From positions 62,001-126,000 of the forward strand of contig NZ_JACHYH010000008.1 of assembly GCF_014192715.1 (NCBI RefSeq): a stretch of 64,000 nt of DNA, read 5' to 3'. The notes under the pieces are model-generated. The model worked only from the letters and a program-made list of their open reading frames with translations, did not search any database and was not told the origin of the DNA. The translations under genes and the position numbers were made by a program. Source of the DNA: Luteibacter sp. Sphag1AF (lineage in GTDB: Bacteria; Pseudomonadota; Gammaproteobacteria; Xanthomonadales; Rhodanobacteraceae). Positions 1 to 64,000 of the stretch are shown in pieces (positions within the stretch are counted from its first letter, which is position 1; each line of letters starts with the position of its first letter).

Positions 1-1
1 C

Positions 2-1258
2 CCCACGGCTGGCTCCGAAGGCATGGAAGAGGCCCAGCCGTTCTATGTGAATTCGCCGTACGGCATCGCGTTTGCGCACAACGGCAACCTGGTGAACACC
101 GAGGTGCTGCGCAAGGAGATGTTCGAGGACGACCGTCGCCACATCGACACCGACTCCGATTCGGAAGTGCTGTTGAACGTGCTGGCGCACGAGTTGCAGA
201 TTGAAGATCGCGGCGCGCTCACGGCAGAGCACGTGTTCAAGGCTATTTCGGCCGTGCACGCGCGTGCGCGCGGCGGCTACGCCTGTCTGGCGCTGGTGCT
301 GGGCTACGGCCTGGTCGCGTTCCGTGACCCCAACGGCATCCGTCCGCTGGTGCTCGGTGAGCGCGAGACGCCGGAAGGCCGCGAGTATGCGGTCACCTCC
401 GAGTCGGTGGCGCTGGACGTGCTGGGTTTCAAGCGCATCCGTGATGTTGCGCCGGGCGAAGCGGTCATCATCACCGAGGGTGGTCAGCTGCATTCGCAAC
501 AGTGCGCCCCGGGTGCGGTGCATGCGCCGTGCATTTTCGAGTACGTGTACCTGGCCCGTCCCGATTCGATGATGGAAGACGTGTCGGTGTACAAGGCGCG
601 TCTGCGCATGGGCGAGAAGCTGGCAGAGAAGATTCTCCGCGAGCGCGGCCCGGATCACGGCATTGACGCCGTGATCCCCATTCCCGACACGTCGCGCACG
701 GCGGCAAGCTCGCTGGCCCAGGCGCTGGGTGTGCCGATGCGCGAAGGCCTGGTCAAGAATCGCTACATCGGTCGCACGTTCATCATGCCGGGGCAGGGCG
801 AGCGCGTGAAATCCGTGCGTCGCAAGCTCAATGCCATCGACCTGGAATTCCGCAAGAAGAACGTACTGCTGGTGGATGACTCCATCGTGCGTGGCACCAC
901 GTCCAAGCAGATCATCCAGATGGCCCGCGACGCAGGTGCGAAGAATGTGTACTTCGCCTCGGCCGCACCGCCGGTTCGCTATCCCAACGTGTACGGCATC
1001 GACATGCCGGTAACTTCCGAGCTGATTGCTGCGGGTCGTACGGTGGAAGAAGTGGAGAAGGCATTGGGTGCCGACTGGCTGATCTACCAGGATCTGGAAG
1101 ACCTGATCTGGGCGGTCAGCGATGGCAACGAAGACCTGAAGCACTTCGATACCTCGTGCTTCTCGGGCGAGTACGTCACGGGCGTGGAAGCGGGTTACCT
1201 GGAAAAGCAGGAAGCCCAGCGTTCCGACGCCGCCAAGACCGAACGTCGCAGCGCCTGA
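2..1258 (+). CDS. purF: Amidophosphoribosyltransferase, 5'-truncated by window edge
   Basis: Catalyses the first committed step of purine synthesis, converting PRPP and glutamine to phosphoribosylamine in the cytosol. The reading frame is open from base 2 with no start, so the gene begins outside the window. The catalytic N-terminal Cys and the first part of the glutaminase domain are therefore missing. Visible parts are the glutaminase segment [18 protein letters not shown], the type I phosphoribosyltransferase PRPP loop [14 protein letters not shown], and IPDTSRTAA upstream of it. About 418 codons are present, against roughly 490-505 in the family. It ends in TGA and is followed by a strong terminator. 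Identity is certain; only the N-terminus is unseen. Confidence 0.97.
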
Positions 1259-1277
1259 TTCCACGCTGATGTTGACC

Positions 1278-1311
1278 GGAAGGCGGCCCCGCGTGGCCGC
1301 CTTCCTTGTTT
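1278..1311 (+). terminator. Rho-independent terminator of purF
   Basis: Perfect 11-bp stem GGAAGGCGGCC / GGCCGCCTTCC with a 6-nt loop, followed by TTGTTT. It lies 20 bp after the purF stop and just before the next gene's start, so that gene needs its own promoter or read-through. Confidence 0.85.
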
Positions 1312-1324
1312 CAAGGGAGCTTCC

Positions 1325-2125
1325 GTGAACGACCTGCACGCCGCCGCCAAACGTTGCCTGGACGCTGCTGACCCGGCTGAGAAAGTGCGGCTGTCGTTCG
1401 AGACATGGCAGCGGCTGGTCGCCGGTGAGCTGGCGCCGGACGAGGCGTCGCCGCCCGCCGAGCCGATGGGTCCGCCGGGGCGTCCGGAGCGTCCGCGCCT
1501 GATTTCGCCGCGAGAGCTGGCGCAGCGTGGACTGGGTACGCCTCAAGGCCGTGCGGCACTGGTGCATGCCATTGCGCATATCGAGTTCAACGCCATCAAC
1601 CTGGCGTGGGATGCGGTGTATCGGTTTCGCGGCAAGCCAGCGGAGTTCTACAGGGACTGGGCATCGTGCGCGAACGACGAAGCGCGACACTACACGATGC
1701 TTTCCACGCGACTGGCCGAACTGGGCTACGCGTATGGTGACTTCGATGCGCATAACGGCCTCTGGGACATGGCGGAGAAAACCGCTCACCACGACACCGC
1801 GCGCATGGCGCTGGTGCCGCGCGTGCTGGAGGCGCGCGGTCTGGATGTCACGCCGGGAATGATTGGGCGACTGACGCGGCACGGTGACGAGCGCACCGTC
1901 GCGATTCTGGAAGTGATTCTCCGCGAGGAAGTGGCGCACGTGGCGGCGGGAACGCGGTGGTTCCATTTCTGCTGCGAGCGCGATGGCATTGAACCGCGCG
2001 CCACCTTTGTGGCGCTGCTGGATGAGTACATGCACGGGTCATTGCGCGGGCCGTTCAATCATCCTGCCCGGCGCGAGGCCGGCTTCAGCGAGCAGGAACT
2101 GGAGTGGCTGGAAACGCTGGGCTGA
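1325..2125 (+). CDS. DUF455 family ferritin-like protein
   Basis: 266 aa. It matches the DUF455 family, predicted ferritin-like four-helix proteins of unknown function. Candidate di-iron ligands are present in the right spacing: HIEFNAIN near residue 88, NDEARHY near 120, and EEVAHV near 200, which give Glu and ExxH pairs typical of a carboxylate-bridged di-metal site. There is no signal peptide, so it should be cytosolic. It starts at GTG 1325 after an AGGGAGC Shine-Dalgarno at 1314-1320, just past the purF terminator. The substrate is not known. Family assignment is good; the di-metal role is inference. Confidence 0.85.
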   Translation: MNDLHAAAKRCLDAADPAEKVRLSFETWQRLVAGELAPDEASPPAEPMGPPGRPERPRLISPRELAQRGLGTPQGRAALVHAIAHIEFNAINLAWDAVYRFRGKPAEFYRDWASCANDEARHYTMLSTRLAELGYAYGDFDAHNGLWDMAEKTAHHDTARMALVPRVLEARGLDVTPGMIGRLTRHGDERTVAILEVILREEVAHVAAGTRWFHFCCERDGIEPRATFVALLDEYMHGSLRGPFNHPARREAGFSEQELEWLETLG

Positions 2126-2189
2126 TCGCCTTTCGCGAGCCATCCTGTGGGGCCGATCCGGCTTGCGATACGTGGCGGGGCCACTTCAG

Positions 2190-3041
2190 CTAAATCGCGC
2201 CGCCACACTTCTTGCAATACGTTGCATCCCGATCGTGCCCCAGCAGCCCGCATTGCTCACACAGGCGCGCATCGCGGTCATTCCGCAAAATCCCCGCTGC
2301 CAGCTCCGCACCCACGATGCCGGTAGGCAGCGCAATGATCGCGTAGCCCAGCAGAATGGTGACGGAGGTCAGCATCTGCCCCAGCGGCGTGCGCGGGGTG
2401 AGGTCGCCGTAGCCGGTGGTGGTCAGGGTCACCACTGCCCAATACATCGCGGCGGGAATGCTGGTGAAGCCATGCTCTGGCCCTTCCACCACGTACATCA
2501 TGGTGCCGAGGATCACCACCAGAATGCACACGGCGAAGAAGAACACGAAGATCTTCCGGCGCGCGTGCGCCAGCGCGGCCATCAGGCCGTGGGCTTCGTC
2601 GAGGTACAGGGGGATTTTCAGCAGGCGGAAGATCCGCAGCAGGCGCAGGATGCGCACGTCGATGAGGTAGTGGATGCCTGGCGTCACCAGTGCGATATAG
2701 CTTGGCAGGATCGCCAGAAGGTCAATGACGCCAAACAGGCTCAGTGCGTAGCGCAGCGGATGACGTACCGACATCAGGCGTACCGCGTACTCCACGGTGA
2801 AGGCGCCAGTGAACACCCATTCGGCGATATACAGCCAGCCGCCTGCGCGGTTGTGAATCGAGTTCACGCTGTCGAGAATCACCACCAGCACACTGGCGAC
2901 GATGACCAGCAACAGGGTGAGGTCGAAGCGTCGTCCAGCGACCGTGTCTGACTCGAAGATCAGCTCGTGGGCGCGCCGCCGCCATCCGGCGTCCGGCTTG
3001 CCGAACCGCTTGCTGCGCATGTCCCGGCGTGACAGGTTCAT
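2190..3041 (-). CDS. Voltage-gated-type potassium channel with C-terminal zinc-ribbon tail
   Basis: 283-aa inner-membrane ion channel of the Kv/ion_trans superfamily. Six hydrophobic segments are visible. The S4 sensor-like helix RILRLLRIFRLLKI is at about residues 130-143, and the potassium selectivity filter TTTGYGD is at about 207-213 between S5 and S6. After S6 a short cytosolic tail carries two CxxC pairs (about C261/C264 and C276/C279), which form a rubredoxin-like zinc ribbon. It is the last gene of the leftward block and is separated from lpxH by about 100 bp holding a REP-like hairpin. Potassium selectivity is well supported by the filter; gating by voltage is inferred from S4. Confidence 0.93.
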   Translation of the reverse strand: MNLSRRDMRSKRFGKPDAGWRRRAHELIFESDTVAGRRFDLTLLLVIVASVLVVILDSVNSIHNRAGGWLYIAEWVFTGAFTVEYAVRLMSVRHPLRYALSLFGVIDLLAILPSYIALVTPGIHYLIDVRILRLLRIFRLLKIPLYLDEAHGLMAALAHARRKIFVFFFAVCILVVILGTMMYVVEGPEHGFTSIPAAMYWAVVTLTTTGYGDLTPRTPLGQMLTSVTILLGYAIIALPTGIVGAELAAGILRNDRDARLCEQCGLLGHDRDATYCKKCGGAI

Positions 3042-3114
3042 TCCAATCGCCTTGAGGTTCCCGGTAGGCGAAGTCTAGCGCGGGCGCTGGTGTGCGCTAT
3101 AGCCGGGTTCTTAT

Positions 3115-3140
3115 GCCATCACGAGCTTGCTCGCGTTGGC
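3115..3140. repeat. REP-like palindrome between lpxH and the potassium channel gene
   Basis: GCCATCACGAGC-TT-GCTCGCGTTGGC forms a near-perfect 12-bp hairpin. Its core GAGCTTGCTCGC recurs elsewhere in intergenic DNA of this window. It sits directly after the lpxH stop and may also limit read-through into the channel gene, though it has no strong T-run. Confidence 0.5.
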
Positions 3141-3141
3141 T

Positions 3142-3876
3142 TTATGCCTTGGGCAACTGCAACCCGCGCAATGCCAGGCCATCCGGATCAACCGTCAGCA
3201 CCGACCCATGGTCGTACCAGTCGCCCAGCACAATGCGTCGGGCCGGATTTCCGTCCAGTGCAAAGTCGTGAATGGCGGGGCGGTGCGTGTGGCCGTGCAC
3301 CAGCCGGTGCACACCTTTTTCGCGCATCGTGGTTTCCACGGTCTGCTGATTCACATCCATGATGGCTTCGCTGATGCTGCCGGTGCGCTCCCTGCTTTCA
3401 CTGCGCGCCTTCGCTGCAAACGCGCGTCGCGCTTCCAGCGGCATGGACAGAATCTGAGCCCCCCAGGCCGGATTGCGCACCTGCTGGCGGAACTGCTGGT
3501 ACTGCACGTCATCGGTGCACAGCAGGTCGCCGTGCATCAGCAGGGTGGGCGTGCCGTACAGGTCATGCACGACGCCATCCTCAAGCAGAATCATGCCCGC
3601 GCGATCCGCGAACGCCTGGCCCAGCAGGAAGTCCCGGTTGCCCGCCATGAAGTACACCGGCACGCCGGCATCGCTAAGTCCGCGCGTGGCGGTGGCAATG
3701 CGTCCGGGAAGCTCGGCGTCGTCATCGTCGCCGATCCATGCTTCCACCAGATCGCCCAGGATGTAGAACGCATCGGCAGCGCGTGCTTCGTCGCTGGCCA
3801 GATAGTCTTCAAACAGCGCGGTGATGGCGGGGCGGCTATCGTCCAGATGCAGGTCGGAAATGAAAAGCGTCGTCAT
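3142..3876 (-). CDS. lpxH: UDP-2,3-diacylglucosamine diphosphatase
   Basis: 244 aa. Hydrolyses UDP-2,3-diacylglucosamine to lipid X and UMP in the lipid A pathway, peripherally at the inner membrane. All metallophosphoesterase motifs are present in order: ISDLHLDDSRP (residues 6-16), LGDLVEAWIGDDD, MAGNRDF, MHGDLLCTDD and VHGHTHRPAIH. The length matches the family (about 240 aa). The start is 4 bp after the stop of the cyclophilin gene, so the two are co-transcribed. The ppiB/lpxH pairing is common in gammaproteobacteria, although here the cyclophilin carries a signal peptide. Confidence 0.96.
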   Translation of the reverse strand: MTTLFISDLHLDDSRPAITALFEDYLASDEARAADAFYILGDLVEAWIGDDDDAELPGRIATATRGLSDAGVPVYFMAGNRDFLLGQAFADRAGMILLEDGVVHDLYGTPTLLMHGDLLCTDDVQYQQFRQQVRNPAWGAQILSMPLEARRAFAAKARSESRERTGSISEAIMDVNQQTVETTMREKGVHRLVHGHTHRPAIHDFALDGNPARRIVLGDWYDHGSVLTVDPDGLALRGLQLPKA

Positions 3877-3880
3877 GCGA

Positions 3881-4603
3881 TCAATGCTTGGCCGGCTTGG
3901 GCTTGGCCGGTGGGGCCTTGGGCGCAGCGTCCTTCGCAGCGGTGGGCGCGGTAGTGGACGCCGGGGCCGGCACGGGTTTTTCTTCGCCGACCACGGCGGC
4001 CGTCTGAATCACGACCAGGGGATTGGGTACGTCGTTGACGAACGGGCCCTGGGGGCGCGTGGGCAGCTTGGCGATCTTGTCGACCACGTCCATGCCGTTG
4101 ACCACCTTGCCGAACACGGCAAAGCTCCACGCGAAGCTGCCCTGCGAGCTCACGTAGTCGAAGCGGCGGTTGTCCACCAGGTTGATGAAGAATTGCGAGG
4201 TGCCCGAGTTGGGGTCGGTGCCGCGCGCGACGGCAACGGTGCCTCGCACATTCGACAGGCCGTTGTCGGCTTCGCTGGGTACAGCGGCACGCGTGCGGCG
4301 CGGCGTGAGGTCGCGGTTGTACAGGCCGCCCTGAATCACATAGCCGTCCACCACGCGGTGAAAGACCGTGCCGTCGTAGAAGCCGTCGCGCACGTATTGC
4401 AGGTAGTTGGCGACGCTCTTGGGGGCCTTGTCGGGAAACAGTTCGATGGTGATGTCGCCCTGGCTGGTATGCAGGATCACACGCGGATGCTGCTCGGCAG
4501 CAGGCGCAGCGGGTTTGGCCGTCTGCGCCACGGGCGCGAGGGGCAGGGCGAGAAGCAGGCTGGCAAGAACGAATCGGAGCATGGGCGTCATCGGGTACGG
4601 CAA
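3881..4603 (-). CDS. ppiA: Periplasmic peptidyl-prolyl cis-trans isomerase (cyclophilin, PpiA type)
   Basis: 240 aa including an N-terminal signal peptide (MLRFVLASLLLALPLAPVAQ), so it acts in the periplasm on proline bonds during folding. The cyclophilin core covers residues 40-205, with FHRVVDGYVIQGG and a GTSQFFINL-type active-site segment. The C-terminus is an Ala/Pro/Lys-rich low-complexity tail (roughly 210-240). The true start may be the second or third Met (MTPMLRF), a few codons in, because the first Met is followed by an unneeded MPYP. It is immediately upstream of lpxH (4 bp gap) and downstream of ppx. Confidence 0.92.
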   Translation of the reverse strand: MPYPMTPMLRFVLASLLLALPLAPVAQTAKPAAPAAEQHPRVILHTSQGDITIELFPDKAPKSVANYLQYVRDGFYDGTVFHRVVDGYVIQGGLYNRDLTPRRTRAAVPSEADNGLSNVRGTVAVARGTDPNSGTSQFFINLVDNRRFDYVSSQGSFAWSFAVFGKVVNGMDVVDKIAKLPTRPQGPFVNDVPNPLVVIQTAAVVGEEKPVPAPASTTAPTAAKDAAPKAPPAKPKPAKH

Positions 4604-4641
4604 GACAGTCCGGCGATGATACGCCGGATGGCCCTGGTAGG

Positions 4642-6159
4642 TTATTCGGTGGCCAGCTCAAGCTGGAGGCCAAGATCGGCCAGGGGCTCACGCTCCTGTT
4701 CGAGGTCGGCTTCGGTGAGCGGGTGCTGGTCGAGCCAGTCGGCTGGCATGGACAGACGCAGGCGCTGGCGCGTGGCGGCCACGCGGATGCGAGGCAGGGC
4801 TTCCGCGCGACGGGCGCGGCGGAACAGGACGCCAAGGCGCAGCAGTGCGGTGATGTGGCGGGCCAGCATGCGGTAGCGCACCGGCAGGCTGGTCAGCACG
4901 GATTTTTCAGGCTTGCGGCGATGGCATTCGACAATCGCCGCCAGCAACTGCTGTTCCTGCCGCGAGAAGCCGGCCAGATCAGCGTGACGCAGGATGTAAG
5001 CGCCGTGGCGCTGATGCTGGCTGTGCGCGATGGCCAGACCCAGTTCGTGCACGCGCGCGGCCCAGGACAGCCACTCACGGGCATCGTCGTCCAGCTTCCA
5101 CGCCTTGGCCACCTGATCGAAGAAGGCGAGCGCGGTGGTTTCCACGCGGCGGGCCTGGGCGCGGTCCACGCCGTAGCGGCTGGCGATGGCGTCGATGCTG
5201 GCCGTGCGCGGATCGCTGCCGGCTGCGCGGCCGATCAGGTCCCACAGCAGGCCTTCACGCATCGAACTTTCCGAAACCCCCAGCCGCTCGATGCCCAGCG
5301 ATTCAAAGGCGGCCTCGAAGATGGCCACGCCGCCAGCGAACACTTCGGCACGGTCTTCAGCCAGACCCGGCAGTTTCAGCGTGGCAGACGAGCCCTGCTC
5401 GATGATGGCCTCGCGCACCGTCGCCAGCGCCATGGGCGTGATGCCATGGTCAGACAGCTTCATGGCGCGCACCACGGCACCAATGGACTTGGCGGTGCCC
5501 GAGGAACCCCATGCGTCGGACCAGCCGGTTTCCCGGTATTCCTCGCCGAACTGCTGGAGCAGCACGCCGATTTCGCGACGGGCTTTCTGCCAGCGCTTGC
5601 GGGTGATCTTGCCGCCGGGGAAGAAGCGCATGGTGGAGGCGATGCAGCCCACCTGCACGCTTTCCGTGTGCAGCGGCGCCGTGCCCCGACCAATGATGAA
5701 TTCGGTACTGCCGCCGCCGATGTCGATGACCAGGCGGTGATCGCGCGTGGCGGGGAGGTCGTGCGCGGCGCCCAGGAAGATCAGGCGGCCTTCTTCACGG
5801 CCAGAAACGATTTCCACCGGATGACCCAGGGCCGCTTCTGCGGCCGACAGGAAGGCCTGCGGTGAAGCCAGCCGGCGAACGGTGTTGGTGGCCACGGCGC
5901 GCACGCGCATGGCGGGAATGCCCGCGATGCGCTGGCCGAAGCGCGCCAGACTGGCGAGCGCGGCAGCGCGGTGTTCGGCATCCAGTGTGCCATCGGAGCG
6001 CAGGCCCACGGCCATGCGTACGGAATCGCGAAGGCGGTCGATGACGCGCGGTTCGCCATGTTCGTAGCGCGCCACGACCATGTGAAAACTGTTGGAGCCC
6101 AGATCTACGGCGGCGAGCAACTCGCCTTCACTGATCTGTGATTTGCCGGCGTTGCTCAA
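4642..6159 (-). CDS. ppx: Exopolyphosphatase (Ppx/GppA family), TTG start
   Basis: Releases phosphate from the ends of polyphosphate chains; a GppA-like pppGpp hydrolase is the other possibility. The ASKHA phosphatase signature AVDLGSNSFHMVVARYEHG is near the N-terminus, VIDIGGGSTEFIIG is near residue 150, and a C-terminal HD-like helical domain follows. The open frame extends to 6366, but the upstream sequence does not look like Ppx. The TTG at 6159 puts 12 residues before GELLAAVDLGSN and gives 505 aa, close to E. coli Ppx (513); a GTG at 6198 is the alternative. It lies in the same leftward block as ppk, phoR and phoB, which supports a polyphosphate role over pppGpp. Confidence 0.92.
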   Translation of the reverse strand: MSNAGKSQISEGELLAAVDLGSNSFHMVVARYEHGEPRVIDRLRDSVRMAVGLRSDGTLDAEHRAAALASLARFGQRIAGIPAMRVRAVATNTVRRLASPQAFLSAAEAALGHPVEIVSGREEGRLIFLGAAHDLPATRDHRLVIDIGGGSTEFIIGRGTAPLHTESVQVGCIASTMRFFPGGKITRKRWQKARREIGVLLQQFGEEYRETGWSDAWGSSGTAKSIGAVVRAMKLSDHGITPMALATVREAIIEQGSSATLKLPGLAEDRAEVFAGGVAIFEAAFESLGIERLGVSESSMREGLLWDLIGRAAGSDPRTASIDAIASRYGVDRAQARRVETTALAFFDQVAKAWKLDDDAREWLSWAARVHELGLAIAHSQHQRHGAYILRHADLAGFSRQEQQLLAAIVECHRRKPEKSVLTSLPVRYRMLARHITALLRLGVLFRRARRAEALPRIRVAATRQRLRLSMPADWLDQHPLTEADLEQEREPLADLGLQLELATE

Positions 6160-6232
6160 TGGGCGGTCCCGAGACTTCGATTTGGGCGATTCTTGCACGT
6201 GAGCGGGGCTTGCAGGCAAGCGCTTGTGTTCG

Positions 6233-6730
6233 CTAGGCGCTGGCCGATCGTGAAGATCGCAGGGCGGATACAACAAACAAGACGAGCCCCAGCGCGCCGT
6301 ATACCCAGTAGTCGGTGGGCGCGACGCCGCACCAGTGCTTGTGCCAGGGCACATGCGAGGGGTCAAAGCGAGAAAGGCCGAAGGCCGGATTGAGCACGAA
6401 CCAGAGGAAGTCTTCGGTGACCCAGAACACCATCAGGCAGGCCAGCGCGCGAATCTGGGCGCGCCAGCGCCAGTGACCCTCGACGATCATGGGGAAGTGG
6501 AAGAGCACCGCGATGAACGGAAAAACCCAGGCGTGATAGCCGGTCATGGGCCGGCCGCCCCATAGCAGATCCAGCAGCCAGTGGTGCTCGATGCGCCAGG
6601 TAGGCAAGCCGGTAGCCCAGCCGTTCGGGCCTTCAATCTGGATTTCGACGTTGGCAAACATCCAGGCCAGCAGCACGGTGGCCAGGAAGGTGCAGGCCAG
6701 ACGCACGGGCCGTTCGATGTGAAACCTCAC
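6233..6730 (-). CDS. Small multi-pass membrane protein of unknown function
   Basis: 165 aa with four or five hydrophobic segments (about 10-28, 68-85, 93-112 and 142-158), rich in Trp, His and Phe. No family is recognised with confidence. Conserved-looking features are IEHHWLLDLLWGGRPMTGYHAWVFP and SHVPWHKHWCG, with several His that could bind a ligand or metal. Its ATGA start overlaps the stop of the upstream glycosyltransferase, so it is translationally coupled to it. This suggests a related membrane-lipid or envelope role, but no function can be assigned from sequence alone. Confidence 0.8.
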   Translation of the reverse strand: MRFHIERPVRLACTFLATVLLAWMFANVEIQIEGPNGWATGLPTWRIEHHWLLDLLWGGRPMTGYHAWVFPFIAVLFHFPMIVEGHWRWRAQIRALACLMVFWVTEDFLWFVLNPAFGLSRFDPSHVPWHKHWCGVAPTDYWVYGALGLVLFVVSALRSSRSASA

Positions 6731-7872
6731 GCGTGAGCTGCCAGGTCTGCAAGAACGACGTCCAGCACGTGCTTGGCGGCATCGGGCCGGCCGATGGCGC
6801 GTGCGCGCTCGCGCATGCTGGAAAGATGGCCTGGATTGCGTGACAGATGGCCGATGCGCCAGGCCAGGGCCTCCGCATCAATGGCTTTCAGTGCGGCGCC
6901 CTGTTCCAGAAGATAATCGGCGTTGCGCTCTTCCTGCCCGGGAATGGGCGCGTTGACGATCATAGGCAGGCCCATGGCCAGGCACTCGGAAGTGGTGAGG
7001 CCACCTGGCTTGGTGATGGCAAGGTCGCAGCAGGCCATCAGGCGCTCCACCTGCTTGCTGAAGCCCTGCGGGAAGAGCCGGCCGGGATGTGCCACGGCAA
7101 GTTTTTGCAGTTTGCTGAGGGCATCGGCATTGCGGCCTGCCAGCACCACCAGTTGGAAGTCGCCCTCCACGGCGAGCAATCGTGCGGCGACCTCGTCCAG
7201 ATTGCCGACCCCGGCGCCGCCGCCCATCACCAGATAGGCAGGCCGTGCCGGATCAATGCCGTATTCCCCGGCGCATTGCGCGCGCGCGGGAGCCGTGGCA
7301 AACGCGGGCATGATCGGAATACCGGTGGCGTAGACGTTGCGGCGGTCGATACCCACCGCATGCATGCGCGCGGCGATTTCGTCGTTGGCCGCAAAGTAGC
7401 CGCGCATGCGCGGCACTACCCACATGCGATGCAGGTCGAAATCGGTGACCTGCACCCACACCGGTACGTGGAAGCGTTCGCGGCGGATGTCATGCATCAG
7501 CATTTCGGCGGGCAGAAAATGCGTGCAGATGATCGCGTCTGGCTGGAACGCCGCGATGGCCTTGCGCAGCGCGCGCGTGTTCAGTCGTTCCATCGTGCGG
7601 CGCATGCGCTGGGTCAGGGCGTCCGGATGGGCGTCGCCAGTGATGCGGTAAAGCATGCCCCACAGCTGCGGATGCCTGGTGATCAGGCGCAGATAGAAGT
7701 CGGCATACAGGCGCCGGAAGCTGGACGGCACATAGTCCATCACGTCCAGATGGCCGGCCACCACGTCGTGGCCCTGGGCCGCCATGGCTTCCACGGTGGC
7801 GTGCAGGGCGTCGGCGGCGCGCACGTGCCCCGCGCCGGCCGATACGCTGAGCATCAGAATCCGGCGCGTCAT
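6727..7872 (-). CDS. MGDG synthase/UgtP-type glycolipid glycosyltransferase
   Basis: 381 aa. The N-terminal MGDG-synthase domain (LMLSVSAGAGHVRAADAL, residues 6-23) is followed by a GT28-type C-terminal nucleotide-sugar domain with KPGGLTTSECLAMGLPMI. This combination is typical of processive diacylglycerol glucosyl/galactosyltransferases and of MurG relatives. There is no signal peptide, and the enzyme would be peripheral at the inner membrane. It starts 8 bp after the ppk stop and overlaps the next gene by 4 bp, inside a phosphate-regulated-looking cluster. Replacing phospholipids with glycolipids during phosphate limitation is an attractive inference. The acceptor and the sugar cannot be told from sequence. 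Confidence 0.87.
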   Translation of the reverse strand: MTRRILMLSVSAGAGHVRAADALHATVEAMAAQGHDVVAGHLDVMDYVPSSFRRLYADFYLRLITRHPQLWGMLYRITGDAHPDALTQRMRRTMERLNTRALRKAIAAFQPDAIICTHFLPAEMLMHDIRRERFHVPVWVQVTDFDLHRMWVVPRMRGYFAANDEIAARMHAVGIDRRNVYATGIPIMPAFATAPARAQCAGEYGIDPARPAYLVMGGGAGVGNLDEVAARLLAVEGDFQLVVLAGRNADALSKLQKLAVAHPGRLFPQGFSKQVERLMACCDLAITKPGGLTTSECLAMGLPMIVNAPIPGQEERNADYLLEQGAALKAIDAEALAWRIGHLSRNPGHLSSMRERARAIGRPDAAKHVLDVVLADLAAHA

Positions 7873-7880
7873 GATGTTGG

Positions 7881-9956
7881 TTATCCGGTATAGGTTGCGA
7901 GCAGGCTTTGCTGCGCGCTGTAAGGAGCTTCGCCTTCGGCGGGTTCGCGGCGGGTGTAACGCCCGTGCGCGTCCAGCATCCAGGCCTGGGTGTTGTCGCG
8001 CAGGTAGTTGTCCAGCGTTTCCGCATACACGCGCGCGGCCAGCGCCGGGTCGAGGATGGGCGTGGCAATCTCGATGCGGCGCATCAGGTTGCGTTCCATC
8101 CAGTCTGCACTGGCGCTGTAGATCTCCGGCTCGCCGTCGTTGCCGAACCAGTAAATGCGGCTGTGCTCCAGGAAACGCCCGATGATCGAGCGCACGCGGA
8201 TGCGCTCGGAAATGCCGGGTAGGCCGGGCCGCAGGGTGCAGGCGCCACGCACGATCAGGTCGATATCCACGCCGGCATTCGACGCGCGATACAGCGCCTC
8301 GATGACGTGGGCTTCGTTCAGTGCATTGAGCTTGGCCACGATGCGGGCGGGACGACCGGCTTTCGCATGTTCGATCTCGCGCTCGATCTTGCCCATGACG
8401 CTGCTGTACAGCGTGAACGGCGAATGCAGCAGGCGCTTGAGCTGGATCATGGGACCCAGGCCAGACAGCTGCTGGAACACCTTGTGGATGTCTTCGCCGA
8501 TGTCAGGATGCGAGGTCATCAGGCCGATGTCGGTGTAACCGCGGCTGGTGCCCTGATGGTAGTTGCCTGTGGACAGATGCACGTAGCGGCGCAGGCCATC
8601 GCCATCGCGACGGACAATGAGCAGCATCTTGGCGTGCGTCTTGTAGCCGACGACGCCGTAGACGACCTGCACGCCGGCTTCCTGCAGGCGGTTGGCCAGC
8701 CCGATGTTGGCTTCCTCGTCGAAGCGTGCGCGCAGTTCGACCACCACGGTGACGTCTTTGCCATTGCGGGCGGCGTCCACCAGCAGGTCGACCAGCGGCG
8801 AGTCTTTGCCCGCGCGGTAAAGCGTCTGCTTGATCGCCAGCACGTTGGGGTCCTGCGACGCGCGGCGCAGCAGTTCCACCACGGCGGAGAAGGATTCGTA
8901 CGGATGATGCAGCAGCACGTCGCGCGTGCTCAGCACATCGAATTCGTTGACGCCCTTGTCGAACGCCGGCGACAGGCGCGGGGTGAAGCGCGGGAATTTC
9001 AGCTCGGGCCGGTCGATCTGGTCGTACACGATGCCCGCGCGGATGATGTTGACCGGGCCGTCGCAGCGATAGATGTCCTGGTCTTCGAGCTTGAAGTTGG
9101 CCATCAGCATGTCGGTGATGGCGCGCGGACAGTTCGCGCCCACTTCAAGGCGCACGGGGCGTGCGTAACCGCGACCGGCCAGTTCCTCACTGAGTGCACG
9201 CGCCAGGTTTTCGACCTCGGCCTCTTCAACCACCAGCTCGCTGTTGCGGGTGACGCGGAACTGGTACGACGCGCAGACGCTGAAACCGGGGAACATCTCG
9301 GCGGCGAAGGCCTGGAGCACTTCGGCCAGAAACACGAAGTCGTACGCTTCGCCAGCCACTTCTTCCGGAAGACGGACCAGGCGCGGCAGCGAGCGCGGCG
9401 CACGAACCAGCGCCATGTGTCCTTCGCGGCCAAACGCGTCGCGGCCCTGAAGCACCACGGCGACGTTGAGTGTCTTGTTGAGGATGCGCGGGAACGGATG
9501 CGCCGGATCAAGGCCCAGTGGCGAAAGCACCGGCATGATTTCGTTCTGGAAATAGCCGAGCAGCCAGCGGCGCTGCTTGTCGGTCCACTGCGCGTGGGTG
9601 AGGAAACGGATGCCTTCCTCAGCGAGAGCGGGGCCGAGTTCGTCCTGCCAGGTGGTGTAGATGTCGGCCACCAGTTCCAGCGTGCGCTCGCGGATGCGCG
9701 CAAGGATTTCCGCCGAGGGCATGCCGTCGGGGCCAGGCGCGGCCGAGCTGAGTGCGTGGTGGTGCTTGAGCACCGCCACGCGCACTTCAAAGAATTCGTC
9801 GAGGTTGTTGCTGACGATGGTGAGGTAGCGCAGTCGTTCCAGTACCGGAATCGAGGTGTCGCGGGCCTGTGCCAGCACGCGGAAATTGAACTCCAGCGCC
9901 GCCAGTTCCCGGTTCAGATACAGCTCGGGTGCTCCGAGGTCGACGTGCTGGCTCAT
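7881..9956 (-). CDS. ppk: Polyphosphate kinase 1
   Basis: Reversible synthesis of polyphosphate from ATP. The start was placed at ATG 9956 (MSQHVDLG), giving 691 aa, near the E. coli length of 688; the frame runs open to 10022 but the extra residues are not Ppk-like. N-domain helix ELYLNRELAALEFNFRV is at residues 11-27. The autophosphorylated His is at about 441 in GYKTHAKMLL, followed by YVHLSTGNYHQGTSR, and the second active-site region includes the C-terminal PLD-like repeat. It lies 78 bp after phoR and 8 bp before the glycosyltransferase, in a leftward run with phoB-phoR. Confidence 0.97.
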   Translation of the reverse strand: MSQHVDLGAPELYLNRELAALEFNFRVLAQARDTSIPVLERLRYLTIVSNNLDEFFEVRVAVLKHHHALSSAAPGPDGMPSAEILARIRERTLELVADIYTTWQDELGPALAEEGIRFLTHAQWTDKQRRWLLGYFQNEIMPVLSPLGLDPAHPFPRILNKTLNVAVVLQGRDAFGREGHMALVRAPRSLPRLVRLPEEVAGEAYDFVFLAEVLQAFAAEMFPGFSVCASYQFRVTRNSELVVEEAEVENLARALSEELAGRGYARPVRLEVGANCPRAITDMLMANFKLEDQDIYRCDGPVNIIRAGIVYDQIDRPELKFPRFTPRLSPAFDKGVNEFDVLSTRDVLLHHPYESFSAVVELLRRASQDPNVLAIKQTLYRAGKDSPLVDLLVDAARNGKDVTVVVELRARFDEEANIGLANRLQEAGVQVVYGVVGYKTHAKMLLIVRRDGDGLRRYVHLSTGNYHQGTSRGYTDIGLMTSHPDIGEDIHKVFQQLSGLGPMIQLKRLLHSPFTLYSSVMGKIEREIEHAKAGRPARIVAKLNALNEAHVIEALYRASNAGVDIDLIVRGACTLRPGLPGISERIRVRSIIGRFLEHSRIYWFGNDGEPEIYSASADWMERNLMRRIEIATPILDPALAARVYAETLDNYLRDNTQAWMLDAHGRYTRREPAEGEAPYSAQQSLLATYTG

Positions 9957-10034
9957 TACGTTCCGTATTTCGCGTGACAAACGCCGATGGTGGCGCGTTT
10001 GGGTCATGCCGGAAAGGGGCAACGCAGCATGTGC

Positions 10035-11312
10035 TCAGCCCAGCATGTGCAAATCGTGAGCCCGTTCAGGGTCCAGCAGGCGCTCGCTGCCGAATTCGCA
10101 CGAGAAGGTGGAGCCCTGGCCCGGTTCGCTGGCGATTTCCAGGCGCGCCTGATGCAGGTTCAGCACGTGCTTGACGATGGACAGGCCGAGGCCGGTACCG
10201 CCCGAATCACGCGAGCGGCTGGACGATACGCGATAGAAGCGTTCGGTCAGGCGCGCGATGTGTGAGGCAGGAATGCCGAAGCCGCTGTCTTTGACCGAGA
10301 ACGTGGCGCCATGTGGCGTGCGTTCCCAGCGAATGACGATGCGTCCGCCCGTGGGCGTGTAGCGCACCGCGTTGCTCACCAGATTGGAGAACGCGCTGTG
10401 CAGGTCTTTCGGGGAGCCCAGGATGTCGACCGGCGTGGCGGCGTCCAGGGAAACCTTGTGGCGGCCCTGGCTCAGCGCTTCGGCTTCCTTGCGCAGCGTG
10501 GCCAGCAGCGGCGTCATCTGCACCTGTTCGTCCGGCACGTGGTCCTGGGTTTCCAGGCGCGACAGGGTGAGCAGGTCTTCGACGATCTGACCCATGCGCT
10601 TGGACTGCGTGCGCATCTCGTCGATGACGGTGGCCAGTTCCGGGATGTCTTCCGGGTCCAGCAATTCGAGGTAGCCGTGAATGACGGTGAGCGGCGTGCG
10701 CAATTCGTGCGACACGTTAGCTACAAAGTCACGACGGATTTGTTCCAGCCGGGTGAGGTGGCTGGTGTCACGTGCAAGCAGCAGCCGCTGGCGGCTGCCG
10801 AAGGGAAGCAGGGTGACCGAGATATGGCGGTTGGGGCGACCCGGTGCCGTGACGTCGTTCAGCGGTTCACGCGCGCCATCGGTGATCCAGTCGGCCAGTT
10901 CCGAATTGCGCAGCACGTCCAGCAGATCGCGGCCACGGTCGGCCGGTCGGCGCAGGCCCAGCAGTTCTTCGGACGCATGGTTGAACCAGCGCACGTGTCG
11001 CGTCTGGTCCAGAAGGACCACCGCGTCGGGCAGGGTGCCTGCTGCGCTGCGAAGGTCACGCAACTGGGAGGCGATTCGGCGGGATCGGGTCATGAGACGG
11101 TCATATTGCGGGTCGGCCTCAGAGCGGGCCGCGGCCATCATTGGCCGGGTTTGATGACGGATCAGCGACAGCAATACGACGATTTCCGCCAGCGCGACAA
11201 CGGCCAGTCCCGTCCAGGGCGCATCGACGATCGCGCCCGCCACGCAGCCGACGACCAGGCCCGCCATAAGTGCGGCGGGCAATCGAAGAGAGCTGTCGAA
11301 TCTGTAAGACAT
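10035..11312 (-). CDS. phoR: Phosphate regulon sensor histidine kinase PhoR
   Basis: 425 aa from the preferred ATG at 11312; an ATG at 11330 is also in frame. Two close transmembrane helices are at about residues 11-29 and 34-52, with almost no periplasmic loop, as in E. coli PhoR, which senses through the Pst/PhoU complex. A PAS domain follows (about 85-190). The HisKA box FVANVSHELRTPL has the phospho-accepting His at about 202, and HATPase_c motifs are NLVSNAVRYTPTGG and GGTGLGLSIVKHV. It is about 69 bp downstream of phoB and just upstream of ppk. It phosphorylates PhoB in low phosphate. Confidence 0.95.
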   Translation of the reverse strand: MSYRFDSSLRLPAALMAGLVVGCVAGAIVDAPWTGLAVVALAEIVVLLSLIRHQTRPMMAAARSEADPQYDRLMTRSRRIASQLRDLRSAAGTLPDAVVLLDQTRHVRWFNHASEELLGLRRPADRGRDLLDVLRNSELADWITDGAREPLNDVTAPGRPNRHISVTLLPFGSRQRLLLARDTSHLTRLEQIRRDFVANVSHELRTPLTVIHGYLELLDPEDIPELATVIDEMRTQSKRMGQIVEDLLTLSRLETQDHVPDEQVQMTPLLATLRKEAEALSQGRHKVSLDAATPVDILGSPKDLHSAFSNLVSNAVRYTPTGGRIVIRWERTPHGATFSVKDSGFGIPASHIARLTERFYRVSSSRSRDSGGTGLGLSIVKHVLNLHQARLEIASEPGQGSTFSCEFGSERLLDPERAHDLHMLG

Positions 11313-11381
11313 GGGCGAGACCGTATGCAAAAGGCCACGGCACCTTACCGTGCCGTGGCCGCGCCGTCAGCCCGGATTTTT

Positions 11382-12071
11382 TCAGGTGCTGGCGGAAAAC
11401 CGGTAACCGGCGCCACGTACCGTCTGCACCATGTCGTCCAGCTTCCAGGGTTCAAGCGTCTTGCGCAGGCGACGGATGTGGACATCCACCGTACGTTCTT
11501 CCACATAGACGCTGCCGCCCCACACATGATCGAGCAGCTGGGCGCGCGAATACACGCGTTCCGGATGCGTCATGAAGAAGAACAGCAGGCGATATTCCGT
11601 GGGGCCGATGGGGATGGCTTCGTCGCCCGCAAACACGCGGTGCGCCGGGCCATCGATGCGCAGACCACCCAGTTCCACCATGCCCGAACCGTCGTCACCC
11701 TGGCTGCGGCGAAGCACTGCCTTGATGCGGGCGATGAGTTCGCGGGTGGAGAACGGCTTGATGACGTAGTCGTCCACGCCGGCTTCAAGACCGTTGACGC
11801 GGTCCATTTCTTCGCCGCGGGCGGTAAGCATGATGATCGGGATTTCACGGCTCAGTTCCTCCTTGCGGAGGCGACGGGCCAGTTCCAGGCCGCTGGTGCC
11901 CGGAAGCATCCAGTCCAGCAGGATAAGGTCGGGAACACGTTCGGAGATGGCGAGCTGGGCGGCGCGCGCGTCGGCGGCGTGTGCCGCGTCCATGCCGGCC
12001 TTGCGCAGGGCGAAGGCGACCATGTCGCGTATCGATGCCTCGTCTTCGACGATCAGGATGCGCTTGTGCAC
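11382..12071 (-). CDS. phoB: Phosphate regulon response regulator PhoB
   Basis: 229 aa. The receiver domain has acidic pocket E9/D10, phospho-acceptor D53 in LLDWMLPG, and the switch Lys in YVIKPFS. A winged-helix OmpR/PhoB-type DNA-binding domain follows (about 130-229), with the recognition region [15 protein letters not shown]. The first gene of a leftward run phoB-phoR-ppk. A Pho-box-like sequence 46-63 bp upstream of the start suggests autoregulation. Length and motifs match PhoB throughout. Confidence 0.97.
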
Positions 12072-12097
12072 TGAGGGAGCTCTTTGGCTGTGACGGT

Positions 12098-12134
12098 ATT
12101 ATTGCAGCCGTATTGTGTTACATGGCAATGACAG
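12098..12134 (-). promoter_or_regulatory. Candidate Pho box and extended -10 upstream of phoB
   Basis: Reading leftward, CTGTCATTGCCATGTAAC (12134-12117) matches the Pho-box pattern of two CTGTCAT-like half-sites separated by 4 bp: the first is perfect, the second (ATGTAAC) is degenerate. Thirteen bases downstream, TGCAATAAT provides an extended -10 (12103-12098). PhoB replaces the -35 contact at such promoters. The site lies between the M48 gene stop and the phoB start. Confidence 0.55.
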
Positions 12135-12137
12135 ATC

Positions 12138-13763
12138 TCATATTCCCTGTTGACCGCGGCCATCGGGATTATCATCGGTCTGCACCCGGCGCTTGCGCAA
12201 TTCCAGCAGCAGGGGGGTGAGGTCGGCGATGCGCGACTGGATGCGCGAGCGCTGATAGTAGTCCAGGTCGTCCCGTTTCAGCAGTCGGCGAAGCTGCTCC
12301 ATCGCGTCGAAAGGGCGGCCGGCGAGATAGGCGCTGTCGGCAAACGCTTCCGCTGCGCGCACGTCTTCACCGGCCCGTTCGCTGGCCCGGGCAAAGGTGC
12401 GGTAAAGCTCCGGATCTTCGCTTTTGTCCAGCAGCGGCTTGAGCAGCAGCATGGCTTGCCGGGAATCGGCCTTCTCGCCACTGGCCACCAGCGACTGCGC
12501 GTAGCCCAGTGTCACGGCCACATTGCTCGGGGAGTTGGCGTACAGCCGCTTGTACAGCACGGTGGCATCGCCGCGGCGCCCGGCGTCCACATACGCATCA
12601 GCCATGGCCAGGCGCAACACCACGCTGTCCGGTTCGGCGGCCAGCAGAGGCTGCAACTGGCCGATAGCCAGGCTGCCGCGATTGGAGCGGATCAGCGACA
12701 GGGCATAGCCGTAGCGGTTGGCTGCTGTGTCAAATTCCTTACGGACCAGGTTCTGCTGGTAGTACGTGGCCAGGGTCAGGGCGTCGCCGGAGAGGACGCG
12801 CGCCCGCTCGCGCATGAGCGCGTAGGTGTCACCGGGGCCGTTGGGCTGGGGAGCCCTGGCGCCGCTCAGCAGGGCAGTCGGGTCTTTCACGTAAAGCACC
12901 GGGGCGGTGCTTTTTTCCCAGGTGTTCTTGTCCAGCGTGGCGCCGCGTGGCCGCTGGGCCATCTGGGTTTCCAGCACGCGGGCGCGGGCCTTGGCATCGC
13001 TGATGCGCGTGAGGGTCACCGGATGGGTCTGCAATAGCTCGGGCACGGCTTCTTCGCCGGCGCCCGTGCGCATGGTGTCTTGCATGCGGCCGAAGAAGCT
13101 TGCCATGGCTTCCGGGTCGTAGCCGGAATTGGCCAGGGTCTGGATGCCGACGCGGTCGGCTTCGGTTTCGTCTTTCCGGGTGAAGTTGATCGAGCGCTGC
13201 ATCAGCAGGCTCTGGCCGCCCATCAGCACGGCAGGCGCAGCGTCGCCGCTGTGCGAGCCCGCGCCTGCGGCGATGGCCCCCAGCAGGATCAGCGCCATCA
13301 GCGGGCCGTTCTTCTTGGAATCCTCGAAGGCGCGGTACAGGTGGTTCTGGGTGATATGGCCGATTTCATGCGCCATCACGCCCGCCAGCTCGCTTTCGCT
13401 CTGGGTGATCGCAATCAGGCCGGAGTTCACGCCGATATAGCCACCGGGAGCGGCAAAGGCGTTGATCTGGTTGTCCTTCACGATGAAGAACGTGAACTTG
13501 TCCTTGGGCCGGTCGCTGTTGGCCACCAGCCGGTAGCCCACATCGTTGATGTACTGATCCAGCAGCGCATCGTCCAGCACCATGTCCAGTGCATGCATCT
13601 GGCGCAGCATGCTGGCGCCGTACTCGTCGGCCTCACGCGGCGTGAGCAGGGCATTGGCCGAGCTGCCAAGATCGGGCAGGCGCACGTCATTCTGGGCGCT
13701 GGCCGTGACCGTGACGGCCGCGGCCAGAAGGGTGAGGAGAAGGCGTTGAGAGGCGTTACGCAT
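12138..13763 (-). CDS. bepA: M48 metalloprotease with TPR domain, BepA-like
   Basis: 541 aa from ATG 13763, which has an AAAGGA ribosome-binding site; the frame is open to 13880 but the extra part is not a signal peptide. A signal peptide (about residues 1-24, ending TASAQ) sends it to the periplasm. The M48 peptidase domain has VMAHEIGHITQNH (zinc HExxH) and a downstream EAD motif in KDETEADRVG. The C-terminal third is helical TPR-like sequence (about 330-520). This layout is that of BepA/YfgC, which aids assembly or removal of outer-membrane LptD and associates with BAM. It is divergent from grxC; in E. coli bepA also neighbours a thioredoxin-fold gene. Confidence 0.88.
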   Translation of the reverse strand: MRNASQRLLLTLLAAAVTVTASAQNDVRLPDLGSSANALLTPREADEYGASMLRQMHALDMVLDDALLDQYINDVGYRLVANSDRPKDKFTFFIVKDNQINAFAAPGGYIGVNSGLIAITQSESELAGVMAHEIGHITQNHLYRAFEDSKKNGPLMALILLGAIAAGAGSHSGDAAPAVLMGGQSLLMQRSINFTRKDETEADRVGIQTLANSGYDPEAMASFFGRMQDTMRTGAGEEAVPELLQTHPVTLTRISDAKARARVLETQMAQRPRGATLDKNTWEKSTAPVLYVKDPTALLSGARAPQPNGPGDTYALMRERARVLSGDALTLATYYQQNLVRKEFDTAANRYGYALSLIRSNRGSLAIGQLQPLLAAEPDSVVLRLAMADAYVDAGRRGDATVLYKRLYANSPSNVAVTLGYAQSLVASGEKADSRQAMLLLKPLLDKSEDPELYRTFARASERAGEDVRAAEAFADSAYLAGRPFDAMEQLRRLLKRDDLDYYQRSRIQSRIADLTPLLLELRKRRVQTDDNPDGRGQQGI

Positions 13764-13903
13764 AGATCCTTTGACGTTTCGCGGCGGCGGACGGTGGATT
13801 CGCAGCTTCGACCGTGTCCCGTGGCGGCCGTTCACTTCTTCAGGCTTGCAATCATGGGCCTGCAACCACATCTTTTCCACATTTACCGTTCTGGAGAAGC
13901 CCC

Positions 13904-14173
13904 TTGGCCACCCCCGAGATCACCATTTATTCGACTGCGGTTTGCCCGTACTGCGTCGCCGCCAAAAATCTGCTGAAGTCCAAAGGGCTTGAGTGGGACG
14001 AGGTGCGCATCGACCTGGACCCGGCCCAGCGCGACCTCATGCTTGAGCGCAGCGGCGGTCGCCGCACCGTGCCGCAGATTTTCATCAACAACCAGCACGT
14101 GGGTGGCTTCGATGACCTCGTGGCAGCTGATCGCAGCGGTAAACTGGCGGAAATCCTTGGAGCCAGTGCCTGA
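13904..14173 (+). CDS. grxC: Glutaredoxin 3, TTG start
   Basis: 89 aa from TTG 13904, preceded by a CTGGAGA ribosome-binding site at the right distance. The frame is open upstream to 13814, but that part encodes no glutaredoxin sequence. The dithiol active site CPYC is at residues 14-17, and the GSH-binding TVPQIFINNQHVGGFDDL region is near 55-73. It reduces disulfides and glutathionylated proteins with GSH in the cytosol. Its TGA overlaps the ATG of the next gene (TGATG), which suggests one redox operon. Confidence 0.93.
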   Translation: MATPEITIYSTAVCPYCVAAKNLLKSKGLEWDEVRIDLDPAQRDLMLERSGGRRTVPQIFINNQHVGGFDDLVAADRSGKLAEILGASA

Positions 14174-14553
14174 TGAGCAACGACCGCATTTCCGAATTCA
14201 CCGATTTCCGCAAGCGCATGAACGAGCGCATCCTGTCGGAAGACAACCAGGTCGTGCGCCGCTTCTTCGCGCTGGACACACAGACGTACCGCGAAGGTGC
14301 GCTGGACGTCAAAACCAAGGAAATGCTTGGTCTGGTAGCGTCCATGGTGCTGCGTTGCGACGATTGCATCAGCTACCACGTGGCCCAGTGCAAGGAAGCG
14401 GGTGTCAACCGCGACGAGTTCTTTGAGGTTTTCAGTGTGGGCCTGGTGGTGGGCGGTTCCATCGTGATCCCGCATCTGCGCCGCGCTGTGGATTTCCTCG
14501 ACTCGCTGGAAGTCGAACCGGGCGACGCGGCGGCCTGCGCCGACCACGCCTGA
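14173..14553 (+). CDS. Carboxymuconolactone decarboxylase/AhpD-like protein
   Basis: 126 aa all-helical CMD-domain protein. The AhpD-type redox motif is complete: C62-D-D-C65 with H69 three residues on, as in peroxidase members that reduce AhpC. It starts on the last base of the grxC stop codon and is translationally coupled to it. The CxxCxxxH motif and the glutaredoxin neighbour favour a thiol-disulfide or peroxide role over aromatic lactone decarboxylation. The physiological partner is not visible in the window. Confidence 0.88.
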   Translation: MSNDRISEFTDFRKRMNERILSEDNQVVRRFFALDTQTYREGALDVKTKEMLGLVASMVLRCDDCISYHVAQCKEAGVNRDEFFEVFSVGLVVGGSIVIPHLRRAVDFLDSLEVEPGDAAACADHA

Positions 14554-14623
14554 TCGCATCGCGCCCGTGCCGCTTCCGGTGCGGGCGCTGAATGGCAAAG
14601 TTACGACAATACTCATGGAAACC

Positions 14624-14661
14624 TTGTGGCTTGCGGGCAAGATCGCCGATAATTAGGCGAT
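14624..14661 (+). promoter_or_regulatory. Candidate icd promoter with overlapping inverted repeat
   Basis: A sigma70-like pair, TTGTGG (14624-14629) and GATAAT (14648-14653), has an 18-bp spacer. An inverted repeat ATCGCC-N8-GGCGAT (14642-14661) brackets the -10, the position expected of an operator. No regulator is identified; the match may be chance. Confidence 0.35.
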
Positions 14662-14721
14662 TTTCTTTATTCGCGCGCACCCACGCGCGCTTCCCCGCGT
14701 TCCCTTCCAGGAGTAACCCCT

Positions 14722-15741
14722 ATGAGCAAGACCATTGCCGTGATCCCCGGCGACGGCATCGGCCCCGAGATCATGGATGCCACCATCCGCTGTCTGGACG
14801 CGCTCGATTGCGGTCTGGATTATGAGTACGTGCAGGCGGGTGTGGTCGCCCTGGAAGGTCCGGAAAAGGATCTGCTGCCGGCCGCCACGGTCGATGCGAT
14901 TGCCCGCCACAAGGTGGCGCTGAAGGGCCCGCTGACCACTCCGATCGGTGGTGGTTTCACCTCGATCAACGTGACGCTGCGCCGCAAGTTCGACCTGTAC
15001 GCCAATGTGCGTCCGGCCATCAGCTTCCCGGGCACCAAGGCACGCTACGAAAACATCGACATCATCACGGTGCGTGAAAACACCGAGGGTGCTTACCTGG
15101 CCGAAGGTCAGGAGATGCTCGACAACGGCAACACCGCCGTGTCGATGATCCGCAACACCCGCAAGGGCAGCGAGCGCATCGTGCGTTACGCCTTCGAGAT
15201 GGCCCGTGCGAAGGGTCGCAAGAAGGTCATGGCCGTGCACAAGGCCAACATCATGAAGACGAGTTCGGGCCTGTTCCTGGACATCGCACGTGAAGTTGCC
15301 AAGGAATACCCGGACATCCAGTTCGGCGAAATGATCGTGGACAACACCTGCATGCAGCTGGTGATGAACCCGTACCAGTTCGACGTGATCGTGACCACGA
15401 ACCTGTTCGGCGACATCCTGTCGGACCTGTGCGCTGGTCTGGTCGGTGGCCTGGGCCTCGCTCCGGGCGCCAACATCGGTGCAGACGCCGCCATCTTCGA
15501 AGCGGTGCACGGCTCGGCTCCGGACATCGCGGGCAAGAAGATCGCCAATCCGTGCGCACTGCTGCTGGCTGCGGCCGACATGCTTGACCACATGGGCATG
15601 GTCGCCAAGGGCACGCGCCTGCGCAACGCCATCCGCGAAACGATCGACGCCAAGGATCGCACCACGCCGGACGTGGGCGGCACTGGCAACACCGACACCT
15701 TCGGTGACGCGATCATCGAACGGATCAAGGCTTCGGCCTGA
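14722..15741 (+). CDS. icd: NAD-dependent isocitrate dehydrogenase
   Basis: 339 aa member of the isocitrate/isopropylmalate dehydrogenase family; converts isocitrate to 2-oxoglutarate in the TCA cycle. IAVIPGDGIGPEI opens the protein, the substrate-phosphate loop region is ENTEGAY, and NLFGDILSDL is the metal-binding region. The cofactor loop HGSAPDIAGK has the Asp that selects NAD rather than the Lys/Tyr set of NADP enzymes. It is short (about 335-340 aa), as in mitochondrial-type NAD-IDH of Xanthomonadales, not the 416-aa E. coli Icd. Isopropylmalate or homoisocitrate dehydrogenase is a weaker alternative. GGAGTAACCCCT provides the ribosome-binding site, and a strong terminator follows. Confidence 0.88.
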   Translation: MSKTIAVIPGDGIGPEIMDATIRCLDALDCGLDYEYVQAGVVALEGPEKDLLPAATVDAIARHKVALKGPLTTPIGGGFTSINVTLRRKFDLYANVRPAISFPGTKARYENIDIITVRENTEGAYLAEGQEMLDNGNTAVSMIRNTRKGSERIVRYAFEMARAKGRKKVMAVHKANIMKTSSGLFLDIAREVAKEYPDIQFGEMIVDNTCMQLVMNPYQFDVIVTTNLFGDILSDLCAGLVGGLGLAPGANIGADAAIFEAVHGSAPDIAGKKIANPCALLLAAADMLDHMGMVAKGTRLRNAIRETIDAKDRTTPDVGGTGNTDTFGDAIIERIKASA

Positions 15742-15751
15742 TGCATCAAGA

Positions 15752-15791
15752 AAAGCCCCGGGCGCCTTCTGGCGCCCGGGGCTTTTTTTTT
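15752..15791. terminator. Strong terminator between icd and lpxO-like gene
   Basis: AAAGCCCCGGGCGCC-TTCT-GGCGCCCGGGGCTTT followed by a run of T. It is a 15-bp stem with a UUCU tetraloop, and its A-rich upstream arm makes it usable from both convergent genes. Confidence 0.93.
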
Positions 15792-15820
15792 GAAAGCTGT
15801 TTGTGAACCCGTTCCTGCCG

Positions 15821-16774
15821 TCAGCTGCCGCGGAAGAACGGGTAGGGCGCGAGGAATACCAGCCAGATCAGCACCACGATGCCGATGTATTTCAGTACGC
15901 GGAAGAGCTTCGGGTTGGCCTTCTTGAAGCGGCGCGTACGCTCGCGGCCGCGCTTGTTCAGCGCAAACATGCGATTGACGAAGCCGACCTGCTCGTTGCC
16001 GTCGTCGCTGTTGGGCGAGGCGGTGATCGAGCCCATGAAGGCGCCCACGCGCTTGTTGATGCCCCGCATGAGGCCACTGCGCAGCGGGCGTTCCACATCG
16101 GCGAACAGGATCACGCGTGTCTGGTCGGTGCGGTTCTCTGCCCAGTGCACGTAGGTTTCGTCAAACACCACGTCCTTGCCATCGCGCCACGCGTGCATTT
16201 CGCCATCGACGAAAATGCGGCAATCGTCGGAGTTGGGCGTGATGAGGCCCAGGTGGTAACGCAGCGATCCGGCAAACGGATCGCGATGCGGGTTCAGCTT
16301 GCTGCCCGGCGGCAGCAGCGCAAACATGGCGGCCTTGATGCTCGGAATCGAGTTCAGAAGCTCTACCGTGCGCGGGCACAGCGATTCGGCCGACGACAGC
16401 GGCTCGCCGTACCACTTGAGGTAAAAACGCTTCCAGCCCTGCTTGAAGAACGAATTGAAGCTGGCGTCGTTGTGCTTTTCCGCGGCGCGGATGAAGCCCT
16501 CGTCGAACAGGTGCATGGCTTCTTCGCGGATGACCTGCCAGTTGTTCTGTAGCAGATCCAGTTGCGGGAAGCCGGCGCGGTCCAGGATCGGGCGAGCGGG
16601 AACCGCCGAGAAGGCGTACATCAGCAGGTTGTACGGCGCAAAGATGGCCGAGTGATCCACCAGCTGGCGATCAAAGCGAAGGCGCGAGCGGCCGCGAAGG
16701 TGCACGACCAGCACGCACAGCGCGAAAAGGATCAGAACGTAAAGGGCGATGAACCGCGGCCCGAGGAAGTTCAT
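15821..16774 (-). CDS. lpxO: LpxO-like aspartyl/asparaginyl beta-hydroxylase family protein
   Basis: 317 aa Fe(II)/2-oxoglutarate dioxygenase. An N-terminal membrane helix (about residues 7-25) and a C-terminal one (about 294-311) flank the catalytic domain. The iron-binding motif NPHRDPF (first His and Asp) and the second His in YVHWAENRTDQTRVILF, with the 2-oxoglutarate Arg, are visible. LpxO adds a 2-hydroxyl to a secondary lipid A acyl chain at the inner membrane. Length and the double membrane anchor fit LpxO, but the family has other members, so the substrate is inferred. Confidence 0.82.
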   Translation of the reverse strand: MNFLGPRFIALYVLILFALCVLVVHLRGRSRLRFDRQLVDHSAIFAPYNLLMYAFSAVPARPILDRAGFPQLDLLQNNWQVIREEAMHLFDEGFIRAAEKHNDASFNSFFKQGWKRFYLKWYGEPLSSAESLCPRTVELLNSIPSIKAAMFALLPPGSKLNPHRDPFAGSLRYHLGLITPNSDDCRIFVDGEMHAWRDGKDVVFDETYVHWAENRTDQTRVILFADVERPLRSGLMRGINKRVGAFMGSITASPNSDDGNEQVGFVNRMFALNKRGRERTRRFKKANPKLFRVLKYIGIVVLIWLVFLAPYPFFRGS

Positions 16775-16827
16775 GGGTCAGGACTCTTTGAGCATCGAGG
16801 GTCAGAAGGCCTTAAGGATACTCCGCC

Positions 16828-17604
16828 TCAATGCCCCAGGACGTACACGGCGCCGCCGCCGGGCTGGTAGCTGGCCGCAAAAGCGCGCTGAACATAGGAA
16901 ATGGCGTGACGTACCGCATCCCGCGGCATATTGCCCCGGGCCAGTTCGGCCGCTACGGCGGAGGCCAGCGTGCAGCCGGTGCCGTGACCTTCGCGGTCGA
17001 TGCGGGGGTGGCTGATTTCCATGACGCCGTGCTCGTCGTAGAGCCTGTCGACCACAGTGGTGCCTTCGGCGTGACCGCCTTTCATCAGCACGGCCCCGGC
17101 GCCCATGGCGCGCAATGCGGCAGCCGCCGCGTGGCAATCGTCGGCGGTGCGGATCGGGGCGCCGACCAGCACTTCGGCTTCGGGCAGGTTGGGTGTGAGG
17201 ATGTGGGCCAGCGGGATCAATGCGCTGACCGTGGCGGCGATGGCGTCCTCGGCGAGCAGGCGCGTACCGCTGGACGCGATCATCACGGGGTCCACGACAA
17301 GCCATGCCGGTTGGCGATGGCGCATCTCGCGCGCAACCAGCCGGGTGACCGCCGCACTGCCGAGCATGCCGGTTTTGACGGCGCCCATGGAGAAGTCGTC
17401 GAAGACGGCGGCGAGCTGGCTGCGGATGTGTGTCAGCGGCACGGCGTGCACGGCGGTGACGCCACGGGTGTTCTGCGAGGTGATGGCGGTGATGACGCTC
17501 AGTCCGTGCACACCAAGGGCGTGCATGGTCTTCAGGTCAGCCTGGATGCCGGCACCGCCGCCGGAGTCAGAGCCTGCGATGGTGAGTGCTGTGGCGCGGG
17601 TCAT
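16828..17604 (-). CDS. thiD: Hydroxymethylpyrimidine/phosphomethylpyrimidine kinase
   Basis: 258 aa. Phosphorylates HMP and HMP-P in thiamine biosynthesis. The family N-terminus ALTIAGSDSGGGAGIQADLKT (about residues 6-26) and the anion-hole region DREGHGTGCTLASAVAAELA (about 203-222) are both present. There is no THI-box riboswitch or other thi gene next to it; 120 bp separate it from the upstream PhoH gene. The length matches single-domain ThiD (about 260-270 aa), without a ThiE fusion. Confidence 0.95.
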   Translation of the reverse strand: MTRATALTIAGSDSGGGAGIQADLKTMHALGVHGLSVITAITSQNTRGVTAVHAVPLTHIRSQLAAVFDDFSMGAVKTGMLGSAAVTRLVAREMRHRQPAWLVVDPVMIASSGTRLLAEDAIAATVSALIPLAHILTPNLPEAEVLVGAPIRTADDCHAAAAALRAMGAGAVLMKGGHAEGTTVVDRLYDEHGVMEISHPRIDREGHGTGCTLASAVAAELARGNMPRDAVRHAISYVQRAFAASYQPGGGAVYVLGH

Positions 17605-17648
17605 GGGGCCAAGGATAGCCGGCCGGTTGAGCGGGGTGGCGATTTAAG

Positions 17649-17672
17649 ACTCGCGAGCGGGCTCGCTCACAG
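17649..17672. repeat. REP-like element downstream of phoH-like gene
   Basis: GACTCGCGAGCGGGCTCGCTCACA has the GCGAGC/GCTCGC core shared with other intergenic palindromes in this window. It is imperfect compared with the copy at 57900-57925. Confidence 0.4.
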
Positions 17673-17679
17673 CAAGGGC

Positions 17680-17712
17680 GATGGGTGCGTGCCGGGCTGG
17701 CAGGCACCCATC
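17680..17712 (-). terminator. Hairpin downstream of PIN-PhoH gene
   Basis: GATGGGTGC(g)TGCC / GGCA(g)GCACCCATC forms a 14-bp nearly perfect stem with a 5-nt loop, 12 bp past the PhoH stop. There is no U-tract on the minus strand, so it may act as a 3'-end stabiliser rather than an intrinsic terminator. Confidence 0.45.
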
Positions 17713-17723
17713 GTCCGTTTTCG

Positions 17724-19112
17724 TTACAGCGCCTCGGAGGCGAAGTCCGCCAGCCTTGAGCGTTCACCGCGTTTCAGCGTGATGTGGCCGGAGTGGGCCC
17801 AGAGTTTGAAGCGGTCGACCGCATAGGTCAGGCCGGAGGTGGTTTCGGTGAGGTAGGGTGTGTCGATCTGTTCCACATTGCCCAGGCACACGATCTTCGT
17901 CCCGGGGCCCGCGCGGGTGATGAGGGTTTTCATCTGCTTGGGCGTGAGGTTCTGCGCTTCATCAATGATGAGATAACGGCTGAGGAATGTGCGCCCGCGC
18001 ATGAAGTTGAGCGAGCGGATCTTGACGCGCGATGCCAGCAGGTCGTTGGTGGCCTGCCGCCCCCACGAGCCGCCTTCTTCGGGGTTGGCCAGCACTTCCA
18101 GGTTGTCGGTAAGGGCGCCCATCCACGGGGTCATTTTTTCTTCTTCCGTGCCGGGCAGGAAGCCGATGTCTTCGCCCACCGACACCGTGGCGCGGGTCAT
18201 GATGATCTCGCGGTAGCGCTGCTGATCCATGACCTGGGCGAGACCTGCCGCCAGGGCGAGCAATGTTTTACCCGTGCCGGCCGTGCCCAGTAGCGTGACG
18301 AAATCGACGTCCGGGTCCATCAGCAGGTTCAGTGCGAAATTCTGTTCGCGATTGCGTGCCGCGATGCCCCATACGCCGTGCGCGGAGTGGCTGTGATCAT
18401 CCAGAAGAACGAGTTTTGCCGTGCGCTTCTCTTCGGTTTCGGTGATCTGCAGCACGCGCAGTTCGACGTCGTTCTCGCCGGGCATGTACAGGCATTCGTT
18501 GGCGTACCAGGCTTCCTCTTCGCGCAGCGTCACTTCGTAGTAGGTGCGGCCGCGTTCATTCCACGAGCGAAGTTCCGGGTGCAGGCTCCAGAAGTTTTCC
18601 GGCAGTGCATCGGAGCCGGTGAAGAGCAGGGCGAAATCGTCCAGCGCGCGGTCGTTTTCGTAGTCTTCGGCAGTGATGCCGTAGATCGAGGCCTTGATCC
18701 GGAGGTTGATGTCCTTGGTAACGAGGATGACCGGCCGGTCGGGGTACTGGTCGCGCAGGTCGATGACCGAGGCGAGAATCTGGTTGTCGGCCTTGCCATT
18801 GCCATGCGTGGCGCGCTGCTGGAAATACAGCCTTCCCACCGCGCCGCGGGTGAGCTTGATGCCTTTGGGGTTGTTGAGTTCGATGCCGTCCTTGATGCCG
18901 TGGCCGTTGCCCTGTTCGATCAGTTCGTTGAGGAAGCGACTGACCTGGCGACCATTGCGCGAGACTTCCGAAGCACCTTTCTTCTTTTCGTCCAGTTCCT
19001 CCAGCACCGTCATGGGGATGAAGACATCGTGTTCCTCAAAACGGAACAGCGAGGTCGGATCGTGCAGAAGCACGTTGGTGTCGAGGGCGTAGATGCGCTT
19101 GCTTCCGGTCAT
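17724..19112 (-). CDS. PIN-PhoH fusion protein (PhoH2-type RNA helicase/RNase)
   Basis: 462 aa. An N-terminal PIN ribonuclease domain (about residues 5-145, acidic residues in YALDTNVLLHD and near VTKDINLRIKA) is joined to a C-terminal PhoH ATPase. Walker A is TLLGTAGTGKTLLALAAGL (about 270-288) and Walker B is LIIDEAQN (about 390). PIN-PhoH (PhoH2) proteins act as RNA helicases with nuclease activity in actinobacteria; in proteobacteria the role is unclear. It is unlinked to the phoBR cluster here, and the PhoH name does not prove phosphate control. Confidence 0.9.
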   Translation of the reverse strand: MTGSKRIYALDTNVLLHDPTSLFRFEEHDVFIPMTVLEELDEKKKGASEVSRNGRQVSRFLNELIEQGNGHGIKDGIELNNPKGIKLTRGAVGRLYFQQRATHGNGKADNQILASVIDLRDQYPDRPVILVTKDINLRIKASIYGITAEDYENDRALDDFALLFTGSDALPENFWSLHPELRSWNERGRTYYEVTLREEEAWYANECLYMPGENDVELRVLQITETEEKRTAKLVLLDDHSHSAHGVWGIAARNREQNFALNLLMDPDVDFVTLLGTAGTGKTLLALAAGLAQVMDQQRYREIIMTRATVSVGEDIGFLPGTEEEKMTPWMGALTDNLEVLANPEEGGSWGRQATNDLLASRVKIRSLNFMRGRTFLSRYLIIDEAQNLTPKQMKTLITRAGPGTKIVCLGNVEQIDTPYLTETTSGLTYAVDRFKLWAHSGHITLKRGERSRLADFASEAL

Positions 19113-19145
19113 GCGGAAGTGACCTCACTTGAGAGGTTGCGGATA

Positions 19146-19163
19146 GCCGGCGTATACGCCGGC
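19146..19163. repeat. Perfect 18-bp palindrome upstream of phoH-like gene
   Basis: GCCGGCGTATACGCCGGC is an exact dyad without a loop, 34 bp upstream of the PhoH start codon and about 140 bp after bcp. The lack of a loop favours a DNA-binding site over a hairpin. The rest of the 190-bp gap (19113-19305) shows no gene. Confidence 0.5.
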
Positions 19164-19305
19164 CGCTCTGACGGTCGCACGACAGGCGACCCTCCTTTGC
19201 CGCGGGAGGTGGGCGGCAGGAGACGGACACACGCCCGCGCCCCGCGTCCGCCCGTCGCGACATGTGCGTTCGCGACGGAGGGCAGGGCATGGGCGGTATG
19301 GAAAA

Positions 19306-19767
19306 TCACTCGGCGGGAATGGCTTCTAGTACGTTGAGCGCGTGGCCCGGCACTTTGACGCCACGCCATTCCATGGCGAGTTTGCCGGTGGGGTCGATGA
19401 GGAATGTACTCCGTACGACGCCCATGTGGCGCTTTCCGTAAAGAACTTTTTCGCGGATCACGTCGAACGCGTTGCACCAGGTTTCGTCGGTGTCTGCGAT
19501 GAGCGGAAACGGCAGCGATTGCTTCGTTGCAAAATTGCCGTGAGAGCGCACTGAATCGCGTGACACACCGATGACCTGGGCGCCGCGCGCGGTGAACTGC
19601 GGATACAGATCGCGGAAGTCCTGCGCTTCGGTCGTGCAGCCGGGTGTGCTGTCTTTCGGATAGAAGTAGACGACGACCCACTGGCCCTTGAGCGAGGACA
19701 GCGCAAGCGTGCTGCCGTCGCCGGTTTCGCCCTTCAGGGCGGGGACTTTCTTGCCAACGTCAATCAT
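19306..19767 (-). CDS. bcp: Thioredoxin-dependent thiol peroxidase (Bcp/PrxQ)
   Basis: 153 aa. Reduces hydrogen and organic peroxides with thioredoxin in the cytosol. The peroxidatic Cys is C44 in FYPKDSTPGCTTEAQDF. The usual nearby second Cys five residues on (as in E. coli Bcp C50) is absent; the only other Cys in view is C98 in DETWCNAFDV. It may thus work as a 1-Cys enzyme or use a distant resolving Cys. Its ATG directly abuts the gcvR stop (0-bp gap), a tight operon. A GcvR-Bcp pair is common in gammaproteobacteria. Confidence 0.94.
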   Translation of the reverse strand: MIDVGKKVPALKGETGDGSTLALSSLKGQWVVVYFYPKDSTPGCTTEAQDFRDLYPQFTARGAQVIGVSRDSVRSHGNFATKQSLPFPLIADTDETWCNAFDVIREKVLYGKRHMGVVRSTFLIDPTGKLAMEWRGVKVPGHALNVLEAIPAE

Positions 19768-20328
19768 TCAGAACTTCACCGGGTCCATGATGGCGTCGAG
19801 GTTGAGCCCGTCGCACAGTTCGAGGAAATCGTCGCGCAGGGCGGCAATGTGGGTTTCGGACGGAATGCCGATGGTGATCTGCGCCTGGAACATCTCGGCA
19901 CCTGTCTGCATGGCCTGGTAGCGCATGGAGGACAGCTGCTCGACGCTGATGTCGCGACGGGAAAAGAATTCGATGATCTTCACCAGGATCGCCGCCCGAT
20001 CCGCCGCAATCACTTCCACCAGATACGGCAGCAGATGCGAGGTGGGTTCGCGCGGCGTGGTGCGGTAGTGGACGATCTGCACCTCTTCGTCGCGCGCCAG
20101 CTTGGCCAGCGCGGTTTCCAGCTTGGCCACGGCATCCCAGGAGCCGGTGGCCAGCAGCATCACCGAGGTGTCGTTGCCGATGGTCGAGACGCGGGCGTCC
20201 GCCATGTTGCATCCCGAATCTGCAATGCGTTTTGCCAGGGGCAGCAGCGGGGCGCGGTGTGCGGGAGAAAGCGTCTGGATCAACAACTGGTTGTCGGCGG
20301 TGGCGTTGCGCGGCGCGGAGCGATTCAA
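19768..20328 (-). CDS. gcvR: Glycine cleavage system transcriptional repressor-like double-ACT protein
   Basis: 186 aa with two ACT domains (about residues 10-80 and 100-175). GcvR binds GcvA and represses the glycine cleavage operon when glycine is low. There is no DNA-binding domain, as expected. The second ACT domain shows AAILVKIIEFFSRRDISVEQLSS. It is divergent from dapA and directly upstream of bcp, the same order as in E. coli (dapA, gcvR, bcp). The LysR gene at 54294 resembles GcvA but is distant. Identity is well supported by synteny and domain layout. Confidence 0.9.
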   Translation of the reverse strand: MNRSAPRNATADNQLLIQTLSPAHRAPLLPLAKRIADSGCNMADARVSTIGNDTSVMLLATGSWDAVAKLETALAKLARDEEVQIVHYRTTPREPTSHLLPYLVEVIAADRAAILVKIIEFFSRRDISVEQLSSMRYQAMQTGAEMFQAQITIGIPSETHIAALRDDFLELCDGLNLDAIMDPVKF

Positions 20329-20443
20329 AGTGGACTACCTGTCTGCGGCTCTGCGGGGCGCGGAGCACGTTTTTTCACGTCTGGAGTTCAGCTTACTTGC
20401 CCGCGTCGGGAGGCCGCAAGTAACATGCAAGGGCTTGTAACTC

Positions 20444-21349
20444 GTGGGTCAGCCCTTGAACATCTCTGGAAGTATCTGCGCACTGGCCACTCCGTTCGGC
20501 GAGAACGGCGGTCTTGATCTCGAAGCCTTCGGGCGCCTCATCGACCAGCAGCTGGCTGGCGGTACGCAGGCGGTCGTTGTTGCCGGATCGACGGGCGAGT
20601 CCCATTTTCTTGACCATCACGAATTTGACCGGCTGCTCGAATTTGCCGTAAAGCGCGTGGCGGGCCGTGTCCCGGTCATTGCCGGCACGGGGGAGGCGGG
20701 TACCGCCAAAACCATCGCCATGACGCAGCGCGCGAAAGACATCGGCGCCGATGCGGCCCTGGTGGTGGTGCCGTTTTACGTGCGCCCGACCCAGGAAGGC
20801 ATTCGCCAGCATTTTCTTGCGGTAGCTGACGAGGGTGGCCTGCCGGTCATCCTCTATAACGTGCCGCCGCGCACGGGCTGCGACATCCTGCCGGCGACCA
20901 CGGCGCTGCTGCGCGACCACCCGAACATCATCGGCATCAAGGAAGCCTGCGGCGACGCGGAGCGTCTTGCGGCCACTGCGGAACTTGTCCGCGAAGATTT
21001 CGTCTATCTCAGCGGTGACGACGGCACGGCCCATCTGGCCATGCTTGCCGGTGCCGCTGGTACCATCTCGGTGGTGGCCAACCTTGTTCCCGATGTATTC
21101 CGTGAGTTGTGCGATGCTGCCCGTTCGGGTGACGCCGTGCGCACGCAGAGTCTCGCGGGCCGCCTGGAGCCACTGATCGACGCGCTGAACTGTGCCCCCA
21201 ACCCCATTCCCGTGAAGGCCGGCCTGGCCGCCCTGGGACTGGGTCTGGCGTCGCTCAGGCTGCCGCTGGTCGAGCTCGAGGCGGGTCCGGCACTGTCCCG
21301 ATTGCGCGAAACGCTTGCGGCTCTGGCACCATTGGCGTCCGCAGCCTGA
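20444..21349 (+). CDS. dapA: 4-hydroxy-tetrahydrodipicolinate synthase
   Basis: 301 aa TIM-barrel aldolase that condenses pyruvate with aspartate semialdehyde for lysine and meso-DAP. The family signature VVVAGSTGESHFLDHHEF is near residue 45; the active-site Tyr is in LYNVPPRTGCDI, and the Schiff-base Lys is in IIGIKEACGD. The only start options are GTG 20444 (right after a TAA) or TTG 20456; the GTG has AAGGG upstream. A lipoprotein gene follows 29 bp on, as in the E. coli dapA-bamC pair. Confidence 0.95.
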   Translation: MGQPLNISGSICALATPFGENGGLDLEAFGRLIDQQLAGGTQAVVVAGSTGESHFLDHHEFDRLLEFAVKRVAGRVPVIAGTGEAGTAKTIAMTQRAKDIGADAALVVVPFYVRPTQEGIRQHFLAVADEGGLPVILYNVPPRTGCDILPATTALLRDHPNIIGIKEACGDAERLAATAELVREDFVYLSGDDGTAHLAMLAGAAGTISVVANLVPDVFRELCDAARSGDAVRTQSLAGRLEPLIDALNCAPNPIPVKAGLAALGLGLASLRLPLVELEAGPALSRLRETLAALAPLASAA

Positions 21350-21378
21350 AGCCACACCCCTTTCAACGGAACCCGTTC

Positions 21379-21951
21379 ATGAAGAAATCGTCGTTCGCGC
21401 TGGCCTTCACGGCAGTCGCCATGTCCACCCTGGTCCTCTCTGGCTGCGGCATGTTCCGCTCGCACAAGGACTGGGACAAGGCACAGCAGGAAGCCCCGTT
21501 GGAGATCCCGCCGGGCCTGGATACGCCGTCCACCAGTGCAGCCCTGGTCATTCCGGACGTCGGCTCGGGTGCTCAGGCGCCGTCTGCCTCCGCCGTTTCC
21601 GATGGCTTCGTGGTCGCGGGCGATGTGGATGCCGTCTACCGTCGCGTGGGTGAAACCCTCGGCGCAGGCGATCTGGGCAAGGTGGAAGGCCACGACGACA
21701 CGGCCCACACCTACCAGCTCTCGGTGGCACGTGGCCCGGCTGAGTCGAAGCCCGGCATCTTCCGCCGCATGTTCGGTGGCGGCAAGAAGGATGCGCCGGC
21801 TGACGCTCCGTCGAGCTCCGCCTCGCCGAATACCCGCCAGGTGACCCTCACGGTTACGCCCAGCGGCTCGGGCAGCGAAGTGCGCGCCCAGGGCGACAGC
21901 GATGGCGTCCGTCGCGTGATCGACGCGCTGAAGTCGCGCATGGGCAGCTGA
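21379..21951 (+). CDS. BamC-like outer-membrane lipoprotein
   Basis: 190 aa. The signal peptide has a lipobox LVLSGCG, giving a lipidated Cys at residue 23. The following unstructured stretch WDKAQQEAPLEIPPGLDTP resembles the conserved BamC N-terminal segment that binds BamD. One helix-grip-like domain follows (about 75-185), with a Ser/Ala-rich insert, so it is shorter than E. coli BamC (344 aa, two such domains). Its position directly after dapA is that of bamC/nlpB. The BamC call rests on position, lipobox and the short N-terminal motif. Confidence 0.75.
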   Translation: MKKSSFALAFTAVAMSTLVLSGCGMFRSHKDWDKAQQEAPLEIPPGLDTPSTSAALVIPDVGSGAQAPSASAVSDGFVVAGDVDAVYRRVGETLGAGDLGKVEGHDDTAHTYQLSVARGPAESKPGIFRRMFGGGKKDAPADAPSSSASPNTRQVTLTVTPSGSGSEVRAQGDSDGVRRVIDALKSRMGS

Positions 21952-21972
21952 CAGCTGCCCCGTGGATCACTG

Positions 21973-21999
21973 AAAAAGCCGCCTTCTGGCGGCTTTTTT
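21973..21999 (+). terminator. Terminator after the BamC-like gene
   Basis: AAAAAGCCGCC-TTCT-GGCGGCTTTTTT: an 11-bp stem, UUCU loop and T-run, 21 bp after the stop codon. Confidence 0.92.
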
Positions 22000-22042
22000 G
22001 TGTCTGCTGTGTTTTGAATGCCCGGCCGGGGAGGGCAGACAG

Positions 22043-22065
22043 CAAAACGGCCCTCTGGGGGCCGT
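22043..22065 (-). terminator. Terminator of fdxA
   Basis: Reading leftward, ACGGCCC-CCAGA-GGGCCGT followed by TTTTGC. The stem begins in the fdxA stop codon, so termination is immediate. Confidence 0.65.
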
Positions 22066-22388
22066 CAGCGCTGTAGCAGGTCGATCTTGCCGGGTTTGTT
22101 TTCCCAGTCTTTCGCATCCGGGAGGGCGTCTTTGCGCTCGGTGATCACCGGCCAGTCTTTGGCCAGGTCGGCATTGAGCTGCACGAACGCTTCCTGGCCC
22201 GCGGGGACATCGTCCTCGGGGTAGATGGCATTGATCGGGCATTCCGGCTCGCACAGGGTGCAGTCGATGCACTCGTCCGGATCAATCACCAGGAAGTTCG
22301 GACCTTCATGGAAGGCATCGACCGGGCAAACCTCTACGCAGTCTGTGAATTTGCACTTGATGCAGTTGTCGGTAACGACAAATGTCAT
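22065..22388 (-). CDS. fdxA: 7Fe ferredoxin FdxA
   Basis: 107 aa cytosolic electron carrier with [3Fe-4S] and [4Fe-4S] clusters. Cysteines are C9, C12, C17 and C21 ([14 protein letters not shown]) and C40, C43, C46 and C50 ([12 protein letters not shown]). The C-terminal extension to about residue 105 is typical of the Azotobacter FdI/FdxA family. The redox partner is not visible nearby. It reads in the same direction as, and 29 bp after, tRNA-Glu, so it may partly share that promoter. Confidence 0.95.
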
Positions 22389-22417
22389 GCGGCGGACAGC
22401 CTTGCGAAGAGGAAAAG

Positions 22418-22493
22418 TGGTGCTCCCTACGAGACTCGAACTCGTGTTCCCGCCTTGAGAGGGCAGTGTCCTAGGCCACTAGACGAAGGGAGC
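22418..22493 (-). tRNA. tRNA-Glu (anticodon CTC)
   Basis: 76 nt including an encoded CCA. The acceptor stem is GCTCCCT/AGGGAGC and the discriminator is A. The D-arm is GTCTAGTGGCCTAGGAC, the anticodon stem CTGCC/GGCGG encloses loop CTCTCAA (anticodon CTC, reads GAG), and the T-arm is ACGAG-TTCGAGT-CTCGT. The cloverleaf is complete. Confidence 0.95.
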
Positions 22494-22521
22494 ATGTCGT
22501 ACGTGATGTACGAGGCGCGCT

Positions 22522-22549
22522 AGTATAGCCAAATTGAAGCGTCCGGCAA
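22522..22549 (-). promoter_or_regulatory. Sigma70 promoter of tRNA-Glu
   Basis: Leftward TTGCCG (22549-22544), a 16-bp spacer, then TATACT (22527-22522), followed by a GC-rich discriminator AGCGCGCC typical of stringently controlled stable-RNA promoters. The expected transcription start is about 20 bp before the tRNA. Confidence 0.7.
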
Positions 22550-22746
22550 TCTTTTTGTGACAGGATTCCGGGGCTCATGCGGGTGCATTCTTACAAAATT
22601 CGTAAGTGGGCGACGAATTCGTTACATTGCAGCCACTCATCCGAGGCCGGTCAGGGCCGGCTCGGCGGCTCGATCACCAGGGCGCAACGGCGCCCGCCAG
22701 GACTTCTTTCAGCTTGAATCCAGATACAAGGAAGGACGCTCCGCCG

Positions 22747-24075
22747 GTGTTACGCATCATCCCGCGCGAGCAGCATTCCATCTCCCGAAAGAACATAAGC
22801 AAGGCTGCCCTGCGGGTGCTTTATCGCCTGCACGATGCCGGTTTCGACGCCTACCTCGTGGGCGGCGCCGTGCGCGACCTGCTGCTTGGTGGCCACCCGA
22901 AAGACTTCGACGTGGCAACCAATGCCACGCCTGATGAGGTCAAGGGCCTGTTCCGCAATTGCCGGCTGATCGGCCGCCGCTTCCGCCTGGCCCACGTGGT
23001 ATTCGGGCCGGAGATCATCGAGGTCGCGACGTTCCGCGGTACCGGTGAAGAGGGCGGTGAGGGCGACCGGCACATGATTGACGGGCGCATCGTTCGCGAC
23101 AACATCTGGGGCAGCATCGAGGAAGACGCGGTGCGCCGCGACTTCCGCGTCAACGCGCTGTACTACGACATCTCCGATTTCAGCGTGCGCGACTACGTCG
23201 GCGGCATGCAGGATCTGGAAGACCGGACCATGCGGCTCATCGGCGATCCGGAAGTGCGCTACCGCGAAGACCCGGTGCGCATGCTGCGCGCGGCTCGCCT
23301 GGCCGCCAAGCTCAATTTCACCATCGACTCGGCGGCGGCCGCACCCTTTGCCACGCTGGGTCACCTGCTGGGTGAGGCGGCGCCCGCACGCCTGTTCGAT
23401 GAATCGCTGAAGCTGTTCCTCGGCGGTCATGGACTGAAGAGCTTCCGCATGCTGGAAGCCTGCGGCTTGCTGAAGTTCCTGTTCCCCGTGACGGCGCGTG
23501 CGCTGGAGCGCGGTGACGAGGCGCTTCGCTCACTGGTGGAGCAGGGCCTGGCCAACACGGACAAGCGCATTGCGGAAGGCAAGTCGGTTACCCCGGCGTT
23601 CCTTTTTGCGGTGCTGCTGTGGGGCGAAGTGCGCGATCAGGCTCATGCGTGGATGGCCGAGGGCCTGGACATCAACGAAGCCTGGCAGCGCGCCGCCGTT
23701 CACGTGGTGGGCGAGCAGTGCCAGCGCGTGGCGATCCCGCGCCGCTTCACCTTCACGATGGAAGAAATCTGGGCGTTGCAGCCCCGTTTCGAGCAAGTGC
23801 ATCGCAAGCGCGTGTTCCGCCTGATGGCACACCCGCGTTTTCGTGCCGCGTTCGACTTCCTGCTGCTTCGCGCGCACGAATCCCCGCAGATGGACGAGCT
23901 TGGCCAGTGGTGGGCCCATGCCCAGCAGTTGCCGCCGGAAGTGCTGGCCCAGGCGCTGGGTGGTGGCGGTGTGCCGTCGCCGGAGCCCACGGTGGCCGCT
24001 TCCGCGCCGGCCAAGAAGCGCCGTCGCCGGCGCAAGCCGGCCGGGCGTGGCAAGGGCGATTCGGGTAACGCGTGA
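22747..24075 (+). CDS. pcnB: Poly(A) polymerase I
   Basis: 442 aa from GTG 22747; the frame is open upstream to 22606, but homologs begin near IIPREQHSISRKNISKAAL, and GAAGGA precedes the GTG. Adds 3' poly(A) tails that promote RNA decay. The nucleotidyltransferase domain has YLVGGAVRDLLLGGHPKDFDVATNA with the catalytic Asp pair, and RRDFRVNALYYD follows. An RNA-binding helical domain comes next, and the tail is strongly basic (KKRRRRRKPAGRGKG), as in PcnB rather than CCA transferase. The TGA overlaps the folK GTG. The 250-bp leader upstream holds a GGGCGC/GCGCCC hairpin and no gene. Confidence 0.94.
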   Translation: MLRIIPREQHSISRKNISKAALRVLYRLHDAGFDAYLVGGAVRDLLLGGHPKDFDVATNATPDEVKGLFRNCRLIGRRFRLAHVVFGPEIIEVATFRGTGEEGGEGDRHMIDGRIVRDNIWGSIEEDAVRRDFRVNALYYDISDFSVRDYVGGMQDLEDRTMRLIGDPEVRYREDPVRMLRAARLAAKLNFTIDSAAAAPFATLGHLLGEAAPARLFDESLKLFLGGHGLKSFRMLEACGLLKFLFPVTARALERGDEALRSLVEQGLANTDKRIAEGKSVTPAFLFAVLLWGEVRDQAHAWMAEGLDINEAWQRAAVHVVGEQCQRVAIPRRFTFTMEEIWALQPRFEQVHRKRVFRLMAHPRFRAAFDFLLLRAHESPQMDELGQWWAHAQQLPPEVLAQALGGGGVPSPEPTVAASAPAKKRRRRRKPAGRGKGDSGNA

Positions 24076-24563
24076 GCGATCCTGTTCGCGCCTACGTTGC
24101 CCTGGGCAGCAACCTCGGGGAGTCCCGGTTGCTGCTGGCCCGCGCCATGGATGCGCTGGACGCCCACCCGCAGATCGACGTGGTGGCGCGCTCGCGCTTC
24201 TTCCGCACGCCACCGTGGGGTGTGCTGGACCAGCCGGATTTCGTGAACGCCGTGGTCGCCGTGACGACCACGCTTTCCCCGGATGCACTGCTTGCCCGGT
24301 TGCTGGATACCGAACGTCAGGCCGGTCGCGTGCGCGACGGCCAGGCCTGGGGTCCGCGCACGCTGGATCTGGACCTGCTGCTTTACGAGGGCGTGGCCCG
24401 GGACGATCCGCATCTGACCCTGCCGCATCCGCGCATGGCTGAGCGGGCGTTTGTTCTTTTGCCCCTGGCCGATATCGCACCTGACCTCATCATTCCGGGC
24501 AAGGGGCGCGTCAGCGACCTGCTTGCGGCGGTGGATTCGGGCGGTTGCCAGGCCCTTTCTTGA
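24072..24563 (+). CDS. folK: 6-hydroxymethyl-7,8-dihydropterin pyrophosphokinase
   Basis: 163 aa. Transfers pyrophosphate from ATP to hydroxymethyl-dihydropterin in folate synthesis. Motifs are AYVALGSNLGESR (residues 7-19), the variable loop, WGPRTLDLDLLLY with the Mg-binding Asp pair, and LPHPRMAERAFVLLPLADI. It starts with GTG overlapping the pcnB stop (GTGA), so it is translationally coupled. The pcnB-folK-panBCD order is the usual one in gammaproteobacteria. Confidence 0.96.
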   Translation: MSDPVRAYVALGSNLGESRLLLARAMDALDAHPQIDVVARSRFFRTPPWGVLDQPDFVNAVVAVTTTLSPDALLARLLDTERQAGRVRDGQAWGPRTLDLDLLLYEGVARDDPHLTLPHPRMAERAFVLLPLADIAPDLIIPGKGRVSDLLAAVDSGGCQALS

Positions 24564-24628
24564 GTCCTGCCGTCACGAGGCGGGATAATTCCAGATCGCT
24601 TCACATTCCCGACAACGAGAGACACGCC

Positions 24629-25456
24629 GTGTACGTCGAAAAAGCCAATGCCCCCGTTCGCAAGCCGGTCACCGTGCCGGGCCTTCGGACGATGAAGGCG
24701 GAAGGGCGAAAGATCGCGATGTTGACGGCTTACGACACCAGCTTTGCCATGCAGTCTGAGTTGGCGGGCGTGGATGTTGCGCTGGTGGGTGATTCGCTGG
24801 GCATGGTCATTCAGGGGCGCCGCAGCACGCTGCCGGTGACGCTCGACCAGATGGTCTATCACACCGCCCTGGTGGCCCGCGGCCTCTCGGCCACGCTACT
24901 GGTTGCCGACCTGCCGTTCATGAGCGACCGCGATGTCCCCACCGCCATGAACGCCGCCGCGCGGCTGATGGGCGAGGGGGAGGCGGCGATGGTGAAGATC
25001 GAAGGCGCCGGTCACATTCTTGATGTGATTTCGGCACTATCTGCGCGGGACATTCCCGTGTGCTCGCATCTTGGTCTCACGCCGCAGTCGGTCCACAAGT
25101 TTGGCGGCTATCGCGTGCAGGGCAAGAACGAAGACACCGCCGACCAGATGCTGGCCGACGCCAAAGCCGTGGAAGTGGCTGGCGCGGACATGCTGGTGCT
25201 GGAATGCATTCCCTCGGCGCTCGGTGCGCGCATCAGCCGGGAGCTGTCCATTCCGGTCATTGGCATTGGTGCGGGTCCTGATTGCGACGGGCAGGTTCTG
25301 GTCGTCTATGACATGCTGGGCATCACCCCCGGGAAGCGCCCAAAGTTCAGCAAGGATTTCCTTGCCGGGCGCGATTCTGTGCAGGCGGCTATGGCAGCCT
25401 ACGTCGAGGACGTCCGGAACGGACAGTTCCCGGGCCCCGAACACGGCTTCAACTGA
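24629..25456 (+). CDS. panB: 3-methyl-2-oxobutanoate hydroxymethyltransferase
   Basis: 275 aa from GTG 24629 (GAGAGA upstream); a longer frame from 24545 lies inside folK and is not PanB-like. Makes ketopantoate from 2-oxoisovalerate and methylene-THF, the first pantothenate step. MLTAYDTSFAMQSE and the Mg-binding VGDSLGMVIQG are near residues 32-62, and LGLTPQSVHKFGGYRVQGK and IGIGAGPDCDGQVLV follow. It is first of panB-panC-panD. Confidence 0.96.
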   Translation: MYVEKANAPVRKPVTVPGLRTMKAEGRKIAMLTAYDTSFAMQSELAGVDVALVGDSLGMVIQGRRSTLPVTLDQMVYHTALVARGLSATLLVADLPFMSDRDVPTAMNAAARLMGEGEAAMVKIEGAGHILDVISALSARDIPVCSHLGLTPQSVHKFGGYRVQGKNEDTADQMLADAKAVEVAGADMLVLECIPSALGARISRELSIPVIGIGAGPDCDGQVLVVYDMLGITPGKRPKFSKDFLAGRDSVQAAMAAYVEDVRNGQFPGPEHGFN

Positions 25457-25478
25457 CCATCCAGGCTCATAAGAAATC

Positions 25479-26324
25479 ATGCAAACCGTGACAGATGCGG
25501 CTGCGCTTCGCGCCGCCATCCGTGGCTGGCGTACCGCCGGCCAGACCGTGGGCCTCGTGCCGACGATGGGCAACCTGCACGCGGGTCACCACTCGCTGCT
25601 GAAACTGGTACGCAACCGTGCCGACCGCGTGGTTGCCAGCGTCTTCGTCAATCCGACCCAGTTCGGCCCGGGCGAGGACTTCGAGCGCTACCCGCGCACC
25701 CTGGCGCAGGATCAGGCCGGGCTGGCGGAAGCCGGTTGCGACATCCTGTTTGCGCCGGAAGTGGCCACCCTTTACCCGTTTGGTGCCGACTCAAGCGTCA
25801 GCATCCACGTGCCCAGGCTCACCGAGACGCTGGAAGGCGCACATCGCCCTGGTCATTTCGATGGCGTGGCCACCGTGGTCGCCAAGCTGTTCAATCTGGT
25901 GCAGCCCGATCTGGCGGTGTTTGGCCAGAAGGATTTCCAGCAGCTGCGCGTGATCGAGCGCATGGTCCGTGACCTGTCGTTGCCCATCAAGGTGATGGCT
26001 GCGCCCACGTTGCGCGACGAGGATGGCCTGGCGCTGAGCTCCCGCAACCAGTACCTGTCGGCCGCCGAGCGCGTCCGCGCGCCCCAGATTTACGCCACGC
26101 TGACCCAGATGCGCGAGCTGTTCGCCCAGGGGCATGCCTGGCAGGCCCTGGAGCAGGCCGCCACGGCCCGCCTGCAGCGCGCGGGCTTCGTGCCCGACTA
26201 TGTGGCCATCCGCCGCGCCGAGGACCTTGGCGAGCCGGAGGCGGACGAGCGCACCGGTCTGGTGGCCCTGGTCGCCGCCCGCCTGGGCACCACGCGCCTG
26301 ATCGACAACCTCCCGTTCGACTGA
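25479..26324 (+). CDS. panC: Pantothenate synthetase
   Basis: 281 aa. Condenses pantoate and beta-alanine with ATP. HIGH-type motif MGNLHAGHHSLL (about residues 28-39), VNPTQFGPGEDFERYPR, FGQKDFQQLRVIERMV and the KMSKS-like LSSRNQYLS are all visible. It lies 22 bp after panB. The length is normal for the family (about 280 aa). Confidence 0.97.
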   Translation: MQTVTDAAALRAAIRGWRTAGQTVGLVPTMGNLHAGHHSLLKLVRNRADRVVASVFVNPTQFGPGEDFERYPRTLAQDQAGLAEAGCDILFAPEVATLYPFGADSSVSIHVPRLTETLEGAHRPGHFDGVATVVAKLFNLVQPDLAVFGQKDFQQLRVIERMVRDLSLPIKVMAAPTLRDEDGLALSSRNQYLSAAERVRAPQIYATLTQMRELFAQGHAWQALEQAATARLQRAGFVPDYVAIRRAEDLGEPEADERTGLVALVAARLGTTRLIDNLPFD

Positions 26325-26444
26325 CGGGGCTTGTTCCGGGGTGGGCCGCCCCCATTAACGGCCCGACAGCGCCTTGACGACGCCCGGGGCGCAGGCAGCT
26401 ATACTTGGCGTTTGCCTTTCATCGATCCCCACGGTAAACCGCTC

Positions 26445-26825
26445 ATGCACCTGAACATGCTCAAGGCCAAGATCCACCGCGCTACGGTGACGCACGCCGA
26501 GCTGCATTACGAAGGATCGATCGCCATCGACGGCCTCCTGCTCGACGCATCGGGCATCCGCGAGTACGAGCAGATCCACGCCTGGAACATCAACAATGGC
26601 CAGCGCTTCGTTACCTATGCGCTTCGCGCCGAAGAAGGCTCGGGCATCATTTCGGTCAACGGCAGCGCCGCTCATCGCGCCCAGCCGGGTGACCTGGTGA
26701 TCATCGCCGCCTTCGTTGGCCTGTCCGAAGCCGAGCTGGCTGCCTACAAGCCGGACCTGGTGTACGTGGACCGCGACAACAAGATCACGCACACGAATCA
26801 CTCGATTCCGAAACAGGCTGCATAA
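26445..26825 (+). CDS. panD: Aspartate 1-decarboxylase
   Basis: 126 aa from ATG 26445, aligning exactly with E. coli PanD (126 aa); the frame upstream to 26331 is not homologous. Makes beta-alanine for pantothenate. The self-cleavage site HYEGS has Gly24-Ser25, where Ser25 becomes the pyruvoyl group; Lys9, His11 and Tyr58-type residues surround it. A hairpin spans its stop codon. The promoter-proximal gap to panC is 120 bp, so it may also have its own start signal. Confidence 0.96.
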
Positions 26826-26837
26826 AGCCTGTTTCGG
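26808..26837 (+). terminator. 12-bp hairpin spanning the panD stop codon
   Basis: CCGAAACAGGCT-GCATAA-AGCCTGTTTCGG. The left arm is the last coding part of panD and the stop TAA is in the loop. No T-run follows, so it may be a 3'-end stabiliser or attenuating structure rather than an intrinsic terminator. Confidence 0.5.
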
Positions 26838-26924
26838 GCGGCAGAACGGACACGCGGATACAATTCCAACACTGTCCGGTGCGGTAACATCATGGCTTCC
26901 TCCGATGCATAGCAAGTGGGAGCC

Positions 26925-28556
26925 ATGAATTCCAAGAACGCACGCCTGCCGTCCTTTGAAGCGCACGCTTCGCGCCTCTCCTCCACCCATCTGCGTCAAC
27001 TGCTTGCCGACGAGGCACGCGGTGACCGGCTGCGTACCCGTGTGGGTCCCGTGTGGCTGGATCTATCCCGCCAGAAGCTGGACGTCGCCGCGCTGGATGC
27101 CGTGGGCGAGTACCTTCAAAGCACGCACTGGCAGGCTGCGCGTGACGCGATGTTTGCCGGCGAGCACATCAACACCTCCGAGGACCGAGCCGTGCTGCAC
27201 ACGGCGCTTCGCGCCGGTCAGTCGCGCCATCCGCGCGCGCCGGCAGAGGTGCGTCAGGAAATCGAGGCCACGCTGCAGCGCATGGGCCACATCGTGGATG
27301 CCGTGCATCGCGGCGAGGGTGAATCGGTTGGCCTGATTCCGCAGGTCACCGACGTGGTCAACATCGGCATCGGCGGCTCCGACCTCGGCCCGCGCCTTGC
27401 CGTGCATGCGCTTGAGCAATTCCACGTCAAGGGTCTGCGCAGCCACTTCCTCACCAACGTGGATGGTCAGGCTGCGTACAACCTGATGAACCAGCTGGAC
27501 CCGCGCCGCACGCTGGTCATTCTGGTATCCAAGACGTTCACCACGCAGGAAACCCTGCTCAACGGTGGCGTGTTCCTCGACTGGATTGTGCGCGCGCACG
27601 ACGGCAACAAGGCGGCTGCGTCGAAGCATTTCCTTGCCGTCAGTTCCAACGTGGATGCTGCCGAGAAATGGGGTGTGCCTGCGGCGCAGGTATTGCCGAT
27701 GTGGGACTTTGTCGGTGGCCGTTACTCGCTGTGGTCGGCTGTTGGCGCGTCCATCGCGTTCTCGGTCGGCATGGATCGCTTCCGCGAACTGTTGGCGGGT
27801 GCGGCAGAAGCCGACGATCACTTCCTCACTGCCGAGTGGAACAAGAACGGCCCCGTGCTGCTCGCCATTGCGGAGATGTGGAATCGCAATGTGCTCAAAC
27901 GCACCAGCCGCGCGGTGGTGCCGTATGTGGACGCGCTGGTCGATCTTCCATCCTATCTCCAGCAGCTGGAGATGGAAAGCCTCGGCAAGCACGTGCATCC
28001 GACGGGCGGCCATGTGGAAGATTCCACCGTGCCCGTCGTGTGGGGCAGCATTGGCACCAATGCGCAGCATGCGTATTTCCAGGCATTGCATCAGGGCACC
28101 GATGTGGTGCCGCTGGAATTCATCGGCATCGTGAAGCCCGCTCATCCGCTGGCCAAGAATCATGCGGCACTGCTTTCCAACCTGCTGGCACAGGCCGCTG
28201 CGCTGGCGCTGGGCAAGACCTTCGACGAAGCGCTTGCCGAAGCGAAGACCGGCACCGAAGAGCAGCGTCGCGCACTGGCCGAGCAGCGCACGTTCGAGGG
28301 CGATCGTCCCAGCACGGTGCTGATGCTGGACTCGCTGACGCCGCGCTCGCTGGGTGCTCTGATCGCACTGTACGAGCACAAGGTGTTCCTGCTGGGCCAC
28401 CTCTGGCGCATCAATGCGTTCGACCAGTGGGGCGTGGAACTGGGCAAGGCTATCGCGTCGCAGATTCTGCCGTCGCTGGACGCCGACCCGGACACGCTCA
28501 CGCAGTTCGACAGCGCCACTGTCGAACTGATCCGCACCATCCAGTCACGCAAGTGA
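26925..28556 (+). CDS. pgi: Glucose-6-phosphate isomerase
   Basis: 543 aa from ATG 26925; a GTG three codons earlier is also open. Interconverts G6P and F6P in the cytosol. Signatures VNIGIGGSDLGPRLAVHAL, FVGGRYSLWSAVG, the active-site Glu region YLQQLEMESLGKHV, and HLWRINAFDQWGVELGK are present. The length matches the family (about 550 aa). It is monocistronic-looking: a hairpin lies before it at panD and another after it. Confidence 0.97.
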   Translation: MNSKNARLPSFEAHASRLSSTHLRQLLADEARGDRLRTRVGPVWLDLSRQKLDVAALDAVGEYLQSTHWQAARDAMFAGEHINTSEDRAVLHTALRAGQSRHPRAPAEVRQEIEATLQRMGHIVDAVHRGEGESVGLIPQVTDVVNIGIGGSDLGPRLAVHALEQFHVKGLRSHFLTNVDGQAAYNLMNQLDPRRTLVILVSKTFTTQETLLNGGVFLDWIVRAHDGNKAAASKHFLAVSSNVDAAEKWGVPAAQVLPMWDFVGGRYSLWSAVGASIAFSVGMDRFRELLAGAAEADDHFLTAEWNKNGPVLLAIAEMWNRNVLKRTSRAVVPYVDALVDLPSYLQQLEMESLGKHVHPTGGHVEDSTVPVVWGSIGTNAQHAYFQALHQGTDVVPLEFIGIVKPAHPLAKNHAALLSNLLAQAAALALGKTFDEALAEAKTGTEEQRRALAEQRTFEGDRPSTVLMLDSLTPRSLGALIALYEHKVFLLGHLWRINAFDQWGVELGKAIASQILPSLDADPDTLTQFDSATVELIRTIQSRK

Positions 28557-28561
28557 TAGCT

Positions 28562-28596
28562 GCACCGTGGAGCGCGCCTGGCGCGCTACACGGTGC
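28562..28596. terminator. Hairpin between convergent pgi and amidase genes
   Basis: GCACCGTG(g)AGCGCG-loop-CGCGCT(a)CACGGTGC: a 14-bp stem with one mismatch, placed just after the pgi stop and just beyond the amidase stop. There is no clear T-run on either side. Confidence 0.5.
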
Positions 28597-28599
28597 GAT

Positions 28600-30168
28600 T
28601 CACGGCAGCGTGGGAAGAAACGTCGGCGGCTGAAACGCGTTCAATGCCTGCTCCGTGCCGTACGCCACGGTAATCAGCGTGGCCTCGCTCCATTTTGTAC
28701 CGAAGAACACCACGCCCACGGGCAGGCCGTGCGTCATGTCGACCGGCAGGGTGATCGACGGGTAGCCCGCGATGGCCGCGGGGGCCGACACGCCACCGAT
28801 GGTCGGATCGCCGCTGACCACGTGGTCACCCAGCAGCAGATCGGTAGGGAAGGCCGGGCCCCAGCTCGGCGCCAGCAGCGCATCCAGATGATGTGCCGCC
28901 AGGGCGGCGTCGATGCCTTCCGGCCCTGCCAGGCGCTTTGCACGCGTGCTGGCTTCCACATACGCCTTGTCTGTCAGCTCGCCCTTTTCCTGTGCGGCAA
29001 GAAACAGCTCCTGTCCGAACCATGGCATTTCCTCGGACGCGTGCGCGTTGTTGAACGCGATCAGGTCGGCCAGCGTATGCACGTGGATACCGGTGCGCGT
29101 GGCCAGATACGCGGCGATGTCGTGCTTGAAGTCGTAGAGCAGCACGGTCATTTCGTCGTCGCTGAATTCCTTCAGGTGCGGAATGTCCACGTTGTCGACA
29201 ATGATGGCGCCCTTCGCCTTCAGGGTGGCAATCGTCTTCTCCAGCGCACGATCCGCATGGGGTTCAATGCCCGCCAGCTGACGTACCACACCGATGCGCT
29301 TGCCGCGAAGTCCATCTGCCGTCAGTGCCTTTGTGTAATCGACTTTGTGCTGATCGGCGTCTTTCGTCGCCACATCGCGGGGATCGGAACCGGCAATCAC
29401 CGTGAGCACCGCAGCGGCATCGGCAACGCTGCGCGCCATGGGACCGGCGGTGTCCTGACTGTGCGAAATGGGCACGATGCCCGCACGACTGACCAGGCCA
29501 AGCGTGGGCTTGATGCCAACGAGCCCGTTGACCGATGCGGGCCCCAGAATGGAGCCGTCCGTTTCGGTGCCGATGGCGACTGTGGCAAGGCCCGCCGCTA
29601 TTGCCGCGCCTGATCCTGCGCTGGACCCTGAGGGATTGCGATCCAGCACATAAGGATTGCGCGTCTGCCCGCCACGTCCGCTCCAGCCGCTGCTCGCGTG
29701 GCTGGAACGCATGTTGGCCCATTCGCTGAGGTTGGTCTTGCCAAGAATCACTGCGCCGGCCTCGCGCAGTTTCGCCGCCACGGTGGCGTCGCGCGGCGCG
29801 GGCGCGCCGACCAATGCCAGCGAGCCCGCGCTGGTCTGCATGCGGTCCCCCGTGTCGATGTTGTCCTTCAGCAGCACCACCATGCCGCGCAGGGCACCCG
29901 CAGGTTTCGCATCGCTGGCGCGTGCCAGCGACAGCGCATCCGGGTTCACTTCGATCACGGCATTGATCGAAGGACCGCTCTTGTCGATCTTCGCAATGCG
30001 ATCAAGAAAAAGCTGCGTCATGCCCTGCGCGGTGAGTGCGCCGCTGGCATAGGCCTTTTGCAGCGTGTCGATGGATGCGTAGGCATCGTTGGGTGACGGT
30101 GTACCTGCCTGTGCCTGCGAAATGCCCCATGCAAGAACAACGGCCGCCCACGACAAACGACTCTTCAT
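28600..30168 (-). CDS. Secreted amidase of the amidase-signature family
   Basis: 522 aa from ATG 30168; the upstream open frame is not signal-like. A signal peptide (about residues 1-21, ending SQAQA) sends it to the periplasm or outside. The Ser-cisSer-Lys triad is visible: Lys101 in LLKDNIDT, cis-Ser in NPSGSSAGSG (182/183), and nucleophile Ser206 in GTETDGSI. The GatA-like fold has many substrates (amides, peptides amidated at the C-terminus), and export rules out a tRNA amidotransferase role. No partner gene is nearby. It is divergent from the cytochrome pair across about 200 bp. Confidence 0.9.
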   Translation of the reverse strand: MKSRLSWAAVVLAWGISQAQAGTPSPNDAYASIDTLQKAYASGALTAQGMTQLFLDRIAKIDKSGPSINAVIEVNPDALSLARASDAKPAGALRGMVVLLKDNIDTGDRMQTSAGSLALVGAPAPRDATVAAKLREAGAVILGKTNLSEWANMRSSHASSGWSGRGGQTRNPYVLDRNPSGSSAGSGAAIAAGLATVAIGTETDGSILGPASVNGLVGIKPTLGLVSRAGIVPISHSQDTAGPMARSVADAAAVLTVIAGSDPRDVATKDADQHKVDYTKALTADGLRGKRIGVVRQLAGIEPHADRALEKTIATLKAKGAIIVDNVDIPHLKEFSDDEMTVLLYDFKHDIAAYLATRTGIHVHTLADLIAFNNAHASEEMPWFGQELFLAAQEKGELTDKAYVEASTRAKRLAGPEGIDAALAAHHLDALLAPSWGPAFPTDLLLGDHVVSGDPTIGGVSAPAAIAGYPSITLPVDMTHGLPVGVVFFGTKWSEATLITVAYGTEQALNAFQPPTFLPTLP

Positions 30169-30365
30169 GCGATTCCCCCGAAACACTGACGATGGCGTCC
30201 ATCTTAACCACAGTCGGGCAAGGAGACGCCGCCCGGACGATCCACGGACGTGATCGACGGGTGCGACAAAATGGGCCATCGGCGTGCTCGACGCGCCCGG
30301 GAGAAACCCGGCATGATTCGGAACTGCACCCTTGGATATTCCTCCCGGGATCAGGAGACCGCCTC

Positions 30366-31079
30366 ATGCGTCGTCGCTCGTTGTGCTGGCCGCTGTTGGC
30401 CGGTCTTGTTCTCATGGCCACAGTCGCTCATGCGGACGACGCTCCCGTTCCCGATACCCTGAAGCAACGCATTGCTGCCTGTACCAGTTGCCATGGCGAG
30501 CAGGGGCAGGGTGGCGACAACGGATTCAATCCCCGGCTGGCGGGCAAGCCGGCGGGGTATCTGGTGCGGCAGATGCAGGACTTCAAGCAGGGGCTGCGGC
30601 ATTACCCGATCATGGAGTACATGGTCACGCCGCTGACCGATGACTACATGCGCGAGATAGCCGCTTATTTTTCTGCGCAGGAAGTGCCGTATGCGCCGCA
30701 ACCTGCGCAACGTCTTCCTGCCAGCGCGCTTGCGCGCGGCGAGCAGCTGGTAACGAAGGGGGATGCGGCGCGACAGGTGCCTGCGTGCATGAGTTGCCAT
30801 GGTGTGAAGCTGACGGGTGTGCAGCCAGCCATTCCGGGCATTGTCGGGTTGCCATATGACTACCTCAGCGCGCAGTTGGGTTCGTGGCGCACACAGACAC
30901 GCACGGCTACCGCACCCGATTGCATGGCGACGGTGGCCAGTCGCCTGACCGCTTCGGACATCAGTGCGGTGGCGGCATGGCTAGCGGTGCATCCCATCCC
31001 CGACGATCCGCGCCCCGCGGAAATCAGTGAGGGTCCGTTGCCGATGCATTGCGGCAGCGTGGAGGGATCGCATTCATGA
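30366..31079 (+). CDS. Di-heme cytochrome c (c4-like)
   Basis: 237 aa from ATG 30366 with a good AGGAG site; the longer frame from 30036 runs through the divergent amidase promoter. A signal peptide (about 1-23) precedes two cytochrome c domains. Heme sites are C39-T-S-C42-H43 and C141-M-S-C144-H145, with candidate distal Met ligands in MEYMV and MATVA. It is a periplasmic electron carrier. Its stop overlaps the ATG of the tri-heme gene. No dehydrogenase gene is adjacent, so the electron donor is unknown. Confidence 0.92.
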   Translation: MRRRSLCWPLLAGLVLMATVAHADDAPVPDTLKQRIAACTSCHGEQGQGGDNGFNPRLAGKPAGYLVRQMQDFKQGLRHYPIMEYMVTPLTDDYMREIAAYFSAQEVPYAPQPAQRLPASALARGEQLVTKGDAARQVPACMSCHGVKLTGVQPAIPGIVGLPYDYLSAQLGSWRTQTRTATAPDCMATVASRLTASDISAVAAWLAVHPIPDDPRPAEISEGPLPMHCGSVEGSHS

Positions 31080-32311
31080 CGCTGTGCCTGAGGATTTTTG
31101 CCTGTGTTGCGGCCTTGGCTGGATGGTCAGCGGTGGGCATCGTGCATGCAGAAAATGCTGCGCAAATTGAACGCGGACGTTACCTGAGTCTGGCCGGTGA
31201 TTGTGCGTCGTGCCATACCGCGCGCGGTGGGCAGGCCTATGCCGGTGGAAGAGTGGTGCCCACACCGTTTGGAAGCATTCCTGCGCCGAACCTCACGCCC
31301 GATATGGCGACGGGCATCGGTGGGTGGAGCGCGGACGATTTCTATCGCGCGCTGCACGAAGGGCGAGGCAAGGATGGGCAGTATCTCTATCCTGCGTTTC
31401 CCTATACGTCGTACACCCGGGTTACCCGTCCCGACAGCGATGCGATCTTCGCGTACCTGCGCAGCCTTCCGCCCGTGCACAGCGAGCGGCGCGATAACGA
31501 CCTGCGCTTTCCTTACAGCATGCGACGCATGATGGCGGGCTGGCGCCTGTTCTACTTCACGCAGGAAGAATACGTCGCTGATTCCAGTCAGTCGGCTGCC
31601 TGGAATCGCGGCGCTTATCTGGTGAACGGGCTGGGGCATTGCAACGATTGCCATTCCACCCGAAATTCATTGGGGGCCACGGTGGATGACCCGAGTCTGG
31701 CCGGCGGCATGATTCCCATGCAGAACTGGTACGCGCCCGACCTCAGCACGAAAGCCAACGGCGGCCTGGAAGGCTGGACCACAAAAGACATCGTGGATCT
31801 TCTGAAGACCGGGCGCTCGGCACGCGGCACGGCGTTCGGCCCCATGGCCGAGGTAGTGCGCGAAAGCACCCAGCACCTCAACGACGACGATCTGGCAGCG
31901 ATGGCGCTGTATCTGCAATCGCTTCCTGCGCGCCCTGTGCCGAAGAAGGACGACTCGCCCCTGCTCGGCGCGTCGTTTGTGGTGAAGGGGCAGGCGGTCT
32001 ACAAGGATCGCTGCGCGTCGTGCCATGGTGATGATGGCAAGGGCCGCGGTGATGCGTATCCGCCGCTTGCGGGCAATACGTCGGTGGTTGAACCCATTGG
32101 CGCGAATGCTATCCGCGTCGTGCTTTCCGGTGGATTCGCGCCGGCGACGCATGGCAATCCTCGTCCGTATTCGATGCCGCCGTTTTCGCAGCAATTGAGC
32201 GACGAGGATGTGGCAGCCGTGGTGTCTTACATCCGCCAGGCGTGGACGAACACGGCGCCGGCCGTCACGCCGGATGACGTTCGCACTTATCGGTCCACGC
32301 CGGGAACGTGA
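31076..32311 (+). CDS. Tri-heme cytochrome c (alcohol/aldehyde dehydrogenase subunit-like)
   Basis: 411 aa from ATG 31076 (GGAGGG upstream, ATGA overlap with the preceding gene). A signal peptide is followed by three CxxCH sites: C43-A-S-C46-H47, C189-N-D-C192-H193 and C313-A-S-C316-H317. This is the pattern of AdhB/gluconate-dehydrogenase cytochrome subunits, which pass electrons from a periplasmic dehydrogenase to ubiquinone. The domain features PTPFGSIPAPNLTPD and GWSADDFYRALHEG are typical. No catalytic subunit is next to it, so it may serve an unlinked dehydrogenase. Its 3' end overlaps the convergent mug gene by 25 bp. Confidence 0.9.
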   Translation: MTLCLRIFACVAALAGWSAVGIVHAENAAQIERGRYLSLAGDCASCHTARGGQAYAGGRVVPTPFGSIPAPNLTPDMATGIGGWSADDFYRALHEGRGKDGQYLYPAFPYTSYTRVTRPDSDAIFAYLRSLPPVHSERRDNDLRFPYSMRRMMAGWRLFYFTQEEYVADSSQSAAWNRGAYLVNGLGHCNDCHSTRNSLGATVDDPSLAGGMIPMQNWYAPDLSTKANGGLEGWTTKDIVDLLKTGRSARGTAFGPMAEVVRESTQHLNDDDLAAMALYLQSLPARPVPKKDDSPLLGASFVVKGQAVYKDRCASCHGDDGKGRGDAYPPLAGNTSVVEPIGANAIRVVLSGGFAPATHGNPRPYSMPPFSQQLSDEDVAAVVSYIRQAWTNTAPAVTPDDVRTYRSTPGT

Positions 32312-32829
32312 ATGGCTTGCGTCGCGTGGAAGGCATCGGCGAGGCGCTGCCATGCCGATACGTCCCACGCGCCGCGTGCCTGGCCAGAGGGTGATGGCAA
32401 CACGTAGAGGCGGGTGTCGCCGATCATGCTGTCTTGCCATCCGTAAGCAGGCACGTGCCCGAGCACGGTTTTCGCTGCCTGCTTGCTGGTGAAGGCAAGA
32501 ATGCGCGGTGCGTATTGTTCGATCTTCACCCGCAATGCCTGTGCGTCGTACGCATCGAAGGGCAGGTCACTATCGTTGCCGCTGTGGAACTTCGCGACAT
32601 CGGTCAGGCCAATGCCCAGTGCCGGGAGCGCGATGAATTCCGCTGGCGCGAAACGCCGGGGCGTGATGCCGGTGTCGTGAAGGGTTCGCCAGAACATGTT
32701 TCCAGGATGCGCGTAGTACGCGCGATCCTGCGCGGAACGACGGCCGGCAGCGGTGCCGCAGAACACCAGGCGCAATCCGGGCTGAAGGACATCAGGCAGG
32801 ACATGTGCGTCGGTGATGGGCGAAGGCAT
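32287..32829 (-). CDS. mug: G/U mismatch-specific uracil/thymine DNA glycosylase
   Basis: 180 aa from ATG 32829; ATG 32859 also fits. Removes uracil and ethenocytosine from mispaired DNA. The family motif is VLQPGLRLVFCGTAAGRRSAQ; the E. coli counterpart is GLRVVFCGINPG, so the catalytic Asn position (N18 in E. coli) reads Ala here. HPGNMFWRTLHDTG, ALGIGLTDVAK and LPSPSGQARG follow. The missing Asn means catalysis may be altered, as in some TDG relatives. The gene overlaps the convergent cytochrome gene by 25 bp. Confidence 0.88.
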   Translation of the reverse strand: MPSPITDAHVLPDVLQPGLRLVFCGTAAGRRSAQDRAYYAHPGNMFWRTLHDTGITPRRFAPAEFIALPALGIGLTDVAKFHSGNDSDLPFDAYDAQALRVKIEQYAPRILAFTSKQAAKTVLGHVPAYGWQDSMIGDTRLYVLPSPSGQARGAWDVSAWQRLADAFHATQAIHVPGVDR

Positions 32830-32900
32830 GCGGCGTACTTTACGGCTTTTGTGCAGCATGACAACAAAGCTTCCACATGCGGGCTGTCACCCTGACCCGC

Positions 32901-33968
32901 ATGAATTCGGATGTCTGGTTGTCGGTGCTCTCCAATCCGTGGACGCGTTTTGCGCTGATCGTGGTTGTTGCACTCATCGTTGCAGCGTTTCTGCGACGCC
33001 TCTTTTATGCCTCGGTGCGCCGCCTCACGCGGCATCGGCCTACTGTTGCGGCGATGCTTGCGAAGGGGCGTGGTCCGATGGACCTCATCATTCCATTGAC
33101 GGCCCTGTTGCTTGCGTTTCGCGCGGCGCCGGATGATCCGTCGCGATGGCTGGGCGGTATAGAGCATCTGGTCGGCGTGGGCCTGATCGGCGCCATGACG
33201 TGGTTCCTCGTGGGCTGCGTCGGCGCGCTGGAAGCCGCGGTTACGCGGTTCAATCCCATTGATGCGGAAGACAATCTGCGCGCGCGCCGCGTGCAGACGC
33301 AGGTACGTGTACTGAGTCGCACCGCGATGGTCATCATCATCCTGCTTGGATTCGCGGTGGTGTTGATGACGTTTCCAGCTGTGCGTCAGTTTGGCGCCAG
33401 CCTGCTGGCGTCGGCGGGTCTGGCCGGCCTTGCGGTGGGCCTGGCAGCGAAGCCGGTGCTCGCCAACCTGATCGCTGGCGTGCAGATTGCGATCACGCAG
33501 CCGATCCGCATTGATGATGTGGTCATCATTGAGCAGCAGTGGGGCAGGGTCGAGGAAATCACGGGCACGTACGTGGTGGTGCGCATCTGGGATGAGCGGC
33601 GGTTGATCGTGCCACTGCAGTATTTCATCGAGAATCCGTTCGAGAACTGGACGCGTACGAGTTCCCAGATTCTGGGGTCCGTGTTTCTATGGTTTGACTA
33701 CAGTCTGGATCTGAAGCCGCTGCGCGCGGAACTGGAGCGATTGGTAAAGGACGCTCCGGAGTGGGATGGGCGCGTCTGCGTGCTGCAAGTGGTGGAGACG
33801 AATGACAAGGCGATGCAATTGCGTGCACTGGTCAGCTCGTCGAACTCAGGAAGGTCGTGGGATTTGCGCTGCCGGGTTCGTGAAGGCCTGATCGCGTTCG
33901 TGCAGCGGCATTCGCCCGAGTGTCTGCCGCGCGTTCGGGCGGACGTGGAAGAGATGGCCAGTTCGTGA
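32901..33968 (+). CDS. MscS family mechanosensitive channel
   Basis: 355 aa from ATG 32901 (ATG 32877 is the alternative; the internal start leaves room for a promoter between the divergent genes). Four transmembrane segments are visible (about 15-32, 65-80, 95-115 and 140-160). The pore helix LLASAGLAGLAVGLAAKPVLANLIAGVQIAITQPIRI is Gly/Ala-rich, and a cytosolic beta domain has WGRVEEITGTYVVVRIWDERRLIVPLQYFIENPFENWTR. This small-channel architecture releases osmolytes on hypo-osmotic shock. A second, larger MscS protein is at 57930. Confidence 0.93.
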   Translation: MNSDVWLSVLSNPWTRFALIVVVALIVAAFLRRLFYASVRRLTRHRPTVAAMLAKGRGPMDLIIPLTALLLAFRAAPDDPSRWLGGIEHLVGVGLIGAMTWFLVGCVGALEAAVTRFNPIDAEDNLRARRVQTQVRVLSRTAMVIIILLGFAVVLMTFPAVRQFGASLLASAGLAGLAVGLAAKPVLANLIAGVQIAITQPIRIDDVVIIEQQWGRVEEITGTYVVVRIWDERRLIVPLQYFIENPFENWTRTSSQILGSVFLWFDYSLDLKPLRAELERLVKDAPEWDGRVCVLQVVETNDKAMQLRALVSSSNSGRSWDLRCRVREGLIAFVQRHSPECLPRVRADVEEMASS

Positions 33969-33980
33969 AGCCGTGATTTT

Positions 33981-34006
33981 TGTGGGAGCGGGATCGCTCG
34001 CACGAC
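33981..34006. repeat. REP-like element after the mscS-like gene
   Basis: TGTGGGAGCGGGATCGCTCG then CACGAC. It shares the TGTGGGAGCG start and CGCTCG core with the perfect copy at 57900-57925. Confidence 0.5.
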
Positions 34007-34011
34007 CATGC

Positions 34012-34043
34012 AAAAAAAACCCGGCACTCTGGCCGGGTTTTCT
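34012..34043. terminator. Bidirectional terminator between mscS-like gene and typA
   Basis: A-run, then AAAACCCGGC-ACTCTG-GCCGGGTTTT. A 10-bp stem with A-tract and T-tract on either side suits both convergent genes. Confidence 0.85.
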
Positions 34044-34060
34044 TGTATCGCTGCGAGGGA

Positions 34061-35890
34061 TTAACCGCCGCGCGAGGACTTCTTGCGATCGCTTTCCGTC
34101 AGGAACTTCTTGCGGAGGCGGATTTCCTTCGGGGTGACTTCGACCAGCTCGTCGTCTTCAATGAAGTCCAGGGCCTGTTCCAGCGTGAACTTGATGGCCG
34201 GGGTCAGCTTGATGGCGTCATCCTTGCCCGAAGCGCGCATATTGGTCAGCGGCTTGGTCTTGATGGCGTTGACGGTGAGGTCGTTGTCCTTCGAGTGAAT
34301 GCCGATGAGCTGGCCTTCATACACGTTGTCGCCTTCAGCTGCGAACAGCTTGCCGCGCTCTTCCAGGGGGCCGAGCGAGTACGCCGGGGTAGCACCCGCA
34401 GCATTCGCGATCATCACACCGTTCTGGCGCTTGGCGATGGCGCCCGGCTGTGCCGGTGCGAATCGCTCGAACACGTGCGACAGCAGGCCCGAGCCCTGGG
34501 TCAGGGTCTTGAACGAGTTCTGGAAGCCGATCAGGCCACGTGCCGGAATTTCAAAGTCGATGCGAACACGACCCTTACCGTCCGGCACCATGTCCTTCAT
34601 GATGGCCTTGCGATCGCCCAGTGCGGACATGACCGGGCCCTGATGCACTTCTTCCACGTCAACCACGAGGGTTTCGATCGGCTCCATCTTCTGGCCGTCG
34701 ATTTCCTTGATGATGACTTCCGGACGCGATACAGCCAGCTCGTAGCCTTCGCGACGCATGTTTTCGATCAGCACCGACAGGTGCAGTTCGCCACGGCCCG
34801 AAACCAGGAACTTGTCCGAATCGGAGCCTTCTTCGACGCGCAGGGCCACGTTGTGGACCTTTTCGCGCTCAAGGCGTTCACGGATCTGACGGCTGGTGAT
34901 GAACTTGCCGCCGCTGAAATCCTTGTTCCCCGCGAACGGCGAGTTGTTGACCTGGAAGGTCATGCTGATGGTCGGCTCGTCGACGGTCAGTGCCGGCAGC
35001 GCCTCGGGGGTATCCAGTGCGCAGACGGTGTCGGAAATGCCCAGTTCGGCGATACCGGAGATGGCGACGATGTCGCCGGCCTCGGCTTCTTCCACTTCCA
35101 CGCGCTCAAGACCCATGAAGCCGAGCACCTGGAGCACCTTGCCCTGACGCTTCTTGCCGTCCGGGCTCACGATGCTGACGGGCATGTTCTTCTTCAGCTT
35201 GCCGCGCTGGATGCGGCCGATGCCGATGACGCCCACGAAATTGTTGTAATCCAGCTGGCTGATGCGCATCTGGAACGCGCCTTCCGGATCGACGTCCGGC
35301 GGGCTGACGTGGTCCATGATCGCCTGGTACAGCGGGGTCATGTCACCTTCGCGAGCGCTGTCTTCCAGGCTGGCGTAGCCGTTGAGCGCCGAGGCGTAAA
35401 CGATCGGGAAGTCGAGCTGTTCGGAGGTGGCGCCCAGCTTGTCGAAAAGATCGAACACCTGGTCGACGGCGTACTGGGGACGCGCGCCCGGGCGGTCAAC
35501 CTTGTTGACGACGACGATGGGCTTGAAACCCATGCTGAAGGCCTTCTGGGTCACGAAGCGCGTCTGCGGCATCGGGCCGTCCATCGCGTCAACGAGAATC
35601 AGCACCGAGTCAACCATCGACAGCACGCGCTCCACTTCGCCACCGAAGTCGGCATGTCCCGGGGTGTCGACGATGTTGATGCGGTTGCCCCGCCACGTGA
35701 TGGCGGTGTTCTTGGCAAGGATCGTGATGCCACGTTCCTTTTCCTGGTCGTTCGAATCCATGACGCGCTCGGCGAGCACCGTACGCTCATTGAGCGTGCC
35801 GGACTGCTTCAGAAGCTGATCGACGAGGGTGGTCTTGCCATGGTCAACGTGAGCGACGATGGCGATATTGCGCAGGTTTTCGATTGACAT
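34061..35890 (-). CDS. typA: Ribosome-associated GTPase TypA/BipA
   Basis: 609 aa from ATG 35890 ([14 protein letters not shown]); an ATG at 35920 is also open. A translational GTPase of the EF-G family that acts in stress, cold and 50S assembly. G1 [11 protein letters not shown]2/G3 [10 protein letters not shown] and [10 protein letters not shown], and G4 [13 protein letters not shown] are present. The EF-G domain III/V folds and the C-terminal BipA-specific domain end in a Lys/Arg tail. It has its own promoter with a perfect TATAAT. Confidence 0.96.
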
Positions 35891-35943
35891 CGGGTATGCC
35901 CCAGCTTTGAGCCGGTGCACCTCTTTGGATTGGGAAGCCGACG

Positions 35944-35949
35944 ATTATA
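35944..35949 (-). promoter_or_regulatory. typA promoter -10 box
   Basis: Leftward TATAAT, 54 bp upstream of the typA ATG. No convincing -35 is seen at 16-18 bp (sequence near ATGCGA), so activity may depend on other elements. Confidence 0.55.
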
Positions 35950-35975
35950 AAGGGTTTCTCGGACTTTCGCATGAC

Positions 35976-36004
35976 ACCCTGCGAACGGGCTTCGTTCGCA
36001 GGGT
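35976..36004 (-). terminator. 12-bp hairpin after the pilin-like lipoprotein gene
   Basis: ACCCTGCGAACG-GGCTT-CGTTCGCAGGGT, a perfect stem 15 bp after the lipoprotein stop and ahead of the typA promoter. No T-run follows, so it is a terminator candidate only. Confidence 0.5.
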
Positions 36005-36019
36005 TCAGGTTGGCGACGG

Positions 36020-38191
36020 TCAGGGGGCCAGCGGGGCGTCGCGGCAGTCGGCGGGGAGGAGTTTGTCCTTGATATCCGCGCTGGAGCAGGTCCAGGTGAC
36101 TTTCCCTGAGGACACCTGCGGCGAGAATACGACCTCGGCGGCATTCAGGTCTTCGTAGGCATGTCCGGGCTGGGTGCTGTCGAAGGTCGCCACGATTTCG
36201 CCGCCCTGCATCACTTCGATGCGGCCCAGATACTGGCTGGTCAGCGTTTCAGGGGCACCGAGGCCAGCCGCCTTGTTGCTGCCGGGGAACTTGCCGGTTT
36301 TGAGGCGCTGCGCGGCGACGGCTTCTTTCACTTCCGTGACGGCGCTGATGCCTTCGGCAACCTGGCTGCGTTTCACGTACGTCTGGTACTGGGGCACGGC
36401 GATGGCGATCATGATTGCCGCCGTGGCGATACCGGTGGTGCCTCCAGCCTGGCCGACCAGTTCTGCGGGGCTCTGCTCGTAAGTGAGGGACACGGCCAGC
36501 GTGTCCTTGTCGGCCTCAAGGGCGGCGCCGACGATGCCATCACGCGGCAGATGGAGCGTGTTTGCCGCGGGCATGGTCGCGATGTCCACGGGCTGGCCGC
36601 TGGCATCCCCCATCACCTGGAGCACCTGCAGGTATTGGTAGTACGCATCACGCTGGGCATCGCGCGAGGTGGCGAGGAAGCCCATCAGCGTCTGCGTGCC
36701 GGCGTAGTGCTTCGAGGTAAACCACTCATCGAGCGAGCCGTCCAGCGGTACGTTGTCCCGGTCGGCCAGGGCTTGCGGCACCGTCGCCATGATCATGAAG
36801 TCGCCGTCATCCACCCACCACAGGTGCGAGTTGAAGCGGGCCAGGAGCTTCGCCATTTCCATGCTGCCGGGAGAGGCATCCTTGGGGTTGGCGTCGATAG
36901 CCGGAATGGTCAGCCAGTGGACCTCTGTTCCGGAGACCCGGGCGGTGCCGGTCTTCCATCGCCGGGTGGCTACCATCTGCTCGATGCGGGCACGCACGGC
37001 CTTGCGGTCGCGGACCCGCACGGCCGAGAACGTGCCGGAGTTATCCGACCAGGCCACCAGCTCAGGGCCGAACCATTGCGCGATGTCGTTCAGGTCGTAG
37101 CCGATCCGATCCTGCATTTCTTTCTGGAGTTTCGTGTACTTGACCGCGCCTTCTGATCCGAAATCGAGCGTCAGGTTGCCGGTCATTGTCTGCCACGCGG
37201 TGGCGTCAGGCAGGGCCATAGTGAAGGCCCAGTGCGGCTTGCCGGCGGTGTGGATTTTTGGCGCGAACGAGCGCGGCGCCAGGTAGTCCAGTGCGCGCGA
37301 GCCGGGGGCGTGAATCAGTATGCGGAACTGGCCATGGCCATCCACTGTGCCCCAGCCCAGCGCCACGGCATCCGCCTTGGTCGCGAAATCAGCGGGAAGT
37401 TTGCCGAACACGCTGTCGGGGATATTGCCGGACGCCAGACCGCCCATGCCGCGGATGCTCGCCCACCCGAAAAGCCCCTGGCCCGACGTGTCCACGCGCG
37501 CCTCAAGGGAAGAAAGAGAGGCCGGTCCCGTGGCCGCGGTGGCGCTGTTCAACGTATTGATCAGCGCGGCCAGCGAGGCCGCGTCGGACGGCTCCTGCTT
37601 CGACTGGGTGATGTACAGGCGACGTGTGGCCAGGTCGTAATGCAGGGCGCCTCCTCCCACCAGTTGGGCATTGCCCTTCGCATCAATGGGGCCGGCGAGC
37701 ACAGGGCCTATGGTCTCCAGGCGGGCCTTGAGGCGGGTGAGGTCTGTAAAGGAGAGCTGTGCAGTCACCACCACGCGGGACGCGGGGGAGGGAATGCCCA
37801 GCGGGTCGATGAGTGCCGCCTCCACGGGCGAACGCAATTCATCGAGCAGCGAGAGCAGGATCGCCGCTGCCGGCGTACTGCCCAGCAGCTTGTCGTTGGC
37901 GATGCCGGTGCGGATTTTGGCCACCGCATCGAGATGTGCCTGAGACGCCATGGCTGCATCCAGAGGACGACCCGATGGCGCGGCGCCAAGCAGACCCCAC
38001 ACGGAAGGGATGCGCAGATACGCCACGGTCTGTGCTGGCAGATGCTGACGCATCCATGCGGGCGAGGACAGCGCGGCCTGGGCGGCTGCGATGGCCTGCG
38101 TATCCGCCTTGGGCGCTTCGTCGTGATGGCATGCGGCAAGGCCGAGGGCAGCGACGAGGGCAACAGGCAGCAGAGCGTGACGGGCATTCAT
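36020..38191 (-). CDS. Large lipoprotein with C-terminal type IV pilin-like module
   Basis: 723 aa from ATG 38191 with an AAGGGGAG site. The N-terminus is a lipoprotein signal (LGLAAC, lipidated Cys21), then about 560 residues of a periplasmic domain with no family I recognise. This part has repeated Ala/Leu-rich helices and conserved-looking WFGPELVAWSDNSGTFSAV. From residue 583 to the end the sequence changes to a pilin-like one: GIATAAIMIAIAVPQYQTYV resembles the pilin N-terminal helix, followed by KRSQVAEGISAVTEVKEAV, a beta region and two C-terminal Cys (702 and 716) spaced as a pilin D-loop. There is no prepilin cleavage site before the helix. Function unknown; possibly a pilus-linked or pseudopilin-mimicking envelope protein. 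Confidence 0.85.
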   Translation of the reverse strand: MNARHALLPVALVAALGLAACHHDEAPKADTQAIAAAQAALSSPAWMRQHLPAQTVAYLRIPSVWGLLGAAPSGRPLDAAMASQAHLDAVAKIRTGIANDKLLGSTPAAAILLSLLDELRSPVEAALIDPLGIPSPASRVVVTAQLSFTDLTRLKARLETIGPVLAGPIDAKGNAQLVGGGALHYDLATRRLYITQSKQEPSDAASLAALINTLNSATAATGPASLSSLEARVDTSGQGLFGWASIRGMGGLASGNIPDSVFGKLPADFATKADAVALGWGTVDGHGQFRILIHAPGSRALDYLAPRSFAPKIHTAGKPHWAFTMALPDATAWQTMTGNLTLDFGSEGAVKYTKLQKEMQDRIGYDLNDIAQWFGPELVAWSDNSGTFSAVRVRDRKAVRARIEQMVATRRWKTGTARVSGTEVHWLTIPAIDANPKDASPGSMEMAKLLARFNSHLWWVDDGDFMIMATVPQALADRDNVPLDGSLDEWFTSKHYAGTQTLMGFLATSRDAQRDAYYQYLQVLQVMGDASGQPVDIATMPAANTLHLPRDGIVGAALEADKDTLAVSLTYEQSPAELVGQAGGTTGIATAAIMIAIAVPQYQTYVKRSQVAEGISAVTEVKEAVAAQRLKTGKFPGSNKAAGLGAPETLTSQYLGRIEVMQGGEIVATFDSTQPGHAYEDLNAAEVVFSPQVSSGKVTWTCSSADIKDKLLPADCRDAPLAP

Positions 38192-38339
38192 TGCGGTGGA
38201 ACTCCCCTTGAAAGTTGGCGTCGTTGCGTGCGACGCGATGTGCAACACCGAGCTTAGCAGCGGCCCGCAGCCCCCGACATCCCGGCAGTCGCGAGTTAAG
38301 CGCTAGCATGGGCGCCCATCACGTTTTGTCGGGAATGGC

Positions 38340-40094
38340 ATGGGCGCTTCAGAGGGGTTTTCCGTTGGCCAGATTCGGGAGACGACACACGGCGACAGTG
38401 ATGACTTGCTGACCGCAGGACTTGGACTCCGTGGCCTTGCCGGTACGCTTTCTCCCTTCGCCGACCCGGCGCATCCCACTGCGCAGGAATTGCGCCGCCG
38501 GGCCATTCAGTCGAGCTGGCGCGGCATCGCCGACCTGGGGCGGCTCGGTGGTTTCGGCACGGTGTATGGCACGTTGCCGGCGGTAGCCGGGCGCGAGTTC
38601 CATGCGTTCGCGCGGCTACCTGATGCGCGCCACCCGCACCGCGTGCTGTTGCAGGTGCCCGATCATTTCGACACGACGACCCGTTGCCTTCTGGTGGCGC
38701 CCTCGTCCGGTTCGCGAGGTATTTACGGTGCTATCGCCGTGGCGGGTGCGTGGGGCCTTCCCCGGGGCTGTGCCGTGGTCTACACCGACAAGGGCACGGG
38801 CTCGGGCTACTTTGATCCGGCCGATGGTACGGGTACGACGCTGGAGGGGATCCGGGCGCCCATGGGCGAGGCCGAACTGGAGTTCTCGTTGCCTGACGCG
38901 CCCACCGACGCGGGAATTGCCGTAAAGCACGCGCACTCCGGCGACCAGCCGGAGCGCTCGTGGGGCCAGCATGTGTTGCAGGCCGCGAGGTTCGGGCTGG
39001 CCATGCTGGATCGGGCGTTTCCTTCCAGGGCGCCCTTCACCGCAGCCAACACGCGGATCATCGCGGTAGGCCTGTCTAACGGCGGCGGGGCGGTGCTGCG
39101 CGCGGCGGGCGAGGATGTCGACGGGTTGCTGGCGGGAGTGGTGGCCCTTGAGCCCAACGTCTACGTGGCGGGACGGGGACGCCCGCTGTTCGATTACGCC
39201 ACCGAGGCTGCGGTGATGTTGCCCGCCGCACTGGGCTCACCCGTGTTCGACGGCGTGCCTTTTGCCCGCGCCGGGCTGGCGCCTCCTCCGGGCTGGGCTC
39301 TTCGCGGCGCCAGCCTCAAGGCACACGGAAGGCTGGCGTCGTTCATGCCGGGCGGCCAGGCGACCGAAGCGCTGGATGCATTGCGGGCGTCGGGGTGGAC
39401 CCAGGAAGCGCTGGCGGTGGGAGCGTCATCCACGGCACTGGATCTCTGGCGCGCCGTGACGGCGGCTTACGCCTCGTCGTATTTGCGGCGCGGGCCGGCC
39501 GACATGCCGGGGGGCTTCTCCTGCATGTCGCTCAATGCACAAGGGCTGCCCGGGCCCGCTGATGCACGCGTAAAGGCCGCATGGTGGGCCGATGGCGCTG
39601 GTATCCCGCCCGGGCCGGGGCTTGCCCTGGCGGGTGGCACGGATGTGTCGCTGGACCCCACCTTGCCTGGCAACCTGTCGTTGCGGCAGCTGTGGGCCGG
39701 TAGCGAGGGCGACGCCGTCGCGCTGCGTCAGGCGGTGGACGCCACGGCGGTGAACCTGCCTCGCGATGGTCTGCCCGTATTTGTCGTGCACGGCACGCAC
39801 GACGGGCTGGTGCCCATGGCATTCAGCTCGGAGCCTTATGTGCAGTGGCTTCGGGCGTCCGGGCGCGCGCCGGTCTTCTGGAAGGTGCCGTACGCCCAGC
39901 ATTTCGACGCCTTCCTGTCGTTCCCCGATTTCGGCGATCGCCACGTGCCGCTGCTGCCGTTCGGCTATGCCGCGCTTGACCGGCTATGGGAGCACCTGAC
40001 CGAGGGCAGGGCGCTGCCGGAGGATGCGCTGGTCAATCGCACGCAGCCGCGTGGGGCGGGCCCGCTGACGGCAGAGCACCTGGGCCTGCACTGA
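38340..40094 (+). CDS. D-(-)-3-hydroxybutyrate oligomer hydrolase
   Basis: 584 aa of the 3HBOH family (PF10605), which hydrolyses 3-hydroxybutyrate dimers and oligomers during PHB use. Characteristic features are [14 protein letters not shown], the nucleophile region [16 protein letters not shown] with the Ser in a GLSNGG elbow, and [14 protein letters not shown] and [13 protein letters not shown] carrying likely acid and His residues. No signal peptide is obvious, unlike the secreted Ralstonia enzyme; it may be intracellular, or the true start differs. No PHB synthase or depolymerase gene is adjacent. Family is well supported. Confidence 0.9.
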
Positions 40095-40227
40095 AAAGTG
40101 TCGTTTTCGTCACGCCATGACGCTTGAACTCCGGAGGCAGGGGCGCCATCTTCGGTATCCTTTGCGGCCTTCCGGGCAGTGGCGCTGTGCCATTGGTCCG
40201 GTTTTTCAACGATTTACAGGAAAAGCG

Positions 40228-40737
40228 ATGACCATCAACGTCACCTTCCAGACCACCAAGGGCGATATCCACCTGCGCCTGCACGACGACAAGACCCCGG
40301 TCACCGTGGCCAACTTCGTCAATCTGGCCAAGCGCGGCTATTACGACGGCCTGACGTTCCATCGCGTCATCGCCGACTTCATGGTCCAGGGCGGTTGCCC
40401 GGAAGGCAGCGGTCGCGGTGGCCCGGGCTACCGTTTCGAAGACGAATTCGACGCCAGCCTGCGCCACGACAAGCCGGGCGTCCTGTCCATGGCCAACGCC
40501 GGCCCGCGCACCAATGGCAGCCAGTTCTTCATCACGCATGGCGCCACGCCGTGGCTGGACGGCAAGCACAGCGTCTTCGGCGAAGTGGTTGGCGCGGAAG
40601 ACCAGAAGGTGGTTGACTCCATCGTTCAGGACGACACGATCACCAAGGTCATCGTCGAGGGCGACGTCGACGCGCTGCTGGCAGCGAAAGCCGACCGGGT
40701 TGCCGAATGGAACAAGACGCTCGACGAGCGCGGCTGA
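40228..40737 (+). CDS. ppiB: Cytosolic peptidyl-prolyl cis-trans isomerase B
   Basis: 169 aa from ATG 40228 (AGGAAA upstream); no signal peptide, so cytosolic, in contrast to the periplasmic cyclophilin at 3881. Cyclophilin motifs are [45 protein letters not shown], and [19 protein letters not shown]. The longer frame from 40117 is not homologous. It ends in a terminator and is followed by an aminotransferase gene. Confidence 0.96.
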
Positions 40738-40759
40738 TTGCTGACCGTCGGGTAAAAAG

Positions 40760-40792
40760 AAACCGTCATCCGCGAGGGTGACGGTTTTTTTC
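40760..40792 (+). terminator. Terminator of ppiB
   Basis: AAACCGTCA-loop-TGACGGTTT followed by TTTTT: a 9-bp stem with a 10-nt loop and T-run. Confidence 0.85.
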
Positions 40793-40857
40793 TGCCCCAT
40801 GGTCTGGCAAGCGCGTGATAAAATGGGCCTCTTTGCTCACGCCGGATCGAGGAAACG

Positions 40858-42057
40858 ATGCCCCAGCTTGCCCAGCGTATGGGTCGCGCGAAACCCAGTG
40901 CGATCATGGTCATTGCCGAAAAGGCGAAGAAGCTCAAGGCCGAAGGCCGCGATATCGTCAGCTTCTCTATCGGCGTTCCCAACTTCCTCCCCGGCGACCA
41001 CGTTTACGCCGCAGCGCGCGAAGCGCTGAGCACGGACTCCGGCCAGTACGGCAGCAACCGCGGCCCCGACGTCCTGCTTGATGCCTTCATTGCACACATC
41101 GAGGCCCTGGGTCTTACCGGCTACACCCGCGCCAACATCACGACGGGCGTCGGTGCGAAGCAGGTGTTGTACAACCTGGCAGAAGCGCTGCTGGACGAAG
41201 GCGACGAGATCGCGTTCCCGGCCCCGTACTGGACCAGCTACCTGGACATCGCCGAAATCGTCGGCGCGAAGATCAACATCCTGCCGTGCCCGCCGGAGCA
41301 GAACTACAAGCTCACGCCGGCACAGCTTGACGAGGCACTGGCGCGCAAGCCGCGCGTGTTCCTCTTCAACAACCCGTCCAATCCCACCGGCATGGTCTAC
41401 ACGCGCGACGAAATCGCAGCGCTTGCCGATGTGATCGCGAAGTACCCGGACACCTGGGTCATCACGGACGACATCTACAACACCATGGTGTTCGATGGCG
41501 TGGGTTACCACAACTTCGTGCACGTGCGTCCGGAGTTGAAGGACCGCGTCATCTTCGTTGACTCGCTGTCCAAGACCTACGGCATGCCGGGCTGGCGCGT
41601 GGGCTTCATCGCCGCGCCCGAAGTGGTGGCCAAGGCGGTCACCACGCTCAACTCCAACCACATCACCAGCCTTCCCGAAGTGGTTCTGGCCGCGGCGCAT
41701 GCTGCGCTGTCCGGCCCGCAGGATGTGCCTAAGACCAAATGCGCCGAGTTCGCCATCAAGCGCGACCGCGTCTACAACGCCCTGGTGTCCATCCCGGGCG
41801 TGGTTTGCCCGCGTCCGCAGGGTGCGTTCTATGCGTTCCCCGATGTGTCGGTTGCCTTCGGCAAGAAGCACAACGGCGTGGCCATCAACAGCGACGTGGA
41901 TTTCTGCGCCGTGCTGCTGGAAGCCAAGGGCGTGGCCTGCGTGCCGGGCTCGGCCTTCGGTGAGCCGCGCGCCATGCGCATTTCCTATTCGTGTCCTGAC
42001 GACGCACTCGACAAGGGCATGGCCCGCATCGTCGAGTTCTTCGCCGAACTGTCCTGA
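40858..42057 (+). CDS. Class I pyridoxal-phosphate aminotransferase (aspartate/alanine type)
   Basis: 399 aa fold-type I aminotransferase. [17 protein letters not shown], the PLP-binding Asp region [12 protein letters not shown], and the Schiff-base Lys239 in [17 protein letters not shown] are present. The family includes bacterial AspAT (aspC/aatA, subgroup Ib) and alanine/kynurenine transferases, so the donor is not certain. Aspartate aminotransferase is the likeliest, with mdh 38 bp downstream, which would couple oxaloacetate and aspartate metabolism. It starts at ATG with a GAGGAAACG site. Confidence 0.88.
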
Positions 42058-42095
42058 TCGCCCCGATCAAAACGATTTCCACAGGAGTCACTCAC

Positions 42096-43079
42096 ATGAA
42101 AGCCCCCGTTCGTGTTGCCGTGACCGGCGCTGCCGGCCAGATTGGTTATGCCCTGCTGTTCCGTATCGCCGCTGGCGACATGCTGGGCCCGGACCAGCCG
42201 GTCATCCTGCACCTTCTCGAAATCACCCCGGCGCTGCCCGCGCTGCAGGGTGTGGTGATGGAACTGAACGACTGCGCGTTCCCGACGCTTGCAGGCGTGG
42301 TTGCAACCGATGACGTGAACGTTGCTTTCAAGGACGTTGATTACGCGCTGCTGGTTGGCGCCCGTCCGCGTGGCCCGGGCATGGAGCGCAAGGATCTGCT
42401 CGAAGCCAATGGCGCCATCTTCGGCCCGCAGGGCAAGGCCCTGAACGATCACGCCAAGCGCGACGTGCGCGTGCTGGTTGTCGGCAACCCGGCCAACACC
42501 AATGCGCTGATTGCCCAGCAGAACGCTCCGGATCTCGATCCGAAGTGCTTCACCGCGATGGTCCGCCTTGACCACAACCGTGCCCTGTCGCAGCTGGCCG
42601 AGAAGACCGGCGCGCACACCACGGACATCAAGAAGGTCACCATCTGGGGCAACCACAGCTCCACGCAGTACCCGGACCTGCACCAGGCCTCGGTCAAGGG
42701 CAAGGCTGCGCTCGACCAGGTTGACCAGGCATGGTACGAGTCGGACTTCATTCCGACCGTGCAGCAGCGTGGTGCGGCCATCATCAAGGCTCGCGGCGCA
42801 TCGTCGGCAGCTTCCGCTGCCTCGGCTGCCATCGACCACATGCGCGACTGGACCCTCGGCACCGCCGAAGGCGACTGGGTCTCGATGGGTATCCCGTCCG
42901 ATGGCTCCTACGGCGTGGAGCCGGGCGTGATCTTCGGTTACCCGGTCACCGTGAAGGATGGCAAGTACGCCATCGTCCAGGGCCTGGAAATCAACGCGTT
43001 CTCGCAGGCTCGCATTGATGCGACCGAGAAGGAGCTGCGTGAAGAGCGTGATGGCGTGAAGCATCTTTTCGCGAAGTAA
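42096..43079 (+). CDS. mdh: Malate dehydrogenase
   Basis: 327 aa. Oxidises malate to oxaloacetate with NAD. The Rossmann motif [40 protein letters not shown] (substrate Arg loop), the catalytic His in [13 protein letters not shown], and [12 protein letters not shown] are all visible. It belongs to the Mdh type 2 family (about 328 aa), not the 312-aa E. coli form. It lies 38 bp after the aminotransferase gene and ends with a terminator. Confidence 0.97.
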
Positions 43080-43097
43080 GTTTCGCGATTGCGCTAC

Positions 43098-43126
43098 AAA
43101 AAAACCGCCGAAAGGCGGTTTTTTTT
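43098..43126. terminator. Terminator after mdh
   Basis: AAAAAAACCGCC-GAAA-GGCGGTTTTTTT. A 12-bp stem with GNRA loop and long T-run; the A-run also allows leftward termination. Confidence 0.93.
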
Positions 43127-43136
43127 GTAGCTTTGA

Positions 43137-43167
43137 GGGGAGCGCATCGCGAGCAGGTGCGCTCCCC
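43137..43167. repeat. REP-like inverted repeat between mdh and gnd
   Basis: GGGGAGCGC-N13-GCGCTCCCC, a 9-bp stem whose loop holds CGCGAGC. It is related in sequence and placement to the GTGGGAGCGAGC family. Confidence 0.45.
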
Positions 43168-43214
43168 TGCAAACGAGTGATGCAGCAGCCCATGGAGACT
43201 GCTGCATCATCGGG

Positions 43215-44219
43215 TCAGGATGCTTCGCCCTGTTTGGGCGGGGCACCGCGACCCTCTACGTGGCCGCCGAAGCCCATGCGCATCGCGGAGAGCAGGCGCT
43301 CGGCGTACGTGTGCTCCTGGCGCGAGCGGAAACGTGCGAACAAGGCGGACGACAGCACTTCCACCGGCACGGCTTCCTCGATGGCGGCAGCGATGGTCCA
43401 GCGGCCTTCGCCGGAGTCGTCCACGTAGCCGGAGTAGTTGTCCAGTGCCGGGCCCTTGGCAAGTGCGCTGGCGCAAAGATCCAGCAGCCACGAGGACACC
43501 ACGCTGCCACGGCGCCACACTTCGGCGATGTCGGCCACATTGAGGTCGAAGCGCTCGCCATCGGGCAACTGCGGCTGATTGCGGTTGCGCATGATGTCGA
43601 AGCCTTCGGCGAAGGCTTGCATCAGGCCGTATTCGATACCGTTGTGGACCATCTTGGTGAAGTGACCCGAGCCGGCCGGGCCGGTGTGCATGTAGCCGTT
43701 TTCAACGCGCGGATCAGCGCCTTCGGGACGCTCGGTGCGCGGGATGTCGCCAGCGCCCGGTGCCAGGGTGGCGAAGATCGGGTCCAGATAGTCGACCGTT
43801 TCCTTGTGCCCGCCAATCATCATGCAGTAACCGCGTTGCAGGCCCCATACGCCGCCCGACGTGCCGACGTCGACGTAGTGCATGCCCTTCTGGTCCAGGA
43901 CCTTCGAGCGGCGCACGTCGTCTTTGTACATGGTGTTGCCGCCGTCGATGATGATGTCGTCTTTGGACATCAGTTCGGTCAACTGGGTGATCGTGTTTTC
44001 GGTGATATCGCCGGCCGGCAGCATCACCCACACGGTGCGCGGCGCGGGCAGCGCTTCGATCATGGCAGCAAGCGAGGTGACGGCTGTGGCGCCGTCCTTG
44101 GCCAGCGTGGCGCGGGCTTCCGGGTTGTTGTCGTAAACCACGCACTGGTGGCCGCCAAGCATCAGGCGACGTGCGATGTTGCCGCCCATGCGGCCAAGTC
44201 CGATCAAGCCGATCTGCAT
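43215..44219 (-). CDS. gnd: 6-phosphogluconate dehydrogenase, short decarboxylating form
   Basis: 334 aa, the short (YqeC-like) class rather than the 468-aa classical enzyme. Converts 6-phosphogluconate to ribulose-5-phosphate and CO2. The dinucleotide site is [17 protein letters not shown], with DNNP after beta 2; [22 protein letters not shown] and [20 protein letters not shown] hold the catalytic Lys/Asn set. An Asp at the end of beta 2 (VVYDNN) suggests NAD preference. It is convergent with mdh. Confidence 0.92.
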
Positions 44220-44308
44220 GTGTTATGTCCTCAAGGTGTGCAAGCGGGAGCTATATGCGGGCATGACACGGCTCCGCAAGGTATACCAAAGCATATTGTG
44301 CGCCCTTT

Positions 44309-45271
44309 TCAGGGCGGGGCCTCGAAATCCAGTACCGGTCCCACGGGAACGATGCGTGTGGGATTGATCTGTACATGACTCATGTAGTAATGCTTTTTGA
44401 TGTGCTCGAAGTTCACGGTATCGGCAATGCCCGGTGCCTGATACAGCGCACGCGTGTATGCCCATAAATTGGGATAGTCGATGATGCGGCGGACGTTGCA
44501 CTTGAAGTGCCCGTGATACACCACGTCAAAGCGCAGCAATGTGGTGAACAGGCGCCAGTCGGCTTCGGTCTGCTGGTCGCCACACAGGAAACGCTTGTCG
44601 GCCAGATGCATCTCCAGCCAGTCCAGGGTGTCAAACAGCGGTGCGATGGCTTCTTCGTACGCTTCCTGCGATGTGGCGAAGCCCGCCTTGTAAACGCCGT
44701 TGTTGAGCGTGTCGTAAATCCTTTCGTTGTATGTGTCGATCTCGCCACGCAGGGCGTCGGGATAGTAATCGCCACGTCGCGCGCCCACGGCGTCAAATGC
44801 GCTGTTGAACATGCGGATGATGTCCGCCGATTCATTGCTGACGATGGTGCGGCGCTGTTTGTCCCACAGCACAGGCACGCTCGCGCGCCCACTGGCGCCC
44901 GGGTCGGCCAGCGTATAAAGCTGGTGGATGGCCTGGACGCCGTTGACATCGTCCGGAATCACGCCGTCGGCGGGTGCGAATGTCCAGCCTTCGTCAGCCA
45001 TCAGCCAGTGAGTGACCGAGATGCCGACCATGTCTTCCAGGCCCTTCAGCGCGCGGAAGATGGTGGTGCGATGTGCCCATGGGCAGGCACGGGCGACATA
45101 CAGGTGGTAGCGGCCTGATTCGGCCTTGAACCCACCTTCGCCCGTGGGGCCGGGGGAGCCATCAGGGGTGATCCAGTGACGAAAGCGGCTGGTGTCCCGG
45201 ACGAAGCGGCCCGCCGTCTTGTCGGTGCCGTAGCCCTGTTGGGTCCACTTGCCTTCCACGAGCTGGCCCAT
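44309..45271 (-). CDS. yqjG: Glutathionyl-hydroquinone reductase (Xi-class GST)
   Basis: 320 aa. Reduces glutathionylated hydroquinones; a Cys, not a Ser/Tyr, is the catalytic residue, in VARACPWAHRT (about residues 58-68). The Xi-class N-terminal extension GRFVRDTSRFRHWITPDGS and C-terminal LRFDVVYHGHFKCNVRRI, HYYMSHVQINPTRIVPVGP are present. Length fits (about 320-330 aa). It is cytosolic and divergent from the chitinase gene. Confidence 0.93.
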   Translation of the reverse strand: MGQLVEGKWTQQGYGTDKTAGRFVRDTSRFRHWITPDGSPGPTGEGGFKAESGRYHLYVARACPWAHRTTIFRALKGLEDMVGISVTHWLMADEGWTFAPADGVIPDDVNGVQAIHQLYTLADPGASGRASVPVLWDKQRRTIVSNESADIIRMFNSAFDAVGARRGDYYPDALRGEIDTYNERIYDTLNNGVYKAGFATSQEAYEEAIAPLFDTLDWLEMHLADKRFLCGDQQTEADWRLFTTLLRFDVVYHGHFKCNVRRIIDYPNLWAYTRALYQAPGIADTVNFEHIKKHYYMSHVQINPTRIVPVGPVLDFEAPP

Positions 45272-45562
45272 GCGTCGTTCTCCGCGTCGATGTCATCCCG
45301 CTATCCATAGCTTATGGAGAGAGAAAGTTTTGTCACGTGGCTTCGCCATCACGTCGTGTGCTGGTGGGATGGAGAGGTGCCCGGGTGTTCTGTCTTTGGC
45401 ATTTCAATATTGGATTGCGCGGCAAATGCGTGTCGGTTTTTACCTGCGTCTGGCAGCGTAAATCCCCTACATCTTTTGCTGGGTTTTCAGATTAATCGCG
45501 TTCTATTTCCGGGACGGATGAGCACAATCCGGGGTGCCCTCATGGCAATACAGGATGATTAC
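45272..45562. promoter_or_regulatory. Divergent upstream region of the GST and chitinase genes
   Basis: About 290 bp with no gene. It is visibly AT-richer than the surroundings near 45399-45510, including CATTTCAATATTGG and TTTTCAGATTAATCG, which suit promoters and activator sites. An open frame runs through it from 45314 but has no signal peptide or family match until ATG 45563. No defined operator recognised. Confidence 0.4.
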
Positions 45563-47203
45563 ATGTTCAGGAAAACCCTTCTCGCGGCGACGATGGCCGC
45601 AGCCATCTTCGTCTCCACCTCGGCGATGTCCGCGACGGTGGTCGACTTTCAGCCGACCGTCGATTACGTCACCGGAAGCATCGTTCGCTTCAACGACGAA
45701 CTCTTCATCGCCAAGTGGTGGGTCGGGGCCAACACGTTGACGCCCGCGTCGGTGGATGAAGTGGCCAACGAATGGGATACGCCGTGGAAACGTTACGACG
45801 GTGAGGTGGAAGGTCCGGGCCCCGGTCCTGGTCCTGGCCCCGAGCCGGGTCCGGGTGACGGCCCGTACGACGCCACGCGCTTTTACGAAGCGGGCACCAA
45901 GGTCATCTTCGCTGACCAGCTCTACATCGCGAAGTGGTACGTCAATCCGGGTCAGAGCCCGGCCGATATTGACCCGGCCCTGCCGTGGAATTCGCCGTGG
46001 AAGCTCTACACGGGCGACGAGGGCCCGGTCGAGCCGCCGCTGCCCCCGCCGCCGCTGGATGCCGTGTTCCGTGGCTTGCCGGATCTGCGTGCCGAGGAAG
46101 CTCATATGCTCTCCACGGCCTCCATGCAGCAGATCATTCATTCGGTGCGGACGCTGGACAACGCGACCGTGGAGAAGGTGGTGCCCGGTGCGGCCGGCAA
46201 TCCGTCGAACGTGCGTCGCGTCGAAGGCATCCTGCCGGAGTCGGAGTTCGAGTTCCTGTTCCCGTATCGCGACCCGGCATACCGTTACACCGGCTTCCTG
46301 CAGGCCGTGGCGAAGTATCCGGCGTTCTGCGGCGATTACGACGACGGTCGCGATGCCGATGCCATCTGCCGCACGTCGCTGGCCACCATGTTCGCGCATT
46401 TCGGTCAGGAGACCGGCGGCCACGATGCGAACGACACCAAGGTGCCCGAATGGCGCCAGGCACTGGTGTGGGTCCGTGAAATGAATCTGTCCGAAGGCTT
46501 TACCGGTGGCTACGGCCTGTGCGACCCGGCGCTCTGGCAGGGCTTTGCGTTCCCGTGCGCCAAGCTTACGGAAGGTCCGGATGCGGGCAAGTTCAAGAAC
46601 TACTTCGGCCGCGGCGCGAAGCAGCTTTCTTACAACTACAACTACGGCCCGTTCTCGCAGTCGGTGTATGGCAACAAGCACACGCTGCTGCAGTCGCCGG
46701 AGCTGGTGGCTGACACGTGGCTGAACTTTGCCAGCGCGGTGTTCTTCTTTGTGTATCCGCAGCCGCCCAAGCCCTCGATGCTCCACGTGATTGACGGCAC
46801 CTGGGTACCGAACGAGGCCGACAAGGCAGATAACCGCCTGAAGGGTTTCGGCACCACCACGCTCATCATCAACGGTGGTGTGGAATGCGGCGGCAGCAAA
46901 GAGAACGCGCAGTCGCTCAATCGCATGCGCTATCACGGCGACATGGCCAACCATCTGAAGGCTACGATTCCTGCTGGCGAGCCGCAGGGCTGCGCGGGCA
47001 TGAAGGAGTTCACGGAGGCAAGTTCCGCGGCCACCAAGCTGTACTGGGTCACGGACTATTCGTGGGTGGAAGGTGCTGTCGGCGGCCTGTCGTACAAGTG
47101 CCAGCTCACCGCTGAGCAGACGCCGTTCAGTGCGCTGGTTGAGCACGATTACGAGAAGTGTGTGCAGCACTACTTCCCGAACGTGACGACCTCGCCGCTG
47201 TAA
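45563..47203 (+). CDS. Secreted GH19 chitinase with two N-terminal chitin-binding-like modules
   Basis: 546 aa from ATG 45563 with CAGGA upstream. The signal peptide (residues 1-24, cut after SAMSA) is followed by two related about 45-residue modules (about 32-79 and 105-150), each with an FIAKWW/YIAKWY core and a terminal PWK motif, like CBM5/12. A GPGPGPGPGPEPGPGDGP linker joins them and a Pro-rich linker precedes the catalytic domain (about 165-546). GH19 features are the catalytic Glu283 in AHFGQETGGHD and YFGRGAKQLSYNYNYG (347-362). Several Cys pairs suit export. It hydrolyses chitin, as in antifungal or insect-associated lifestyles. An ATG at 45542 is also in frame. Confidence 0.92.
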   Translation: MFRKTLLAATMAAAIFVSTSAMSATVVDFQPTVDYVTGSIVRFNDELFIAKWWVGANTLTPASVDEVANEWDTPWKRYDGEVEGPGPGPGPGPEPGPGDGPYDATRFYEAGTKVIFADQLYIAKWYVNPGQSPADIDPALPWNSPWKLYTGDEGPVEPPLPPPPLDAVFRGLPDLRAEEAHMLSTASMQQIIHSVRTLDNATVEKVVPGAAGNPSNVRRVEGILPESEFEFLFPYRDPAYRYTGFLQAVAKYPAFCGDYDDGRDADAICRTSLATMFAHFGQETGGHDANDTKVPEWRQALVWVREMNLSEGFTGGYGLCDPALWQGFAFPCAKLTEGPDAGKFKNYFGRGAKQLSYNYNYGPFSQSVYGNKHTLLQSPELVADTWLNFASAVFFFVYPQPPKPSMLHVIDGTWVPNEADKADNRLKGFGTTTLIINGGVECGGSKENAQSLNRMRYHGDMANHLKATIPAGEPQGCAGMKEFTEASSAATKLYWVTDYSWVEGAVGGLSYKCQLTAEQTPFSALVEHDYEKCVQHYFPNVTTSPL

Positions 47204-47212
47204 CCGCGAGAG

Positions 47213-47242
47213 GGAAGGCCGCGGCAGTTGCCGCGGCCTTCC
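47213..47242 (+). terminator. Hairpin after the chitinase gene
   Basis: GGAAGGCCGCGGC-AGTT-GCCGCGGCCTTCC, a perfect 13-bp stem, 9 bp after the stop. It is very stable but without a T-run. Confidence 0.6.
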
Positions 47243-47316
47243 ATGCCCTATGGCAGGTGACAGGAGGTGCGGTCCCGTTATATTGGCCGTCTATATCCCG
47301 TTACGTGTTGCCTCCC

Positions 47317-49281
47317 ATGACCCATGTTTCCCGCCGCCTCACGGCTGCACTGGTGCTTGCCTCCCTGGCCGGCAGCGCTTTCGCAGGTTCATACGATCCG
47401 CGCGAGACCTTCGCCCCCTTTACCTATCCGCAGCAGGCCACGGCGTACCGCTCCGGCAGCGGCATGCCCGGTCCCCTGTTCTGGCAGAACCGCGCCGATT
47501 ACGAACTGACCGCCCAGCTTGATCCGGTGAAAAACCAGCTGACTGGCAAGGCCGTCATTCACTACACGAACAACAGCCCCGACGCGCTGGACGTGCTCTG
47601 GTTGCAGGTGGAACAGAACCGCTACCGCGAGGACGCGCGTGGCAACTTCACCTCCGGACGCACACCGAAGCAGCACACCGACGGCTATCGCATTGCCTCG
47701 GTCAAGGTGCAGCAGGGCGGCAAGCTGGTCGATGCCACGTATGTGGTAGCCGACACGCGCATGCAGGTACGGTTGCCCGCAGCCGTGGCGGCCCATGGTG
47801 GCAAGGTATCGGTCACCATCGAATATGCCTACGACTTGCCCGGGGACTTCGGCGGCCGCACGGGCTTCGCAGGTTCAAAGAACGGCAACATCTACGAGAT
47901 GGCCCAGTGGTATCCGCGCCTGTGCGTGTACGACGACCTGCGTGGCTGGGACACCGCCCCGTTCCTCAACAGCGAGTTCTATCTGGAATACGGTGACTTC
48001 GATTATTCGATCACCGTTCCCTCGGACATGATCGTGGCCGGCTCCGGAGAGCTGGTGAATCCCGAGGACGTGCTGACGGCAACCCAGCGCGAGCGACTGG
48101 CGAAGGCACGCAACAGCGACGCCACGGTGATGATCCGTACGCCCGCCGAAGTGACGGACCCGGCCAGTCGTCCGAAGAAGGGCGGCACGCTCACCTGGCA
48201 TTTCCGCATGAAAAACACGCGCGATGTCGCCTTCGGCGCATCCACGGCATACGTATGGGACGCCGCGCGCATCAATCTGCCTGAAGGCAAAAGCGCGCTG
48301 GCCATGTCGGTATATCCGGTGGAAAGCGTGGGCAATCAATCGTGGGGCCGTTCCACCGAATATCTGAAAGCATCCGTCGAGCATTTCTCCACCAAGTGGT
48401 ATCCGTATCCGTACCCGGTGGCGATCAACGAAGGTGGCTCGGCAGCCAGTGGCATGGAATACCCGGGCATCGTCTTTGATCCGGCCGAGGCCAATCCGAA
48501 AGAGCTGCACATGGTCACGGCGCACGAGATCGGCCACACATGGTTCCCGATGATCGTGGGTACGGACGAGCGCCGTAACGCCTGGATGGATGAGGGCTTC
48601 AACACGTTCATCGACGTGTATGAGGCGGATGCGTTCCACGGTGGCGAATTTGCACCCAAGCGCGATGGCGAGTACGCGCCCAAGGGGGGCAACCCGGTGG
48701 ATGAAATCCTGCCCTTGCTGGCTGATGCGGATGCGCCGCCGCTGCTGATGGGTGCGGACATGGTCAAGGAGAAGTACCGCCATCCGGCCACGTACTTCAA
48801 ATCGGCACTGGGTCTGGTGCTGCTGCGCGAGCAGATCATCGGGCCGGAGCGTTTCGACCCTGCCTTCCGCAAATACATCGCCACGTGGGCGTACAAGCAT
48901 CCTTCGCCCTCGGACTTCTTCCGCCTGATGGAGAGTGAGGCGGGTGAGGATCTGTCGTGGTTCTGGCGTGGCTGGTATCAGAACAACTGGCAGCTGGACC
49001 TGGCGGTCACGCATGTGGCGTATGTGGACGGCGATTTTCAGAAGGGCACGCAGGTGACCATCGAAAACCTGGACAAGCTGGTCATGCCTTCGACGCTGCG
49101 GGTGACTTACGCCGACGGAGGGGTTACCAATGTGCGCGTGCCTGTGGAAACCTGGCAGCAGCACACTTCCTTTGTGGTGACCGTGCCGGGTACGCGGCGG
49201 GTGACTTCGGTGACCATTGATCCGGATCATGTGCTGCCGGATCGCAACCGGGCGAACAATACGGTGGCGGGTCCTCAGTAG
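47317..49281 (+). CDS. Secreted M1 family metallopeptidase
   Basis: 654 aa from ATG 47317; the frame is open into the chitinase terminator region but only this start gives a signal peptide (about 1-24, SAFAG). Zinc motif HEIGHTWFP with the second Glu in NAWMDEGFNTF follows M1 (gluzincin) spacing. The GXMEN-like substrate motif reads GGSAASGMEYPGI (about 370). It is an aminopeptidase-like enzyme in the periplasm or outside. The C-terminal 90 residues look like a beta-sandwich. Substrate is unknown. Confidence 0.93.
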   Translation: MTHVSRRLTAALVLASLAGSAFAGSYDPRETFAPFTYPQQATAYRSGSGMPGPLFWQNRADYELTAQLDPVKNQLTGKAVIHYTNNSPDALDVLWLQVEQNRYREDARGNFTSGRTPKQHTDGYRIASVKVQQGGKLVDATYVVADTRMQVRLPAAVAAHGGKVSVTIEYAYDLPGDFGGRTGFAGSKNGNIYEMAQWYPRLCVYDDLRGWDTAPFLNSEFYLEYGDFDYSITVPSDMIVAGSGELVNPEDVLTATQRERLAKARNSDATVMIRTPAEVTDPASRPKKGGTLTWHFRMKNTRDVAFGASTAYVWDAARINLPEGKSALAMSVYPVESVGNQSWGRSTEYLKASVEHFSTKWYPYPYPVAINEGGSAASGMEYPGIVFDPAEANPKELHMVTAHEIGHTWFPMIVGTDERRNAWMDEGFNTFIDVYEADAFHGGEFAPKRDGEYAPKGGNPVDEILPLLADADAPPLLMGADMVKEKYRHPATYFKSALGLVLLREQIIGPERFDPAFRKYIATWAYKHPSPSDFFRLMESEAGEDLSWFWRGWYQNNWQLDLAVTHVAYVDGDFQKGTQVTIENLDKLVMPSTLRVTYADGGVTNVRVPVETWQQHTSFVVTVPGTRRVTSVTIDPDHVLPDRNRANNTVAGPQ

Positions 49282-49320
49282 CCCCCGCTGGCAGCGGGCA
49301 AACTCGCTCCCATAGCCGAG

Positions 49321-49348
49321 GTGGAATCGCAGATTTCTGCGATTCCAC
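49321..49348. repeat. Perfect 28-bp palindrome between M1 peptidase and Pr6Pr genes
   Basis: GTGGAATCGCAGA-TT-TCTGCGATTCCAC. A 13-bp stem with a 2-nt loop, or a DNA-level operator. It lies 39 bp after the peptidase stop; just before it (about 49279-49315) is a REP-like CCCGCTGGCAGCGGG stretch and CTCGCTCCCATAG. Confidence 0.6.
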
Positions 49349-49390
49349 CGGGCGATTGGCGGCGTCACGGTCGTTGCGTACTATGCGCGA

Positions 49391-50050
49391 ATGAATACCA
49401 CCTCGCCCGTCATTACCCGCAGCACCGGCGCTTCGACAGCTGTCGCCCTCGTGATCGCGGCGGTGGCGTGGTTTGCGGTGGGTCTTCAGTACTGGCTGAT
49501 GCTCTGGCGGGGCGACAGCCTCAACGAGACAGTGCGCTTCGCCAGTTATTTCACGATCATCAGCAACATCATCGTGGCGCTGGTTTGCACCTTCGTCACC
49601 ACGGGGGGCAATGCGTCTTTCATGGCATGGTGGCGGCGACCCCGCGTGATGGCGGCGACCGCGGTTTACATCCTTGTGACCGGCCTGGTTTACGCCGCGC
49701 TCCTGCAACGCCTGTACCACCCGCAGGGGCCGCAGCTCTGGGCGGACATGGCGTTGCACAAGGTGGTGCCCGTGGCATATCTGCTGTGGTGGGCCTTTCT
49801 TACCCCGCACGGCGCGCTGCGCTGGCGCGATGCGTTTGCCTGGCTGGTGCTCCCGGCGGTCTACCTGGGCTGGACGCTGGCGCACGGCGCCTTGTCCGGT
49901 TTCTATCCCTATCCATTCATCAATGTGGCGCAGCTGGGCTATCCCCATGCGTTGCTGAATGCGCTCGGCGTGGGCGTGCTGTTCTACACGCTGGGTCTCA
50001 TGCTCGTGCTGGTGGATCGCCTCCTCGGCACAAAAAACACTGCGATTTGA
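49391..50050 (+). CDS. Pr6Pr family membrane protein
   Basis: 219 aa with six predicted transmembrane segments (about 17-38, 50-70, 83-103, 118-138, 147-165 and 185-208). It matches the Pr6Pr (FAR-17a/AIG1-like) family, whose motifs RFASYFTIISNIIVALV and HKVVPVAYLLWWAFL are seen here. Eukaryotic relatives hydrolyse branched fatty acid esters of hydroxy fatty acids; the conserved Thr/His is compatible (T55-type and His123-type), but bacterial function is unproven. It stands alone between hairpins. Confidence 0.82.
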   Translation: MNTTSPVITRSTGASTAVALVIAAVAWFAVGLQYWLMLWRGDSLNETVRFASYFTIISNIIVALVCTFVTTGGNASFMAWWRRPRVMAATAVYILVTGLVYAALLQRLYHPQGPQLWADMALHKVVPVAYLLWWAFLTPHGALRWRDAFAWLVLPAVYLGWTLAHGALSGFYPYPFINVAQLGYPHALLNALGVGVLFYTLGLMLVLVDRLLGTKNTAI

Positions 50051-50208
50051 CCGCTGGTTCACGGTAGCGCTGCCATAACCTGAAGGTCGCTCACGGCGAC
50101 GCTCTCCCAGCGCTCACCACGTTAGTGCACTTCTTGCACAGTGGTCTTTCCGTCACCCGCAGGCGGCGAAGCCGTTCAGGCGCGCCGCGAGCAGACCGAG
50201 GTTTCCCG

Positions 50209-52398
50209 ATGAGCAAGGCACCCCCCAAGGCACCCGCTTCCGGCGCACGCAAGACAGCACGCGCACCCGTCGACCCCAAGCTTCAGGATATGGAACGCAA
50301 CACCGCCGATGCGTCCGGTCAGTTCATGACCACCGATCAGGGCACGCGCATCAATGATGACCAGAACTCCCTGAAAGCAGGTGATCGTGGAGCGACGTTG
50401 CTGGAGGATTTCATCCTCCGCGAGAAGATCACCCATTTCGATCACGAGCGCATTCCGGAGCGGATCGTGCATGCACGCGGTGCGGGCGCGCATGGCTACT
50501 TCGAGGTGTACGAGTCGATGGCGCCTGTCACCCGTGCGGCCTTTCTGCAAGACCCCGGAAAGCGCACCCCTGTCTTTGTGCGCTTCTCTACCGTGGCCGG
50601 GTTTCGCGGCTCCACGGACCTCGCCCGCGATGTGCGCGGTTTCTCTGTGAAGTTCTATACCGAAGAAGGCAATTACGACCTGGTTGGCAACAACATTCCC
50701 GTCTTCTTCATCCAGGACGCCATCAAGTTTCCCGACCTGATTCACGCAGTAAAGCCCGAGCCGCACAATGAGATTCCCCAGGCGGCATCCGCCCATGACA
50801 CCTTCTGGGATTTTGTGTCGCTGATGCCTGAGTCGATGCACATGATTATGTGGGCGATGTCTGATCGTGCCATCCCGCGCAGTTACCGGATGATGGAAGG
50901 CTTTGGTGTTCATACGTTCCGTTTCGTGAACGCGAAGGGCAAGGCCAGCTTCGTGAAGTTCCACTGGAAGCCGAAGCTTGGCGTGCATTCCGTGGCATGG
51001 GATGAAGCACTGAAAATCTCGGGCAATGATCCGGACTTCCATCGCCGCGACCTCTTCGACGCCATCGACCATGGCGATTTCCCCGAATGGGAGTTCGGCG
51101 TGCAGATCATTCCGGAAGGTGACGAGCACAAGTTCGACTTCGACCTTCTGGACCCGACCAAGCTCATTCCGGAAGAGCAGGTTCCCGTGCAGCGCATCGG
51201 CCGGATGGTGCTCAACCGCAACCCCGACAACTACTTTGCCGAGACCGAGCAGGTGGCATTTCATCCGGGGCACGTGGTGCCGGGCATCGACTTCAGCAAT
51301 GACCCGCTGCTACAGGGGCGACTGTTCTCGTATACGGATACCCAGCTGTCCCGTCTCGGCAGTCCGAATTTTCATGAAATCCCCATCAACCGCCCCATCG
51401 CTCCGGTGCATAACCATCAGCGCGATGCGCATATGCGGCAGACGGTCGACAAGGGGCGGGTTGCGTATGAGCCGAACACGCTGGGCGGCGGATGCCCGAT
51501 GCAGGCCACGTTCAAGGACGCGGGCTTCGTGAGCTATGCCGAGCGCATTGACGCGAAGAAGGTGCGGGCGCGCAGCCCGTCGTTCTTCGATCACTTCACC
51601 CAGGCACGGATGTTCCTGCACAGCCAGTCCACGCCGGAGTACAACCACATCGTCAGCGCGCTGCGGTTCGAACTGGGCAAGGTGGCGACGCCGGCCATCC
51701 GGCAGCGCATGCTTTTCATGTTGGCTCAGGTAGACAGGGAGCTTGCCGCCGCGGTGGGCGTGGGGCTGGGGATGGCGGTTCCGAAGAAGATCGAGGGGCT
51801 GCTTAATCAGAGCATTCCTGCCGACGGCGACCCGAAGCGCTTTCAACCCACGCCAGCCCGTGATGTGCCGCCGTCCCCGGCGCTGAGCATGGCCAACACG
51901 CCCAAAGACAGCATTGAAACCCGGCAGATTGCCTTCCTGATTGCCGATGGTTTCGACAGTTCCGACATCGCCACCGTGCGCAAGGCCCTGTTGGCTGGCG
52001 GGGCACAGGTGAAATTCGTGGCACCACACCTCGGGCAGGTGGCCGGCTCGCAAGACCCAGTCGAAGCGGACTTCAGCTTCCTTACCTGCAACAGCGTGCT
52101 TTTTGACGCCATTTACATTCCGGGCGGCCGCAAGAGCGTGGATGCGCTGAAGAAAATTCCGGACGTCGGGGTGTTTGTGACCGACGCGTGGCGCCACTGC
52201 AAGGCCATCGGCGCGAGTGGCGAGGCGGACGAGCTGCTGGTCGGTCTGCCGCATGGTGCTGGCACGAAGGGCAAGGACCCGGTGAACGACCGGTATGGCG
52301 TGGTGCGCGCGCAAGGCAAGGCTACGACGGCGTTTGCTGCGGCGCTGGTGCAGTCGATTGCGCAGCACCGTCACTGGGAGCGCGAAACACTGGCGTAA
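50209..52398 (+). CDS. katE: Large-subunit catalase HPII type
   Basis: 729 aa from ATG 50209. Dismutates hydrogen peroxide. The catalytic His is in [18 protein letters not shown] (about 115-132), the Asn in [16 protein letters not shown], and the proximal Tyr region is [24 protein letters not shown]. After about residue 560 comes the class I glutamine-amidotransferase-like domain of large catalases ([22 protein letters not shown]). The length matches HPII (753) rather than small catalases (about 480). Likely stationary-phase expression is by analogy. About 160 bp upstream hold no gene; TGCACTTCTTGCACAG is a short inverted repeat there. Confidence 0.96.
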
Positions 52399-52443
52399 AC
52401 CTGCGGACACGCGCATCACGGACGGGTGTCCTAGAATGGCGGC

Positions 52444-54276
52444 ATGATCTTTCGCCGCTTTGAATCTCTTATCGACATCTTCAAGGAGGCGCCCGACAAG
52501 GCGCCTCCTTCGGGTGTTCTGCGTTTTTACGCCTACTACGTGCGCCAGGTCTGGCGGGTTTTCGCCGCTGCCCTGGTCGTTGGCCTGATCGTCGCCCTGA
52601 TTGAAGTGGCGATGTTCGACTTCCTTGGCCGTCTGGTCGACATGGCCCAGAAGACGCCTGCCGCCACCTTCTTTGAAGTGCACTGGCGCGAACTGGCGTG
52701 GATGGGCCTGGTGACGGTGGTCATGCGGCCGATCTTCATCGGGCTGCACGATCTGCTGGTCAACCAGACCCTCACGCCCGGCATGACCACGATGATGCGC
52801 TGGCAGCATCATCGCTACGTGCTGAAGCAGAGCCTGGCGTTTTTCCAGAACGACTTTGCCGGTCGCATCGCCAATCGCATTCTGCAAACGGCTTCGTCGC
52901 TGCGACAGTCCACCGTGCAGATGGTGGATGCGCTGTGGTACGTCACCGTTTATGCGGGCACCGCCATTTACCTGTTTGCACGCGCGGACGTGCTTCTGGC
53001 CTTGCCGCTGGTGGCATGGATCGCCATTTACATCGGCATGCTGGTGTACTTCGTGCCGCGGGTGAAGCAGCGGTCGTGGCTGGCATCGGAGTCGCGCTCC
53101 AAACTGATGGGGCGCATTGTCGATGGCTACAGCAACATCATGACGCTGAAGCTTTTCGCGCACACCCATCGCGAAGAGGCCTATGCGCGCGAAGCGATGG
53201 CCGAGCAGACCGAGAAAGTGCGTTCGTCCTCGCGCATGGTCACCTCGATGGATGTCTCCATCACCACGCTCAACGGGTTCCTCATCGGCGGCACCAGCCT
53301 GCTGGCGCTGTGGCTGTGGTCACGCGGCTCTGTTTCCACCGGGCAGGTGGCGCTGGCCGTGGGTCTGGTGATTCGCATCAACAACATGTCCGGCTGGATC
53401 ATGTGGGTGGTCAACGGCATTTTTGAAGACGTGGGTACGGTGCAGGACGGCATCACGACCATTGCCCAGCCGCGCGCCGTGGTGGATAGGCCTGACGCCG
53501 TGCCGCTGGTGGTCCGCCGTGGCGAAGTGCGCTTTGACGATATTCACTTCCATTACGGAAAGGCCGGCGGCGTGATCGGTGGCCTGGACCTGATCGTGCG
53601 TCCCGGTGAGAAAATCGGCCTGGTCGGCCCGTCAGGCGCGGGCAAGTCCACCCTGGTGAACATTCTTCTTCGCCTGTATGACCTGGAAGATGGGCGCATC
53701 ATGATTGATGGCCAGGACATCGCGAAGGTCACGCAGGAGTCGTTGCGCTCTCAGATTGGCGTGGTCACTCAGGACACCTCGCTGCTGCACCGGTCCATTC
53801 GCGACAATCTGCTGTATGGGCGTCCGGACGCCACCGATGCGCAGATACGCGACGCGGTGCAGAAGGCGCGGGCCGACGAGTTCATCCCGATGCTGACGGA
53901 CGGCGAGGGACGCACCGGCTTCGATGCTCATGCGGGCGAGCGGGGCGTGAAGTTGAGTGGCGGTCAGCGCCAGCGCATCGCCATCGCGCGCGTGCTGTTG
54001 AAAGACGCGCCCATCCTCATCATGGATGAGGCCACCTCGGCACTGGATTCGGAGGCCGAGGCCGCCATCCAGGAAAGTCTGGAAACCCTGATGCAGGGCA
54101 AGACGGTGATTGCCATCGCGCATCGCCTTTCCACCATCGCGCGCATGGATCGCCTGGTGGTGATGGAGCACGGCGCCATCGTGGAGACCGGCACGCATGC
54201 GGAGCTGATCGCTCACGGCGGTCTCTATGCGCGCCTGTGGCAGCACCAGACGGGCGGGTTTGTCGGCGTGGATTGA
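52444..54276 (+). CDS. ABC exporter, fused permease-ATPase
   Basis: 610 aa with an N-terminal six-helix ABC transmembrane domain (about 30-330) and a C-terminal nucleotide-binding domain. Walker A GPSGAGKSTL, Q-loop VVTQDTSLLHRSI, signature KLSGGQRQRIAIARVLL, Walker B ILIMDEATSALD and the H-loop AHRLSTI are intact. It functions as a homodimer in the inner membrane. The arrangement is that of MsbA/HlyB-like exporters (LipA-core or drug export); the substrate cannot be told, and no HlyD-type partner is adjacent. Confidence 0.93.
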   Translation: MIFRRFESLIDIFKEAPDKAPPSGVLRFYAYYVRQVWRVFAAALVVGLIVALIEVAMFDFLGRLVDMAQKTPAATFFEVHWRELAWMGLVTVVMRPIFIGLHDLLVNQTLTPGMTTMMRWQHHRYVLKQSLAFFQNDFAGRIANRILQTASSLRQSTVQMVDALWYVTVYAGTAIYLFARADVLLALPLVAWIAIYIGMLVYFVPRVKQRSWLASESRSKLMGRIVDGYSNIMTLKLFAHTHREEAYAREAMAEQTEKVRSSSRMVTSMDVSITTLNGFLIGGTSLLALWLWSRGSVSTGQVALAVGLVIRINNMSGWIMWVVNGIFEDVGTVQDGITTIAQPRAVVDRPDAVPLVVRRGEVRFDDIHFHYGKAGGVIGGLDLIVRPGEKIGLVGPSGAGKSTLVNILLRLYDLEDGRIMIDGQDIAKVTQESLRSQIGVVTQDTSLLHRSIRDNLLYGRPDATDAQIRDAVQKARADEFIPMLTDGEGRTGFDAHAGERGVKLSGGQRQRIAIARVLLKDAPILIMDEATSALDSEAEAAIQESLETLMQGKTVIAIAHRLSTIARMDRLVVMEHGAIVETGTHAELIAHGGLYARLWQHQTGGFVGVD

Positions 54277-54284
54277 TAGCGCCC

Positions 54285-54309
54285 GGAGCCGCGCTAGTTG
54301 CGCGGCTCC
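54285..54309. terminator. Hairpin between convergent ABC and LysR genes
   Basis: GGAGCCGCGC-TAGTT-GCGCGGCTCC, a perfect 10-bp stem overlapping the LysR stop codon. There is no T-run on either side. Confidence 0.5.
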
Positions 54310-55172
54310 AGCGCCTCGCGCTCAAGCCATGCGATGAAGGACAGGGCCGCCGGCGTCGGCGGCCGGTGCGCGGAATGCACCACGTAGTAGGCGTAGCGTG
54401 TCGGCAATTCGGGACCGGGCAATCGCACCAAGCGGCCATCGGCGATGTGCTGGTGTGCCAGCCGCGTGCGCGCCAGCACGGCACCCAGGCCGGACGCTGC
54501 GGCATTGAGGCCGTCGGCCGAGTCGCTGATCGTGTGCATGGTGCCGGTGCGCGGATAGCGCACGCCGGCCGCCTTGAACCATTCCCGCCAGCCTTCCGGC
54601 GCAATGTCGGTCAGCAGGGGGAGGGTGGCAACATCCCCCGCCTGCGCGACTTTGGCCGCCAATTCTGGCGAGGCAAGTGGCTGGAGCGTATCGTCCATCA
54701 GGAATCGCGAGGTCAGTCCGGGCCATTGGCCCAGGCCGTAGCGGATGCCCAGATCCGGGCCGCCTTCGTCGAATCGCACCAGCGAGCGGTCGGTATCGAC
54801 CGAAAGCCGGATAGTGGGATGGAGGTCGATGAAGCGGCGCAGGCGCGGGGTCAGCCAGTTTGCCGACAGCGACGGCAGGATGGTGATGCGCAGGCCGTTG
54901 TCCCGGCGGTGCTGCCGCAGCCCGTCCAGCACGGATTCGATTTCGCCCAGCGCGGAGCCTGCGGCGTCCGCCAGGAGGCGGCCCTCCGGCGTCAGCACCA
55001 CACCGCGTGCATGCCTCTGGAAGAGGCTGACGCCCAGAGCCAGCTCCAGCTTGCGCACGTGGTGACTGACCGCGCTGGCGGTCAGGTGCAGTTCTTCTGC
55101 CGCATGGGCGAAGTTCTGGTGACGAGCCGCGGAGGCAAAGGCGGCGAGGGCGGGGAGAAGTGCTGAGCGCAT
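54294..55172 (-). CDS. LysR-type transcriptional regulator (GcvA-like)
   Basis: 292 aa. The N-terminal winged HTH (FASAARHQNFAHAAEELHLTASAVSHHVRKLE, about 12-43) is followed by a periplasmic-binding-like effector domain. It is of the GcvA subgroup (PALAAFASAA start). Divergent from an EamA transporter gene, which is the likeliest target by LysR convention. It stands 104 bp from that gene. The effector is unknown. Confidence 0.92.
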   Translation of the reverse strand: MRSALLPALAAFASAARHQNFAHAAEELHLTASAVSHHVRKLELALGVSLFQRHARGVVLTPEGRLLADAAGSALGEIESVLDGLRQHRRDNGLRITILPSLSANWLTPRLRRFIDLHPTIRLSVDTDRSLVRFDEGGPDLGIRYGLGQWPGLTSRFLMDDTLQPLASPELAAKVAQAGDVATLPLLTDIAPEGWREWFKAAGVRYPRTGTMHTISDSADGLNAAASGLGAVLARTRLAHQHIADGRLVRLPGPELPTRYAYYVVHSAHRPPTPAALSFIAWLEREALEPRN

Positions 55173-55182
55173 GAGGTCGAGA

Positions 55183-55210
55183 CTTGAGTGATTTTATAGG
55201 CTGGCTCAAG
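55183..55210. promoter_or_regulatory. Candidate LysR operator between the regulator and EamA gene
   Basis: CTTGAG-N16-CTCAAG inverted repeat in the AT-rich divergent spacer with TTTTATAGG between the arms. Its position suits repression of both genes. It is longer than the usual T-N11-A LysR box. Confidence 0.45.
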
Positions 55211-55276
55211 AAGCATGCGCTTGTTGAAATGCAGGTTCCAGCGACAATACACCGGCAGCCACAAGCGAGGTTCGTC

Positions 55277-56182
55277 ATGTCGTCCGTATCAGGCAGTTCT
55301 CTTCCTTCCTCCGCTGCGCTGGCTGAGGCGCGCGATTGGCGCACTCCCGTGGAGCTGGTGGCCCTGGGCGCTATCTGGGGTGGATCGTTCCTTTTCATGC
55401 GCGTCGCGGCCAAGGATTTCGGCCCGTTCCCGATGGTGGCCACGCGCCTGCTGCTCGGCGCCGCCGTGCTGTTGCCGCTGTTGTGGCGCGCCCGCGCGGT
55501 CATTCGCTGGGTGCATGTGTGGAAAATGCTGGGCATTGGCGCTTTGAGTGCCGCCATCCCGTTCACTCTGTTCGCCTGGGGGGCGGAGCGCGCGCCGGCC
55601 GGCATTGGCGCCATTGCCAACAGCATGACCGTGCTGTTTGCGGCACTGGTGGCCTTTGTGGCGTTCGGCGAAAAGATCGGCACCCGCAAAGCCATCGCTC
55701 TGGCAGCCGGTTTCGTGGGCGTGGTGATTCTGGCCAGCGGCCGCACGGCGGGTGAAAACGTGGCTCCGGCAGCGCTGGCTGGTGCGCTCGCGGCGCTGTG
55801 CTACGGCATCGCCGGCAACCTGATCAAGCGTTACCTGTCTGATCTGCCGCCAACGGCTGTTGCGGCCGGCAGCCTGCTGGGCGCCGCTCTCCTTACTGCG
55901 CCGCTGGCTCTGGCGTCGTGGCCGACCGCGCCCATTCCGGGCAAGTCGTGGGCATGCGTGATCGCGCTGGGCGTGATGTGCACGGGGCTGGCCTATGCCT
56001 TCTATTTCCGCTTGATCCAGCGCATCGGTGCACCGCGCGCTGCCACCTCCACCTATCTGGTGCCGCTGTTCGGTGTGGCCTGGGCATGGATGTTCCTCGG
56101 CGAGGCGCTGACGCCGACCATGGCAGTGGCCGGTGCCATCATTCTGGGCAGTGTGATCTTCAGCCAGCAACGCAAGGCCTGA
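55277..56182 (+). CDS. EamA/DMT family transporter
   Basis: 301 aa from ATG 55277; the frame upstream to 55184 runs through the operator region. About ten hydrophobic segments in two EamA repeats (about 20-160 and 165-300). The N-terminal motif GAIWGGSFLFMRVAAKDFGP and the second-repeat RIGAPRAATSTYLVPLFGVAWAWMFLGEAL are typical of drug/metabolite transporters (YdcZ/RhaT-like cluster). It exports or imports a small metabolite; the substrate may match the LysR effector. Confidence 0.92.
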   Translation: MSSVSGSSLPSSAALAEARDWRTPVELVALGAIWGGSFLFMRVAAKDFGPFPMVATRLLLGAAVLLPLLWRARAVIRWVHVWKMLGIGALSAAIPFTLFAWGAERAPAGIGAIANSMTVLFAALVAFVAFGEKIGTRKAIALAAGFVGVVILASGRTAGENVAPAALAGALAALCYGIAGNLIKRYLSDLPPTAVAAGSLLGAALLTAPLALASWPTAPIPGKSWACVIALGVMCTGLAYAFYFRLIQRIGAPRAATSTYLVPLFGVAWAWMFLGEALTPTMAVAGAIILGSVIFSQQRKA

Positions 56183-56251
56183 CAGACAGCTTCCCTTGCC
56201 GGACGGGCCATGAAATAGTCCTGCCTGCCTTTTCAGAAGCCAGGACTATTC

Positions 56252-57892
56252 ATGACCCTGCGTTCCCGCCTCGTCCTTTCCTTCGGTGTGTGCACCTTCG
56301 CCTTCGCTCTTGCAGCAGGCGCACAGGACGCCGCCCCGACCGCCGCTCCCGCACCGGTTGCGGCGGGTGCCACCGCCACTCCCGCCCAGCTTGCCGACTT
56401 CGACGCCTACGTGGACGCCGTGCGCAAGCAGTTCGACGTGCCGGGCATCGCCGTGGCCATCGTCAAGGACGGCAAGGTGGTGCTGGAAATGGGCTCCGGC
56501 GTGCGTCGCCTGGGCGAGCCGGCCAAGGTCGATGCGCACACACAGTTCGCCATCGCATCCAACACCAAGGCGTTCACTGCTGCCTCGCTGGCCATCCTGG
56601 CCGACGAGAAAAAGCTGGACATGAACGACCGCGTGGTGGATCGCCTGCCGTGGTTCCAGATGTCCGATCCGTACGTGACCCGCGAAATGCGCGTGCGCGA
56701 TCTTCTGGCTCATCGCAGCGGCCTGAGCCTTGGCGCGGGTGACCTGCTGTACTGGCCGGCCACCACGTACACCACCGAAGAAGTGGTGCAGCGTCTGCGC
56801 AACGTGCCGCTGACCAACAGCTTCCGCGCCGAGTACGCGTACGACAACATCCTGTTTGCCGTGGCCGGGCTGGTGATCGAGAAAGTGTCCGGCATGACCT
56901 ATGAGGCATTCCTGCACGATCGCATCTTCGTGCCGCTGGGCATGACTGAAACGCGCACCAACGTGACCGAAGTGTCTGCCGGGGAAGACGTGGCCATCGG
57001 CCATGCGAAGTACAACTTCAAGGAACTGAAGCCGGTTGAGCCGATGGCATGGCGCAACAACACCGCTGCTGGCGGCATCTATTCCAGCGTGCACGACATG
57101 TCCAGCTGGATGCGCATGCAGTTGAACGGCGGCGTGTACGGCACGGGCGCGGATGGCAAGGAGCAGCGTCTTTTCAGTGCCGCCCGCCAGAAGGAAATGT
57201 GGTCGCTGATTACGCCGATCCGCATTCCGGAACCGTCCGTGCCTGCGCTGGCTGCGGCCAAACCGAACTTCTCCGGTTACGGCGAAGGCTGGTTCGTTTC
57301 CGATTATCGCGGGCACAAGCTCGTGTGGCACACGGGCGGCTGGCCGGGCATGGTATCGCGCGTGACGCTGGTGCCTGATCTGAAGCTGGGCATCGTGGTG
57401 CTGACCAACCAGGAGTCGGGCGCGGCCTTCCAGGCCGTGACGATGCGCGGCCTGGATGCCTTCATGGATGCGCCGAAAACCGACTGGATCGCTGCGTACG
57501 ATGCCGCGGTGAAGAAGAGTGAAGCTGGCGCCGACGACAGCATGAAGAAGCACGAAGCAGCGCGTGCGAAGGGCTCAAAGCCGTCGCTTCCGCTGGATGG
57601 CTATGCGGGCACGTATGTTGACCCGTGGTACGGCGAGGTCACGGTGAAGAAGGAGGGCGGCAAGCTGGTCATGCGCTTCTCGAAGACCGCGCAGCTCACC
57701 GGCACGATGGAGCCGTGGCAGCACGACAGCTTCATCGTCCACTGGAATGATCGCTCGCTCAATGGCGATGCGTTCGTGAACTTCGCGCTCACGCCGGATG
57801 GCAAGATTCGTGAAGTGCGCATGGAGCCCGTATCGCCACTGACCGACTTCAGCTTCGACTTCCAGGATCTGCGTCTGACGCCGAAGGAATAA
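56252..57892 (+). CDS. Secreted serine hydrolase (class C beta-lactamase family) with DUF3471
   Basis: 546 aa. The signal peptide (about 1-24, AAGAQ) is followed by a beta-lactamase-like domain. The SxxK motif is S103-N-T-K106 in FAIASNTKAF; the YxN motif is Y197-D-N199 in EYAYDNILFAV; the KTG-equivalent is HTGGW in VWHTGGWPGM. The C-terminal DUF3471 domain (about 440-546) is found in many class C-like esterases and penicillin-binding-related hydrolases. It may be an esterase, peptidase or lactamase. It is followed by a REP-like palindrome and is convergent with the MscS gene. Confidence 0.9.
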   Translation: MTLRSRLVLSFGVCTFAFALAAGAQDAAPTAAPAPVAAGATATPAQLADFDAYVDAVRKQFDVPGIAVAIVKDGKVVLEMGSGVRRLGEPAKVDAHTQFAIASNTKAFTAASLAILADEKKLDMNDRVVDRLPWFQMSDPYVTREMRVRDLLAHRSGLSLGAGDLLYWPATTYTTEEVVQRLRNVPLTNSFRAEYAYDNILFAVAGLVIEKVSGMTYEAFLHDRIFVPLGMTETRTNVTEVSAGEDVAIGHAKYNFKELKPVEPMAWRNNTAAGGIYSSVHDMSSWMRMQLNGGVYGTGADGKEQRLFSAARQKEMWSLITPIRIPEPSVPALAAAKPNFSGYGEGWFVSDYRGHKLVWHTGGWPGMVSRVTLVPDLKLGIVVLTNQESGAAFQAVTMRGLDAFMDAPKTDWIAAYDAAVKKSEAGADDSMKKHEAARAKGSKPSLPLDGYAGTYVDPWYGEVTVKKEGGKLVMRFSKTAQLTGTMEPWQHDSFIVHWNDRSLNGDAFVNFALTPDGKIREVRMEPVSPLTDFSFDFQDLRLTPKE

Positions 57893-57899
57893 CCGCTGT

Positions 57900-57925
57900 G
57901 TGGGAGCGAGCAAGCTCGCTCCCAC
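57900..57925. repeat. Perfect REP-like palindrome GTGGGAGCGAGC-AA-GCTCGCTCCCAC
   Basis: A 12-bp perfect stem with a 2-nt loop, between the convergent hydrolase and MscS genes, 8 and 5 bp from their stops. It is the clearest member of a family seen at 3115, 17649, 33981, 43137 and about 49290 in this window. It may also terminate or stabilise both transcripts. Confidence 0.6.
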
Positions 57926-57929
57926 GGTT

Positions 57930-60338
57930 TCATGCTGGCGGAGCGTCGTTGGCCGACACCGGCGCATTCGCTGCGTTGGGTCCGGGAATATCATTGCCCG
58001 TGCTGCGCAGGACCAGGTCCTGCGGGCGCAACAGCGGAATGTTGGCGCTGCGCAAGCGGGCCAGTACATCGAACAGAAGATCACTACGCACGTTGCCCAC
58101 GTCGCGCGGGCTGCCCACATAGGCGGTCGCCACGAACATCATGGCAGTGCGATCCACGCTGTCGAGCTGCACGCCCGGCGCAGGCGTGGCCTGCACGGCG
58201 GGATGGCTTTTCAGTGCGTCCAGCATCAACGTGCGCGCCGCCGCGGCGTCGGTATCCAGTGGCATCGGCAGCTTGATCTGCACGCGGCCCTGCGGATTGG
58301 CCAGCGTCATGTTGCGCACCGGCTTGGTGATGAACGACGAGTTCGGCACGATCACAGTGGAGCGGTCGCCCATCTGAATTTCGGTGGCGCGCACATTGAT
58401 GCGGCGAATATCGCCCTCGGCGTCATCCAGCACGACCCAGTCACCCACTTTCACCGGACGCTCGGCCAGCAGGATCAGTCCGGAAATGAAGTTCTGCACG
58501 ATGGCCTGAAGGCCGAAGCCGATACCCACCGACAACGCACTGGCCACCCATGCGATGTTCTGCACGCTGAGGCCCATGATGAACAGCGCCAGCGCAAACA
58601 CCAGCACGCCGCCGGCATAACCGAGCAGCGTGGTGAGCGAACTGCGCATGCCTGCATCAAGGCTGGTGCGCGGCAGCCACTTCTCGGCCATCCAGTTCTT
58701 AAGCACACGGATGGCGAGCAGGCCGAGGAAGAAGATGCCGATGGCGCCGAGAATGCGTCCGGGCTGGATGGCAAGGCCGTACACGTTGAGGCCTTCCACC
58801 TTGGCGCCCAGCGCCACGATGTCCGAAGCGCCCGCGCCGAAGCCGGTCATCACGGCGCTGACACCAAACAGGAACAGCGCCAGCCGTGCCACACCAGCAA
58901 GCAGCACGCCCGCCTGATCCAGCAGCTTCGGGTCCATGCCGAACGCGGCCTGCGCGCGTGCACTCATCGGACCTTTTTCCGAGAGCAGCGTTTCAAAAAG
59001 ATCGTCGGCGACACGCATGGCCAGATACGCCGCGCCCACCACAATCGTGGTCCAGATGATCTGGCGCGACATGAACAATGCAAACGCGGTGTAACCCGTC
59101 ATCAGGCCAATCCACGAAGCGACCACGCACAGCGTGGCTGCGGCAATCATCACGCTGGCCCACACCGGGCGCGGCGTGGCAGGCGTGCCATCGGCGGCAA
59201 TACGGTGCGTGCGGCTCAGGCGCACCAGCGTCAGCGTGATCAGTGCGGAAAGCACTGCGGCATGCAGGAAGCTGGTGATGACGGTGGCCGAAAGGCTCGC
59301 CCCCATCGTGCGGTTCACCTGCTTCAGGAACTCGAAGATCACCGCTGCCGTGGCGATATAGAACGGGATGCGGCGCAGGCGGTCGGCGGTTTCATCACTG
59401 AGCGCAGGCAGGCGCCAGGAAGGTCGTTTCGGCGACAGCAGTGAGCGTCCGAGGCCGGCCATGAACGCGCCGAAGAAGATCAGGCGAACGAGCGTCTTCG
59501 CCAGTTCATCCACATCGTCCGTCAGCGTGCCGTTCCAGTTGATGCCCTGATAGATGAGCTGCGCGCCCAGACCCGTGGTGAACGTGGACAGGAACGTGAT
59601 GGCCAGGGCCATCGCCGAACGACGCAGGCGGCCTGCCGGCATGCGGTCAGTGGTAAGCCGGAACACGCGGCGTTCGAGATACCAGCGAACCACCGTGATA
59701 AGCAGGATGCCGAGGATGGAGCAGATAAAGAAGGGCAGGCGGTTGCCTGCCTGGAAGTCCAGTGCGAGATCGTTGCGGACGTCCGTCGCCAACGTGCTTA
59801 CGCTGGCGCTGTCGCGTGGCAGCGCTTGCGTGATGTCTGTCCAGAATGCTTTGGAGAACGGCGAGTTCGTTCGCTTGGAAATGGTTTCCTGGAAGCGCGT
59901 TCGCCGCAGATCGGACAGTTGCGAGAAGAGCTGGGTGGAATCGAGTGCAATCGCATCGGCCTGTTTGACCTGGCCGTCTGCGCTGTCGAAAGCCTTCTGT
60001 GCATCTTTGCGCTGCGCTGCGAGTTCCGGTGCCTCCTTGGTGGCACCCGTGGGCGCCGGGCCAAGCTGGTCAAGACGCGCCTTGGCAGCATCGCGGTTCG
60101 GTTGCAGTGATACAGACAGCTTCTGCGCCTGCGTCTGGACGTCCGTCACCTTGTTGCGCAGATCGTCGATCTGGCTGTCGGTGATGTCCGGGGCTTTCGC
60201 GCTCGTCTTTATCTGGGTGACCTGATTGCGCAGATCATCCAGCTTCTTGTTCGGATCATCGTCCTGAGCGAACGCCGTGCCAATGAAGGCGAGCAGCACC
60301 AGGCCGAAGAAAATTCTTAGAAGTCGCATGGGTTGCAT
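57930..60338 (-). CDS. Large MscS family channel with DUF3772 N-terminal domain
   Basis: 802 aa from ATG 60338, or 799 from 60329; both give a signal peptide ending GTAFAQ. A periplasmic, coiled-coil DUF3772-type region (about 25-165, DDLRNQVTQIKTSAK, KLSVSLQPNRDAAK) precedes about eleven membrane helices and the C-terminal MscS core (about 610-800). Pore helix and beta-domain motifs are GLQAIVQNFISGLILLAERPVKVGDWV and NSSFITKPVRNMTLANPQGR. It resembles MscK/YbiO-class mechanosensitive channels. It is divergent from tpiA. Confidence 0.92.
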   Translation of the reverse strand: MQPMRLLRIFFGLVLLAFIGTAFAQDDDPNKKLDDLRNQVTQIKTSAKAPDITDSQIDDLRNKVTDVQTQAQKLSVSLQPNRDAAKARLDQLGPAPTGATKEAPELAAQRKDAQKAFDSADGQVKQADAIALDSTQLFSQLSDLRRTRFQETISKRTNSPFSKAFWTDITQALPRDSASVSTLATDVRNDLALDFQAGNRLPFFICSILGILLITVVRWYLERRVFRLTTDRMPAGRLRRSAMALAITFLSTFTTGLGAQLIYQGINWNGTLTDDVDELAKTLVRLIFFGAFMAGLGRSLLSPKRPSWRLPALSDETADRLRRIPFYIATAAVIFEFLKQVNRTMGASLSATVITSFLHAAVLSALITLTLVRLSRTHRIAADGTPATPRPVWASVMIAAATLCVVASWIGLMTGYTAFALFMSRQIIWTTIVVGAAYLAMRVADDLFETLLSEKGPMSARAQAAFGMDPKLLDQAGVLLAGVARLALFLFGVSAVMTGFGAGASDIVALGAKVEGLNVYGLAIQPGRILGAIGIFFLGLLAIRVLKNWMAEKWLPRTSLDAGMRSSLTTLLGYAGGVLVFALALFIMGLSVQNIAWVASALSVGIGFGLQAIVQNFISGLILLAERPVKVGDWVVLDDAEGDIRRINVRATEIQMGDRSTVIVPNSSFITKPVRNMTLANPQGRVQIKLPMPLDTDAAAARTLMLDALKSHPAVQATPAPGVQLDSVDRTAMMFVATAYVGSPRDVGNVRSDLLFDVLARLRSANIPLLRPQDLVLRSTGNDIPGPNAANAPVSANDAPPA

Positions 60339-60498
60339 CGTGATTCGTTGCCGATGAGGGGGCGGGCAGGGCAGGTCGCTTTGTGCGCCATGGTCGGTGA
60401 ACATCGCGTAAGGTGCCTATCTTATGCGGCATTGCAGCGTTGCTGGGCCGTGGTGTCGCGGCTATCCTGCCGCCCCTCTTACCGCAGCGGAGTCCGTG

Positions 60499-61248
60499 AT
60501 GCGCAAGAAGCTGGTCGCAGGAAACTGGAAAATGCACGGTTCGCGGGCCATGGCCCGGGAGCTGGTGGACGCCATCGTGAAAGACATGCCCGAGGGCGTG
60601 GACGTACTGGTGTGCCCGCCTGCCGTGTATATCGGCGAACTGGCTGCCCGTCACGCCGGAACGGCGCTGGGCGTGGGCGCGCAGGATTGCTCCGAGCATG
60701 CCGGGCAGGGAGCCTATACCGGCGACGTCTCGGCGCAGATGCTGGCCGACGTCGGTGCCACCTGGGTCATCGTGGGTCATTCCGAGCGCCGCCAGCTTCA
60801 TGGCGAGCCGGACGACATGGTGGGCCGCAAGTTCGCCGCTGCCCTGGCCACCGGGCTGACCCCCATCGTCTGCGTGGGCGAGACCCGCGAGGAGCACGAG
60901 GCTGGCCGCGCACATGAAGTGATCGAGCGTCAGCTGGGCGCCGTGCTGGCCATCAATGGCATTGAAGCCTTCCACAAGGGCCTCATTGCTTATGAGCCGA
61001 TCTGGGCCATTGGCACGGGTCTGACGGCCTCTCCGGACAAGGCGCAAAAAATTCATTCATTCATCCGTAGCCAATTGGCAAAAGAGGATGCTAATATTGC
61101 TCGTCTGACCCGGGTGCTTTACGGCGGAAGCGTCAAGCCGGCCAATGCGGCCGAGCTGTTCGCCCAGCCGGATGTAGACGGGGGATTGATCGGCGGGGCT
61201 GCGTTGGCTGCTTCCGATTTCCTGGCGATTTGCGCCGCGGCGCGTTAA
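60499..61248 (+). CDS. tpiA: Triosephosphate isomerase
   Basis: 249 aa from ATG 60499 with GGAG 7 bp upstream; a longer frame from 60424 is not homologous. Interconverts DHAP and GAP. LVAGNWKMHG with the catalytic Lys, VIVGHSERRQ with the catalytic His, YEPIWAIGTG with the catalytic Glu, and LYGGSVKPANAAELF are all intact. It is followed 25 bp on by secG and then tRNA-Leu, the usual arrangement in this group. Confidence 0.97.
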   Translation: MRKKLVAGNWKMHGSRAMARELVDAIVKDMPEGVDVLVCPPAVYIGELAARHAGTALGVGAQDCSEHAGQGAYTGDVSAQMLADVGATWVIVGHSERRQLHGEPDDMVGRKFAAALATGLTPIVCVGETREEHEAGRAHEVIERQLGAVLAINGIEAFHKGLIAYEPIWAIGTGLTASPDKAQKIHSFIRSQLAKEDANIARLTRVLYGGSVKPANAAELFAQPDVDGGLIGGAALAASDFLAICAAAR

Positions 61249-61273
61249 CTGGCGCGACACGGCAAGAGAAGAC

Positions 61274-61669
61274 ATGTTCATCATCTTTAGCGTTTTCTAC
61301 ATTCTGATTGCCGCTGCGATGATCGTGCTGATTCTCATGCAGCGCGGTGCCGGCGCCGATGCAGGTTCCGGTTTCGGTGGCGGCGCGTCCGCTACGGTAT
61401 TCGGTGCACGCGGTTCGTCGAGCTTCATGACGCGTGCCACGGGTATCCTGGCAGCACTGTTTTTCGTACTCAGCCTCGGCATGGGTATCTATCTGGGTCG
61501 TACTGGCAATCCGCAGCCGGCCGCAGATCTCGGCGTGATGTCCGGCCTTGAAACGCCGAAGGCACCCGCCGCAGGTAACACCCCGGCAGCTCCTGCCGCG
61601 GCAGACGTCCCCAAGGCGGCTCCCGCAGCAAACGGCGACGTCCCGGCAGCTGACCCGGCCAAGAAGTAA
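61274..61669 (+). CDS. secG: Preprotein translocase subunit SecG
   Basis: 131 aa inner-membrane subunit of SecYEG. The two transmembrane helices are at about residues 3-22 and 54-74; between them lies the conserved cytosolic loop LMQRGAGADAGSGFGGGASATVFGARGSS. The long Ala/Pro-rich C-terminal tail is usual in Xanthomonadales. It is co-transcribed with tpiA. Identity is clear from the loop motif. Confidence 0.95.
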   Translation: MFIIFSVFYILIAAAMIVLILMQRGAGADAGSGFGGGASATVFGARGSSSFMTRATGILAALFFVLSLGMGIYLGRTGNPQPAADLGVMSGLETPKAPAAGNTPAAPAAADVPKAAPAANGDVPAADPAKK

Positions 61670-61696
61670 AAGCAACACCGCAACACCAACAGATTT

Positions 61697-61781
61697 GCCC
61701 AGATGGCGGAATTGGTAGACGCACTACCTTGAGGTGGTAGCGACTTAGGTCGTGGGGGTTCGAGTCCCCCTTTGGGCACCA
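61697..61781 (+). tRNA. tRNA-Leu (anticodon GAG), integration site
   Basis: 85 nt including the encoded CCA. Acceptor GCCCAGA/TTTGGGC, D-loop with GGTAGACGC, anticodon stem CTACC/GGTAG with loop TTGAGGT (anticodon GAG, reads CUC), a long variable arm as expected for Leu, and T-arm GGGGG-TTCGAGT-CCCCC. An integrase gene follows within 180 bp. tRNA-Leu 3' ends are common attachment sites for P4-type integrases. Confidence 0.95.
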
Positions 61782-61798
61782 ATGCAAGATTTCAAACT

Positions 61799-61944
61799 GT
61801 CCAAAGCAGTCCGAGATCGTAGATAACCCCGCGTAAATGCGGGGTTTTTTATGCCTGTATGTCTAGGTTTGTCTAAAGAGATCCAGAGACGTCCAGAGCC
61901 TTTGGGTACAATTTTGGGTATATTTCTTCTCGTGTGTACCCAAA
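61799..61944. promoter_or_regulatory. Repeats upstream of the integrase gene, candidate integrase/excisionase sites
   Basis: TTTGGGTA occurs at 61901-61908, 61913-61920, and inverted at 61937-61944; the outer two form TTTGGGTACA/TGTACCCAAA. The tRNA 3' end has the near copy TTTGGGCA (61771-61778). Imperfect GTCYARAG units are at 61799, 61871 and 61891. Such repeat sets around an attachment site are typical of arm-type binding sites. Confidence 0.5.
61825..61850 (+). terminator. Terminator after tRNA-Leu
   Basis: AACCCCGC-GTAAAT-GCGGGG followed by TTTTTT: an 8-bp stem and T-run. It ends the tpiA-secG-tRNA transcript ahead of the integrase gene. Confidence 0.85.
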
Positions 61945-61957
61945 TAGGTCTCAAGCC

Positions 61958-63244
61958 ATGCCGCGCCTTGCAGCTCCACTGACTGAGCTTCAGATTCGCA
62001 AAGCCAAGCCCAAGGATCAGGCGTACTTCCTGTCTGACGGCAATGGGCTTGTGCTGTGGATCAGTCCTGTTGGACTCAAATCCTGGCGGGTGCGTTATCG
62101 CCTTGCCGATGGTTCGCGTCCCGCTCCGGCAACCATCGGCCACTATCCCGAAATGTCTCTGGCCGAGGAGCGCATCAAAGCCGTCGAGGTGCAACGGAAT
62201 GCCAAGCAGGGCAAGTCCACGGCAGGTGTTCGCAAGGTTCGACAGGAGGCTGCTGTCGCTGATGGAGTTGAGCAAGAGACGATCGCGCAGGCGAAAGCCG
62301 AGATCGAACATGCATCCTTCCGCGCGGTATCTGGGCGTTGGATGGCCGAAAAGCGGCCTACTTGGGCTACTGAGACCTACCGAAAGGCTCGCCTAGTGGT
62401 GGACTCGTATCTGGTCCCTAAGTTGGGTGATCAGGATATGCGCAAGCTAGAGACAAAGGACGTTCGTCCGGTGCTCGTAGAGATGGCGAAGGACACCCCT
62501 CAACTGGCACGTAAGGCACGCCAGTATCTGGGGAGTATTGTTGACCACGCTATCAACGATGGACTTCGGTCAGATGAAAGTCGGCTCAGGCTTGACCGAA
62601 TCCTGCCGAAATATCGTAGTGGTCACATGCCAGCAGTTACGGACAATGACAGCAAGCTCGGGGAAGTCATGGAGGCCATTCATGCCTACCCTAATCGCGT
62701 TGTGCGCGCGGCATTAATCTTGGCCGCTTTGACGGCGATGCGTTCTGGTGTGGTGGCTAGTGCCCGATGGGAGGAGATTGACCTGGAGGCGGCGGAGTGG
62801 CGGATTCCGGGTATGAACCCTGATGGCACTAACCGCATGAAAACAGGTCAGGACTTCAGTACCTCGTTACCAGAGCAAGCACTCGTGGTTTTACGCGAGA
62901 TGTACGAGCGCCGCGTGGACGGTGAATACGTCTTTCCGCCCCAAGGTCGGCAACATTCTCCGCACCTTAGTCGGGATACCTTGAGTAAGGCGTTGCGTGA
63001 GATGGGCTTTCAAGGAGAGCACACAACCCATGGTTTTCGGGCGTCGTTGCGCACACTCGGTCGCGAACGCCTTGGCATTGATGTGGATGTTCTGGAGGCG
63101 CAGCTCGCCCATGCGCCAAAAGATGAAGTGGAAGCCGCTTACGCACGCGTGAAGTTTCGCGCGAAGCGACGCGAAGTCATGCAACAGTGGGCGGACTACT
63201 TAGATCAGCTTCGTGTGTGTGATGCGCTTCATTCGGTGAGGTAA
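61958..63244 (+). CDS. P4-type tyrosine recombinase (integrase)
   Basis: 428 aa from ATG 61958. Drives integration and excision at the tRNA-Leu. Domain order is the DUF4102-like N-terminal arm-binding domain (about 1-80, LTELQIRKAKPKDQAYFLSDGNGL), core-binding helices (120-220) and catalytic domain (230-400). Catalytic residues seen are Arg262 in TAMRSG, H358-x-x-R361 in HGFRASLRT, His385 in QLAHAP and nucleophile Tyr395 in AYARVKF. The usual Glu after the first Arg (TGxRxxEL) is replaced by Val. It should be active. Confidence 0.95.
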   Translation: MPRLAAPLTELQIRKAKPKDQAYFLSDGNGLVLWISPVGLKSWRVRYRLADGSRPAPATIGHYPEMSLAEERIKAVEVQRNAKQGKSTAGVRKVRQEAAVADGVEQETIAQAKAEIEHASFRAVSGRWMAEKRPTWATETYRKARLVVDSYLVPKLGDQDMRKLETKDVRPVLVEMAKDTPQLARKARQYLGSIVDHAINDGLRSDESRLRLDRILPKYRSGHMPAVTDNDSKLGEVMEAIHAYPNRVVRAALILAALTAMRSGVVASARWEEIDLEAAEWRIPGMNPDGTNRMKTGQDFSTSLPEQALVVLREMYERRVDGEYVFPPQGRQHSPHLSRDTLSKALREMGFQGEHTTHGFRASLRTLGRERLGIDVDVLEAQLAHAPKDEVEAAYARVKFRAKRREVMQQWADYLDQLRVCDALHSVR

Positions 63245-63623
63245 CGAACAGAGTTTCTGGATTCATCATGGCTCATTTATGGCGAGCCCCTCCCTAACTT
63301 CGGTGCACGCCATCTCGCTGCTTCTAAGTTGCTGATGCATAAAGGGTTGGTTGGGGTTGCTTGATTTTTATTGGGATGCCTTGCAGTTCCAGCGATAATC
63401 CAAGCCTGTTTTGCAACTTTGTGCCTGGACCTCATAGTGGAGACCACCGCGCGCCGGATCCACGGACGAATTGATGCGCCTAGCTATATGCCTGACGGTG
63501 GCCGACGCTACTTACTCGCTAGGAGCATTTCCAACGATGAGCGTCTTGGCAGATGGATTTCGTGAAGGGCGGTAGCACCACTCTTCGCAAGTGCGACTAT
63601 TCTCAGGGGAATTGGGGGGGCGG
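63245..63623. other. Gene-free stretch between integrase and helicase
   Basis: About 380 bp of lower-GC DNA. A 64-codon open frame at 63371-63565 exists but has no ribosome-binding site or family match, and I do not call it a gene. No clear terminator or repeat was seen. A regulatory function for the helicase gene is possible. Confidence 0.6.
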
Positions 63624-64000
63624 ATGGACGTTTTTTCGCTGCGAGAACAGCTGATCGGGGATTACAGTCGGTTCGCCCGCTCATTCACAACAATCCTGGC
63701 GGAAGATCTCCGTCGTGGTGTCGATGACGCCTATTCCAGCGGGCGTTATTGGCCAGATCCGTTGATCCAGATCAACCCTCGCTACAAGCAAGGACGCTCA
63801 ACTTCGGATCTTGCTACGGCTGCCGAACTCCACCCGCTTACGGCAACACTCTTTCCGATCGAATTGTATCGCCACCAGGAACAGGCCATTGCCTTCGGCT
63901 CCAAAGGCGAGAGTTTCGTCGTGACCACCGGCACTGGGTCCGGCAAGTCGCTTTGCTTCTTTTTGCCTATCGTCGACGCCGTGCTTCGTGCCAAGGAGCA
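63624..64000 (+). CDS. ATP-dependent DEAD/DEAH-type helicase, 3'-truncated by window end
   Basis: First 125 codons only. ATG 63624 is preceded by a purine-rich GGGGGGGCGG run. The Q-motif-like LYRHQEQAI (81-89) and Walker A TTGTGSGKSLCF (101-112) are intact, so this is an SF2 ATPase. The N-terminal 80 residues (WPDPLIQINPRYKQG, LATAAELHPLTATLF) resemble those I associate with the large COG1205/YprA-like helicases, including DruE of Druantia and DrmA/DrmB of DISARM. Which system it belongs to cannot be said from 125 residues. Being island cargo next to an integrase favours a defence role. Confidence 0.8.
   Translation, partial: MDVFSLREQLIGDYSRFARSFTTILAEDLRRGVDDAYSSGRYWPDPLIQINPRYKQGRSTSDLATAAELHPLTATLFPIELYRHQEQAIAFGSKGESFVVTTGTGSGKSLCFFLPIVDAVLRAKE

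Follow-up and report, generated by a model that had tools for sequence, protein, structure and literature searches.

An operon of Luteibacter sp. Sphag1AF allied to ARMADA Type I, with a decayed Vsr domain in its helicase and a putative replacement HNH nuclease

Organisation of the locus

The stretch of DNA analysed, here called the window (64,000 nucleotides), covers bases 62001-126000 of a 142,335-base contig. A tRNA gene, an integrase gene and the first part of a helicase gene lie at its right end. Since the contig extends 16.3 kb beyond the window, the full operon could be read. Positions below are those of the window or of L002 (contig bases 123500-142335); adding 61499 turns an L002 position into a window position.

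Window 61697..61781, + strand: tRNA-Leu (GAG), found by ARAGORN
Window 61934..63244, + strand: tyrosine integrase, 436 aa from the first start codon (Pfam Arm-DNA-bind_3, Phage_int_M, Phage_integrase)
Window 63624..64000, + strand: 5' end of the YprA-family helicase gene, ATG at 63624, first 125 residues
L002:2125-7392 (G000:C8:125624-130891), + strand: full YprA helicase gene, 1755 aa, single intact frame
L002:7404-10208, + strand: SNF2/BrxHII-like helicase, 934 aa from ATG
L002:10205-14566, + strand: PglX-like adenine methyltransferase, 1453 aa, GTG start
L002:14583-16589, + strand: SMC-like ATPase, 668 aa
L002:16589-17338, + strand: HNH endonuclease (HNH_2), 249 aa

The tRNA-Leu and the integrase that the preliminary description had placed ahead of the helicase were both recovered, by ARAGORN and Pfam respectively (Arm-DNA-bind_3 1.4e-15, Phage_integrase 8.5e-15; the integrase might alternatively begin at the ATG at 61958), and 379 bases separate the end of the integrase from the start of the helicase. 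The same tRNA-Leu(GAG) was present in all 11 same-genus loci examined. In the roughly 1.5 kb behind it, 10 of these 11 gave no match to this integrase, and the remaining one (L093) gave a weak match of 47 residues (E 3e-4). A search for the far attachment site of the island found none. The tRNA-Leu(GAG) is the probable attachment site, and the view that the locus is an integrated island is supported, not proven. On the 3' side, the operon is followed by IS3 transposase remnants (transpos_IS3 7.5e-52), a 130-aa ORF for which three libraries gave no family match, and the end of the contig, which by eye resembles the start of a further IS3 copy.

The truncation of the helicase comes from the window edge alone, the frame running uninterrupted in the assembly to C8:130891. 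Its translation reads as first described, with LYRHQEQAI followed by the Walker A motif GTGSGKS (residues 103-109). The first 125 residues by themselves matched the helicase part of DruE profiles with E values down to 2.3e-14, so the frame at 63624-64000 is not a chance one. The expectation that a large SF2 helicase opens a defence operon here was borne out in that the 1755-aa protein is the first of five co-directional genes, all with intact frames and with neighbours that either overlap or are separated by no more than 16 bases. They encode, in order, the YprA helicase, the SNF2/BrxHII-like helicase, the PglX-like adenine methyltransferase, the SMC-like ATPase and the HNH nuclease.

Proteins encoded by the operon

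The helicase carries the Pfam domains DEAD, Helicase_C and MZB (MrfA Zn-binding, the DUF1998 region), the last at residues 1523-1622; a DUF1998 domain was one of two features proposed earlier as pointing to a known system. Its motifs are GTGSGKS at 103, DELH at 220, QRAGRAGRS at 1050 and CVAGCYRC at 1614, and the Walker A motif, the DELH box and the QRAGRAGRS motif are all intact. DruE is its best PADLOC family (8.7e-89, compared with 2.1e-14 for DrmA), and it also matched the solved structure of YprA (8.6e-27). The second helicase, whose Walker A (GIGKT) and DEAH motifs are intact, matched DpdE (1.2e-195) and DrmD (1.7e-80) in PADLOC and gave a DrmD-like match of 1.4e-91 that is under the curated cut-off. 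Two genes downstream of the YprA helicase lies the other proposed feature, an N6-adenine methyltransferase: the protein is of the Eco57I/N6 type according to Pfam, matched DrmMI in PADLOC (3.6e-65) and has intact SAM (DPACGSG, 501) and NPPW (769) motifs.

The fourth protein had no Pfam match at 1e-3. We call it SMC-like because it matched the PADLOC family LmuB (1e-14) and because its relatives are publicly annotated as 'chromosome segregation protein SMC'. The fifth matched the PADLOC model named HNH (2.2e-29), with the motifs ASH at 161 and NGLL at 180. None of the four genes that follow the helicase is metabolic; ordinary metabolic genes downstream had been named as speaking against a defence system. 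No single system of PADLOC-DB 2023 fitted the matches of the operon, and these 2023 profiles tag it as bits of Druantia, Dpd and DISARM.

Distribution among relatives

At an E value of 1e-50 the helicase was found in 6/233 genomes of the family, the one analysed here among them. The other 22 genomes of the genus all lacked it at this threshold, which does not fit a repair helicase of the core genome, the alternative raised at the outset. At 1e-150 it was found in 9/369 genomes of the class and 14/398 of the phylum (its own included in each); a set of 48 genomes of another class contained eight with the helicase, all already among the finds of the phylum search. Nine named relatives on genome contigs, including Lysobacter, Rhodanobacter, Achromobacter, Luteimonas and Pigmentiphaga, share 65-81% identity with it. 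The helicases of Achromobacter, Luteimonas and Pigmentiphaga are near-identical (branch lengths <0.005), as expected of recent transfer. On plasmids, 64 records matched at 1e-60, and 21 of them were fetched around the helicase; one more locus (L081) was added through the ATPase search. The genes beside the operon match defence profiles in several relatives.

Several loci were kept outside the set that was compared: those with partial helicases (L014, L018) or fragments (L008/L009), shorter or additional versions of loci already covered by another entry (L003, L004-L007, L020), and the matches in G440, G500, G474, G676, G894 and the second contig of G739. L023 was left out of the tree, its helicase lying in two frames and its contig ending within the SNF2 gene; the genome concerned (G028) has a full-length HNH gene on another contig.

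Relationship to ARMADA and other defence systems

According to the main text of a preprint (Bell et al. 2025, PMC12458937), ARMADA Type I generally comprises a YprA helicase, a BrxHII-like helicase and a PglX-like methyltransferase in that order, and Type II has the reversed order together with a GajB-like helicase fused to RelE. The helicases of both types are described there with a C-terminal Vsr nuclease predicted to be active, and in the islands bearing ARMADA an integrase and a tRNA adjoin the operon. The Type I helicase is further described with an inserted BrxA-like domain, zinc-binding modules and an OB-CON-DUF1998 array; as regards this architecture, we saw five CxxC motifs and the MZB domain in our helicase.

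The first three genes of our operon match ARMADA Type I in content and order, and the adjoining integrase and tRNA are a further likeness. In the helicase tree, this protein and 30 Type I-like relatives (so called by similarity and gene order, not by means of the reference sequences of PMC12458937) fell on one side of a branch with an SH-aLRT support of 98. The outgroups were two Type II-order operons (L099, L102) and one Druantia III (L101). PADLOC confirmed their identity: each Type II helicase is accompanied by a GajB-like fourth gene, and DruE3 lies beside DruH3. The tree was a quick one and these three branches are very long, so that details near its root are unreliable. Type II shares the same three proteins with our operon but has them in the order SNF2-MTase-YprA together with the RelE-fused GajB-like gene, and neither trait is found here: no such fourth gene is present and no operon protein matched GajB. 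What sets our operon apart from the described Type I is the loss of the Vsr motif and the presence of the SMC-like ATPase and HNH nuclease genes behind the methyltransferase gene. Taking the active C-terminal Vsr domain as a described trait and not as the definition of the Type I clade, we conclude that, as judged from sequence, the operon belongs with the known ARMADA Type I; since its D-F...DGxxH motif is absent, we file it as an allied variant and not as a canonical member.

Other known systems account for the operon only in part. Class 1 DISARM also has an SNF2 helicase (DrmD-like here) and a PglX-like methyltransferase (DrmMI-like here), whereas its DrmB is a separate protein and the MZB/DUF1998 region is here fused to the 1755-aa helicase; no PLD family, as in the DISARM nuclease DrmC, was among the Pfam matches of the operon proteins. 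Druantia provides the PADLOC family closest to the helicase, DruE, but the partners here are the SNF2 protein and the methyltransferase, and neither DruH nor any other Druantia partner was among the PADLOC matches listed for six proteins. The SNF2 protein scores as DpdE, yet a scan of the genes as far as the contig end revealed no Dpd 7-deazaguanine insertion genes. Despite the LmuB match of the ATPase, the Lamassu effector LmuA was not among the matches listed for the operon proteins, and for Septu neither the ATPase nor the HNH protein matched PtuA or PtuB at E 1e-3.

The system had also been called possibly undescribed. For the family this does not hold, ARMADA Type I having been described in 2025. 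The arrangement of an HNH gene with a degenerate Vsr domain is, in contrast, unreported in the main text of PMC12458937, where HNH occurs in a reference title alone and SMC and Septu nowhere; the supplement of that paper may tabulate it. A literature search covering titles and the beginnings of abstracts listed no paper on an ARMADA or YprA operon with HNH.

Decay of the Vsr domain at the helicase C-terminus

In 49 helicases we examined the tails that follow the cysteine cluster and scored the Vsr motif as intact when D-F or D-L was followed by DG and H at set spacing. By this rule 22 were intact and 27, including our helicase, were not. The D-F...DGxxH motif is thus missing from the C-terminus of our helicase, which is nevertheless a relative of the Vsr domain found in other ARMADA helicases. 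In a single hhalign comparison (L021, L028, L074 and L077 excluded), the profile of the intact tails (20 rows) aligned with that of the degenerate tails (25 rows) with a probability of 98.1 and an E value of 8e-14, the gap at DGPHH being ten columns wide; in reversed controls the probability was 0.0 to 4.0%. For the close tail group that includes our helicase (8 rows), the alignment with the intact profile was limited to 35 columns near the end (probability 90.3), and that with the wider degenerate group covered 108 columns (97.7).

An AlphaFold2 model of the Lysobacter tail showed, for residues 241-320, an alpha-beta-beta-beta-alpha-beta-alpha arrangement with block pLDDT values of 60-88. The mean pLDDT of the whole model was 53.9, and it had no Foldseek match at E 0.001. 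Two side observations were made on related helicases. Those of L039 and L081 have lost the YprA-family cysteine cluster and retained the Vsr motif. A member of the same bacterial family (G201, L021:10621-17010) has a Vsr-intact ARMADA-type helicase with an extra C-terminal alpha/beta-hydrolase domain (PF12697, 2e-7).

Co-occurrence of the HNH gene with the decayed Vsr domain

VcaM4I, an EVE-HNH modification-dependent nuclease, was the sole significant match of the HNH protein among solved structures (6YEX, 3.8e-23). The active-site residues of VcaM4I are H224, N241, D250 and D254 (PMC7897488); the corresponding H, N, D and D are all present in our protein and invariant in 9 aligned relatives. 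The two nucleases share this catalytic domain and differ in that ours lies in an ARMADA operon, and no EVE domain was recognised in its N-terminal part. A phosphorothioate-dependent HNH profile also matched weakly (9e-6).

Among the 48 helicases of the tree, the HNH gene was present at 23 loci, absent at 19 and unscorable at 6, where a contig end or an IS lies behind the methyltransferase gene (L024, L025, L033, L038, L039, L071). The absences were scored for 9 loci in whole genomes by profile search and for 10 plasmid loci in the fetched stretch alone, with just 2 kb behind the methyltransferase gene in L072. When the 42 loci scored for both traits were compared, all 23 with HNH had a degenerate Vsr domain, all 17 with an intact Vsr motif were without HNH, and 2 had neither. 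L074 (Streptomyces) and L077 (Chlorohelix) combine a partly lost Vsr motif with the absence of HNH, and are possibly cases of other nuclease replacements. A separate observation on L077 is that an EVE-domain protein is annotated behind its methyltransferase gene.

An HNH profile search of 26 genomes at 1e-10 gave matches in 7, of which 5 were full-length and all in genomes with degenerate-Vsr helicases; the Vsr-intact genomes G437 and G657 had partial HNH-domain matches only, on other contigs. The genomes of three unscored rows (G486, G743, G739) had no genome-wide match to the HNH profile. One of the five full-length genes, that of G125, was flagged with a TGA, which in our reading falls at the end of the gene, and a six-frame scan of 21 stretches revealed no HNH remnants. 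At one of the unscored loci, L071 of Kozakia baliensis, the helicase is Vsr-degenerate and the stretch contains no HNH gene; an annotated IS21 lies directly behind the methyltransferase gene (operon/IS21 region, L071:24489-26781). Another plasmid of this strain carries an HNH homologue (L082:14666-15439).

Fisher's exact test on HNH and Vsr state gave 7e-10 but takes no account of descent. The tree implies two changes of the HNH state and four of the Vsr state; among the 4 independent pairs with different Vsr states, HNH differed in 2 and was the same in 2 (p 0.5). All HNH loci except that of Hydrogenimonas (L043) form one clade; whether the Vsr-intact, HNH-less L021 falls within this clade or next to it varies with the tree. 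The swap thus amounts to one or two evolutionary events and not 42, and a functional link between HNH gain and Vsr decay is consequently plausible, not statistically proven.

Pairwise distances between HNH proteins followed those between helicases (Spearman 0.49 for 23 loci, 0/999 permutations as high). Omission of near-copies (L015/L016/L019 and L040/L065/L085, four dropped) left this unchanged in kind (0.46 for 19 loci, 0/999).

The region between the methyltransferase and HNH genes

A full-length ATPase (>500 aa) was found at 13 of the 23 loci with HNH and at 6 Vsr-intact loci, five of them lacking HNH and one (L033) unscored. In L030 the ATPase is split in two frames, and in L035 it is shorter. 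Its distances did not follow those of the helicase (0.12 for 19 loci, 176/999 permutations as high). When the 13 loci having both proteins were considered, the correlation with the helicase was 0.30 for the ATPase (60/999) and 0.52 for HNH (0/999), and that between ATPase and HNH was weak (0.29, 26/999; 0.18 and 139/999 without near-copies).

At other HNH loci the slot between the methyltransferase and HNH genes is occupied differently: L013 has a Dsr1-like SIR2 protein there, L022 a HEC-03B-like ATPase, L043 a PDC-M25A/B-like pair, L068 a UvrD-like protein and L070 small unknown proteins. The slot is empty in L031, L042, L066 and L069. Coordinates were recorded for four modules:

L045:3524-7033: Dsr1-like SIR2
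L051:3622-5505: PDC-M25A/B-like
L022:14168-15550: HEC-03B-like
L068:24958-27657: UvrD-like

On these distance patterns and varied slot contents, we read HNH as a core subunit of this branch and the ATPase as an exchangeable accessory, the latter with less certainty.

The ATPase and HNH pair also occurs on plasmid pBEN of Paracoccus versutus (L080:15974-18728), with no helicase, SNF2 or methyltransferase gene of the ARMADA kind in the 16 kb upstream. By eye, an adjoining frame there resembles an IS21-type transposase.

Proposed role of the operon and alternative explanations

Taken together, these data suggest that the operon is a mobile, tRNA-associated anti-phage system of the ARMADA Type I kind, in a sub-branch whose effector nuclease has probably moved from the helicase to a separate subunit, a reading based on sequence comparison to which we give a probability of roughly 70%. 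The combination of Vsr decay and HNH gain is read as this effector swap. Anti-phage assays are published for ARMADA Type II and not for Type I in the main text of PMC12458937. There, most Walker-motif mutants and the NPPW mutant of Type II abolished protection, and the ArmD Walker B and ArmB SAM-motif mutants caused a partial loss. A 2026 article still counts ARMADA among the systems restricting DNA by unknown mechanisms (PMC12904381). Our sequence data establish the gene anatomy and the mutual exclusion of HNH and an intact Vsr motif; for our operon we infer anti-phage activity and DNA cleavage. From the protein families and the Type II mutants, the methyltransferase would mark host DNA; the two helicases would engage or load on unmarked, single-stranded or replicating invader DNA; and the HNH protein, brought by its N-terminal domain to the complex or to DNA, would cut the invader. 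The decayed Vsr domain may persist as a docking or structural piece, and the SMC-like ATPase looks like an exchangeable accessory and not a core component.

A more specific form of this model is tentative and, in our opinion, has somewhat more against it than for it: the retired fused nuclease would be a scaffold on which the HNH effector docks by a new N-terminal domain, and the slot would accept interchangeable modules (SMC-like ATPase, Dsr1-like SIR2, HEC-03B-like, PDC-M25-like, UvrD-like helicase), making the operon a chassis with a swappable co-effector.

Pairs of an ATPase and a nuclease are common as modules of defence. An ordinary ARMADA Type I core could simply be followed by an unrelated Septu- or Lamassu-like ATPase/HNH pair that forms a defence system of its own, the Vsr decay being unrelated. 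The LmuB match of the ATPase (1e-14) and the isolated pair of Paracoccus versutus agree with such an arrangement, as does the weak ATPase/HNH distance correlation (0.29, or 0.18 without near-copies). We nevertheless consider it unlikely: the full-length ATPase is absent from 10 of the 23 HNH loci (including the split one of L030) and present in 6 Vsr-intact loci, so that the two do not form an obligate pair; HNH and a degenerate helicase occur together in 23/23; and neither protein matched PtuA or PtuB at E 1e-3. The HNH protein could also be an independent Type IV modification-dependent nuclease of the VcaM4I kind, directed against phages with modified DNA and complementing a methylation-based system. 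Its sole significant structural match is indeed VcaM4I and it has the weak phosphorothioate-dependent profile match. We regard this explanation as quite improbable.

That the operon serves DNA repair or recombination instead of defence seems hardly credible to us. YprA (MrfA) itself is a repair helicase, and its solved structure matched our protein at 8.6e-27; the helicase nevertheless fits the defence protein DruE (8.7e-89) much more closely than DrmA (2.1e-14), it is accompanied by BrxHII/DrmD/DpdE-like and PglX-like proteins, and the operon is sporadic (6/233 family genomes), lies behind an integrase, occurs on plasmids (64 records) and in several relatives is flanked by genes matching defence profiles.

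If the effector has indeed passed to the HNH protein, this natural branch, with its helicase nuclease motif gone and a separate nuclease present, would separate unwinding from cutting, so that deleting genes one at a time could show which protein is the cutter. It also suggests that a helicase-based defence system can switch effector while its helicase and modification parts stay in place. As a minor observation on one of the outgroup loci, the E. coli plasmid pRHB39-C18_2 (L101:2199-15439), which is typed as conjugative, carries a Druantia III system (DruH3, DruE3) with an annotated helicase gene directly behind it and then the beginning of a DNA methyltransferase gene. This layout recalls the array of Druantia and ARMADA that has been described on E. 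coli chromosomes.
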